DNA from: a virus
Reading direction: 5' to 3' (one strand)
DNA length: 35,184 nt
IMG/VR virus record: IMGVR_UViG_3300019124_000096
Coordinates: 1-35,184 of that record
Positions within the stretch are counted from its first letter, which is position 1. Each line of letters begins with the position of its first letter. This document shows positions 1 through 35,184 of this stretch, piece by piece. The notes beneath the pieces were generated by a model, which ran no database searches, was not told the DNA's origin, and was given only the letters and a program-made list of their open reading frames with translations. Both the position numbers and the translations under genes were made by a program.

Positions 1-675
1 ATGCGGTGGAACCACATCAAGGAGATCGCGCGTAGTGCGGTGCTGGGTTGTGCGCTAGTGTTCGTAGGGGGCATCCAGGCGACACAGCCGGCCGCGGCTG
101 CCGCCAGCTCACGGCAGCAGGCGAACACGTATCAGGTCGAGCTAGCCATTGTTCGCGACGGGAAGGTCATAGCGACCCCGAAGGTGACCGTGCTGTTCGG
201 GAAGCCGGCACGAGTGACCCTCACGGAGAAAGCAGGAGACGGGAGCTTGCGCGTGCAGGTGACAGCGTCGCCGGCTGGCAAGCTCGCTAACGGCACGAAG
301 GTGGTGCAGTTCAACGCCGTGGTGGTCGAGCGCATCGCCGGCGCCTGGGTGATTCTGGCCGAGCCGTCGATGAAGGTCGCGGAGTCACAAGCGGGCTCTA
401 CCACTCTCGAGTCGCCGCTTGGCTCCCTGCGGATCGACGTGCGCGCGACGGAGAAGTACGTCGCCGGTGCCGAAAGCAAGAACCTTCGACAGTGCGGCGC
501 ACTTACTGCTGATGAACCCACAACGCTGAGTGATAACTGCCCATCGCTGCCCTGCCCCGGCAAGGAGAATTGCTGCAGCGCCCCTTGCTCGGACGGCAGC
601 GGACGCACGATGACTTGCTGTGGCGCCATTGAGTGCTGCGACGACATCTGCGGGGCATGCTGCTCGCCTCCGTAA
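1..675 (+). CDS. Exported Cys-rich hypothetical protein
   Basis: I do not recognise a family. The 224-residue product begins with a signal-peptide-like segment (positive start, hydrophobic core around residues 11-30, Ala-rich end near residues 31-36), so export is likely. A middle region of about residues 40-155 looks beta-rich. The last 50 residues hold many cysteines, including several CC pairs, suggesting disulphides or metal binding. The ATG is the first base of the window, so the upstream context cannot be judged. It lies outside the P2 structural block, between portal gene Q and the unseen left attachment end, so it is either phage cargo or a host neighbour. A strong hairpin follows the stop. 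Confidence 0.6.
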   Translation: MRWNHIKEIARSAVLGCALVFVGGIQATQPAAAAASSRQQANTYQVELAIVRDGKVIATPKVTVLFGKPARVTLTEKAGDGSLRVQVTASPAGKLANGTKVVQFNAVVVERIAGAWVILAEPSMKVAESQAGSTTLESPLGSLRIDVRATEKYVAGAESKNLRQCGALTADEPTTLSDNCPSLPCPGKENCCSAPCSDGSGRTMTCCGAIECCDDICGACCSPP

Positions 676-693
676 CAGGCATCGGCACCTATT

Positions 694-726
694 GGGGAGG
701 GCAACGCCCTCCCCGTTTATTTTTGA
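694..726 (+). terminator. Rho-independent terminator after the Cys-rich gene
   Basis: A perfect 9-bp stem GGGGAGGGC/GCCCTCCCC (694-702 and 706-714) with a 3-nt loop is followed by GTTTATTTTT. It sits 19 nt after the stop of the exported protein. It also lies just past the stop of the converging portal gene, whose own strand lacks a T-run there. Confidence 0.75.
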
Positions 727-1751
727 TCCCCGGTGCTGCCGGGCCCACCGGGGAGCACGTAAGGTTCAAAGCGCACGACCTCCTCGCCGATCCAGTCGTT
801 GACCTCGCGCAAGCGGTGCTGGAGCGGTTCGAGTTCGTTCTTCACGAACACCGCGGCCGTCGGCGTGATCGCACCGAAGCCACCGGTGTTGGTCGGCACG
901 ATGCCGAGCAGAGCCGGCGGCACGCGGTGAGCCGCGAGAATGTCGTCGCGGGTGGCGTTCTTGATACCGAGAAACTCATCCCGTGCGGCCACCTCGCTGA
1001 TCGGGATCACCTGAACGCCGTCCTTTTTGCCCTGCGGGCTGTAGAGGAACAGGTTGCGGAAATTCCCCGGCCCCTTCGATGCCCGCAGCGCCTCGCGGAT
1101 CGCGTTGATGTCTTCCTCGTTCTGCGACGGATCGCTGATGTACAGGATGTAGCCCGCGTGTGAGCCGTTGATGTAGTACTTGCGCCGGAACAGCGTCGAG
1201 CTCTCGTTCAGCAGCGCGGCCTGCAGGGCGCTCAGGTATTCCGGCAGACCATAGATCTCCTGATGCATGTCGGGCTCCAGCAGGTGGAACACGCTGCCGG
1301 GCTGGAACTCGTGCTCCTTCCCCCACCCCTGCACGAAGAAATAGCGCCCCGGCTCGACACCGCGGCGCGTGTACTTCGCGAGCGAGCACACCAGCCGCAT
1401 CGGCCGGCCACTGATCGCGTTCCGCCGCTCCAGATAGGCGTTGCCGAAAACCAGGTAGTCGAGCGCGAAGCGGGCGAACTGGTCGCGCGACAGCAACCGG
1501 TGCGGCTTGAACGTGCTCACGAGGATGTTTCGCTTCACGAAGATCGCGGAGCTGTGGTGCGGGCTGCTGCGGAAGGCACGCGCGAGACCATCGAAGGAGA
1601 TCGGCGTCTCGAACCACCGGCCGTTGTCCAGGCATTCGACGTAGTCGAGCAGCTCGCGGCGATCGAGCACCGGCACCGGATCGCCGAAGCTGAAGGCTTG
1701 GATGCCGGCCTTGCGTGCGCCAGTTTCGGTTTCGGCGTCAATCGGGTTCAT
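717..1751 (-). CDS. Q: Phage portal protein (P2 gpQ)
   Basis: Portal protein forming the dodecameric DNA entry channel of the capsid. From the ATG at 1751 the product is 344 residues, the same length as P2 gpQ. Typical stretches include the N-terminal FSFGDPVPVLDRRELLDY, the NAYLERR region and the C-terminal VPPALLGIVP region. I chose 1751 rather than the longer reading frame from 1832 because this ATG overlaps the terminase TGA by one base (TGATG), which is translational coupling, and because the length then matches the family. It is co-transcribed with terminase P on the minus strand, divergent from the capsid genes as in P2. Confidence 0.95.
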   Translation of the reverse strand: MNPIDAETETGARKAGIQAFSFGDPVPVLDRRELLDYVECLDNGRWFETPISFDGLARAFRSSPHHSSAIFVKRNILVSTFKPHRLLSRDQFARFALDYLVFGNAYLERRNAISGRPMRLVCSLAKYTRRGVEPGRYFFVQGWGKEHEFQPGSVFHLLEPDMHQEIYGLPEYLSALQAALLNESSTLFRRKYYINGSHAGYILYISDPSQNEEDINAIREALRASKGPGNFRNLFLYSPQGKKDGVQVIPISEVAARDEFLGIKNATRDDILAAHRVPPALLGIVPTNTGGFGAITPTAAVFVKNELEPLQHRLREVNDWIGEEVVRFEPYVLPGGPGSTGDQK

Positions 1752-3505
1752 CAGTAGATCTCCATTACGGTCCTGTTGCGCCCGGCACTTCCTTCCAGCG
1801 GTTCGTTGTCGAGCGCGTGCATGGTTGCCCACGCCAGATCGGCGTGGCCGGTTTCTTCGCTGCGGTTCGCCTCAAAGGTCGACTGGCGGCCGCTCGCGGT
1901 CATCGTCTTGCGAATCGAGAGGAACGCCTGCGCCACATCGGTCCAGCCGGCGTCGAATTCGAGGCGGCCGCTGGCGATGACGTCTTTCGCCTTCAGCACG
2001 AGGCGGTTCTTCACCTCGACGGAGTACGTGATGCGCCGCGCGCCGGGGAAGAACTGCAGCACCAGCTGGTACACGCCTGCGCCGACACCGGTGTCGTCGA
2101 TGCCGATGTAGGTCACGCGGTAGCGCTGCGTGATCCGACGGATCTGCTCTGCCTGGCCGGCGAAGTCCATGCCACGCCACTGGTGCTTCTCCAGTAGGCG
2201 GAATTTCCCTCCCGGTACCGCCGGCGGCGCGACCACGACACAGCCCGCGCTGTCGCCGAACATCGCCGGGTCGTACCCGAGCCACACCTCGCGGTTGCCG
2301 AACGGCCGCCCCGCGAACGGCTTGAAGTCGTCCCACGCTTCCCAGCTGTCGACCATGCACCGCTGCAGCTCGGCCAGCGTGAACACCGACGCGGTGTCGT
2401 CGATGAACTGGCACATCAGCAGGTTGGCCCACTCGTCCGCGCTGTACTCCAGCCGCAGCTGGTCGAGATCGAACAGGTCGCAGCCGCCGCGCACAGCGTC
2501 CTCGACCGTCACGATCTGCCGCCACTGGCCGTCCGCGCAACGCCGACCGCCGACCAGCGCGCTGTGGCTCACGTCGATCGAAATGCGGTCCGCCTTCTGG
2601 CGACCGCGGTTGTACAGCTCGCCGCTCCAGAACGGGTAGGCGTCGTGGGTGATGCTCGACGGCGTCGAGAAATAGGTCTGGCGCCACTTCTTGTGGATCG
2701 CCATGCCGCTGGCGACCTTGCGCAGCTCCTGGAATTTGTAGACCCAGAAGTACTCGTCGAAATACAGGTTTCCGTGGTAGCTCTGCGCCGTTCGTGCATT
2801 CGTCCCGAGGAAGTACAGCGTCGCGGCGTTCGGGAGCACGATCGGGTCGCCGGTCAGCTCGACGCCCTCTTCGGCCGCGAACTGCACGATGTACTGCCGG
2901 AAGACGTGGGCCTGCGCCTTGCTGGCGCTGAGGAAGATCTGGTTTCGCCCCGTCTCCAGAGCATCGACGAGCGCCTCGCGCGCGAAGTACCACGTCGCGC
3001 CGATTTGGCGCGACTTGAGGATGTTGCGGATGCGCTCGGTCAGCGCGTTTCGGCGCCACACGCGCTGGTATGCGAACAGCGAATCCTCGAAGCGTTCGAT
3101 AAGCCGCTCCTGCTGCTCGTCGTCGATGGCGTTTCGGACGGGCTTGCGTTTCGGCGCGGCATTGCGGCGCTCGATGTTCGAGTTAAGGTCGCCTTCGTTC
3201 CCGCCTGGCTGCTGGTAGCGCCGAACGCGCGCGAGACGTTCGATCTGCCGGCCGAGCAGGTCGATTTCCTTGTAGTCGCTTCCGCTCTTCGGATCCTTGG
3301 CGACCAGCTGGATCAACCTCGCCTCGAGCGAGGACTCCACCCGCGCGATCGCCGGCGCATCGTCCCAGTGGTCGCGCTGCTTCCAGCTTTCCACCGTCGT
3401 GCGCGGCAGCCCCAGGTGCTCGGCGATGTCAGACACGCGCCACCCCTGCCAGTAGAGGCTGCGCGCGATTCGTCGCTCATCGAGGGAAGGCGCCGTCAGG
3501 AACAT
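1751..3505 (-). CDS. P: Terminase large/ATPase subunit (P2 gpP)
   Basis: Packaging motor ATPase that pairs with gpM and drives DNA into the prohead at cos. The 584-residue length is close to P2 gpP (about 590). An N-terminal HTH-like segment (LYWQGWRVSDIAEHLGLPRTT) is followed by a Walker-A-like KSRQIGATW near residue 165, a Walker-B-like LYFDEYFW near residue 248, and RNase-H-type nuclease acidic motifs at GYDPAMFGDSAG and YIGIDDTGVGAG. Identity with P2 gpP is obvious by eye throughout. It is coupled to Q through a one-base stop/start overlap and divergent from O across 145 bp that carry an Ogr-like dyad. Confidence 0.96.
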   Translation of the reverse strand: MFLTAPSLDERRIARSLYWQGWRVSDIAEHLGLPRTTVESWKQRDHWDDAPAIARVESSLEARLIQLVAKDPKSGSDYKEIDLLGRQIERLARVRRYQQPGGNEGDLNSNIERRNAAPKRKPVRNAIDDEQQERLIERFEDSLFAYQRVWRRNALTERIRNILKSRQIGATWYFAREALVDALETGRNQIFLSASKAQAHVFRQYIVQFAAEEGVELTGDPIVLPNAATLYFLGTNARTAQSYHGNLYFDEYFWVYKFQELRKVASGMAIHKKWRQTYFSTPSSITHDAYPFWSGELYNRGRQKADRISIDVSHSALVGGRRCADGQWRQIVTVEDAVRGGCDLFDLDQLRLEYSADEWANLLMCQFIDDTASVFTLAELQRCMVDSWEAWDDFKPFAGRPFGNREVWLGYDPAMFGDSAGCVVVAPPAVPGGKFRLLEKHQWRGMDFAGQAEQIRRITQRYRVTYIGIDDTGVGAGVYQLVLQFFPGARRITYSVEVKNRLVLKAKDVIASGRLEFDAGWTDVAQAFLSIRKTMTASGRQSTFEANRSEETGHADLAWATMHALDNEPLEGSAGRNRTVMEIY

Positions 3506-3551
3506 GGCGGCAGCCTAGGCCGCACGATCAAAGCGCCTGAGGCGCGCTCAC

Positions 3552-3570
3552 TGTGCGATCGGCTTCTACA
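3552..3570. promoter_or_regulatory. Putative Ogr-binding dyad between P and O
   Basis: TGT-N13-ACA dyad lying 81 bp upstream of the O start and 47 bp upstream of the P start. P2 late promoters carry an Ogr/Delta dyad, which I recall as TGT-N12-ACA, centred near -55. The spacing here is one base longer but recurs at two other late-operon starts. A start site 55 bp from its centre would fall near 3616, suitably before O. On the P side it would fall on the start codon. Confidence 0.5.
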
Positions 3571-3650
3571 GGGCGGCCGGGTTGATGCACTCGCGCAGCG
3601 ACGCCGAGCATCGCCCCGACACCGTCACCGCACCGTCAAAGGCTGCATCG

Positions 3651-4472
3651 ATGAAACGCAAGTCCAAGTTCTTCCGCGTAGCGGTCGAAGGCGCCACCAC
3701 CGATGGCCGCAAGATCGAGCGCAATTGGCTCACCGAGATTGCCAAGAGCTACAACCCGCAGAAGTACGGCGCGCGCGTCTTCATCGAGCACATCCGCGGC
3801 CTGAACCCGGAATGGGGCTTCCGCGCGATGGGCGACGTCGTTGCGGTCAAGACCGAGGAGGTCGAGATCGACGGCGAGAAGCGCCTGGCGCTGTTCGCCC
3901 AGATCGAGCCCACGGAGGAGATGGTCAAGCTGGTCGCCGCCGGCCAGAAGATCTACTCCAGCATCGAGGTCAACCCCGACTTCGCTGGCTCGGGCCAGGC
4001 GTATCTCGTCGGCCTCGGCATCACCGACAGCCCCGCGAGCCTCGGTACCGAGGTGCTCGCCTTCGCCGCCAAGCACCCGGAGGCCAACCCGTTCGCCGCG
4101 CGCAAGCAGGCGCCGGGCAACGTCTTCACGGTCGCCGAGGAAGCCGCGATCGAACTGGAGGAGGAGCAGCCGGCGCCGGAACCGTCCCTGCTTTCCCTCG
4201 TGCGCGAGATGTTCTCGCGGCGCTCGGGCGGCGACGACGCCCGGTTCGCCGACGTGCGCGCGGCCATCGAGCACCTGGCGACAGGGGTAACGGCGCGGCA
4301 TGAAGAGTTCGCCGCGCAGCTGGCATCGCTCTCCGCGCGTCTGGACGCGCTGAAAGGCGACCACGAGAAGGCCATCGCCGACCTGACCGGCAAGCTCGAT
4401 CACACGCCGCGCAACGACCCCCCGCGCCCGCCGGCGACGGGATCCGGTGCCGCCGTCACGACGGACTGCTGA
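3651..4472 (+). CDS. O: Capsid scaffolding protein / prohead protease (P2 gpO)
   Basis: Scaffold and serine protease that guides capsid assembly and cleaves itself and the N, Q and L products. The product is 273 residues, against 284 in P2 gpO. The protease domain is N-terminal, with candidate triad residues D18, H47 (in FIEHIRG) and S103/S104 (in KIYSSIEVN) at positions close to the P2 triad D19/H48/S107. The C-terminal part is charged and helical as expected for scaffold. I chose the ATG at 3651 because AAGG lies 8 nt upstream and homology starts at MKRKSKFFRVAVEG; an in-frame ATG at 3582 would add 23 unlikely residues. Confidence 0.94.
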   Translation: MKRKSKFFRVAVEGATTDGRKIERNWLTEIAKSYNPQKYGARVFIEHIRGLNPEWGFRAMGDVVAVKTEEVEIDGEKRLALFAQIEPTEEMVKLVAAGQKIYSSIEVNPDFAGSGQAYLVGLGITDSPASLGTEVLAFAAKHPEANPFAARKQAPGNVFTVAEEAAIELEEEQPAPEPSLLSLVREMFSRRSGGDDARFADVRAAIEHLATGVTARHEEFAAQLASLSARLDALKGDHEKAIADLTGKLDHTPRNDPPRPPATGSGAAVTTDC

Positions 4473-4515
4473 CCGCACGAACCGAACGCCCCCGCCGCCT
4501 TCCCCGGAGCACGCA

Positions 4516-5526
4516 ATGCGCAACACCACCCGCACGCTGTACAACGCCCTGCTCGCCCAGATCGCCCAGATCAACGAGGTCCAGGACGCCACCGTCAAGT
4601 TCTCCGTCGCGCCGACCGTGCAGCAGCGCCTCGAGACGCGCATGCAGGAAAGCTCGGAGTTCCTGAAGCGCATCAACATCGTCGGCGTCACCGAGCAGAA
4701 GGGCCAGAAGCTCGGCCTCGGCATCGGCAGCCCGATCGCCAGCACCACGAACACTGCCGCGCAGGACCGCAGCCCGGTCGATCCGACGCAGCTGGACGGC
4801 ACCTCGTACGACTGCACGCAGACCAACAGCGACACGTACATCCCGTACGCGAAACTGGACGCGTGGGCGAAGTTCCCCGACTTCCAGACCCGCGTGCGCG
4901 ACGCGATCGTGCGCCGTCAGGCGCTCGACCGGATCATGATCGGCTTCAACGGCACCAGCCGCGCCGCGACGTCCGATCGCACCGCGAACCCGCTGCTGCA
5001 GGACGTCAACAAGGGCTGGCTGCAGCACTACCGCGAGCAGGCCCCCGAGCGGGTGATGGCGGACGGCGCGACGGCCGGCGTCATCAAGGTGGGCGGTGCC
5101 AGCGCCGACTACGCCAACCTCGACGCGCTGGTCATGGACGCCGTGGCCAACCTGATCGACCCGTGGTACCGGCAGGACACGCAGCTGGTGGCGATCCTTG
5201 GCGCGAACCTCCTGCACGACAAGTACTTCCCGCTGGTCAACTCGAACCAGGCGCCGAGCGAGCAGCTCGCCGGCGACCTGATCATCAGCCAGAAGCGCGT
5301 CGGCGGGCGCCCGGCGTTGCAGGTGCCGTTCGTGCCCGACGACGCGATTCTGATCACGCGCCTCGACAACCTGTCGATCTACTGGCAGGAGGGTGCGCGC
5401 CGCCGCGCCATCATCGACAACCCGAAGCGCGACCGCATCGAGAACTACGAGTCCTCCAACGACGCCTACGTCGTTGAGGACTTCGGCGCCGGCTGCCTGA
5501 TCGAGAACATCCAGATCCAGCCGTAA
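4516..5526 (+). CDS. N: Major capsid protein (P2 gpN)
   Basis: Main shell protein, 336 residues (P2 gpN is 357). It opens with MRNTTRTLYNALLAQIAQIN, typical of this family, and carries the conserved IMIGFNGTSRA and LIISQKRVGGRPALQVPFVPDDAILITRLDNLSIYWQEG stretches in shortened form by eye. The N-terminal ~25 residues probably correspond to the part removed by gpO. The start at 4516 fits the family N-terminus; the open frame extends upstream to 4447 but overlaps O. It lies directly after O and before M, the canonical P2 order. Confidence 0.95.
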   Translation: MRNTTRTLYNALLAQIAQINEVQDATVKFSVAPTVQQRLETRMQESSEFLKRINIVGVTEQKGQKLGLGIGSPIASTTNTAAQDRSPVDPTQLDGTSYDCTQTNSDTYIPYAKLDAWAKFPDFQTRVRDAIVRRQALDRIMIGFNGTSRAATSDRTANPLLQDVNKGWLQHYREQAPERVMADGATAGVIKVGGASADYANLDALVMDAVANLIDPWYRQDTQLVAILGANLLHDKYFPLVNSNQAPSEQLAGDLIISQKRVGGRPALQVPFVPDDAILITRLDNLSIYWQEGARRRAIIDNPKRDRIENYESSNDAYVVEDFGAGCLIENIQIQP

Positions 5527-5529
5527 GCC

Positions 5530-6318
5530 ATGACCCTCGCACGCCGCCACTACCAGCGCGTCACCGCCGCCAAGGTTTCGGCCTCGGCGGCGGAGGGCGA
5601 ACCGATCGACGCCAACGCCTACGAGCTGATGCTCGCCAAGCTCGCGGAGGACAAGCGCCGTCTGAAGGAGGTGAAGTCCATCGAGCGCAAGGTCGAGATC
5701 AAGCGGCAGCTGCTCCCGGAGTACGAGCCGTGGGTGCAAGGCGTGCTCGAGGCGGGCCGCGGCGGACAGGATGCCGTGCTGATGACGGTGATGGTCTGGC
5801 GCATCGACGTGGGCCACTTCCACGCCGCGCTCGACGTGGCGGAGTACGCGCTCCGGCACAAGCTGGTGCTGCCCGACCAGTACCAGCGCGACGCGGCCAC
5901 GCTGGTCGCCGAGGAGATCGCCGACCAGGCGCTCGGCGCGCTGGCCGCCGGTGCCCCCTTCGACCCCGCGGTGCTCGATCGCACCGAGCAGCTCACCCGC
6001 GAGCACGACATGCCCGACGAGGTACGCGCCAAGCTCCACAAGGCGCTCGGTCTGGCGTGCATGGTGGCCGCCGGCGAGCCGCCCTTCGCGGGCGAAGCCT
6101 TCGCGCACGCGTACTCCGCGCGCTCGCACTTCCTCCGCGCCCTGCAGCTGCACGAGCGCGTCGGCGTCAAGAAGGAGCTCGAGCGCCTCGAGCGCGGCAT
6201 CAAGAACAGCCCGCTGCCGGCGTCGTCCGGCGCGGACACCCAGACAACCGTGAGCGCAGCGCCCAACGCCGGCGCACCGGGCGATTCCGGTGCACCGGCC
6301 GAGGCCGGCTCCGGCTGA
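5530..6318 (+). CDS. M: Terminase small subunit / endonuclease (P2 gpM)
   Basis: Small terminase subunit that recognises and cuts cos with gpP. At 262 residues it is close to P2 gpM (247). The N-terminus MTLARRHYQRVTAA and the central YEPWVQGVLEAGRGGQD segment are family hallmarks. The last 35 residues are a low-complexity Ala/Gly/Pro tail that is probably dispensable. It begins 3 nt after the N stop. A long imperfect inverted repeat follows in the 96-bp M-L gap. Confidence 0.93.
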   Translation: MTLARRHYQRVTAAKVSASAAEGEPIDANAYELMLAKLAEDKRRLKEVKSIERKVEIKRQLLPEYEPWVQGVLEAGRGGQDAVLMTVMVWRIDVGHFHAALDVAEYALRHKLVLPDQYQRDAATLVAEEIADQALGALAAGAPFDPAVLDRTEQLTREHDMPDEVRAKLHKALGLACMVAAGEPPFAGEAFAHAYSARSHFLRALQLHERVGVKKELERLERGIKNSPLPASSGADTQTTVSAAPNAGAPGDSGAPAEAGSG

Positions 6319-6340
6319 CCGAGTCGCCACCGGCGCCGCG

Positions 6341-6397
6341 GCGGCGGGGCGGAACCGAGGGGCCTCTCTCCACCGAGGTTCCTCCCCCCACCGCCGC
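6341..6397 (+). repeat. Imperfect inverted repeat in the M-L gap
   Basis: GCGGCGG (6341-6347) pairs with CCGCCGC (6391-6397), and inside it GGAACC (6351-6356) pairs with GGTTCC (6377-6382), separated by C-rich internal loops. There is no T-run, so it is not a standard intrinsic terminator. It may be an mRNA structure limiting decay or coupling between M and L. Confidence 0.4.
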
Positions 6398-6414
6398 ATC
6401 TACCAGGGGAGCAG

Positions 6415-6891
6415 ATGAGCGGTTTCGTCGCCACCGCACCGACCGCGGCCACGTCCGAAACGGATGCCATCGCCAACGACGGCTGGTTCCCGAATCTGTC
6501 GATGACGCAGCTCCGCGCGGTCGCCCGCCTCGACGGCACTGTGACCGAAGAGCGCCTGCGCGACGCCGCGCGCTACGCGATGAGCGCGATCAACCGGCGC
6601 CTCGCGGCGTTCAAGGCGGCCCACCAGGCGACCGGCGTCACGAAGCTGGCAGACGTGCCCGATGCCGGCACGATCGACGGCGAAAACCGCCTGGTGATGC
6701 TGTACCGGCGCGCCGTGCAATGCACGGTCAAGGCGGACCTCATCGAGCGCTACCGCGATTTCGACAGCACCGACAGCGGGCTACGCCGCGCGGACTATAT
6801 GGATCCGGCGATCGGCGAGCAGCGCCGAAACGCGACCTGGGCGGTGCGCGAGATCCTCGGCCAGCCGCACACGATCGTGGAGTTGATCTGA
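6415..6891 (+). CDS. L: Head completion protein (P2 gpL)
   Basis: Head completion or neck protein acting after DNA packaging. The product is 158 residues (P2 gpL 169). The core DGWFPNLSMTQLRAVARLDGTVTEERLRDAARYAMSAIN pattern, and the C-terminus with RNATWAVREILGQPHTIVELI, are typical of the family. A good AGGGGAG ribosome site lies 5-6 nt before the ATG at 6415. The TGA overlaps the X start codon by one base, indicating coupled translation. Confidence 0.93.
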   Translation: MSGFVATAPTAATSETDAIANDGWFPNLSMTQLRAVARLDGTVTEERLRDAARYAMSAINRRLAAFKAAHQATGVTKLADVPDAGTIDGENRLVMLYRRAVQCTVKADLIERYRDFDSTDSGLRRADYMDPAIGEQRRNATWAVREILGQPHTIVELI

Positions 6892-7100
6892 TGCGGGTGT
6901 ACGCGCAGCAAGGCGACACGCTCGACGCGCTCTGCTGGCGTCACCTCGGCCGAACCGCCGGCGTGGTCGAGGCCGCGCTCGAGGCGAACCCCGGCCTGGC
7001 CGAGCTCGGGCCGGTGTTACCTCACGGCACACCCGTCGACCTCCCCGACCCCACCTCCGCCGCGCCCGCACAGCGCGCCCTGCTTCAGCTCTGGGACTGA
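6891..7100 (+). CDS. X: Tail protein X (P2 gpX, LysM-like)
   Basis: Small tail protein of 69 residues (P2 gpX 67). It has a LysM-like fold by family knowledge: VYAQQGDTLDALCWRHLGRT, then the LEANPGLAELGPVLPHGTPVDLP motif. It starts at the ATG overlapping the L stop and ends 3 nt before the first lysis-cassette gene, the same junction as in P2. Confidence 0.92.
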   Translation: MRVYAQQGDTLDALCWRHLGRTAGVVEAALEANPGLAELGPVLPHGTPVDLPDPTSAAPAQRALLQLWD

Positions 7101-7103
7101 GCC

Positions 7104-7499
7104 ATGCCCTACGCGTCCGTCAGCCTCTCCACGATCCAGACGCTCGCCGGCACTACGGTCGCATCGACCGCCGCCGGCCTTCTGACGTGGGGCGGGCCGT
7201 TCGAGGCGGTGGGCATCGCGCCGGCGATCCTGTTCATGGCCTTGGCCGGCACCGCGGCCGGCCTGCTCTTCCAGCCGCCCGGCGGCAGCCGCCTGCGGCT
7301 GTTCGCGCTCGCCTTCGTCTACACGGCGGTTAGCGCCGCGCTCGCGGTGGTGCTGGGCGAGATCCCCGGGCTCACCTACCTGCGAAAGGTGGCGCCAGCC
7401 ACAGCGCTTCTGCTGGCGTTCTTTGCCCAAACCCTGATCCCGGTCATCCGGGACGCGCTCGCGGCGCGAGCGCGGCGCTCGATCGGAGGCTCCCCGTGA
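7104..7499 (+). CDS. Putative holin (multi-pass membrane protein)
   Basis: A 131-residue hydrophobic protein with about four membrane segments (near residues 10-27, 34-54, 64-84 and 92-115) and a basic C-terminal tail ending ARARRS. It occupies the P2 gene Y (holin) position, immediately after X and upstream of the endolysin. No family-specific motif is clear to me, so holin is inferred from position, size and topology. It is coupled to the next gene by a GTGA overlap. It could instead be the antiholin partner of that gene. Confidence 0.7.
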   Translation: MPYASVSLSTIQTLAGTTVASTAAGLLTWGGPFEAVGIAPAILFMALAGTAAGLLFQPPGGSRLRLFALAFVYTAVSAALAVVLGEIPGLTYLRKVAPATALLLAFFAQTLIPVIRDALAARARRSIGGSP

Positions 7500-7900
7500 T
7501 CACCCTGCTCAACTGGCTGGCTGCGCTCGTCGCATTGCTGACTGGCCTGGCCATGCTCAAGGACACGTACGTGCGAGGCGTCGACCTGCGTGGCGCGCTA
7601 GGACGCGCGCTGCGCGACTCGCACCGCGACGGCTGGTATGCCGTGGACCGCGCAGAGGTGCGCGGTGCCGTCCGCTTCCTGCTGCGCGTCGCTTTGCTCA
7701 TCGCCATCGTGGCCAGCAGCGGCGTCTGCCTCGTCACGCCAGCGGTGGGCGCGGATCCCTACAGCACGCTGCTGCGCTGCGCTCTCTCCGCGATGATGAC
7801 CATGCAAGCACCCTGCCCTTGGCTGCGGTGGATCGTAGTCGGGGATCGCGGCGTCACGGCCGGCCGGCTGCCGGGCGAGGTGGAGCGCCGTGTTCACTGA
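7496..7900 (+). CDS. Second lysis-cassette membrane protein (holin or antiholin candidate)
   Basis: A 134-residue protein with an N-terminal membrane segment (residues 2-21), a polar middle containing a DSHRDGWYAVDR-type stretch, and a second hydrophobic segment at about residues 61-82. It starts at GTG 7496 within the stop of the previous gene and overlaps the endolysin start by 11 nt. Two consecutive small membrane proteins before the endolysin suggest a holin/antiholin pair, as with P2 Y and LysA. The function is inferred from position. Confidence 0.55.
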   Translation: MITLLNWLAALVALLTGLAMLKDTYVRGVDLRGALGRALRDSHRDGWYAVDRAEVRGAVRFLLRVALLIAIVASSGVCLVTPAVGADPYSTLLRCALSAMMTMQAPCPWLRWIVVGDRGVTAGRLPGEVERRVH

Positions 7901-8525
7901 CCACCAGCTCGCCCAGGCGGTGGCCTGCCCGATCGGCCGCGCTGCCCGCTGGGCTCCGCACCTCAAGGCGGCCATGCAGCGCTTCGGGATCAACACCGGA
8001 CGCCGCGCCGCGCACTTCCTCGCCCAGATCGGGCACGAGAGCGCGGGGCTCTCCCGTGTCGAGGAGAACCTGTCCTACAGCGCGGCTCGGCTGCTCGAGG
8101 TGTTCCCGAGCTATTTCAGCCGAGTCACAGCCGGGGAGTACGCACGCCAACCCGAGCGCATCGCCAACCGGGTCTACGCGCGCCGCATGGGCAACGGCGA
8201 CGAGCGCAGCGGCGACGGCTGGCGCTACCGAGGGCGCTGCCCCATCCATATCACCGGCCGCGACAATTACGCCCGCATGGGCGAGGTACTCGGCCTGCCG
8301 TTGCTCGACATGCCCCAGCTCGCGATCGAGGCCGACACGGGCGCGTTGATCGCCGCGGCGTGGTGGCGCGACAACGGACTCAACGCGCTTGCGGACGCCG
8401 ACGAGGTGATGGCGGTATCGCGCCGCATCAACTGCGGCACGGTGCGGACCACTCGCGTCCCAAATGGGCTCGCCGATCGCATCGAGCGCACGAAGCGAGC
8501 CAAGGCGGCACTGGGGGTGGCCTGA
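7890..8525 (+). CDS. Endolysin, glycoside hydrolase family 19 type
   Basis: A chitinase-like muramidase cleaving peptidoglycan at the end of the lytic cycle. In the 211 residues the catalytic region is clear: QIGHESAGL with E50, and RVEENLSYSA with E59 as probable second acid. The YRGR..IHITGRDNY motif that lines the GH19 cleft follows, although Cys and His replace the usual Gly/Leu and Gln. There is no signal peptide, so a holin is needed. The start is GTG 7890 inside the preceding gene, and the stop overlaps the Rz start by one base. Position corresponds to P2 gene K. Confidence 0.9.
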   Translation: MFTDHQLAQAVACPIGRAARWAPHLKAAMQRFGINTGRRAAHFLAQIGHESAGLSRVEENLSYSAARLLEVFPSYFSRVTAGEYARQPERIANRVYARRMGNGDERSGDGWRYRGRCPIHITGRDNYARMGEVLGLPLLDMPQLAIEADTGALIAAAWWRDNGLNALADADEVMAVSRRINCGTVRTTRVPNGLADRIERTKRAKAALGVA

Positions 8526-9013
8526 TGTCGCGCGACGTCCTCCTCATGCTGCTGCTGCTCGTCGCCGTCGGCGGCTACGTGGCTTTGCAGTCGCATCGGG
8601 TGCGGTCGGCCGAGGAAGCGGCCGCGACCGCGCAAGCGGACGCCCGGCGACTGCGCTCAGAACTTCAGGAGGCCCGCATGTCCGAGCGCGTGGTCACTCG
8701 CTACGTCGACCGTGTGCGCGTCGTGCGCGAGCGCGGCGCCACCATCACCAAGGAGATCCCTATCTATGTCACTGCGCGCGCCGACGCTCGCTGCGATGTG
8801 CCTGCTGGCTTTGTGCGGGTGCATGACGCAGCCGCCGCGAATCTGCCCCTCCGTGAACCCGCCGGAGATCTTGATGCGCCCGCCCCCGGCGTTACGCTCT
8901 CTGCCGTCGCCGACACCGTCGCCGGAAACTACGCAACCTGCCACGAAATCCGAGAGCAGGTGATCGGGCTGCAGGACTACGTGAGCGGCCTCCAAGAGGA
9001 GCGCGCGCCGTGA
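8525..9013 (+). CDS. Inner-membrane spanin subunit (Rz/LysB-like)
   Basis: A 162-residue type II membrane protein with an N-terminal membrane anchor (about residues 4-19). A long charged coiled-coil-like region follows (EEAAATAQADARRLRSELQ and onward) and then a periplasmic C-terminus. This is the i-spanin layout: with the outer lipoprotein it fuses inner and outer membranes in the last step of lysis. Its reading frame wholly contains a second frame encoding the lipoprotein partner. The ATG overlaps the endolysin TGA, and the stop overlaps the GTG of R. Confidence 0.85.
   Translation: MSRDVLLMLLLLVAVGGYVALQSHRVRSAEEAAATAQADARRLRSELQEARMSERVVTRYVDRVRVVRERGATITKEIPIYVTARADARCDVPAGFVRVHDAAAANLPLREPAGDLDAPAPGVTLSAVADTVAGNYATCHEIREQVIGLQDYVSGLQEERAP
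8766..8963 (+). CDS. Outer-membrane spanin lipoprotein (Rz1/LysC-like), nested
   Basis: A 65-residue product in the +1 frame entirely inside the Rz gene. It starts at ATG 8766 with MSLRAPTLAAMCLLALCGC, a lipoprotein signal with lipobox L-C-G-C and lipidated Cys19. A Pro-rich mature part follows (PPRICPSVNPPEILMRPPP), as in Rz1 and LysC. The nested arrangement matches lambda Rz/Rz1 and P2 lysB/lysC. An upstream in-frame start at 8712 would add 18 residues that do not look like part of a signal peptide. Confidence 0.85.
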   Translation: MSLRAPTLAAMCLLALCGCMTQPPRICPSVNPPEILMRPPPALRSLPSPTPSPETTQPATKSESR

Positions 9014-9492
9014 TCAAGCCGGACAGCTTGCGCGCCCACCTCACCGAGGCGCTGCCCGACCTGAAGCGCAACCCGGACCGGCTGCTGGTGTTCATCGACC
9101 GCGGAAGCCTAGTGGCAAACTTCGGGGCCACCGCCTCGTTCGAGTACCAGTACACGCTCAACCTGATTCTGACCGAGTTCGCCGGTCACCCCGATGCCGT
9201 GATGGTACCGCTGCTGGTCTGGCTGCAGCAGCACCAGCCCGAGCTGCTACTGAATCCGTCCGCGCGTGGCCAGATCACGTTCGAAGCCGACATCCTCGAT
9301 CACGGCAAGGTCGACCTCGACATCAAGCTACCGCTCACCGAGCGCGTCGGCGTCCACGCGCGGCCCGATGGTGGCTTCGACGTTGAGCACTACTCCGAGC
9401 CAACCGTAATCGAGCCCGCGCTGACCGCCGAGCACTGGCAGGTCTACCTGCGCGACGAGCTGATCGCCGAGTGGCACGTGCCGCCGCGGTGA
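9010..9492 (+). CDS. R: Tail completion protein (P2 gpR)
   Basis: Tail completion protein of 160 residues (P2 gpR 155). Recognisable features are the IKPDSLRAHLTEALPDLKRNPDRLLVFIDRG opening and the FEYQYTLNLILTEFAGHPD segment, which are family-typical. The start is GTG at 9010 overlapping the Rz stop (GTGA). It forms the usual pair with gene S just downstream. Confidence 0.92.
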   Translation: MIKPDSLRAHLTEALPDLKRNPDRLLVFIDRGSLVANFGATASFEYQYTLNLILTEFAGHPDAVMVPLLVWLQQHQPELLLNPSARGQITFEADILDHGKVDLDIKLPLTERVGVHARPDGGFDVEHYSEPTVIEPALTAEHWQVYLRDELIAEWHVPPR

Positions 9493-9496
9493 CACG

Positions 9497-9946
9497 GTGG
9501 ACGAGCTGAACCGCCTCGAGGAATGGGCCGCGCCCCTGCTGGCGCGCCTGCAGCCCGCCCAGCGCAACGCTCTCGCGCGCCGCCTGGCCACCGAGATGCG
9601 CCGCTCCCAGCAGCAGCGCATCTCTCAGCAGCGCAATCCAGACGGCACGGCCTACGCGCCGCGCAAGCCGCGGGCGCGTGAGAAGGCGGGCCGTGTTCGG
9701 CGGGCCATGTTCCAGCGCCTGCGTCAGGCCAAGCACCTCAAGGCGGGCGGGAATGCGAGCGAGGTCTGGGTGGGCTTCGTCGGGCGCACGGCGCGCATCG
9801 CCCGCGTGCACCAGGAGGGCCTCGTCGATCGCGTGAGCCCCGATGGCCCTCGCGTGCGCTACGAGCCCCGTGCCCTGCTGGGCTTTACCGCCGAGGATGT
9901 CGAGCTGGTGCAGTCCTTCCTCCTCGCAAACCTAGCGGAGCCCTGA
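9497..9946 (+). CDS. S: Phage virion morphogenesis / tail completion protein (P2 gpS)
   Basis: 149 residues, nearly equal to P2 gpS (150), and homologous to the Mu gpG-like virion morphogenesis family. Visible motifs are RRLATEMRRSQQQRISQQRNPDGTAYAPRKPR in the N-terminal half and RTARIARVHQEGL in the middle. It probably caps the tail at its head-proximal end. It is the last gene of the first late block; accessory genes follow where P2 has V. Confidence 0.92.
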   Translation: MDELNRLEEWAAPLLARLQPAQRNALARRLATEMRRSQQQRISQQRNPDGTAYAPRKPRAREKAGRVRRAMFQRLRQAKHLKAGGNASEVWVGFVGRTARIARVHQEGLVDRVSPDGPRVRYEPRALLGFTAEDVELVQSFLLANLAEP

Positions 9947-10056
9947 GCAACCGCACCTGCCTCTGCTGAGCGCGCCTAGGTACGGCAGGTTTTGTGACAT
10001 TCATCTCCGTTTAGCGGCGGACCGGGAAGCGCCAGTCAAATGGACGCGTCACGTCG

Positions 10057-10072
10057 TTGAGGTTAGCCTCAA
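10057..10072. repeat. Short palindrome upstream of the accessory gene
   Basis: TTGAGG/CCTCAA with a TTAG loop, extendable by one G-C pair, lies in the 237-bp gap between S and the accessory gene. The gap otherwise shows no gene. The palindrome could be an operator or hairpin governing the accessory gene. No convincing -35/-10 pair is visible. Confidence 0.35.
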
Positions 10073-10183
10073 CCGTTGGCCGCCGTGGAAGCCGCAGCGC
10101 GACAAGTTGTCGGCAACAACGAGCACATGGCTTGTCTGGGCGGCCATACAGCTTCAAAGGACTTCGCTGAGGAGAGGAAGGAG

Positions 10184-10663
10184 ATGACTTTTGCGGGTGA
10201 TGTCGTCCAGCTTGCGCGCCAGATGGGGGAGCAAACGGAAGCCGCGTTCGAGCAGCAGCTTTTGTTTATCCAGAACCTCAACAAGAGCAAGGCCAATTCA
10301 CAGCTCAAGGCCTACCATCCAGCGGCCAACCTGACGCCTGTCTTTCAATGCGCCCAGTACAAACTCTCGGCTTCGCCCAGGATCGTTCGATCCACTGATG
10401 GCGAGCTCATGACCGAGTACGCCTTCAGGACTGTCGATACCGGCGTTTTCGTGGCGGCTTTGTATCTCAGCAACGAGGGCGCGCTATACGAGCGGCCATC
10501 AACAAACGCTGAGTGTTTCGCTGAAATCAGCAACGGATATATATCCGATCGCATCACACACCTCCTCTATCAGAAGATGCTCGAGTCAGAGTTGTATGCT
10601 CCTTTGGTGAATGACCAAGGGCACGTCGAGACGCAGTCGGCGGCATTCCGGGCCCGCGGCTAG
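10184..10663 (+). CDS. Accessory hypothetical protein (moron candidate)
   Basis: I do not recognise this 159-residue protein. It opens with an amphipathic helix (MTFAGDVVQLARQMGEQTEAAFEQ) followed by a mixed alpha/beta region, with no signal peptide or membrane segment. The start at 10184 follows a purine-rich GAGGAGAGGAAGGAG ribosome site; the frame is open back to 10076. Its G+C and codon use are visibly lower than in the flanking late genes, and it interrupts the P2 order at S/V. Both point to late acquisition with independent expression. A cargo role such as exclusion or host modulation is only inference. Confidence 0.6.
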   Translation: MTFAGDVVQLARQMGEQTEAAFEQQLLFIQNLNKSKANSQLKAYHPAANLTPVFQCAQYKLSASPRIVRSTDGELMTEYAFRTVDTGVFVAALYLSNEGALYERPSTNAECFAEISNGYISDRITHLLYQKMLESELYAPLVNDQGHVETQSAAFRARG

Positions 10664-10742
10664 CCCCGCACTGCGGCAGCAACTGCCCTATGCGCGGAAC
10701 AAACGGCAATCGGGCTGTCCTCGACAAGACTTCACCCACCTG

Positions 10743-10768
10743 CCCCGACACCCCTTCGGGGTCAGGGG
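10743..10768. terminator. Bipartite hairpin between converging genes
   Basis: CCCC (10743-10746) pairs with GGGG (10765-10768), and inside it ACCCC (10750-10754) pairs with GGGGT (10758-10762) around a TTC loop. It lies between the converging accessory gene and methylase gene, where a terminator is expected, but has no T-run on either strand. Confidence 0.4.
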
Positions 10769-10786
10769 CGATGCGCTCCTGCCGCA

Positions 10787-11635
10787 TCACCACGTGCGAA
10801 TCAGCAGCTCGCCGGCAGGCTTGGCTCTGGAGCCGCCGCCGACGGTGTACGTGATGCTCAGCAGCTCGCAGCTGAAGCCGGCGTACACGCGGCGCATGTC
10901 CGGGTGATCGTTGATCGTCAGGATTGCGCGCCCCTGCAGCGAACGCATCGCAGCGGCCAGCGCCTCGTGCTGGTCGATCCCGAAGCTGTTGCCGTAGCCC
11001 ATCGTCTGCCAGTACGGCGGATCGAGGAAGAACAGCGTCTCCGGCCGATCGTACCGCTGCAGGCACTCCTGCCACGGCAGGTGCTCGATGGTGACGCGTG
11101 CCAGGCGCAGGTGCGCCTGGCTGAGATCCTCCTCGATGCGCAACAGGTTGATGCGAGGCGCGGATCCCGGCGAGACGCCAAACGTCTGGCTCGCCACCTT
11201 TCCACCGAATGCCAGCTTCTGCAAATAGAAGAAGCGCGCCGCGCGCTGGATGTCGGTGAGCGTGTCCACGTGCTGCAGCTGTGCCCACCGGAACATCTCG
11301 CGGCTTACGAGCGCCCACCGGAACTGCCTCACCAGCTCCTCGAGGTGGTGCTGCACGCACCGGTACAGGCGCACGAGCTCGCCGTTGATGTCGTTGATGA
11401 CCTCGATCGGCGCAGGGTCGCGCATGAAGAGGATCGCGGCGCTGCCGGCGAACGGCTCCACGTAGGTGCGGTGCGGGGCGGTCAGCAGAGGAAGGATGTG
11501 CTTGGCCAGGCGGCGCTTGTTGCCAGGCCAAGGAAAGAGCGGTCTGTGCACGAACGTCAGCGGGGCGAACGGAACCGGGGGCGCCGGCGGGGCGCTGAGC
11601 CTGTCGCGGCAGCGCCGCAGGCGCAGCTGCCGCAC
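10787..11635 (-). CDS. DNA N6-adenine methyltransferase (Dam/D12 class)
   Basis: Methylates adenine N6 using S-adenosylmethionine. The 282-residue frame has the class-alpha order: SAM-binding PLFPWPGNKRRLAKHILPLL, YVEPFAGSAAILF, then catalytic DPPY in FFLDPPYWQTMGYG. The first ~28 residues are Arg/Pro-rich, and a second GTG at 11551 gives a product starting just before the conserved core, so the start is uncertain. It lies on the strand opposite to all surrounding late genes. A TGT-N13-ACA dyad lies between it and J. No restriction partner is seen, so protection of phage DNA from host restriction or a regulatory role is likely. Confidence 0.88.
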   Translation of the reverse strand: MRQLRLRRCRDRLSAPPAPPVPFAPLTFVHRPLFPWPGNKRRLAKHILPLLTAPHRTYVEPFAGSAAILFMRDPAPIEVINDINGELVRLYRCVQHHLEELVRQFRWALVSREMFRWAQLQHVDTLTDIQRAARFFYLQKLAFGGKVASQTFGVSPGSAPRINLLRIEEDLSQAHLRLARVTIEHLPWQECLQRYDRPETLFFLDPPYWQTMGYGNSFGIDQHEALAAAMRSLQGRAILTINDHPDMRRVYAGFSCELLSITYTVGGGSRAKPAGELLIRTW

Positions 11636-11637
11636 GC

Positions 11638-11656
11638 TGTAGAACTCGGGGGGACA
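11638..11656. promoter_or_regulatory. Putative Ogr-binding dyad between dam-type gene and J
   Basis: TGT-N13-ACA, with the same 13-nt spacing as the sites upstream of O and V. Its centre (11647) is 75 bp from the chosen J start. On the other strand a start site 55 bp away would fall near 11592, before the GTG 11551 start of the methylase. It could therefore serve both directions. Confidence 0.45.
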
Positions 11657-11721
11657 AGGCGCCGTCGTTGCCGCACGTGACCGCGGCGGACAGCCTGACG
11701 CAGCCCTTCGCGTCGGCTGCC

Positions 11722-12612
11722 ATGTCCAAACTCACTGCCGTCGACTTGTCGCGCCTGCCCGCACCGGACGTGGTCGAAGAACTCGACTACGAGACGATCT
11801 TCGCCGGCATGCTGTCCAAGCTGCGGGAGTATGAGCCGCAGTTTACGGCTTTGACGGAAGCAGATCCGGCATACAAGCTGCTGCAGGTCTGCGCGCTCTA
11901 CGTCCTGCACATCCTGCAACGGGTGAACGACAAGGCGCGCGCCGTGCTGCTCGCCTATGCGCGCGGTTCCGAGCTCGATCACCTCGGCGCTCTGCTTGGC
12001 GTCACCCGTCGCCAACTGGATCCCGGTGACCCTGTGCGCGGCGTGCCTCCGACGATGGAGGGCGACGCGGAACTGCGGAGGCGGATCCAGCTCGCACCGG
12101 AGGGCTATAGCGTCGCAGGGCCCGAGAGCGCGTACGTCTACCACGCACTCAGCGCGCACCCGGACGTGCTCGATGCAAGCGCCACCAGCCCATCTCCTGG
12201 CCAGGTGGTCGTCACGCTCCTTGCCCGACAGGGCGACGGCACCGCGAACCAAGCACTCATCGACGCCGTCGCGGCGCAACTGCGCGACGATAGCGTGCGG
12301 CCGCTGACCGACAACGTCACGGTGCAAGGCGCGCAGATCGTGCCCTACAGCGTGCACGCAACGGTCTACACCTACTCTGGGCCTGACGCCGCCCTTGTGC
12401 TGACCGAGGCGCGTCGTCGCCTCGAGCGGTACGTGGCGGAGTCGCATCGTCTCGGGCGTGATGTCCCGCTATCCGGCATCTACTCCGCACTGCATGCCGA
12501 AGGCGTCCAGCGCGTGCAGCTTGCCTCGCCAAGCGAGGATCTGACGATCGATCGAACGCAGGCGGCCTGGTGCACTGGGATCACGATCGTCGCAGGTGGC
12601 GTCGATGAATAG
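11722..12612 (+). CDS. J: Baseplate assembly protein J (P2 gpJ)
   Basis: Baseplate wedge protein, 296 residues (P2 gpJ 302). It has the classic N-terminus (LTAVDLSRLPAPDVVEELDYETIF), then FTALTEADPAYKLLQVCALY and YARGSELDHLGALLGVTR. The frame is open back to 11668, but family alignment and length favour ATG 11722. The stop overlaps the I start. Unlike P2, V and W do not precede it, so J opens this operon segment downstream of the Ogr-like dyad. Confidence 0.94.
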   Translation: MSKLTAVDLSRLPAPDVVEELDYETIFAGMLSKLREYEPQFTALTEADPAYKLLQVCALYVLHILQRVNDKARAVLLAYARGSELDHLGALLGVTRRQLDPGDPVRGVPPTMEGDAELRRRIQLAPEGYSVAGPESAYVYHALSAHPDVLDASATSPSPGQVVVTLLARQGDGTANQALIDAVAAQLRDDSVRPLTDNVTVQGAQIVPYSVHATVYTYSGPDAALVLTEARRRLERYVAESHRLGRDVPLSGIYSALHAEGVQRVQLASPSEDLTIDRTQAAWCTGITIVAGGVDE

Positions 12613-13231
12613 CCTGCTGCCGCCGAACGCTACGCCCGCCGAGCGGGCGCTTGAGCGCGTCATGGCAGAGGCGATCGCCAGCGTGCCCGTGCCATTGCAC
12701 AAGCTGTGGAACGCGGACACGTGCCCTGTCGCCCTACTCCCGTGGCTTGCCGATGCCCTCTCCGTCGATGTGTGGGACGCCGCTTGGCCCGAGCAAGCCA
12801 AGCGCGATGCGATCCGAGCCAGCTTTCTAGTCCACCGGCACAAGGGCACGGCCGGCGCCGTCAAGCGGGCGCTCGCCGCGCTGGGCTGGGCCACAGACGT
12901 CGTGGAGTGGTTTCAAGAGTCGCCGCCGGCGCCGCCCTACACCTTCGCGATAGAGGCACGGCTCGATGCTCGCGGCATCAGCGCCGAACTGTATGACGAG
13001 CTGGAACGAATCGCGCTCGAAACCAAGAATGCGCGGAGCCATCTGAGCCGAGTAAGCCTCATCGCGAGGCTGCCGAACACTTTTCGCTTCCACGGCGCGA
13101 CGGTGGCAGCCGAAACCGTCGAGGTGCTCCCGTATGCACTTAGCGAGTTGAGTGCGCCCACCTCAGTTCGCGTCGCCTGCGCGGTGGTCGCGCACGAGAT
13201 CGTGACCCTCCTTCCATTGGTGCACCCATGA
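12605..13231 (+). CDS. I: Tail protein I (P2 gpI)
   Basis: Baseplate wedge protein of 208 residues (P2 gpI 176). It carries the family signature LPPNATPAERALERVMA, then NADTCPVALLPWLADALSVDVWD and FLVHRHKGTAGAVKRALAALG. It overlaps J by 8 nt and the next gene by 4 nt (ATGA), so translation of J, I and the fibre gene is coupled. Confidence 0.93.
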   Translation: MNSLLPPNATPAERALERVMAEAIASVPVPLHKLWNADTCPVALLPWLADALSVDVWDAAWPEQAKRDAIRASFLVHRHKGTAGAVKRALAALGWATDVVEWFQESPPAPPYTFAIEARLDARGISAELYDELERIALETKNARSHLSRVSLIARLPNTFRFHGATVAAETVEVLPYALSELSAPTSVRVACAVVAHEIVTLLPLVHP

Positions 13232-13842
13232 GCTACTACAGCGTCCTTACCACTATCGGCGAGCAGAAGCTCGCCACCGCGATCGCCGAAGGCACCACCG
13301 TCAACATCACCGAGATGGCGCTTGGCGACGGTGGGGGCGCGCCGGTGACACCCGTCGAGAACCGCGCAGCTCTCGTGCGCGAGGTCAATCGCGGCCCCGT
13401 TGGGTCGCTGACGCAGGACCCCGTCAATCCGAGCTACCTAACGGCGCAGCGCGTCATTGCGCCCAACGTCGGGGGATGGACCATCCGCGAGGTCGGCCTT
13501 TTTGACGCCGACGGCGACCTGCTCGTGTACGGCAACTTTCCTGAGAGCTACAAGCCGCAGCTGTCGGAAGGGTCCGGCAAGGAACTGATCATCAAGCTGG
13601 TGTTCGAGGTGGCGTCGGCCAGCGCAATCAGCTTGGCGATCGACCCGTCGGTCGTGCTCGCCTCTCGGGACTACGTCGACGACGCGATCGCTGAGGCCAC
13701 CGATGGCCTGGCATCTCGCGGCTACGTAGACGGCGCCATCGCCGCAGCGACCAGTGGCCTGGCATCCGAGAGCTACGTCGACAGCGCCATCTCCGCTGCA
13801 TTCAAGGCCGACAGGCCCTACCGCTTCTTCCGCAACCGCTGA
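13228..13842 (+). CDS. Tail-fibre N-terminal domain protein (short gpH-like)
   Basis: 204 residues matching the N-terminal baseplate-attachment domain of P2 gpH-type fibres (SYYSVLTTIGEQKLATAIAEG, then VGGWTIREVGLFDADGDLLVYGNFPESYKP). The C-terminal 65 residues contain three degenerate copies of an LAS-x-x-YVD-x-AI-x-A unit, probably a trimeric coiled stalk. P2 gpH is about 670 residues, so this is an anchor and short stalk without receptor-binding part. That part is probably provided by the following genes. Confidence 0.85.
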   Translation: MSYYSVLTTIGEQKLATAIAEGTTVNITEMALGDGGGAPVTPVENRAALVREVNRGPVGSLTQDPVNPSYLTAQRVIAPNVGGWTIREVGLFDADGDLLVYGNFPESYKPQLSEGSGKELIIKLVFEVASASAISLAIDPSVVLASRDYVDDAIAEATDGLASRGYVDGAIAAATSGLASESYVDSAISAAFKADRPYRFFRNR

Positions 13843-13851
13843 GAACCCCCG

Positions 13852-14178
13852 ATGCCATCCGGACGCTTGGGCAAGGCCGACCTGGCCGCCAACACAAACA
13901 CCGACCTCTACACCGTTCCCGCCGGCAACGTGGCAACGGCCTCCGTGTGCCTGGTCAACCGTGGTGCGGCGGATGTCACCGTGCGGGTAGCGGTGCGAAG
14001 CGGTGCCGCTGGCGCGGCCCCGGACAATGCCGACTTCCTCGAGTACGACGCCAAGATTCCGCCGAGCGGCGTCCTGGAGAGGACGCAGATCGCGCTCGCA
14101 GCCGGCGAGACGATCACAGTACGTGCAAGCGCGTCTGGCGTTTCGGCCCGCGTGCACGGATTCGAGGAGAGCGCGTGA
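13852..14178 (+). CDS. Small beta-rich tail-fibre-locus protein
   Basis: 108 residues. The layout (LAANTNTDLYTVPAGNVAT, then VCLVNRGAADVTVRVAV, then an EYDAKIPPSGVLERTQIALAAGETI stretch) belongs to a conserved hypothetical family often found beside phage tail-fibre genes. I read it as a beta-sandwich structural or adhesin accessory. It starts 9 nt after the short fibre gene and its stop overlaps the ATG of the next gene by one base. The exact role is unknown. Confidence 0.75.
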   Translation: MPSGRLGKADLAANTNTDLYTVPAGNVATASVCLVNRGAADVTVRVAVRSGAAGAAPDNADFLEYDAKIPPSGVLERTQIALAAGETITVRASASGVSARVHGFEESA

Positions 14179-14900
14179 TGGGCCGCTTTGCTAGCGACAT
14201 CGCAACCCTCTTGAGCGGCACGCAGCGCCGCCAGGTCGTCACGCTGACTGCCTCAAACCCTTCCGTGCCAATTCCGTCCTGGGCACAAGGCGGCAAGGGC
14301 ATCGTCAGGGTCACCGGATGTGGCGCGGGCGGTGGCGGCGCTGGCGGACCCGGAGCCTCCGGCGCGGTCGCCTGGGAGCATCCGCTGGTCATTCCACCGG
14401 GCATCACCACGCTCGCAGCCGTGATCGGTGCAGGCGGTGCGGCCGGCGTCCGCGATTCGACCGCGGGCGCCACAGGTGGACACACGGCGGTTTCCATGAA
14501 CGCCATCGAGATCCTGCGGCTTGGGGGTGGCCAGGGCGGCAACAGCGGATCGGGAAGCGGTAACGGCGGTGTGCCCATGATGTACGGGAAGAACGTGCTC
14601 GTGGCGAGCAACGTCACCTCGAGCGCGAACGTCTTCGTCATCGACGTGGAGCGCGCTGCGGCGAACGCTGCCAGGGGCGCCACCGCCATTCGTTCCCTCG
14701 GATGCGGCATGGCCGGCTTCCAGACGCAACAGAACCCGGCCGGTCAGGCGTCATCCGCAAACACCGAGGGGACGCCCTCGCCATTCGGCGCCAACGGCAA
14801 CGGATACGGCTACGGCGGCGCTGGCTCATCAAATTCTGGGCAGGCTGGCCAGGCCGGCGGCCCTGGATTCCTTGTCCTCGAATTCGTGGAGGGCCTGTAA
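14178..14900 (+). CDS. Glycine-rich tail-fibre tip / adhesin candidate
   Basis: 240 residues with pronounced Gly-rich runs at about residues 49-62 (GAGGGGAGGPGASGA), 115-132 and near the C-terminus (GANGNGYGYGGAGSSNSGQAG). These resemble the Gly-rich loops of phage tip adhesins. The ending GGPGFLVLEFVEGL is typical of fibre C-termini of this type. It is probably the receptor-binding subunit on the short gpH-like anchor; that role is inferred from composition and position. It is coupled at both ends by one-base stop/start overlaps. Confidence 0.7.
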   Translation: MGRFASDIATLLSGTQRRQVVTLTASNPSVPIPSWAQGGKGIVRVTGCGAGGGGAGGPGASGAVAWEHPLVIPPGITTLAAVIGAGGAAGVRDSTAGATGGHTAVSMNAIEILRLGGGQGGNSGSGSGNGGVPMMYGKNVLVASNVTSSANVFVIDVERAAANAARGATAIRSLGCGMAGFQTQQNPAGQASSANTEGTPSPFGANGNGYGYGGAGSSNSGQAGQAGGPGFLVLEFVEGL

Positions 14901-15388
14901 TGGCTCGCACTCTCGCACTCCTTGCCGGCGACACCATCGAGAACATCGTGCTCGGTGAGCCCGAAGATTTTCCGCATGCGGTCGATGTCACCGACCACGA
15001 CCCGGCACCGGGGCTGGGCTGGACCCTCGTCGATGACACGTTCGTGCCGCCCGAGCCGGTAACGCCGCCGCAATCCGTTCGGAGGCGATGGGTGACCACG
15101 CGTCGATTCCGCGAGCGCCTCTCCGATGAAGAGAACGATCGCTCCGAGCTGTTCATCCTGCGGGCCATGCGCCCCGACGCAACCGACACGGACATGCTGA
15201 TCGCAGCCAAGCTGCAGCGGCTCAACCGCATGCTGTCCGATGGCCCGTATGTTGATCTCGACGACCCGACGACGCGTGCAGGCGTGCACGCGCTGGCCAC
15301 GATCCCGGGCCTGCTCGACCACCCGGAGCGCCCAGCGGAGATCCTCGACGGCCCCATCCCGGATCACCAGTACCACCCTGACGCCTAG
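14900..15388 (+). CDS. Tail-fibre-locus hypothetical protein (possible assembly factor)
   Basis: 162 residues. The N-terminus (LALLAGDTIENIVLGEPEDFPHAVDV, then GLGWTLVDDTFVPPEP) resembles the short beta domain at the start of many tail-fibre-associated proteins. The rest is helical and charged (RRFRERLSDEENDRSELF) and ends with a short PDHQYHPDA tail. Position after the tip protein suggests a fibre assembly chaperone, without firm motif support. Confidence 0.6.
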   Translation: MARTLALLAGDTIENIVLGEPEDFPHAVDVTDHDPAPGLGWTLVDDTFVPPEPVTPPQSVRRRWVTTRRFRERLSDEENDRSELFILRAMRPDATDTDMLIAAKLQRLNRMLSDGPYVDLDDPTTRAGVHALATIPGLLDHPERPAEILDGPIPDHQYHPDA

Positions 15389-15390
15389 CC

Positions 15391-15828
15391 ATGCCGGCCG
15401 TCGACGTCGTCTTTACGCGCAGGCACGCGCCGGGAAGCATTCTGCTGCGGACATTCCTGTGGTCCGAGTGGTCGCACGTCGCCCTGATCGACGGTGACGA
15501 GATCGTGGAGGCAGCCGCAGGCCAGGGCGTGAGGGTGAGGCCGCTCGCGGACCTGCTCGCCGAAGCGAGCGAGTACGAAGTCATCGCGGTGCCGGCGCGG
15601 TCACCACGCGCCGTGCTTGCGGCGGCGCGTTCGCAGGTCGGCAAGCCGTACGACTGGCGTGGAGTGCTAGGCATCGGCGCGCGTAGGCGCTGGCAGGACA
15701 CCGACGCCTGGTTCTGCAGCGAGCTCGTCGCGTGGGCGTTTGCGCGCGGCGGATCGCCGCTGGTCAGGGTGGACGCGTGGCGGATTACTCCGCGCGACTT
15801 GTACATACCGATCTTCCAACCCGCCTAA
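15391..15828 (+). CDS. Permuted NlpC/P60-like (YiiX-type) papain-fold protein
   Basis: 145 residues with the order of a circularly permuted NlpC/P60 domain: histidine first (WSHVALIDGDEIVEA, His28), cysteine last (WFCSELVAWAFARGG, Cys near residue 110), with RSQVGKPYDW between. Permuted members include peptidases, amidases and acyl-processing enzymes. In this fibre locus, cell-wall hydrolysis during entry or receptor modification are possibilities. It starts 2 nt after the previous stop. The fold call rests on motif order only. Confidence 0.7.
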   Translation: MPAVDVVFTRRHAPGSILLRTFLWSEWSHVALIDGDEIVEAAAGQGVRVRPLADLLAEASEYEVIAVPARSPRAVLAAARSQVGKPYDWRGVLGIGARRRWQDTDAWFCSELVAWAFARGGSPLVRVDAWRITPRDLYIPIFQPA

Positions 15829-15837
15829 ACGTCATGC

Positions 15838-15861
15838 GCGGCCCGCTGTAAACCGGGCCGC
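15838..15861 (+). repeat. Perfect 8-bp hairpin upstream of V
   Basis: GCGGCCCG (15838-15845) pairs with CGGGCCGC (15854-15861) around an 8-nt loop, just after the permuted NlpC/P60 gene. It has no T-run. Its right arm overlaps the Ogr-like dyad and would bury any ribosome site for an ATG at 15865. Confidence 0.55.
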
Positions 15862-15865
15862 CACA
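15847..15865. promoter_or_regulatory. Putative Ogr-binding dyad upstream of V
   Basis: TGT-N13-ACA with the same spacing as the two other late-operon sites. It would place a late promoter before V-W-FI-FII-E-T-U-D, equivalent to the PV and PF promoters of P2. Its centre is only 57 bp before the chosen V start, so the transcript leader would be very short. Confidence 0.45.
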
Positions 15866-15912
15866 TGCCGAGCGCGATGCGTCGTGGCACCAACGCCGAC
15901 ACCATCGCGGAC

Positions 15913-16503
15913 ATGGACTCGCTCGCCGAACTTCAGCGCCAGCAGAGCAACGTGATCCGCCTCGGCACTGTTTGCGAGGTGGATCACGCTGCAGCCCGCT
16001 GCCGTGTCCAGACTGGCGAGATCACGACAGACTGGCTGCCCTGGTTCGTTCCCCGCGCGGGCGACTCGATCGAGTGGTCGGCACCAAGCGTCGGCGAGCA
16101 GATCATGCTGCTTTCGCCGGGCGGCGATACGCACGGCGCCGTCGCGCTGCGCGGCGTGTACTCCGACGCCTTCCCAGCGCCTGCTTCGTCGAACACCTTG
16201 CACCTGGTGCGCTTCCCAGACGGCGCGCAGATCGAGTACGACCACGCCGCGCACGCGCTGAAGGCCACGCTTCCGGGCGGCGGGACCGCGGAGATCACCG
16301 CCGATGGCGGCGTCACCATCAACGGCCCGGTGACCATCAACGGCGACACCCAGATCAACGGCAACACGCAGGTGGACGGCGACGTCTCCATTACAGGCCG
16401 AGCCGAGGCCGAGGTGGACGTGATCGGCGGCGGCAAGAGCCTGAAGACCCACAAGCACAGCGGCGTCATGTCGGGCGGCGCCCTCTCGGGGCCGCCGGCA
16501 TGA
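15913..16503 (+). CDS. V: Baseplate central spike (P2 gpV)
   Basis: Spike that pierces the outer membrane. From ATG 15913 it is 196 residues, and alignment with P2 gpV (211) is clear: RLGTVCEVDHAAARCRVQTG, then WWAPSVGEQ-like WSAPSVGEQIMLLSPGG, and HLVRFPDGAQIEYD. A beta-helical repeat of ITINGP-type units follows (GVTINGPVTINGDTQINGNTQ). The C-terminal HKHSG provides the HxH iron-binding tip known from P2. The frame is open from 15865, but that ATG sits on a hairpin. The stop overlaps the W start. Confidence 0.93.
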   Translation: MDSLAELQRQQSNVIRLGTVCEVDHAAARCRVQTGEITTDWLPWFVPRAGDSIEWSAPSVGEQIMLLSPGGDTHGAVALRGVYSDAFPAPASSNTLHLVRFPDGAQIEYDHAAHALKATLPGGGTAEITADGGVTINGPVTINGDTQINGNTQVDGDVSITGRAEAEVDVIGGGKSLKTHKHSGVMSGGALSGPPA

Positions 16504-16859
16504 GGGGGATGGATGCTCGCACCGGCCGCGCGCTCGACGGGGAGGAACACCTGCGGCAGTCGATCGCCGACATCCTCACCACGCCGCTCGGCAGCCGCGT
16601 CATGCGCCGCGACTACGGCTCGCTCCTGCCTGAGCTGATCGACCAGCCCTTCAACGGCGCCACGCGCACGAAGCTGTACGGCGCCACCGCCACCGCGCTG
16701 ATGCGCTGGGAGCCGCGGATCCGATTGACGCGCGTCGGGATCACCGCCGGCGACGCGCCTGGCGCATTCACGGTCGAGATCGAGGGGCGCCGCACCGATG
16801 TCGCGCCGGCCAACGCCTACACCCGCCTCACCCTGCCCCTGCGCCTACGCGCCCACTGA
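16500..16859 (+). CDS. W: Baseplate wedge protein W (P2 gpW, gp25-like)
   Basis: 119 residues of the T4 gp25/P2 gpW family (P2 gpW 115). The family core is DARTGRALDGEEHLRQSIADILTTPLGSRVMRRDYGSLLPELIDQP in its conserved order. It may start at ATG 16500, overlapping the V stop as ATGA, or at ATG 16509, which has AGGGGG before it. V and W follow the fibre genes here rather than preceding J as in P2. Confidence 0.93.
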   Translation: MRGMDARTGRALDGEEHLRQSIADILTTPLGSRVMRRDYGSLLPELIDQPFNGATRTKLYGATATALMRWEPRIRLTRVGITAGDAPGAFTVEIEGRRTDVAPANAYTRLTLPLRLRAH

Positions 16860-16876
16860 AGCCCCAGGAGAGCCTC

Positions 16877-18046
16877 ATGACCTCCAGCTACCACCACGGC
16901 GTTCGCGTCGTCGAGATCAACAACGGCGCCCGCCACATCCGCATGGTGTCCACCGCAGTGGTGGGCGTCGTCTGCACGGCGAGCGATGCGGACGCCACCG
17001 CGTTCCCGCTGAACAAGCCGGTGCTGCTGACCGATCTGCGCGGTGCGCTCGCCAAGGCGGGCACGAACGGCACGCTGGCCGCGACGTTGCGCGCCATCGC
17101 CGACCAGGCGGATCCGATCACCGTCGTCGTGCGCGTCGAAACCGGGGCCGATGAGGCGGCGACCACCACGAACGTGATCGGCGCCACCACGGGCGGCACG
17201 TACACCGGGATGCAGGCGCTGCTGGCCGCGCAGGCGCAGCTGGGTGTCCGGCCGCGGATCCTTGCCTGCCCCGGCTTGGACACGCAGGCGGTCGCCACGG
17301 CGCTGGCAGTGGTCGCCAAGAAGCTGCGCGGCATGGCCTACGTGAGCGCGGCCGGCGCAGCGACGAAAGAGGATGCGGTCAGCTACCGCGAGGACTTCGG
17401 CGATCGCGAGCTGATGATCATCTGGCCCGACTTCCTTTCGTGGAACACCACCACCAACAGCGCCCAGGCCGCGCCAGCGACCGCACGCGCGGTCGGCTTG
17501 CGAGCGCGGATCGACCAGGAGCAGGGCTGGCACAAGACGCTGTCCAACGTCCCAGTTTCGGGCGTTACGGGCATCTCGCGCGACGTGCACTGGGATCTGC
17601 AGGATCCGAGCACCGATGCCGGCTACCTCAACGCCGGCGACGTCACCACGCTGGTGAACGCCAACGGTTTCCGCTTCTGGGGCAGCCGCACCTGCAGCGA
17701 TGATCCGCTCTTCGCGTTCGAGAGCTCCGTTCGAACGGCCCAGGTGCTCGCCGACAGCATCGCCGACTCGCTGCTCTGGGCGGTCGACAAGCCGATGCAT
17801 CCCTCGCTGGTGCGCGACATCATCGAGTCGATCAACGCGAAGTTCCGCGAGCTGAAGGCCGGCGGCTACGTGATCGAGGCGCGCGCCTGGTACGACGAAA
17901 CGCAGAACACCTCGCAGTCGCTGGCCAGTGGAAAGCTGTACATCGACTACGACTACACCCCGGTGCCGCCGCTCGAGGATCTGACGCTGCGGCAACGGAT
18001 CACCGACCGCTACCTCGCCGACTTCGCCAGCCGCGTCACCGGCTGA
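16877..18046 (+). CDS. FI: Tail sheath protein (P2 gpFI)
   Basis: Contractile sheath subunit, 389 residues (P2 FI 396). It begins YHHGVRVVEINNGARHIRMVSTAVVG, the standard opening. The C-terminal sheath domain contains RTCSDDPLFAFESSVRTAQVLADSI and the extended-arm GGYVIEARAWYDETQN segment, also standard. A CAGGAGAG ribosome site precedes the ATG. It is paired with the tube gene downstream. Confidence 0.96.
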   Translation: MTSSYHHGVRVVEINNGARHIRMVSTAVVGVVCTASDADATAFPLNKPVLLTDLRGALAKAGTNGTLAATLRAIADQADPITVVVRVETGADEAATTTNVIGATTGGTYTGMQALLAAQAQLGVRPRILACPGLDTQAVATALAVVAKKLRGMAYVSAAGAATKEDAVSYREDFGDRELMIIWPDFLSWNTTTNSAQAAPATARAVGLRARIDQEQGWHKTLSNVPVSGVTGISRDVHWDLQDPSTDAGYLNAGDVTTLVNANGFRFWGSRTCSDDPLFAFESSVRTAQVLADSIADSLLWAVDKPMHPSLVRDIIESINAKFRELKAGGYVIEARAWYDETQNTSQSLASGKLYIDYDYTPVPPLEDLTLRQRITDRYLADFASRVTG

Positions 18047-18085
18047 CCGCGGCGCCGACTGCCTGCCTGACTTCCGGAGACGTCC

Positions 18086-18595
18086 ATGTCCCTGCCCCGC
18101 AAGCTGAAGAACTTCAACCTGTTCAACGACGGCGACAGCTACCTCGGCCAGGTCGGCGAAGTGAAGCTGCCGACCCTCAGCCGCACGATGGAGGACTACC
18201 GCGGCGGCGGCATGTCTGGCCCGGTGCCGATCGACTTCGGCCAGGAGAAGATCGAGCTGGAGTGGAAGTGCGGCGGCCTCATGCGCGGCGTGCTGCGCCA
18301 GTACGGCGTCACCCGCCACGACGCCGTGCAGCTGCGCTTCGCCGGCGCGTACCAGCGCGACGACACGGGCGCCGTGGACGCGGTCGAGATCGTTGTGCGC
18401 GGCCGCCACAGCGAGATCGACCCCGGCAACGCGAAGGCCGGCGAGGACACCGAGTTCGCGGTCAAGACGGCCTGCAGCTACTACAAGCTCGTCGTCAACG
18501 GCGTCGTCGAGATCGAGATCGACTTGGTGAACATGGTCGAGATCGTCGGCGGCGTGGACCGCCTCGCTGAGCAGCGCCGCGCGATCGGCGCCTGA
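18086..18595 (+). CDS. FII: Major tail tube protein (P2 gpFII)
   Basis: Tail tube subunit, 169 residues (P2 FII 172). It opens with LPRKLKNFNLFNDGDSYLGQV, carries a KLPTLSRTMEDYRGGGM stretch, and ends with the VNGVVEIEIDLVNMVEIVGGVDRL motif, all diagnostic. A CCGGAGACGTCC ribosome site precedes the ATG. A compact palindrome around 18609-18630 follows in the 57-bp gap before E. Confidence 0.96.
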   Translation: MSLPRKLKNFNLFNDGDSYLGQVGEVKLPTLSRTMEDYRGGGMSGPVPIDFGQEKIELEWKCGGLMRGVLRQYGVTRHDAVQLRFAGAYQRDDTGAVDAVEIVVRGRHSEIDPGNAKAGEDTEFAVKTACSYYKLVVNGVVEIEIDLVNMVEIVGGVDRLAEQRRAIGA

Positions 18596-18652
18596 CCACC
18601 CCGGGCCCGGCCAGCGCTGGGCCGCACCCCCTTCCTCTGAGAGAGAGCCCCG

Positions 18653-18982
18653 ATGTCTAAGAACGAAGCCGCCCCGGCGGCCCCCATCCGCGCCCAGGCC
18701 ACCGTCACCCTCGATACGCCGATCGTGCGTGGCGAGCAGAAGATCGAGCAGGTCATCCTGCGCAAGCCGCTCGCCGGCGAGCTGCGCGGCGTCGCCTTGG
18801 CGGACCTGCTTCGGATGGACGTCGGCGCGCTGCAGACCGTACTTCCACGCATCACGGTCCCGACGCTCACCACGCACGACGTCCAGACCATGGAGCTGCC
18901 GGATCTGCTGCAGCTCGGGGGGGAGCTCGCTGGTTTTTTCTTGACGAAGGCGGATCGGGCCGCCCTGTACCCCGGCACGTAG
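18653..18982 (+). CDS. E: Tail assembly chaperone gpE (zero-frame product)
   Basis: Tail assembly chaperone of 109 residues in the unshifted frame (P2 gpE 91). The middle contains ILRKPLAGELRGVALADLLRMD and TMELPDLLQLGGELAGFF, typical of this family. At 18934-18940 the frame reads T TTT TTC, a -1 slippery heptamer. Ribosomes that slip continue into the E' frame and make a longer E+E' protein. The gene lies between tube and tape measure, where frameshifted chaperones of contractile and lambda-like tails are found. Confidence 0.92.
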   Translation: MSKNEAAPAAPIRAQATVTLDTPIVRGEQKIEQVILRKPLAGELRGVALADLLRMDVGALQTVLPRITVPTLTTHDVQTMELPDLLQLGGELAGFFLTKADRAALYPGT

Positions 18983-19104
18983 AGGACGCCATGGCCGACG
19001 TCGCCGCGGTGTTCCACTGGACACCCGCGACGATGGACGTGATGCCCCTAGAGGAACTGATGGAGTGGCGCGAGCGCGCCCGCGAACGCAGCGGAGCCGA
19101 CTGA
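18940..19104 (+). CDS. E': gpE' extension, reached by -1 frameshift from E
   Basis: The -1 frame is open from the slippery heptamer through to TGA 19102-19104. It encodes 54 residues that end in the gpE'-type motif VFHWTPATMDVMPLEELMEW with RERARERSG. Joined to the first 96 codons of E it gives a 150-residue E+E' protein (P2 142). A GGCGG/CCGCC stem (18949-18953/18960-18964) lies 8 nt after the heptamer, the normal stimulator spacing. An internal ATG at 18991 could also give a free 37-residue product, as often annotated. Confidence 0.85.
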   Translation, partial: LDEGGSGRPVPRHVEDAMADVAAVFHWTPATMDVMPLEELMEWRERARERSGAD

Positions 19105-19121
19105 CGTGGTAACGTGGATGC

Positions 19122-19253
19122 GTGACCTTCCTCGTCCTTCTGATCGCGACCCTGCTCGGCCTGTGCGCCATCGGCGCGCTGATGCTCTTGCACCGGCTGA
19201 TCGCGGCGGCGCTGCGCCACCTCCTCCCCAACTGCAAGGCGTCGCCGAACTGA
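19122..19253 (+). CDS. Candidate small membrane protein between E' and T
   Basis: A 43-codon frame starting at GTG 19122 encodes a single hydrophobic segment (VTFLVLLIATLLGLCAIGALMLL) followed by a short basic tail with HRLIAAALRHLLP. It fills the 167-bp gap between E' and T, which P2 lacks. A weak GGA lies upstream. It may be a real short phage protein or a chance frame in GC-rich DNA. Confidence 0.4.
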   Translation: MTFLVLLIATLLGLCAIGALMLLHRLIAAALRHLLPNCKASPN

Positions 19254-19271
19254 CGCCGGAGGCCGCCTGAC

Positions 19272-21986
19272 ATGGCGGGCTCCGGCAATCTCCGCCTGCA
19301 GGTCATCCTCAGCGCGATCGACCGCGCCACCGGCCCGCTGCGCAAGGTCATGGGCGGCAGCAGCGGCGCCGCCAAGGCGCTGCGCGCCGCTCGCGAGCAG
19401 CTCAAGTCGCTGGACGCTATGCAGGCGCGCATGGACGGCTTTCGCCGCCTCACGCAGGAGACGAAGACGTCGTCGATCGCGCTGCGGGCTGCTCAACAGC
19501 GCGTGCGACAGATGGCCGAGCAGCTCGGCGCTGCAGAAGCGCCCAGCCGCGCGGCGGCGCGAGCCTACGAGCGGGCGCGCGCGGAGGCCGAGCGGCTGCG
19601 CCAGGCGCACATGGGCAACCTGCGGGCCCTCAAAGCGGTCCGCGCGGATCTCACCGCGGCCGGGATCGCCACCAGCCGCTTCCGAGAGCACGAACAGCGC
19701 CTGCGCACCGAGATCGAGCAGGCCAACCGCCAGATCGGCGAGCAGAAGCGCCGCCTCGAGGCGCTCGGCCGCGCCCAGCAGCGCATGCGCAAGATGCATG
19801 GCGCCGGCATGACGATGGCCGCGCACGGCGCCGGGGCGATGGCCGCAGGCGGCGTCGCTGCCCGCGGCGTGATGGCGCCTGTCGCCGCCTTCGCGGCACA
19901 GGAGGAAGCCGCGGCGCAGCTGCGCGCAGCCATGATGCACTCGAACGGCCAGATCCATGCGGACTACGCCCGGATCGACGCCCTGGCGCAACGCCTAGGC
20001 AACCGGCTGCCCGGCACCACGGCCGACTTCTACGAGATGTTCACCATGCTGCGGCGGCAGGGCATGTCGTCGCAGGTGATTCTGGGGGGGCTCGGAGAGG
20101 CCACCGCCTACCTCGGCGCGCAGCTGCGCCTTCCGTACACCGAAGCCGCGCAGTTTGCCGCCAAGCTGCAGGACGCCACGCGCTCCACCGAAGCCGAGAT
20201 GATGGGGCTGGCCGACGTCATCCAGCGCACGTTCTACCTGGGCGTCGATCACGACAACATGCTGCAGGGTTTCAGCAAGCTATCGCCCGCGCTCGGCACC
20301 TTGCGGATGCGGGGTCTCGCCGCGACGAACGCGCTCGCCCCGCTGCTGGTAATGGCAGACCAGGCGGGCATGGCCGGCGAACAGGCCGGCAATGCGTACC
20401 GCAAGGTGTTCCAGTACGCGATGGATGCCGAGAAGGTCGGCAAGGCGAACAGCCTGCTCAAGCCGACCGGCATCCGGCTCGACTTCACCGATGGGAAGGG
20501 CGAGTTCGGTGGCCTAAACCAGATGTTCGCCCAGCTGCAGAAGCTCAAGGGGTTGAACACGCAAGATCGCCTCGCCGTTATCAAGAAGCTGTTCGGCGAC
20601 GATGCCGAGACGCTGCAGGTCGTCTCGCTGCTGATCGACAAGGGCAAGGCCGGCTATGAGGAGGTGCAGCGCAAGATGGCCGCGCAGGCCAGCCTGCAGC
20701 AGCGTGTCAACTCGCAGCTCGGCACGCTCAAGAATCTCTGGGAAGCGGCCACCGGCACGGCCACCAACGTGCTGGCGAGTGTCGGCGAGACGATCGAACC
20801 GGAGCTCAAGGCGCTCGTGCAGTGGCTCGGTGAGGTCACCGCGGGCTTCCAGACGTGGGTCAAGGAGAACCCGCAGCTCGCCGCGGTGCTGTTCAAGGTC
20901 GCGGCGGCGTGCGTCGCGCTGCTGATCGGCCTGGGCGCGATTGCCGTCGCCATCGGCACCGTGCTGATGCCATTCGCGGGCCTTCAGCTGGTGCTGGTGA
21001 AGGCGCTGCCCTTGTTCACGAGCGTCGGGAAGGTGCTCGGCTGGCTGGCCGGCGGCGTGGTGCCTAAGGTGATCGGCGTGATCCGTCTGCTCAGCGTGGC
21101 CCTCTTCACCACGCCGATCGGCTGGATCATCCTCGGCATCACAGCACTCGCCGGCGCGGCCTACCTCATCTACCGCAACTGGGGGCCGATCAAGACCTGG
21201 TTCCTCGGCCTGTGGGAGACCATCAAGGCGAAAGCCAGCATCGCCTGGGATGTGGTGAAAGGCATGCTCGCATGGACGCCGCTAGGCGTGATTGTGAGCA
21301 ACTGGGGGCGCATCAAGGAGTACTTCGCGCAGCTCTGGGCGGGCATCAAGCAGTACGTGGCCGGCGCGTGGGATGCGCTGGCCGGCATCTTCACCGGCGA
21401 CGGCGCGCGGCTTCGCGCCGGGCTGCAGCAGATGTGGCAGGCGATCAACGGCATCCTCGGCGGCTGGCCGGCGAAGCTGCTGCAGGCCGGCATCGCGATG
21501 ATCGACGGCCTGGTGCAAGGCATCCGCACCCGGCTCGGCGCGGTGAAGGACGCGCTGGCGTCGATCGGCAACGGCGCCATCGGCGCGCTGAAGCGGCTGC
21601 TGGGCATCCACAGCCCGTCGCGTGTCTTCGCGCAACTCGGCGTCTACACCATGCAGGGCTTCGCCGGAGGCATCGCACGCGGCCAGAGCGCGCCGCTGGA
21701 CCGCATCAACGCGTTCGGCACCCGCTTGCAGCACGCCGGCGCCGGTCTTGCGCTGGCGGCGGCCGCGACGCCCGCTGTGGCGGTCGACAACCGCCCGCCC
21801 GTCGCGGTGGCGCCCGCCGCGGGTTTCGCCGGCGGCGCGGGGATCCACATCGAGGCCATCCACATTCATGCAGCGCCGGGGATGGACGTGCAGGCCGTGG
21901 CGCGCGAGGTGCGCCGGCAGCTGGAGCTGCTCGAGCGCGAGCGTGCCGCCCAGAAGCGCTCCCGGCTCGGCGACTACGGCGACTGA
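19272..21986 (+). CDS. T: Tail tape measure protein (P2 gpT)
   Basis: Determines tail length and is threaded through the tube; 904 residues (P2 gpT 815), so the tail may be somewhat longer. Residues 1-170 are coiled-coil with many Arg/Glu/Gln. The region around 195-450 has the tape-measure core domain (ADYARIDALAQRLGNRLPGT onward). Hydrophobic segments near residues 535-560, 575-590 and 605-635 may help form a channel in the host inner membrane. The C-terminal part has the GIHSPSRVFAQLG motif common in tape measures. GGAGG lies about 10 nt upstream of the ATG. Confidence 0.95.
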   Translation: MAGSGNLRLQVILSAIDRATGPLRKVMGGSSGAAKALRAAREQLKSLDAMQARMDGFRRLTQETKTSSIALRAAQQRVRQMAEQLGAAEAPSRAAARAYERARAEAERLRQAHMGNLRALKAVRADLTAAGIATSRFREHEQRLRTEIEQANRQIGEQKRRLEALGRAQQRMRKMHGAGMTMAAHGAGAMAAGGVAARGVMAPVAAFAAQEEAAAQLRAAMMHSNGQIHADYARIDALAQRLGNRLPGTTADFYEMFTMLRRQGMSSQVILGGLGEATAYLGAQLRLPYTEAAQFAAKLQDATRSTEAEMMGLADVIQRTFYLGVDHDNMLQGFSKLSPALGTLRMRGLAATNALAPLLVMADQAGMAGEQAGNAYRKVFQYAMDAEKVGKANSLLKPTGIRLDFTDGKGEFGGLNQMFAQLQKLKGLNTQDRLAVIKKLFGDDAETLQVVSLLIDKGKAGYEEVQRKMAAQASLQQRVNSQLGTLKNLWEAATGTATNVLASVGETIEPELKALVQWLGEVTAGFQTWVKENPQLAAVLFKVAAACVALLIGLGAIAVAIGTVLMPFAGLQLVLVKALPLFTSVGKVLGWLAGGVVPKVIGVIRLLSVALFTTPIGWIILGITALAGAAYLIYRNWGPIKTWFLGLWETIKAKASIAWDVVKGMLAWTPLGVIVSNWGRIKEYFAQLWAGIKQYVAGAWDALAGIFTGDGARLRAGLQQMWQAINGILGGWPAKLLQAGIAMIDGLVQGIRTRLGAVKDALASIGNGAIGALKRLLGIHSPSRVFAQLGVYTMQGFAGGIARGQSAPLDRINAFGTRLQHAGAGLALAAAATPAVAVDNRPPVAVAPAAGFAGGAGIHIEAIHIHAAPGMDVQAVAREVRRQLELLERERAAQKRSRLGDYGD

Positions 21987-21997
21987 GGCATACCGCG

Positions 21998-22417
21998 ATG
22001 ATGATGGCGCTCGGCACCTTCGTGTTCTCGCTGCCCGAACTCGCCTACCAGCAGCTTCAACGCTCCGTCGCATGGCGCCACGCCAGCACCGAGCGCGTCG
22101 GCGCGCGCGCAGCTCACCAGTTTCTCGGCCCTGGCGAGGAAACCATCGAGCTCTCGGGCCTGGTCGCCCCGGAGCTCACCGGCACGCCGGCGTCCCTGGA
22201 TACCCTGCGTGAGTTGGCGGACGAGGGCCGCCCGCTGGCGCTGGTTGACGGCACCGGACTCGTGCACGGCTCCTTCGTGATCACCGGGCTCAACGAAACC
22301 CGCACGCTGTTCTTTCCCGACGGTGCGGCGCGCCGGATCGAGTTCCAGCTGCGACTGCTTCGTGTAGACGACGAGGCCGCGCAGGGCCGCGATGGCGGCC
22401 CGCGGTCGAACGCATGA
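21998..22417 (+). CDS. U: Tail protein U (P2 gpU)
   Basis: 139 residues (P2 gpU 159). Family features are MALGTFVFSLPELAYQQLQRSVAWRHAS-type opening and the FLGPGEETIELSGLVAPELTG segment. It belongs to the tail-tip assembly set together with D and is coupled to D by a 4-nt ATGA overlap. Three consecutive ATG codons at 21998 leave the exact start open by two residues. Confidence 0.94.
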   Translation: MMMALGTFVFSLPELAYQQLQRSVAWRHASTERVGARAAHQFLGPGEETIELSGLVAPELTGTPASLDTLRELADEGRPLALVDGTGLVHGSFVITGLNETRTLFFPDGAARRIEFQLRLLRVDDEAAQGRDGGPRSNA

Positions 22418-23415
22418 GCGAGCCCTACGCCATTCCAGCGTGGCGGGTAGTACTAGGCGGCCAGGACCTGACCGAGCGGATCCGCCCTCGCCTGATCGAC
22501 CTGACGCTCACCGAGAGCCGCGGCGGCGAGGCGGACCAGCTCGACCTGCGTATCCACGATCACGACGGCCGTATGGGGCTGCCGCGCCGCGGCGTTGAGC
22601 TGACCGTCGCCATCGGCTGGGCGGACGCCGGCATGATCGACAAAGGGCGGTTCCGCGTCGACGAGGTGGAGCACAGCGGCTCGCCCGATGTGATCACCGT
22701 GCGCGCCCGCAGCGCTGACCTTACCCAAGCCATCCGCCGCCGGCGCGAGCGCAGCTGGCACGGCGTGACACTCGGCGCAGTGGTGCGCAACCTTGCAGGC
22801 GAGCACGGCTTGCAGGCGCGCATCGCGCCAGCGCTGGCCGGCGTCTCGATTCAGCACCTCGACCAGGCCGGCGAGAGCGACGCCCACCTGCTCAGCCGAC
22901 TCGCGAAGCGGTACGACGCGGTGGCGACCGTGAAGAACGGCAGCCTGCTGTTCCTCCCTATCGGCGCTGGCCAGACCGCCGCCGGTGACCCTCTTCCGAC
23001 GGTTTCGATCTTCCGCAGGGACGGCGACCAGCACCGCTACCTGCTGGCCGACCGCGAGACCTACAGCGGCGTCCGCGCGTACTGGCACCACAAGGCCGGC
23101 GCGGAGCGCAAGTCGGTGCTGGTCGGCGAAAGCGGGAACGCGAAGCGCCTACGCGACACGTTCAGCAGCGAGGCCGAGGCCCGCGAGCATGCCGAGGCGG
23201 AGTGGAAGCGCATCCAGCGCGGGGCGGCGACGATGTCGTACACCCTCGCCCTTGGCCGCGCGGATCTATATCCGGAGCAGCGCCTGCGCCTGACCGGCTT
23301 CAAGCCTGAGATCGACGCCACCCGATGGCTGATCGCCAAGGCGACCCACAGCATCACCGGCTCGGGTGGCTTCACTACCCAGCTGGAACTCGAGACCGAC
23401 GCCGGTAGACCCTAG
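22414..23415 (+). CDS. D: Tail protein / baseplate hub D (P2 gpD)
   Basis: Late control protein D, a gp27-like baseplate hub that holds the gpV spike; 333 residues (P2 gpD 387). The N-terminal IPAWRVVLGGQDLTERIRPRLIDLTLTESRGGEADQLDLRIHDHDG pattern and the C-terminal LRLTGFKPEIDATRWLIAKATHSI are typical. It is the final gene of the late operon and ends 16 bp before the stop of a converging accessory gene. P2 has ogr at this point; here ogr is elsewhere. Confidence 0.95.
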   Translation: MSEPYAIPAWRVVLGGQDLTERIRPRLIDLTLTESRGGEADQLDLRIHDHDGRMGLPRRGVELTVAIGWADAGMIDKGRFRVDEVEHSGSPDVITVRARSADLTQAIRRRRERSWHGVTLGAVVRNLAGEHGLQARIAPALAGVSIQHLDQAGESDAHLLSRLAKRYDAVATVKNGSLLFLPIGAGQTAAGDPLPTVSIFRRDGDQHRYLLADRETYSGVRAYWHHKAGAERKSVLVGESGNAKRLRDTFSSEAEAREHAEAEWKRIQRGAATMSYTLALGRADLYPEQRLRLTGFKPEIDATRWLIAKATHSITGSGGFTTQLELETDAGRP

Positions 23416-23431
23416 CCCGCAGTGGGCGTGG

Positions 23432-24406
23432 TTACGTGGGCAATTCGCCCTGATGAGCACGCTCCAACACTCGCAGGGCTCGAACGACCATCAAACGTGG
23501 CCGTCCCTCTCGATCGGTTTCATATTCGCCCTCTACCCTCACGAATTCACCGAGCGCATGCTTGGCCTGACGACGGTCAAGTGCTTCGATCACGCAACGA
23601 ATACTTCCGACATTGGCAACGTTCCTCAAATGAAATCGCCTCATGTCGAGATCAATCTCACGTAGCTCGCCACTGAACGCCCCGACCTTCCTCTGGTGGA
23701 GCTGTGGTCGATCCAGGACGTGCTTCAACGTGACTCGCTCTTGAGGCGAAAGCGCGGCGCTTCGCCCACCAGGCGTCGAGATGTCGATCGAATCAATCCC
23801 TCTCCGGCCGGTTGGGGCCAATCGGAACAGCGTGTCGACGGCCGCGTCACGCTTCGCGGGGTCAGGAAGCACGTCTCTAATGGCAGGACTGATCGCGTCG
23901 CCTTCGATCAACCGAGGAATTTCGGGGAGGGAGTGCAACGTATCCTTGACCGTCGCAATCGCGGGCTCGTCATCCTCGTCAAGCAGATCGGATGGTGGCC
24001 TGACGACTGCAAAGCCAGCATACAGACTCCCGGGAGCAAACCCCGTAAGGCGCAGGTCGAGAGCCCTTGAAAAGGCATGCGCGTCTCTCGATGCGAGGTC
24101 AAATAAGGCTCGCGACAAACCTCGAATGGCTCGTTCTGCTGTTCCAGTCAGCCAGTTCACGGCTGAGAGTTTCATCGCCGCTTCTTCTACCGCTGGCCCG
24201 TCGGCGCGAAGAACCAGGTCAGAAGCATCCATGATCCTGGCAAGCGGCATGGCCGTCCTGATCACGTCCAGCAAAAACCCCCTACTGGCGTCAACCACCT
24301 GTCGCGGCGTTAGGTTCATGCCTACGCTCTTCGCTAACAGGCCTTCGGCAACCATGTTCTCCAACACCGCCGTTAGCGTCTGATCTGCATGCTCGGCCCA
24401 GCTCAT
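23432..24406 (-). CDS. Unknown partner protein of the nucleotidyltransferase-like gene
   Basis: I do not recognise this 324-residue protein with confidence. Residues 1-130 are mainly helical (TLTAVLENMVAEGLLAKSVG, then VVDASRGFLLDVIRTAMPL). A middle segment is variable and acidic (DLLDEDDEPA). Residues about 240-318 form a compact beta-rich C-terminal domain (GELREIDLDMRRFHLRNV, then GEFVRVEGEYETDREGRPRL). It overlaps the upstream nucleotidyltransferase-like gene by 4 nt (ATGA), so the two are co-translated and probably act together. G+C is visibly lower than in the phage core, indicating acquisition. There are no membrane or secretion signals. Confidence 0.75.
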   Translation of the reverse strand: MSWAEHADQTLTAVLENMVAEGLLAKSVGMNLTPRQVVDASRGFLLDVIRTAMPLARIMDASDLVLRADGPAVEEAAMKLSAVNWLTGTAERAIRGLSRALFDLASRDAHAFSRALDLRLTGFAPGSLYAGFAVVRPPSDLLDEDDEPAIATVKDTLHSLPEIPRLIEGDAISPAIRDVLPDPAKRDAAVDTLFRLAPTGRRGIDSIDISTPGGRSAALSPQERVTLKHVLDRPQLHQRKVGAFSGELREIDLDMRRFHLRNVANVGSIRCVIEALDRRQAKHALGEFVRVEGEYETDREGRPRLMVVRALRVLERAHQGELPT

Positions 24407-24867
24407 AAGGTGACCCTCAAGATGCCCTTCGGGTGCTTCGGGTTATTGATGCTCAGCTCAGCCGCACACTTCGCGCCAGCGTACTGAAAGTACGCTGCCA
24501 GATCGTTTGGTATGACTGGGTGTCGAGCCCATGCATCAACACGGTAGCTCTTCTTGATTGCCTCATGGGCTATGCGTATCTCAAGCGCTTTTCGTATCGC
24601 AGCGAGATCGTCAACCAACGACGTAAGGTCGATAACAACATCGATGTCGTCAGGGAATTCCTTCCGGCGAACAAAACTCCCATCGATCCACAGCGGCGTG
24701 CCCTTCGGCAGCTGGCCGTTGATCTTCTCGGCAAGGAACCTCTCAAAATTCTTCCACAGGTGCTGGCGATGTTGATTCCAGCAGAGAGCCGAGCCAGCTT
24801 CTTCCAGTTTGCAATCCCACACACCGGCAGGCAAAAGCCCGTGGTCACTGAACGGTGGTATCGCCAT
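24403..24867 (-). CDS. Nucleotidyltransferase-fold protein (DUF6932-like)
   Basis: 154 residues. The opening IPPFSDHGLLPAGVWDCKLEE resembles the DUF6932 group as I remember it. The catalytic-type motif is IDGSFVRRKEFPDDIDVVIDL: GS at residues 63-64 and DxD at 74-76, which is the minimal nucleotidyltransferase GS-Xn-DxD signature. A later third acidic residue is not clear. GGAGG lies 5-9 nt before the ATG. The gene begins 30 nt after a strong terminator on the same strand, so it needs its own promoter or read-through. Related fold members act as toxins, antitoxins or RNA-modifying enzymes; substrate unknown. Confidence 0.75.
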   Translation of the reverse strand: MAIPPFSDHGLLPAGVWDCKLEEAGSALCWNQHRQHLWKNFERFLAEKINGQLPKGTPLWIDGSFVRRKEFPDDIDVVIDLTSLVDDLAAIRKALEIRIAHEAIKKSYRVDAWARHPVIPNDLAAYFQYAGAKCAAELSINNPKHPKGILRVTL

Positions 24868-24897
24868 CCGTGCCTCCGCTAGCAGTAGCGGTCGTCC

Positions 24898-24932
24898 AAA
24901 AAATGGCAGCGGCGAAGTACTGCCGCTGCCAT
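24898..24932 (-). terminator. Strong intrinsic terminator after the OB-fold gene
   Basis: A perfect 11-bp stem ATGGCAGCGGC/GCCGCTGCCAT (24903-24913 and 24922-24932) with an 8-nt loop, followed on the minus strand by TTTTTT and GG. It lies 18 nt past the stop of the OB-fold membrane gene and 30 nt before the start of the nucleotidyltransferase-like gene. Confidence 0.88.
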
Positions 24933-24949
24933 GCGGTCAGCGCCTTGCG

Positions 24950-25618
24950 TTAGCGCACTCGGCAGTCGTCGAGCATTGGCGAGCCAATCACCTCGCCCGC
25001 GCCTTCACACACCAGGGTGATCTTGCTGCCCTTGGCCAGCGATGCGGCGACATCCTTGCTCAGACCACGCGCCTGCACATGCTGGAACATGTTCGAGCTC
25101 TCGAGCTGCACGACCGGCTCATCGCCCATTCCCGAGTCGATGCCAGCCACTTTGCCGGTGATCTCCAGCGTCTTCCCCTTGTACTGCGAGTCGGCCGCCA
25201 CTTCGTTCGCCTCGTATGAGGCGAAGAGCTCCGCCGCGGTCACCTTGATCGCATCGGCCGGTGCGGCCTGTTCGACGGCCGCGGCGGAGTTGTCCCGGGC
25301 TTCCGCGCGCGCCTTGTAGTCCTGGTACGCATCACCGCTGAGTGCGGCCGCGCCGAGGATGCCCCAGCCGATGAAGTACACGATCGGCGACACGACCAGC
25401 GACGCAATGAGCGGGATCAGCCCCTTGCGGGTGAAGCCGCGCGCCATGACGACGATCGCCAGAATGAAGGCGACCAGGTTGAGCGGCCATCCGACGAAGA
25501 CGCCCGCGCCGGGCAACGGGATCAGGAACAGTACCCACGCGAGGATGAGACACACCCATGTGGCTTTTACGGGTGCGCTGCGCGGTGTGGTCGTGACGGT
25601 TTCGGTTGCTGCGTTCAT
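24950..25618 (-). CDS. Membrane protein with tRNA_anti-like OB-fold domain
   Basis: 222 residues with hydrophobic segments near 20-40, 44-60 and 69-92. A linker rich in Ala/Glu (residues 97-120) leads to a C-terminal OB-fold of the tRNA_anti-like group (AAELFASYEANEVAADSQYKGKTLEITGKV, then GSKITLVCEGAG, then CRV ending). The OB domain would sit on one face of the inner membrane. GGGGAG before the ATG is a strong ribosome site. It lies downstream of the repressor on the same strand and is closed by a strong terminator, so expression in the lysogen is plausible. Superinfection exclusion or envelope modification are guesses. Confidence 0.75.
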   Translation of the reverse strand: MNAATETVTTTPRSAPVKATWVCLILAWVLFLIPLPGAGVFVGWPLNLVAFILAIVVMARGFTRKGLIPLIASLVVSPIVYFIGWGILGAAALSGDAYQDYKARAEARDNSAAAVEQAAPADAIKVTAAELFASYEANEVAADSQYKGKTLEITGKVAGIDSGMGDEPVVQLESSNMFQHVQARGLSKDVAASLAKGSKITLVCEGAGEVIGSPMLDDCRVR

Positions 25619-25641
25619 GGAGACTCCCCTGTCGTGACGAA

Positions 25642-25658
25642 GCGTGGCGTAGCCACGC
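25642..25658. repeat. Palindrome between repressor and OB-fold gene
   Basis: GCGTGGC/GCCACGC with a GTA loop, in the 153-bp gap between the repressor stop and the OB-fold gene start. There is no T-run, so it may be an operator or weak terminator. I see no gene in this gap and no clear promoter. Confidence 0.35.
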
Positions 25659-25771
25659 GGTTGACGCTTCCTGCGCGGCGGAACTGCAGTGCGCGGGACA
25701 GCGAATGCTGATGTTCACCCTGCGCGCCGATATGCCCCCGGCAACGTATTGGCCGACGTTGACCGTGTGCC

Positions 25772-26206
25772 CTAACTGCGCTTCCCCTTTTTTCGGCCGC
25801 CCACGGTGAAGGACTGCTCCCCCACCGTCAGCGGACCCGAGACCACCTGCCCCGCGCCCCCGTTCACCGTGACGCCGCCGGTCGGCTGCGTAGCCGCGGT
25901 CGCCGTACCGAGCACAGCCAGCGCCGCCGCGCGGATCTCCGGCGACGCGCCGCGATACCGTCTGAGCAGTTCAGATTCTTCGGAGGACACCGTTGCTGCG
26001 GGTCGCCCAGTGAGGATGTAGACGACGTCGGCGCCGTGGGCCGCGATCGCTGAGAGATAGGCCACGTCAGGCGCCGTTGATGCCGCCTCGTATGCAGCCT
26101 GCGTGCGGCGGCTTACTCCCCCGAGCGCGGCAAAGTCGGCCTGGTTGAGGCCGATCCGATCGCGCTCCTCCCTGAGGCGCAAGGCCAATCCCTGTGCATC
26201 GTGCAT
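25772..26206 (-). CDS. XRE-family phage repressor (CI/C-like)
   Basis: 144 residues. The N-terminal HTH_XRE domain is clear: LALRLREERDRIGLNQADFAALGGVSRRTQAAYE, then APDVAYLSAIAAHGADVVYILTG. The C-terminal half has a short helix (SPEIRAAALAVLG) and a beta-rich tail (GGVTVNGGAGQVVSGPLTVGEQSFTVGG) instead of a LexA-type peptidase, so SOS self-cleavage is not expected. I chose ATG 26206 for homology; the frame is open to 26281 across the operator. It is divergent from the Cox-like gene over an operator palindrome and is the lysogeny regulator by position. Confidence 0.85.
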   Translation of the reverse strand: MHDAQGLALRLREERDRIGLNQADFAALGGVSRRTQAAYEAASTAPDVAYLSAIAAHGADVVYILTGRPAATVSSEESELLRRYRGASPEIRAAALAVLGTATAATQPTGGVTVNGGAGQVVSGPLTVGEQSFTVGGRKKGKRS

Positions 26207-26226
26207 TTCGTCGCACCCCAACCTAT

Positions 26227-26255
26227 TGACATGAGCAGTTTTCTGCTCAATGATG
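26227..26255 (+). promoter_or_regulatory. Early promoter (PE-like) overlapping the operator
   Basis: TTGACA at 26227-26232, a 17-bp spacer and AATGAT at 26250-26255 form a good sigma-70 promoter reading towards the Cox-like gene. The spacer is the operator palindrome, so bound repressor would block it. On the minus strand TTGAGC, 17 bp and AATAGG give a weaker candidate for the repressor itself. Confidence 0.7.
26233..26250. promoter_or_regulatory. Repressor operator palindrome
   Basis: TGAGCAG-TTTT-CTGCTCA, a perfect 7-bp inverted repeat lying between the -35 and -10 of the rightward early promoter and overlapping the candidate leftward promoter. A degenerate second copy sharing CAGTTTT lies at about 26268-26283. 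It is the likely binding site for the XRE repressor and possibly the Cox-like protein. Confidence 0.7.
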
Positions 26256-26286
26256 GTTTCCAGTTCTGCACAGTTTTGCACGACCT

Positions 26287-26520
26287 ATGGGCACGAAGCA
26301 CCCCAAGTCCGTCCGTACCCCTGAGCAGGTCCGTGCTGAATTCGATCGTCTGGGGATGACGGTTGCGGACTTCGCCCGGAAACACGGCTTCAAGCAGCCG
26401 GGGATCGTCTACCAGGTGCTTAGCGGCCAGAAGAAGGGCCGCAGGGGAGAAGCACATCGCGCCGCGGTGTTGCTCGGTCTCAAGCAGGGCATCGTCCGCG
26501 GAGCGCAGCGCCATGAGTAA
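26287..26520 (+). CDS. Cro/Cox-like early DNA-binding protein
   Basis: 77-residue basic protein with a helix-turn-helix-like region (LGMTVADFARKHGFKQPGIVYQVLSGQKKGRRGEAHRAAVLL). It belongs to a small DNA-binding family common at the start of early operons in P2-like phages of beta- and gammaproteobacteria. It is the first gene of the rightward transcript, divergent from the repressor, so the role is expected to be Cro/Cox-like: repressing the repressor promoter and possibly directing excision. Excision directionality with a serine integrase would work differently from P2 Cox. Confidence 0.75.
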   Translation: MGTKHPKSVRTPEQVRAEFDRLGMTVADFARKHGFKQPGIVYQVLSGQKKGRRGEAHRAAVLLGLKQGIVRGAQRHE

Positions 26521-26794
26521 AGCGCCAGGGATGCACTGCCCGCACTGCAAGCACCCCGCTCGAGCCCGGACCAGTACGGCGATGTCGCCGCTCTACCGAG
26601 AAGTCACCTACACGTGCCTCAACGTCCACTGCGGGCACGTCTTCGTATGCGGCCTCGAGGCCATCCGCACGCTGTCGCCGTCGGCGATACCGGACCCCGA
26701 AATCAATCTCCCCCTTTCCCGTCACGTGCGGCAGCGCCTGCTGCTGCAGCAGCTTCGCCTCGACTTGGAGGAAGAGACCAATGAACCGGCATGA
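26513..26794 (+). CDS. ogr: Ogr/Delta-like zinc-finger late transcription activator
   Basis: 93 residues (P2 Ogr 72). The zinc ligands are C9, C12, C35 and C40, embedded in the conserved CPHCKHPARARTST and CLNVHCGHVF patterns that match P2 Ogr (CPLCQHAAHARTS, CQNVNC). It activates phage late promoters through RNA polymerase alpha. It sits second in the early operon, overlapping the Cox-like gene by 8 nt and the next gene by 14 nt, whereas P2 ogr follows D. This placement would make late activation directly dependent on early derepression. Confidence 0.9.
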   Translation: MSKAPGMHCPHCKHPARARTSTAMSPLYREVTYTCLNVHCGHVFVCGLEAIRTLSPSAIPDPEINLPLSRHVRQRLLLQQLRLDLEEETNEPA

Positions 26795-27128
26795 CGAACA
26801 GGTCCTGGTGGCTGCCCAGCGCTTCTACGCGCGCCACGAGGCCGAGCACCTGGATCACGACAGCGACCGCCTGATCGATCGCTGCTCCGCCTACCTCGTG
26901 GAGACCTTCGGCATGCCGGAGCGCGCCGCACGCCTTGCCGCGATGGAAGTGCGCGCCGAACAACAGACGCGCGGCGTTGCCGCGATCGTGGACGTCGACC
27001 GCAGCAATGCGCGCATGGTCATCGTCCGCGACCTCGACACGGATGCCGTCGCGATGGTCACGGTGAGCGAGCTGCTGCAGCTGGTGCGCTTGCGCAGCCG
27101 CCCGCCGACGCCTGTACCCGCCGGCTAA
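26781..27128 (+). CDS. Early-operon hypothetical protein
   Basis: 115 residues of unknown function. The N-terminal half is helical (EQVLVAAQRFYARHEAEHLDHDSDRLIDRCSAYL in outline) and the C-terminal half contains a beta-strand pair (GVAAIVDVDRSNARMVIV) ending in a helix with TVSELLQLVRLRS. There are no membrane or metal motifs. It overlaps ogr by 14 nt and precedes the replication gene, so it is part of the early transcript. Confidence 0.65.
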   Translation: MNRHDEQVLVAAQRFYARHEAEHLDHDSDRLIDRCSAYLVETFGMPERAARLAAMEVRAEQQTRGVAAIVDVDRSNARMVIVRDLDTDAVAMVTVSELLQLVRLRSRPPTPVPAG

Positions 27129-27213
27129 CCGCCTCTCCGCCCCTGCCTACCGACCTCCCGCCCGGCCGCGTTGACCGGGCACAGGTTCGCTTTTGCCCGA
27201 GTTCCGCCCACCC

Positions 27214-29853
27214 ATGCGACCCGATCTGCAGCAAGAAATCCGCGCCCGCCTCGTGCGCGACTTCGCATTCAAGGAACGCGGCGAGTGGCTGCGCGAGGGG
27301 CGCTGTCCGGAGTGCGGGAAGAAAGAGCTCTACGTGCACGCCGAGCGGCCGTGGGTGGCGCGCTGCGGTCGCCTGAACCGCTGCGGGGCCGAGCTGCACG
27401 TGCGCGAGGTCTACCGCGATCTGTTCGACAACTGGAGCGAGCGCTTCGTCGCCGGCGAACAGAATCCGCACGCGGCCGCCGACGCCTACCTCGAGTACGC
27501 CCGCGGCTTCGACCTGACCCGCCTGCGCGGCCTCTACTCGCAGGAGTGGTACCGCGACCCGGAGCTGAGCATCAGCAGCGCGACGGTCCGCTTCCCGATC
27601 GAAGGCGGTGCGTGGTGGGAGCGGCTGATCGACCGCCCCGAGAGGTTCGGCAAGAAGAAGGCGCGGTTCGCGCCGGGGAAGTCGTATCAGGGGCGCTGGT
27701 GGCAGATGCCGGACAGCCCGGCCGGCGCCGCCGAGCTGTGGCTGACCGAGGGCATCTTCGACACAGTCGCCCTCGAGCTGAACGGCACGGCCTCGCGTGC
27801 CCTGCTCTCGTCCAACAACTACCCGGCCGAAGCCCTGGCACGCCTCGCCGAGGAATGCCGACAGGCGGAGCGCCCGCGCCCGATGCTGGTGTGGGCGCTC
27901 GACGGCGACGCCGCAGGACGCGAGTTCACCCGGCGCTGGGTCGAGCGCGCGCGCTCCGAAGGCTGGGACTGCACGGCCGCGCAGATTCCGCAGCGTGGCG
28001 GCGCCAAGGTGGACTGGAACGTCGCGCACCAGCGCGGGTGGCTGACCGAGAAGCACCTCGAGGAGTACCGGTACCACGGCGCGCTGCTGATCGCCGAGTC
28101 GGCCACCGAGAAGGCGCTGTTGATGTACCAGCGCACCGAGCGCAAGGAGTTCGCGTTCGGCTTCGCCAGCAAGCTGTACTGGTTCAAGCTGGATCTGGAG
28201 CGCTACGACAAGGCGCGGCAGGCGCTGGAGAACAGCGACGAAGGGCTGACCGAGAAGGAGATGCGCGAGCGCGCGCTCCGCGAGTCAGGCGGCGTGGTGG
28301 AGATCGCCAACTGCTACCCGCACCCGCTGTACTACCAGGCCAACGCGCTGACCGACGAGTCCTGGTATTACTACCGGATCGACTTCCCCCACACGCGGAA
28401 GCCGATCAAGAACACCTTCACCGCGGCACAGCTGGCCAGCGCGTCGGAGTTCAAGAAGCGCCTGCTGGCGATCGCGCCGGGCGCCGTGTTCACCGGCACC
28501 ACGCAGCAACTCGATCGCATCTTCCGCGAGACGCTGGATGCCATCAAAACCGTCGAGACGGTCGACTTCATCGGCTACAGCCGCGAGCACGGATGCTGGG
28601 TGTTCGGCGACGTGGCGGTGCGGGGCGGCCAGATCTACACGCTGAACGACGAGGACTACTTCGAGTTCGGCAAGCTCTCGGTGAAGTCGCTCAACCAGAG
28701 CGTGGGCTTGGCCATCAACCTTGCCCGCGACGAGTACCGCTCGGACTGGCTCAACATGCTCTGGGCGTGCTTCGGGCCGAAGGGCGTTGTGGCGCTGGCG
28801 TTCTGGTTCGGCTCGCTGTTCGCCGAGCAGATCCGCGAGCGGCAGAAGTCGTACCCCTTCCTCGAGATCATCGGCGAGGCCGGCTCCGGCAAGTCCACGC
28901 TGGTCGAGTTCCTGTGGAAGCTGGTCGGCCGTCGGGACTACGAAGGCTTCGACCCCAGCAAGTCCACGGCCGCGGCGCGGGCGCGCAACTTCGCCCAGGT
29001 GTCAGGCCTGCCGGTCGTACTGATCGAGGGCGACCGCGACACTGAGGGCGCCAAGCAACGGGCGTTCGACTGGAACGAGCTGAAAACCGCCTACAACGGC
29101 CGCTCGGTGCGCGCCACCGGCGTCAAGAACGGCGGCAACGAGACGCGCGAGCCGCCGTTTCGCGGCACGATCGTGATAGCGCAGAACGCCGAGGTGACCA
29201 GCAGCGACGCCATCTTGCAGCGCCTGGTGCACCTGTCCTTCGACAAGGCTGCGCACACCCCCGAGACCAAGGCGCTGGCCGAGCAGCTTGAACGCATGCC
29301 GGTCGAAGCCGTGAGCGGCTTCGTGCTTGCCGCCACCACGCGCGAGAACAAGGTGCTGGAGGCCGTGTTCGAGCGCGTGCCCGGTTACACCGATGCGCTG
29401 CTGGCCAACCCGGAGATCAAGTCGGTCCGCATCGCGAAGAACCACGCGCAGATGCAGGCGCTGGTCGATGCGCTCCGCAGCGTGGTGAGGCTGACCGACG
29501 AACAGCACCGGCAGACGAAGGAGCTGCTGGTCGAGATGGCGATCGAGCGCCAGCGCGCAATCAATGCCGACCACCCGTACGTGCAGGCGTTCTGGGAGCT
29601 GTTCGAGCACGTCGACAGCAAGACCACGGAGGAGTCGATCAACCACTCGCGCGATCCGGAGCTGATCGCGGTGAGCCTGGTCGAGTTCGAGGAGCGGCTT
29701 GCGCGCCGCGGGCTGCGCCTGCCCTGCGACATGACAGAGATGAAGCGGCACCTGCGCACCTCGCGCGTGCGCCGCTTCGTGGACATCAAGACGGTCAACA
29801 GCCGGATCACCAACGCCAGCAAGAAGTGCTGGGTGTTCCGGATCGAGCGGTAA
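27214..29853 (+). CDS. Replication protein: zinc-finger, Toprim primase and ATPase/helicase-like
   Basis: An 879-residue early protein. Residues 31-57 hold a DnaG/CHC2-like zinc site (C31, C34, C51, C57). Toprim motifs follow: WLTEGIFDTVALE near 175 and LVWALDGDAAGREF near 225, with catalytic Glu and DxD. The C-terminal part has a P-loop IIGEAGSGKSTLVEF near 553, VVLIEGDRD and a sensor-like RGTIVIAQNAEV, indicating a helicase-type ATPase. It would prime and unwind phage DNA. It replaces rolling-circle initiator gpA of P2, implying a different replication mode. I used ATG 27214; TTG 27193 is an alternative start. Confidence 0.85.
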   Translation: MRPDLQQEIRARLVRDFAFKERGEWLREGRCPECGKKELYVHAERPWVARCGRLNRCGAELHVREVYRDLFDNWSERFVAGEQNPHAAADAYLEYARGFDLTRLRGLYSQEWYRDPELSISSATVRFPIEGGAWWERLIDRPERFGKKKARFAPGKSYQGRWWQMPDSPAGAAELWLTEGIFDTVALELNGTASRALLSSNNYPAEALARLAEECRQAERPRPMLVWALDGDAAGREFTRRWVERARSEGWDCTAAQIPQRGGAKVDWNVAHQRGWLTEKHLEEYRYHGALLIAESATEKALLMYQRTERKEFAFGFASKLYWFKLDLERYDKARQALENSDEGLTEKEMRERALRESGGVVEIANCYPHPLYYQANALTDESWYYYRIDFPHTRKPIKNTFTAAQLASASEFKKRLLAIAPGAVFTGTTQQLDRIFRETLDAIKTVETVDFIGYSREHGCWVFGDVAVRGGQIYTLNDEDYFEFGKLSVKSLNQSVGLAINLARDEYRSDWLNMLWACFGPKGVVALAFWFGSLFAEQIRERQKSYPFLEIIGEAGSGKSTLVEFLWKLVGRRDYEGFDPSKSTAAARARNFAQVSGLPVVLIEGDRDTEGAKQRAFDWNELKTAYNGRSVRATGVKNGGNETREPPFRGTIVIAQNAEVTSSDAILQRLVHLSFDKAAHTPETKALAEQLERMPVEAVSGFVLAATTRENKVLEAVFERVPGYTDALLANPEIKSVRIAKNHAQMQALVDALRSVVRLTDEQHRQTKELLVEMAIERQRAINADHPYVQAFWELFEHVDSKTTEESINHSRDPELIAVSLVEFEERLARRGLRLPCDMTEMKRHLRTSRVRRFVDIKTVNSRITNASKKCWVFRIER

Positions 29854-29867
29854 CAGGCGGCCCCGGC

Positions 29868-29889
29868 GGAGGGGGCGGCCACCCCCTCC
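29868..29889 (+). repeat. 8-bp hairpin after the replication gene
   Basis: GGAGGGGG/CCCCCTCC around a 6-nt loop (29868-29875 and 29882-29889), 15 nt after the stop. Without a T-run it is probably an mRNA structure or weak attenuator before the next gene, whose ribosome site AAGGAGAGAG follows. Confidence 0.4.
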
Positions 29890-29922
29890 CGAGGCCCATC
29901 ACCCCGAAGGAGAGAGAGCACC

Positions 29923-30561
29923 ATGCAACCGCAGAACGAAACGCCCGCGACGGCGCAAACCCCCGAGGCTCCGGGCACCGGGGCCGCGGCGCAGGCTACC
30001 ACGCCCGATTCCCGCGCCTTCCTGCTGGCCAGCGTCGCGTGGCTGGAGGCCACGCGCTCCCGCCATGTCGCCGACGAAGCGGTGTACCGCGCCCTGGCGC
30101 GCGCGCACCGCGCGGACCCGCACATCACCAACGAGACCGAGCGCGAGCACCTCGTCGAAGCAGCGCTGCGGCGCGCGGACGAGGCTGCGACCTTCGCCGC
30201 CGCCACCGGGCGCCGCATCGAGGCGCTACGCGGCCCTGATCCGGTTGCCGGCGCGCTCGCCGACATCGAGCCGATGGCGACGGTGGTGATCACCGTGCTG
30301 CGCGATCGCATCACGCAAACGGCGCGCCTCGTGCTGGGCCGGGCGCAGACCGTGACGCGCATGTGGACGCGGGAGGGGAACAGCTGGCGCAGTCGCGACC
30401 CCGACTGGGGCCTGCAGGAAGAGCGGCTCGGCATCGAGCTCGCCGAGTACATGGACGCGCTGGACCTGCCCACGCGGGTGGCCGACTTGCTGCCCCGCCC
30501 CTCCTCGATGAGCGCCGCCGCGGCGCTGGCCCGCGTCGCCGCCGAGGTGCGCCATGGGTGA
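29923..30561 (+). CDS. Early-operon hypothetical protein
   Basis: 212 residues, unrecognised. A disordered Ala/Pro/Thr-rich N-terminus (residues 1-30) leads to a helical domain (SVAWLEATRSRHVADEAVYRALARAHRADP) and two further helical stretches around IEPMATVVITVLRDRI and LGIELAEYMDALDLP. A clear AAGGAGAGAG ribosome site lies upstream of the ATG at 29923. It overlaps the small membrane gene by 8 nt. It is the first of a tightly packed group that leads to the Dcm-type methylase. Confidence 0.65.
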   Translation: MQPQNETPATAQTPEAPGTGAAAQATTPDSRAFLLASVAWLEATRSRHVADEAVYRALARAHRADPHITNETEREHLVEAALRRADEAATFAAATGRRIEALRGPDPVAGALADIEPMATVVITVLRDRITQTARLVLGRAQTVTRMWTREGNSWRSRDPDWGLQEERLGIELAEYMDALDLPTRVADLLPRPSSMSAAAALARVAAEVRHG

Positions 30562-30745
30562 GCTGCTGCCCCTCCTGCTGATTTCGGTGGCCCCATTTGC
30601 CGCTGGGCTGCTGGTGGCGCGCCTGTGGGGCACGCGCCCGCATCGTCCGCGTCACGCGGGCTTGGCTGTCGGCCAGGTGCCGCGCGCGATCCGCCGCCGC
30701 GCGCAGGCGGTGCGTCGCGAGCGTCTGGGAGGCCACCATGCGTGA
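30554..30745 (+). CDS. Small single-pass membrane protein
   Basis: 63 residues: an N-terminal hydrophobic segment (LLPLLLISVAPFAAGLLVARLW) followed by a strongly basic tail (Arg/His-rich, containing RHAGLAVGQVPRAIRRRAQAVRRERL). The topology suggests an inner-membrane anchor with a cytoplasmic basic tail that may bind nucleic acid or protein. It overlaps both neighbours by 8 nt, supporting real translation. Function unknown. Confidence 0.6.
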   Translation: MGELLPLLLISVAPFAAGLLVARLWGTRPHRPRHAGLAVGQVPRAIRRRAQAVRRERLGGHHA

Positions 30746-31382
30746 GCCGATCCAAGCCTTCCCCCTGCAGTGGCCTACCGGCTGGAAGCGCACGCCGAGC
30801 TACCAGCGCGACTCCGGTCGCTTCGGGAAGCGGCGAGCGGCAGCGGGCGGATACACGGGCAAGGGCGAGCTGACCGTCGCGGACGCCGTGGCGCGCGTCC
30901 GCGAGCAGCTGCGCGTGATGCGCGTCCGCGACGACGACCTGGTCGTGAGCACCAACCTCACGCTGCGGCTGGACGGGTGGCCGCGCAGCAACCAGCCCGA
31001 GCCGCAGGATCCCGGCGTGGCGGTCTACTGGCGCGACGGCGGCGAGACCCGCTGCATGGCGATCGACCGCTACCGGCGGGTGGCCGACAACCTCGCCGCG
31101 ATCGCGGCGACCCTCGAGGCCATGCGCGCGATCGAGCGCCACGGCGGCGCCGAGATCCTGACGCGCGCCTTCGCCGGCTTCGCGGCCCTGCCCGGTCCGT
31201 CCAGCGCGGAACCGTGGTGGGAGGTGCTCGGCGTGCCCCGCAACGCGCACGCGACAAACGTCGAAGCCGCGTACCGACGCCTGCGCTCCCTGCACCACCC
31301 GGACCGGGGCGGCGACGCCGCAGCATTCCACCGGGTGCAGGAGGCGTACGAGCAGTGGCAGTCGGAGGCGCGCCATGCGTGA
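30738..31382 (+). CDS. Phage protein with C-terminal J domain
   Basis: 214 residues. Residues 1-145 are an unrecognised domain (FPLQWPTGWKRTPSYQR, then YWRDGGETRCMAIDRYRRVADNLAAIAATLEAMR) that occurs ahead of J domains in phage and integrative-element proteins. Residues about 150-213 form a J domain: WWEVLGVPRNAHATNVEAAYRRLRSLHHPDRGGD with the HPD loop needed to stimulate DnaK ATPase. It may recruit host DnaK to phage replication or DNA-modification complexes. It overlaps the methylase start by 8 nt, so the two are coupled. Confidence 0.85.
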   Translation: MREPIQAFPLQWPTGWKRTPSYQRDSGRFGKRRAAAGGYTGKGELTVADAVARVREQLRVMRVRDDDLVVSTNLTLRLDGWPRSNQPEPQDPGVAVYWRDGGETRCMAIDRYRRVADNLAAIAATLEAMRAIERHGGAEILTRAFAGFAALPGPSSAEPWWEVLGVPRNAHATNVEAAYRRLRSLHHPDRGGDAAAFHRVQEAYEQWQSEARHA

Positions 31383-33087
31383 GCCGCAGATGCAGTTCGC
31401 CTTCGGCCCCGAGCTGATCGTCGACCTGTTCGCCGGCGGCGGCGGCGCGTCGCTCGGCATCGAGCAGGCGTTCGGCCGCCCCGTCGACATCGCCGTCAAC
31501 CACGATGCGGACGCGATCGCGATGCACGCGGCGAACCACCCCCACACGGAGCACATGCGCTGCGACGTGTTCGAGGTGAACCCGCTGCAGGCCACGCGCG
31601 GCCGCCAGGTCGGCCTGCTGTGGGCGTCGCCGGACTGCAAGCACTTCTCCAAGGCCAAGGGCGGCAAGCCGCGGTCGAAGAAGATCCGCTCGCTGGCGTG
31701 GGTGGTGGTGAAGTGGGCGATGCTGGTGCGCCCGCGCGTCATCATGCTGGAGAACGTCGAGGAGTTCGTGACGTGGGGGCCGCTCGGCCCGGACGGCATG
31801 CCATGCCCGCGGCGGAAGGGTCGGACGTTCAACCGCTGGGTCCGTGAGCTCCGGCGCCTCGGCTACAAGGTAGAGTGGCGCGAGCTGCGCGCGTGCGACT
31901 ACGGCGCGCCGACCATTCGCAAACGGTTCTTCCTGATCGCCCGCTGCGACGACCTGCCGATTCGCTGGCCGAAGCCGACTCACGGCAAGCCGGACAGCGC
32001 CGAGGTGCGCAGCGGCAAGCTGCTGCCGTGGCGCAGCGCCGCGGAGTGCATCGACTTCTCGCTGCCGTGCCCGTCGATCTTCCTGCCGAAGGAGGAGGCG
32101 CGCGCACTCGGCGTGAAGCGGCCGCTGGCCGAGGCCACGCTGCGCCGCATCGCGAAGGGCGTGGACCGCTTCGTGCTCAACAACCCGCGGCCGTTCATCG
32201 TGCGGAACATCCACGGCAACACGCCGGCGGACGTTGCGGCACCGATGCCGACGCTCCTGACCGGCAACCACACCTACCTGGCCGCGCCCACGCTGGTCGA
32301 CGTCGCGCACGCCGAGGTGGGGCAGAACGGGAGCCGGCGCTGGTCCGACGGCGCGCACTCGGTCGAGCAGCCGGCGAAGACGGTGACCGCCACCGGCAAT
32401 CAGGCCGTCGTGTCCACGTTCCTCACGAAGTACCGGGCCGACAACGCCGGCAGCGCCGCCGATGCGCCGTTCCCCACGGTGACCGCCAACGGCGAGAGCG
32501 AGCGCCCCGGTGGCAACCCGCCGCTGGCGGTGGTGGCCGTCCACATGGAGCAGGCAAACGCCGGCAACTACGAGGGCGGCGGCCGCGCGGTGGACGCGCC
32601 GCTGTCCACGATCACCGCGAAGGGCTGCCAGCAGCAGCTCGTGGCGACGTCGCTGGTGAAGCTGCGTGGCGACAACATCGGCAGCCAGGCGGAAGCCCCG
32701 CTGCACACCGTCAGCGCGCAGGGCTTGCACCACGCCGAGGTGCGCGCCTTCCTCGTGAAGTTCTACAGCGCGGGCGGCCAGCACGCCGGCTGCGACGAGC
32801 CGATGCACACAGTGCCGACGCGCGATCGCATGGGGCTGGTCACGGTCGAAGGCACCGACTACGCGATCGCCGACATCGGCCTGCGGATGCTGACCCCGCG
32901 CGAGCTGTTCCGCGCGCAGGGTTTCCCCGAGAACTACGTCATCGACCGCGGCGTCGACGGCCGCAGGCTGCCCAAGGACGCCCAGGTGCGGATGTGCGGC
33001 AACAGCGTGTGTCCGCCGATGGCGCGCGCGCTGGTCGAGGCCAACGTCGGCGAGCTGCGTCGCGTCGAGGCCGCCGTCTATGCGTGA
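31375..33087 (+). CDS. DNA cytosine-5 methyltransferase with repeat-containing insert
   Basis: 570 residues. SAM motif I (IVDLFAGGGGASLGIE) is near residue 15, catalytic motif IV reads ASPDCKHFSKAKG near residue 83 (PDC in place of PCQ), and motif VI is LENVEEF near residue 126. Motifs IX-X lie at the C-terminus (RMLTPRELFRAQGFP, then GNSVCPPMARAL). Between about residues 275 and 485 are at least six repeats with core P-x-x-T-[VIL], where a target-recognition domain is expected. No restriction enzyme is adjacent, so protection of phage DNA is the likely role. Confidence 0.9.
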   Translation: MREPQMQFAFGPELIVDLFAGGGGASLGIEQAFGRPVDIAVNHDADAIAMHAANHPHTEHMRCDVFEVNPLQATRGRQVGLLWASPDCKHFSKAKGGKPRSKKIRSLAWVVVKWAMLVRPRVIMLENVEEFVTWGPLGPDGMPCPRRKGRTFNRWVRELRRLGYKVEWRELRACDYGAPTIRKRFFLIARCDDLPIRWPKPTHGKPDSAEVRSGKLLPWRSAAECIDFSLPCPSIFLPKEEARALGVKRPLAEATLRRIAKGVDRFVLNNPRPFIVRNIHGNTPADVAAPMPTLLTGNHTYLAAPTLVDVAHAEVGQNGSRRWSDGAHSVEQPAKTVTATGNQAVVSTFLTKYRADNAGSAADAPFPTVTANGESERPGGNPPLAVVAVHMEQANAGNYEGGGRAVDAPLSTITAKGCQQQLVATSLVKLRGDNIGSQAEAPLHTVSAQGLHHAEVRAFLVKFYSAGGQHAGCDEPMHTVPTRDRMGLVTVEGTDYAIADIGLRMLTPRELFRAQGFPENYVIDRGVDGRRLPKDAQVRMCGNSVCPPMARALVEANVGELRRVEAAVYA

Positions 33088-33322
33088 GCGCATCGTTGCC
33101 GGCCAGGTTTGGGTGACCCGTGCCGCCGCCACGCGGACGCCCTCGCGGCGCGTGGTGAGCGTCGCAGGCGGCCGCGTGTGCTACTCGAGCGGCGGCGATC
33201 GCACACGTTGGTGCCAGGCGCGTGCGTTTCGGCTCTGGATCCGCCGCTACGCCTCCGTGGCGACGCGCACGCGCCGTGCGCGCAGCCTGACCCTGCGGAG
33301 GCAGGGAGGCGCGCGCCGGTGA
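33080..33322 (+). CDS. Small basic hypothetical protein
   Basis: 80 residues, overlapping the methylase by 8 nt. The core IVAGQVWVTRAAATRTPSRRVVSV, then GGRVCYSSGGDRTRWCQARAFRLWIRR, looks like a small beta-barrel, a pattern I have seen in short phage proteins of unknown role. The basic C-terminus (RTRRARSLTLRRQGG) suggests nucleic-acid contact. The next gene starts at a GTG overlapping its stop. Confidence 0.6.
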   Translation: MRERIVAGQVWVTRAAATRTPSRRVVSVAGGRVCYSSGGDRTRWCQARAFRLWIRRYASVATRTRRARSLTLRRQGGARR

Positions 33323-33531
33323 GCGCGCAGCGGGACACCTGGAGCGAGGAGTGGCGGCGCGTCTGCGAAGCCCGCCACTACCTCCGCGAGGGTTACACCA
33401 CCGCGGAGATGGTGTGCGGACTGCGTAAGCGCATCGCCGAGAAGCGCGGCGCCGCTGCCGCCGAGGAAGTAATCGAGGAGATGCGCCGGCAGTGGCGCAC
33501 CCGTGCGGAATGGATGTCGCCGGAGCCATGA
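33319..33531 (+). CDS. Small helical hypothetical protein
   Basis: 70 residues from GTG 33319, which overlaps the previous stop as GTGA. It is helical and charged (DTWSEEWRRVCEARHYLREG, then RKRIAEKRGAAAAEEVIEEMRRQW). It resembles small phage proteins encoded near integrase genes, without a known function. The start choice rests on the overlap and on absence of an upstream alternative with a ribosome site. It is the last gene before the recombinase. Confidence 0.6.
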   Translation: MSAQRDTWSEEWRRVCEARHYLREGYTTAEMVCGLRKRIAEKRGAAAAEEVIEEMRRQWRTRAEWMSPEP

Positions 33532-33633
33532 GACGGGGCAGTATCGTTAAACTTCGGGCAATCAACCGGCCGGACCCGCGCCTGGTCGCGGCCGTGCTCG
33601 GCCCCCTCGTGGTCTCGCGCCTGAAGCCCCCGC

Positions 33634-35184
33634 ATGACGACTCCCGCTGCTCTCTACCTGCGCTCGAGCAAGGACCGGCACGACGTGTCGATCGACGCGC
33701 AACGGAGGGAGCTGCAGCAGCTGGCCAAGAGCCGGCAGCTGTCGATCGTTGAGGAGTTCGCCGACGCGGTCGAGTCCGGCAAGGACGAGGATCGGCCCGG
33801 CTTTCAGGCGCTGCTGAAGGCGATCCGGGACCCGAACCGCCGGTGGGACACCCTGCTGGTGCTCGACACCAGCCGCATTGCGCGACGCCGGCACATCGCG
33901 ATCGTCTTCGAGGAAGTCGAGTGCAAGCGGCACGGCGTGCGTGTCGTGTACAAGTCGCTGCCGGAGTCCGACCCGGTCACGGAAATGCTGCTGAAGTCCA
34001 TCCTGCAGGCGATGGACGAGTGGCACAGCCTGACGTCTCGGCAGAAGGGCCTGGCCGGCATGCGCGAGAACGTGCGCCAAGGCTTCCGTGCCGGCGGGAG
34101 GGCGCCGACCGGCTACCGCCTGGTGCAGCGAGCGACCGGCGCGGTGCGCGATGGCCAGCCCGTCACCAAGAGCGTCCTCGAGCCCGACCCTGCATGCGCC
34201 GAAGCGGTCGCCCGGTACCTGCGCGATCGCGCGGCCGGCGTGCCGCGCGTGCGCGCCGCGAGCGCAGCGGGGCTGGCCAGCGTGGCGGACAGCTCGCTGA
34301 TCGGGATGGAGTGGAACGCCCTCACCTACGCCGGCCACACCGTCTGGGGCGTGCATGCGGAGCGAGACGGCGGGCGCTATCGCGGCGGCGCGAAGCGCCG
34401 GCCGCGGTCGGAATGGGAGATCCAGCGGGACACGCACGAGGCGCTGATCACCGACGACGAGGCCGAGCAGCTGCTGCGCCGCCTCGAGGCCAAGGCCGCG
34501 GGACGCCAAGCGCGCGCGGCCGCGACGCGCGATCGCGTTTCGGAGGCCCTTCTTGGCGGGCTGCTGTACGCCCCGGATGGCACGAAGTGGTGGGCCGAGC
34601 GCGATCGCTACCGGTGGGACCAAGGCCATGCTGGCCAGCGCTCGATCGCGCGCGCGGCGATCGAAGGTCCGGTCCTTGAGCAGGTGCTCGCGGATCTCGC
34701 CTCCCCTGACTTTGCCCACGCGCTGGTGGAAGGCACTCGCGCCGCACTCGCGCGCGAGGTCGACGGCAGCCAGCTTCGGCGCCTTCGTGCCGACGTCGCC
34801 GCGCTCGGCACACGCATTGCGCGCACGCTGGATCTGGCAGCCGGCCTCGAGGATCCGTCGCCGGCTCTGCGGCGTGTGGACGAGCTCGAGCTGGAACGGC
34901 GCGAGAAGCAGGCGCAGCTACAGGCGCTCGAGCGCGAGGCGACACAGGCCCGCAACGTCGACGCCATCACCGTCGGCGCCGTGCAGCGCGTGCTGGCCGA
35001 CTTGGCCGAGGAAGCAAAGCAAAACGCCCGCAGCGAGCTGCGGGCGTCGGTGATCAAACTGATCGAGCGCGTCGAGCTGGATCCTCGAACGCTTTCCGCG
35101 ACGCTGCACTACCGCGTCGCGGCCCCCGAATCGGGGGTTAGAGTGGCGTCCCCACGGGGATTCGAACCCCGGTCGCAACCGTGA
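33634..35184 (+). CDS. Large serine recombinase (phage integrase)
   Basis: 516 residues. The N-terminal resolvase-type catalytic domain starts LYLRSSKDRHDVSIDAQRREL with catalytic Ser12, continues with LVLDTSRIARR and has the YKSLPESDPVTEMLLKSIL active-site region. A Recombinase domain (about 155-270, GLAGMRENVRQGFRAGGRAPTGY), a zinc-ribbon/coiled-coil C-terminal region (about 300-475) and Leu/Glu/Arg-rich helices follow. It integrates and excises the phage, replacing the tyrosine integrase of P2. The last 14 or so codons (ASPRGFEPRSQP) read antisense through a tRNA 3' half, so attP overlaps the gene end. Confidence 0.93.
   Translation: MTTPAALYLRSSKDRHDVSIDAQRRELQQLAKSRQLSIVEEFADAVESGKDEDRPGFQALLKAIRDPNRRWDTLLVLDTSRIARRRHIAIVFEEVECKRHGVRVVYKSLPESDPVTEMLLKSILQAMDEWHSLTSRQKGLAGMRENVRQGFRAGGRAPTGYRLVQRATGAVRDGQPVTKSVLEPDPACAEAVARYLRDRAAGVPRVRAASAAGLASVADSSLIGMEWNALTYAGHTVWGVHAERDGGRYRGGAKRRPRSEWEIQRDTHEALITDDEAEQLLRRLEAKAAGRQARAAATRDRVSEALLGGLLYAPDGTKWWAERDRYRWDQGHAGQRSIARAAIEGPVLEQVLADLASPDFAHALVEGTRAALAREVDGSQLRRLRADVAALGTRIARTLDLAAGLEDPSPALRRVDELELERREKQAQLQALEREATQARNVDAITVGAVQRVLADLAEEAKQNARSELRASVIKLIERVELDPRTLSATLHYRVAAPESGVRVASPRGFEPRSQP
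35015..35046 (-). terminator. Antisense intrinsic terminator inside the integrase gene
   Basis: A perfect 9-bp stem CGCCCGCAG/CTGCGGGCG (35025-35033 and 35038-35046) with a 4-nt loop is followed on the minus strand by TTTTGCTTTG. It lies about 100 nt downstream of the tRNA 3' end on that strand, where a tRNA terminator is expected, and is fully within integrase codons. Confidence 0.7.
35144..35184 (-). tRNA. 3' half of a tRNA, probably tRNA-Glu (partial)
   Basis: On the minus strand the end of the window reads as T arm CGGGG-TTCGAAT-CCCCG, acceptor strand TGGGGAC, discriminator G and CCA (35144-35146). A 5' acceptor GTCCCCA is implied. GGGGAC-G-CCA with the CGAC variable loop fits gammaproteobacterial tRNA-Glu. 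The 5' half, with D arm and most of the anticodon arm, lies beyond the window, so identity and integrity are not proven. Confidence 0.7.
35144..35184. other. Putative attachment-site core (att) at the tRNA 3' half
   Basis: The tRNA 3' half coincides with the end of the integrase gene, a typical attP/attB core arrangement. Orientation implies that the phage supplies the tRNA 3' half and restores the gene at this junction. The duplicate core should lie to the left of base 1 and is not in the window. Confidence 0.55.

Follow-up and report, generated by a model that had tools for sequence, protein, structure and literature searches.

PDC-M63AB is listed in PADLOC as a candidate phage defence system, and its role in defence is unproven. 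In the Escherichia coli NILS69 study, deletion of PDC-M63AB revealed no detectable defence against 10 phages, and PDC-M63AB gave no protection, as the text implies, when individual NILS69 systems were cloned into K-12 and challenged with 15 phages; the limited phage set is acknowledged by the authors (PMC12409345). This is the sole published test of a PDC-M63AB found in the body of papers searched. In HEPN-MNT (MntA–HepT) pairs of solved structure, MNT is the antitoxin according to the structure titles. In PD-lambda-2, toxicity comes from the second gene, which encodes the XRE-peptidase component, and is rescued by the first, PD-lambda-2A, which is described as HigB-like. MenAT and AbiE each combine a nucleotidyltransferase with a partner gene and are linked, in published abstracts, to growth arrest or phage defence.

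The window analysed here is an entire virus record (35,184 bases) that may be a fragment, and its tail region is P2-like. For positions 22000–27200, Stenotrophomonas phage Smp131 is the best phage record, with 66.9% identity across 23% of the query. The features of the region are the following.

22414-23415, plus strand: late tail gene D, which bounds the cargo slot on its left (tail protein by phrog_52, E 1.9e-145)
24406-23432, minus strand: gene B, the partner of A, 324 aa (ATG start; no family match)
24403..24406, minus strand: stop/start overlap of A and B, ATGA, 4 nt (read from the sequence; the same overlap occurs in many relatives)
24867-24403, minus strand: gene A, predicted nucleotidyltransferase of DUF6932 (MNT-like), 154 aa (ATG start; PF22014 and PDC-M63A matches)
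24903..24932, minus strand: terminator-like hairpin of 11 pairs followed by a T run, 35 nt 5′ of gene A (RNA fold z -2.37)
25618-24950, minus strand: tRNA_anti-like gene, outside the pair (PF12869, E 8e-19; PHROG 8545 'superinfection exclusion Sie-like', E 1.1e-28)
26281-25772, minus strand: HTH repressor-like gene, head of the minus-strand group (HTH_3, E 1.8e-6; PHROG transcriptional regulators)

Genes A and B form a diverged version of DUF6932/PDC-M63, a candidate defence family that is already known but unproven, because PADLOC lists their relatives as PDC-M63AB and its models detect only A here. A preliminary description of this DNA had proposed an undescribed defence or toxin–antitoxin system; 'undescribed' finds no support, as relatives are already the PADLOC candidate PDC-M63A/B and one PDC-M63AB has been published as tested, and what stands is a gene resembling nucleotidyltransferases that is inherited together with its partner, in a variable slot whose cargo in relatives matches known defence systems. 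The pair resembles PDC-M63AB in gene order, in the match of A to PDC-M63A and in the colinearity of B with one M63B-type group, but B matches no PADLOC PDC-M63B model. Gene A is similar to the MNT of HEPN-MNT in its motif and its leading structural matches, whereas B gave no HEPN family match and the model of its C-terminus is an OB fold. PD-lambda-2 and RosmerTA resemble some other DUF6932 loci, which have an XRE-ImmA/IrrE partner; in contrast, neither XRE nor peptidase was matched by B, and DUF6932 A differs from the HigB-like PD-lambda-2A. The pair is like MenAT and AbiE in its two-gene composition, but the matches of A in Pfam, PADLOC and NCBIfam include neither a MenT nor an AbiEii model, to the extent that those libraries contain one.

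The D–repressor gap contains three minus-strand genes (the tRNA_anti-like gene, A and B), and the pair fills most of it; the 3′ end of D (23415) lies just short of the stop of B. The preliminary description, which had placed two overlapping minus-strand genes of lower G+C than the phage core between D and the repressor, is borne out in each of these respects, with one addition: the tRNA_anti-like gene intervenes on the repressor side, so the pair is not immediately 3′ of the repressor. The G+C content of the pair is 0.574, as against 0.680 for the whole window, and none of 676 sliding 1400-nt windows is lower; third-position GC is 0.63 in A, 0.62 in B and 0.87 in D. The terminator-like sites of the region number three, versus 2.4 expected from shuffles, so their count is not above chance, and no sigma-70-like promoter was found on the minus strand between 23300 and 26900. 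The tRNA_anti-like gene has a strong relative beyond the repressor in locus L085 (E 1.7e-76). This 'Sie-like' gene may be a second exclusion gene of the same slot.

The slot varies among related phages. The survey comprised 70 viral loci retrieved by D, 39 of which have both D and a repressor like that of the window (P0004-like); across these 39 the gap measures 77–5116 nt. Of 85 cargo ORFs, 47 were scanned against PADLOC, with 71 models matched at E ≤ 1e-5, and 10 were rescanned, five of them matching at E ≤ 1e-15. The matches include a CBASS cyclase with a 4TM effector (L112), AriAB (L107), DzbA (L140) and NsnA/PD-T4-2_A (L106). The D–repressor slot is thus a variable cargo site with matches to known defence systems in relatives. 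No relative of A or B was seen in the downstream DNA of the slot loci examined. A defence hotspot of E. coli P2-like phages is placed next to cos between gpA and gpQ (PMC9122126), which is a different place from the D–repressor slot.

Gene A belongs to DUF6932 by direct computation: it passes the Pfam cut-off for PF22014 (90.7 bits versus 27; E 1.5e-25), its residues 4–152 align to profile positions 1–141 of 142, and PADLOC PDC-M63A matches it at E 9.5e-13. The GS-Xn-DxD motif first noticed at residues 63–76 is present as G63 S64 … D74 I75 D76, and is joined by D111. GS, DxD and a third carboxylate, all present in A, make up what we take to be the motif of polymerase-beta-type nucleotidyltransferases. 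G63, D74 and D76 are conserved in 85/85 distinct sequences of DUF6932 (66 paired with an M63B-type partner and 19 others; L005, L054, L055, L062, L069 and L170 excluded) and S64 in 84/85; the position of D111 holds D in 75/85 and otherwise H or E. In the sister of gene A at locus L068, GG stands where A has GS.

The AlphaFold2 model of A (pLDDT 69.9, pTM 0.67) has block means of 78–95 over residues 31–120. Foldseek gave nucleotidyltransferases in 8 of the top 10 rows, most of the 50 rows listed being other proteins, and the leading rows are the MNT antitoxins 7bxo (E 0.04) and 7ae2, in an E range of 0.04–0.07. With VIA-align, the first 23 of 50 rows are what we take to be nucleotidyltransferase-fold proteins, followed by unrelated ones; they include 2rff (Z 5.3), AadA (5.2) and HEPN-MNT 8xeh (5.0), and also Cid1 and CdnE. 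No PDB match at E ≤ 0.001 was obtained by Foldseek for the models of A or B, and the best VIA-align Z values (5.3 for A, 8.6 for B) are near or below the level that the tool terms common. These weak structural matches suggest a nucleotidyltransferase fold for A, as had been expected: the core is predicted, and the leading rows are nucleotidyltransferases, at scores that are low (E 0.04, Z 5.3). From the motif together with these rows, gene A is likely a catalytic nucleotidyltransferase, fold scores alone being no proof. Searched as a single sequence, A matched three phage records but no viral contig or plasmid; with an alignment headed by A, 28 viral loci were subsequently retrieved.

Gene B has no match in Pfam, NCBIfam or PADLOC (the last scanned to E 1 and again at 0.1), and a single insignificant row in PHROG (E 0.52). 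It was thus rightly called unrecognised, and no family of structural or metabolic phage proteins was matched. No close relative of B was found in viral contigs, plasmid or phage records; across 398 sampled genomes of one phylum it gave one short match (68 residues, E 5.1e-4), and a profile of B with the partner in L068 matched, among 247 genomes, only the genome of L068 itself. That partner is the only close relative found for B (30% identity, E 5e-34, residues 53–312). It is the gene 3′ of a DUF6932 gene, itself a relative of A at E 8e-12, in a genome from the phylum of a Saprospiraceae MAG. By hhalign, B with the L068 partner aligns to the enterobacterial-type M63B partners with Prob 85 (E 5.8e-6, columns 46–305) and to the second M63B-type group with Prob 10 over 66 C-terminal columns; the two groups align to each other with Prob 99.2. 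A profile of 21 partners made without the window gives B 16.2 bits. Judged by these sequence comparisons, gene B is a distant relative of M63B. Across 36 partners, G126 and S127 of B are the only invariant residues, and no tyrosine is invariant. Models of PDC-M32A also match up to 15 of the 36 M63B-type partners weakly.

The helical N-terminus and beta-rich C-terminus first ascribed to B are drawn by AlphaFold2 as well, at modest confidence (pLDDT 63.2, pTM 0.47). The model has a two-helix hairpin (residues 3–55), a poorly modelled middle that includes G126 and S127, and an OB-fold-like C-terminal barrel (about 236–320), with five strands at 239–308 and a helix at 278–283; block means are 75–87 at 241–300 and 60 at 301–310. 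The top 50 PDB rows for B are presumably all OB or OB-like barrels. Foldseek rows include RPA 8aas (E 5e-3, prob 1.00), ExoVII, CspA, SSB and LysRS, and VIA-align rows include SSB 4dam (Z 8.6), PriB (8.5) and Stn1–Ten1 (8.3). An OB fold is therefore predicted for the C-terminus of B from the five-stranded barrel and its leading matches, and moderate models support both this fold and the nucleotidyltransferase core of A. In BFVD, B is matched best by a protein of DUF6575 (E 1e-5, TM 0.30, rmsd 13.5), and DUF6575 occurs as a domain in a validated E. coli defence system (PMC9519451). The connection between B and DUF6575, resting on this one BFVD match, is a lead.

As the preliminary description had anticipated for a true pair, this type of pair occurs elsewhere. 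In Erwinia phage vB_EhrS_59 and Escherichia phage PhiR30_1, a DUF6932 gene and a gene for a 310-aa partner overlap by 4 nt directly after the repressor gene, and the partners match PDC-M63B at E 1.6e-43 and 4e-42, respectively. The PhiR30_1 pair or a relative is present in 97 of 5426 E. coli genomes, at 99 places, all 99 chromosomal. Computed directly, both genes are adjacent with A first in 6/6 viral loci retrieved with P0006, 26/26 with the M63B-type profile and 28/28 with DUF6932; these sets share 5 contigs, leaving 55 distinct contigs, and in L170 gene B is split by a stop. Given the DUF6932 match of A and this pairing in every viral locus fetched, the module first noticed goes beyond chance. 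The distance matrices of A and B across 64 paired loci have a correlation of 0.945, whereas 2000 permutations reached at most 0.13; the value is uncorrected for shared ancestry. The gene upstream of A, taken as the nearest ORF on either strand within 1.5 kb in 48 distinct viral loci plus P0004, L002 and L004, carries HTH_3 in 32/51, Peptidase_S24 in 26/51 and Phage_CI_repr in 12/51; in the window, the gene nearest upstream of A is tRNA_anti-like rather than the repressor.

The partners of DUF6932 genes are diverse. The tally comprises 56 loci, including the window, found by DUF6932 alone except L004 (whole-pair search); 14 loci duplicating a record or a stretch of sequence were removed beforehand, and L031 and L070–L072, whose PF22014 matches lie below the in-house profile limit, fall outside it. 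An M63B-type partner occurs in 34/56, 33 assigned by profile (two of them short OB-like) and L068 by likeness to B. Eight have an XRE-type partner: L035 and L040 were assigned by Pfam, with an ImmA/IrrE peptidase, and the others, assigned by eye, are presumed to belong here. The L040 partner matches PD-Lambda-2_B at E 1e-75. In 11 loci there is only a helical ORF of 68–103 aa (among them L005, whose A gene is broken, and L045, possibly a cut M63B). One locus, L011, has an HsdR-like helicase, residues 1–60 of which match the N-terminus of PDC-M63B in PADLOC (E 1.1e-6), and L055 has no gene in reach. The remaining partner, in L069, we take to be HEPN from an RxxxxHxY stretch; the DUF6932 match of this locus is weak (28.8 bits versus the cut-off of 27), and L069 is a possible bridge between DUF6932 and MNT. 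An N-terminal hairpin common to all partner classes is not claimed for the window pair (Prob <1 for window B by hhalign); its presence is supported in the helicase type by the PDC-M63B match of L011 and suggested in the short OB type (Prob 52), but weak in the XRE type (Prob at most 13), and the tiny partners reach at most 4.

What is new here is this pairing of DUF6932 enzymes with M63B/OB, short OB, XRE with or without ImmA/IrrE, helicase and tiny helical proteins. At the hubs of toxin–antitoxin networks, one component is described as constant while its partners change (PMC10440598). It is conceivable, if doubtful, that DUF6932 forms the unchanging core of a defence network, undescribed so far, in which partners are exchanged: one MNT-like effector would be joined to interchangeable sensors (an M63B core with OB, a short OB, an XRE-ImmA/IrrE protease related to PD-lambda-2B, an HsdR-like helicase or a bare helical antitoxin) and this prophage would carry a previously unmodelled OB-fold sensor subfamily. 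If the pair acts against other phages, the variety of partners would also hint at how a single effector is coupled to diverse infection signals.

The enzyme family is widespread across the sampled genomes, each sample including a centre genome picked for having DUF6932: 17/398 genomes of one phylum, 5/369 of a class within that phylum, and 18/247 of another phylum (15 over the cut-off). None was found in 14 control genomes. DUF6932 is named in none of the body of papers searched.

The reading that we favour, tentatively and with slightly less than even confidence, is an abortive-infection or toxin–antitoxin-like module in which a nucleotidyltransferase effector is controlled by an OB-fold partner. 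The pair is probably expressed in the lysogen. A probably transfers a nucleotide to RNA, tRNA being the favoured guess, or to protein, and B probably binds A, holding it inactive or directing it. The OB fold of B would contact ssDNA or RNA arising during infection by another phage; the A–B complex would thereby be disturbed and A would arrest growth, so that few progeny would leave the infected cell and the population of lysogens would survive. Complex formation, the identity of the toxic partner, the trigger, the substrate and the defence itself are the elements that we infer. A is favoured as the effector because the partners of 68–103 aa in other DUF6932 loci leave little space for a second enzyme. 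If the pair excludes phages, having an OB-fold partner points to a nucleotidyltransferase that is gated by a sensor of nucleic acids.

The roles could also be reversed, with A an antitoxin-type AMPylase like the MNT of HEPN-MNT and B a toxin that A modifies or neutralises. Known systems leave room for this, as MNT is the antitoxin in HEPN-MNT and the XRE-peptidase, rescued by the first gene, is the toxic member of PD-lambda-2; MNT antitoxins head the Foldseek rows for A, and the L069 partner is read as HEPN. However, B has no enzyme family match, and the 36 partners share no invariant tyrosine, only G126 and S127; moreover, partners of 68–103 aa are unlikely to be enzymes. No HEPN match for B was found in Pfam, searches that divergent HEPN domains can escape. 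On balance, we regard the reversal as rather unlikely, and a nucleotidyltransferase effector held by an OB-fold partner remains preferred.

Another explanation dispenses with defence and is, in our estimate, unlikely: the pair would serve lysogeny or prophage maintenance, by addiction or by tuning the repressor circuit, and would be kept by the repressor since it helps the prophage to stay. Two small overlapping genes fit addiction modules, an HTH or S24 repressor-like gene often lies upstream, and the NILS69 test of PDC-M63AB was negative (PMC12409345). Against this, the slot is variable and has known-defence matches in relatives, and the repressors that such pairs follow differ between lambdoid and Rac-like elements and this P2-like one. 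Very improbably, A and B are cargo in decay, or passengers, that presently have no role in this phage. Their G+C, the lowest of the window, would suit such cargo, as would the terminator-like hairpin 35 nt 5′ of A, the lack of a promoter-like site on the minus strand and the absence of any near relative of B from the viral contigs and the phage and plasmid records searched; yet neither frame is interrupted, the motif residues are retained, and the sister pair in L068/L205 is likewise open.

In L205 (6918-9767 and 11923-14301), an integrase-like gene immediately precedes the sister pair, and the gene for a large SIR2-like protein follows further downstream. These neighbours, read by eye from their motifs, are presumably a tyrosine recombinase and a SIR2-like protein, and with them the sister pair would have a second mobile, defence-like setting. 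Elsewhere in the window, positions 31400–32950 or thereabouts resemble phage C-5 cytosine methyltransferase genes; 680 bases are 76.6% identical to DNA of Burkholderia phage BgManors32.

Follow-up and report, generated by a model that had tools for sequence, protein, structure and literature searches.

A tRNA-Glu-targeting serine integrase whose gene spans attP and which may lose a degron-like tail through its own integration reaction

The main result of this study is a family of large serine integrases that target a tRNA-Glu gene and whose own gene (int) spans the phage attachment site attP; integration is predicted to strip a degron from the very integrase that carries it out. The probability of this reading is, in our estimate, about 0.55, as the proteolysis is inferred and not backed by an experiment. 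Comparison of integrated and free forms among relatives demonstrates two alternative C-termini, a rebuilt tRNA gene, empty sites, and a non-random tail. An earlier sequence-only reading of this DNA did not foresee a conserved, degron-like tail in the free phage.

The window, that is, the whole analyzed stretch of 35184 bases, is an entire IMG/VR record. Its last gene is int, and the int stop codon ends on the final base, as expected if the record was cut at gene borders. The earlier description of the virion genes as those of P2 is borne out by matches to phrog_70 (capsid), phrog_74 (small terminase), phrog_55 (head closure), phrog_23 (sheath), and phrog_52 (tail protein), and by a gpP-like terminase and a portal. 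The window thus agrees with P2-type phages in the order and homology of the capsid, terminase, portal, and tail genes. The portal gene (717..1832, minus strand; PF04860) is the first phage gene in the P2 order and lies near the unseen attL end. It is accompanied by the gpP-like large terminase subunit (1751..3505, minus strand; PF06056, PF03237, PF17289), the major capsid protein (4447..5526, plus strand; phrog_70, E = 5e-160), and the tail sheath (16877..18046, plus strand; phrog_23, E = 6e-137). At its att end the window encodes a serine integrase, the corresponding enzyme of P2 itself being a tyrosine integrase. Among other genes, the first one of the record (1-675), which separates the portal gene from the unseen attL, encodes 224 amino acids that begin like a signal peptide and end in a cysteine-rich stretch; a Pfam search of its product gave no match, and no counterpart was detected at that place in the nearest relative, L003. 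A Toprim-containing protein (27193-29853) and a C5-cytosine DNA methyltransferase (31375-33087; PF00145) are encoded upstream of int. A search for an exact match to the left end of the window, which would have identified a longer relative, found none.

The int gene (33634..35184, plus strand) encodes 516 residues in the integrated form, of which 507 are phage-coded and intact (codons 1-507), including the catalytic Ser12 (33667..33669, plus strand). The protein contains the resolvase domain PF00239 (E = 1e-20), and the Y8-x-R10-S11-S12 motif is invariant across 33 relatives (alignment A1). The PF07508 profile matches P0001 with E = 0.0018, just under the curated cut-off, and is matched by 33 of 33 members at E <= 0.1. 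The AF2 model has a mean pLDDT of 86, and its best PDB matches are the Bxb1, PhiC31, and LI integrase structures. The domain definition of the large serine integrases (an N-terminal resolvase domain with the catalytic serine, a recombinase domain, and a coiled-coil region) is met, and this architecture is supported for the window protein by the predicted model. The earlier assignment to large serine recombinases with catalytic Ser12 is confirmed by the PF00239 match, the invariant motif, and the fold matches together. Residues ~305-345, the usual place of the zinc ribbon, contain no cysteines, the sole cysteine being at about residue 97. A terminator-like hairpin lies inside int (35023..35048, minus strand) and could end transcription coming from the tRNA. 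It is also found at the same place in L003, but most relatives lack it. We considered it as a general substitute for the displaced tRNA terminator and rejected this possibility, since at that place it occurs only in L003 and is rare in the family.

The last nine codons of int lie antisense in the 3' part of a tRNA-Glu gene (35144..35184, minus strand; anticodon TTC in relatives); an antisense overlap with a tRNA 3' half had been read from the letters alone. This segment matches the antisense tRNA-Glu(TTC) of relatives up to the anticodon stem and is identical to the L029 site in 41 of 41 bases. ARAGORN found no tRNA in the window, which contains only a part of it, but called the tRNA-Glu(TTC) whole in L003 and in almost every integrated relative from a genome. 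The attP sites of relatives are palindromes with arms at 13-21 bases from the centre; the symmetry reaches 21-22 bases and beyond 22 is at background. The centre is usually CCCC-AN-GG and corresponds to the junction of the acceptor and T stems of the tRNA. A symmetric attP of ~40-50 bases with a short shared core and a central dinucleotide, as defines a serine integrase site, is thus present. By the symmetry of these sites, the phage (P) half of att in the window is placed at 35133..35154 (plus strand), with the palindrome arm CGGGGGTTAGAG and the phage-supplied tRNA 3' end TGGCGTCCCCA. The central dinucleotide is inferred to be AC (35154..35155, plus strand) at the acceptor/T-stem junction, both from this symmetry and from the divergence of L120 and L149 just after it. 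With the crossover centred there, residues 508-516 are host-coded, and the end RGFEPRSQP with the TGA stop (35155..35184, plus strand) would be swapped in upon integration. Past the centre, the phage half often bears no resemblance to the tRNA, in agreement with the short shared core expected of a serine integrase.

Two forms of int were found among the relatives. In integrated copies, comprising nearly all genome loci, its 3' end lies over an intact antisense tRNA-Glu, and the protein ends with SPRGFEPxxxP. In attP copies, found in many viral contigs, the gene runs through the same core into phage DNA and ends in another tail. For instance, L120 and L149 are near-identical in DNA up to the att centre and differ thereafter, and one MAG contains both attL and attP (L018, L058, L059). 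The guess that the C-terminus differs between forms is thereby seen directly in relatives, and the crossover in the final codons is supported both by this comparison and by empty sites in sister species. There, the joined flanks are uninterrupted (Methylophilaceae G098 and G068; Methylophaga G171 and G158), and in the occupied genomes the two flank matches overlap by 17 bases.

It had also been proposed to look for a direct repeat of the core left of base 1. No attL repeat was found within the window (26 weak matches against 22 expected), because the record begins at a gene border; the far prophage end was located instead in six relatives (L029, L004, L018, L015, L003, and L009). There, host DNA, in which a terminator-like hairpin is usually present, is followed by TGG[CT]GTCCCCA and next by phage DNA; except in the reversed L009, this phage DNA has a reading frame open for the lost tail. 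Left of base 1 of the window we would accordingly expect host sequence, TGGCGTCCCCAC, and a frame that could encode the tail not seen here. A search with at most two mismatches found no attL in the upstream DNA of L007, L008, L010, L013, and L019, where contig ends, longer prophages, or diverged cores may be responsible. The att core is reversed relative to int in L009 (with L061 and L062) and in the viral loci L024, L025, and L032 (contigs shared with L076, L078, and L089), which places int away from the tRNA. Two of these viral contigs, which are related, have a tRNA-Asp(GTC) gene, of either phage or host origin, immediately after int and the reversed att site (L024, 4186-4262; L025, 3064-3140).

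The family comprises 21 loci in bacterial genomes and, after a second search, 79 in viral contigs, mostly at 40-67% identity; being based on uncultured sequences and pattern searches, these counts are no census. The named hosts are mostly Beta- and Gammaproteobacteria, with the addition of Acidithiobacillus and one MAG labelled Planctomycetota. Among isolated phages and plasmids, the search returned no full-length relative, only catalytic-domain matches. The nearest relative of the window, L003, is a Silanimonas prophage of P2 type, collinear with the window and inserted at the same tRNA. Of the 32 phage records bearing a family integrase, only two have the P2 capsid family PF05125, so the integrase travels among unrelated phages, which supports the earlier inference of integration-module exchange.

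The tails of the attP forms are mostly 16-26 residues long. Among distinct forward ends, 21 of 39 terminate in Ala-Ala and 30 of 39 in Ala, compared with 5.7% and 16.3%, respectively, of 649 other ORFs on the same contigs (mechanically called, at least 120 codons; p ~1e-16). The Ala-Ala excess persists with one vote per 55%-identity cluster (20 clusters; p = 8e-6), whereas single linkage at 50% leaves two clusters in all and the test without power. As a control, 19 serine integrases from outside the family, all with complete ORFs, were taken from Gammaproteobacteria; one of them ends in Ala-Ala. Arg, Lys, or Leu predominates at positions -3 and -4, the Ala-Ala pattern is anchored at the C-terminus, and the Ala-ending tails are scattered over the integrase tree. 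The final codons are spelled in 17 ways, and tails with the core translated in a different frame also finish in RRAA or RKAA; together with the variable length, this points to selection acting on the end of the protein rather than on the att DNA, which is symmetric only up to 22 bases. On this comparative evidence, the attP tail is non-random. About a quarter of the tails have no terminal Ala, and those recovered for L003 and L015 are not Ala-ended; the tail of the window phage itself is unseen, its place being left of base 1. C-terminal LAA and RRKKAI are recognized by ClpX (PMC7857536), and the tail consensus (basic/Leu, basic/Leu, Ala, Ala-COOH) resembles the ClpX degrons. That ClpXP or a comparable protease reads it as a degron is inferred, as there are no stability data.

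The C-terminal swap may be real and the tail nevertheless structural or regulatory, either adding a beta strand to the C-terminal sheet or making a contact through which attP x attB recombination is favoured; loss of the tail on integration would then help to tie excision to the directionality factor. In the AF2 model of the attP form L146, tail residues 499-506 form a beta strand with fair confidence, and in that of the integrated window protein residues 498-516 are disordered; further, several tails alternate hydrophobic and basic residues. We regard this explanation as possible and as the most serious competitor, but the strongest signal is in the last two residues, anchored at the C-terminus at any tail length, and a strand needs neither. 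It is rather unlikely that the swap is merely a neutral side effect of fitting attP into the last part of int, with a functionless tail whose end reflects composition. Alanine is common in these GC-rich genomes, an att overlap economises space, and the middle parts of the tails differ greatly between attP forms, but composition would have to account for Ala-Ala in 54% of the tails against 5.7% of the ORFs on the same contigs, in varied codons and on many branches. Finally, many of the contigs are linear fragments, and the attP forms could be misassemblies or decayed insertions elsewhere, which is very improbable given that four of these contigs carry terminal repeats (90-141 bases), that the att palindrome is complete in attP forms only, and that such tails are supplied by the attL halves of integrated relatives.

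In the self-editing switch that we propose, the rearrangement is shown by sequence comparison, and its effects on stability are inferred. Recombination at the central dinucleotide, nine codons before the stop, exchanges the 3' end of int and strands the old tail at the opposite end of the prophage, some 40 kb away. During infection the tailed integrase would be short-lived, so that integration would need a burst of synthesis. Integration removes the tail, and int then closes with tRNA-coded residues that contain no degron. Upon induction, the stable prophage integrase and the directionality factor would excise the phage, and excision would restore the tail, return int to the unstable form, and hinder re-integration. 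That each recombination event thus resets the stability of the integrase, with the degron off at integration and back at excision, throughout a widespread family of Pseudomonadota phages, is a prediction with about even chances.

The closest parallel is the integration-dependent immunity of the BPs-type actinobacteriophages, where attP lies in the repressor gene and a tyrosine integrase inserts the phage at a tRNA gene, removing the C-terminal -AA ssrA-like tag of the repressor (Broussard 2013, as described in PMC9262239, PMC8092301, and PMC6109161). Common to both systems are an attP inside a phage gene, a tRNA target, a remnant at the other prophage end, and a tag of the -AA type present in the phage form and absent from the prophage form (in our case seen on the integrase of relatives). 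In the BPs-type phages the edited gene is the repressor, and the tyrosine integrase has its own tag that is not removed by integration. In the window family attP lies inside int, not inside a repressor gene; the edited gene is that of the integrase itself, a large serine recombinase, and the hosts are Pseudomonadota. The archaeal suicidal integrases (SSV1, pTN3, pT26-2) are tyrosine recombinases that integration splits into inactive halves (PMC8371274). They share with the window family an att inside the integrase gene, so that integration alters the gene, but here no splitting occurs: the last residues alone change and the catalytic part remains whole. PhiC31, Bxb1, and A118/LI resemble the window family in the catalytic domain, the overall fold, and a palindromic attP of ~44 bases with a central dinucleotide; they differ from it in the tRNA-Glu target, the phage-supplied tRNA 3' end, and the int 3' end within att, and from the window protein in its cysteine-free zinc-ribbon region. 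The P2-like phage KS14, which has no tyrosine integrase, combines P2-type virion genes with a serine recombinase, as does the window phage, but its recombinase is Gin-like with 225 amino acids and its prophage is a plasmid (PMC3091744).

For mycobacterial phages, the tRNA sites on record belong to tyrosine integrases, and PMC8092301 locates its serine integrases in coding regions. The window phage is not peculiar in having a serine integrase that terminates within a tRNA gene. In a control scan of Gammaproteobacteria for serine integrases other than the window family, six further large ones end inside opposite-strand tRNAs, namely tRNA-Met (L202, L203, L204, L205, and L207) and tRNA-Asn (L201). 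Scans of viral sequences for these tRNA-Met and tRNA-Asn integrases gave two, zero, and one distant relatives. Serine integrases that target a tRNA and have their int 3' end overlapping it may be common in Gammaproteobacteria.

We found no description of an integrase tag removed by the integrase's own reaction in open-access papers, subscription papers and preprints being outside the scope of the search. A separate factor is usually held responsible for the directionality of serine integrases. If our main reading is true, a stability switch that the reaction writes into the DNA would add a second level of control, and would carry integration-dependent tag removal beyond repressors and Actinobacteria, to integrases and to Pseudomonadota. 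It also carries a warning, as such integrases taken from prophage genomes have a host-coded end, without the tail that they bear when acting on attP. A stability switch of this kind would suggest self-limiting recombinases.
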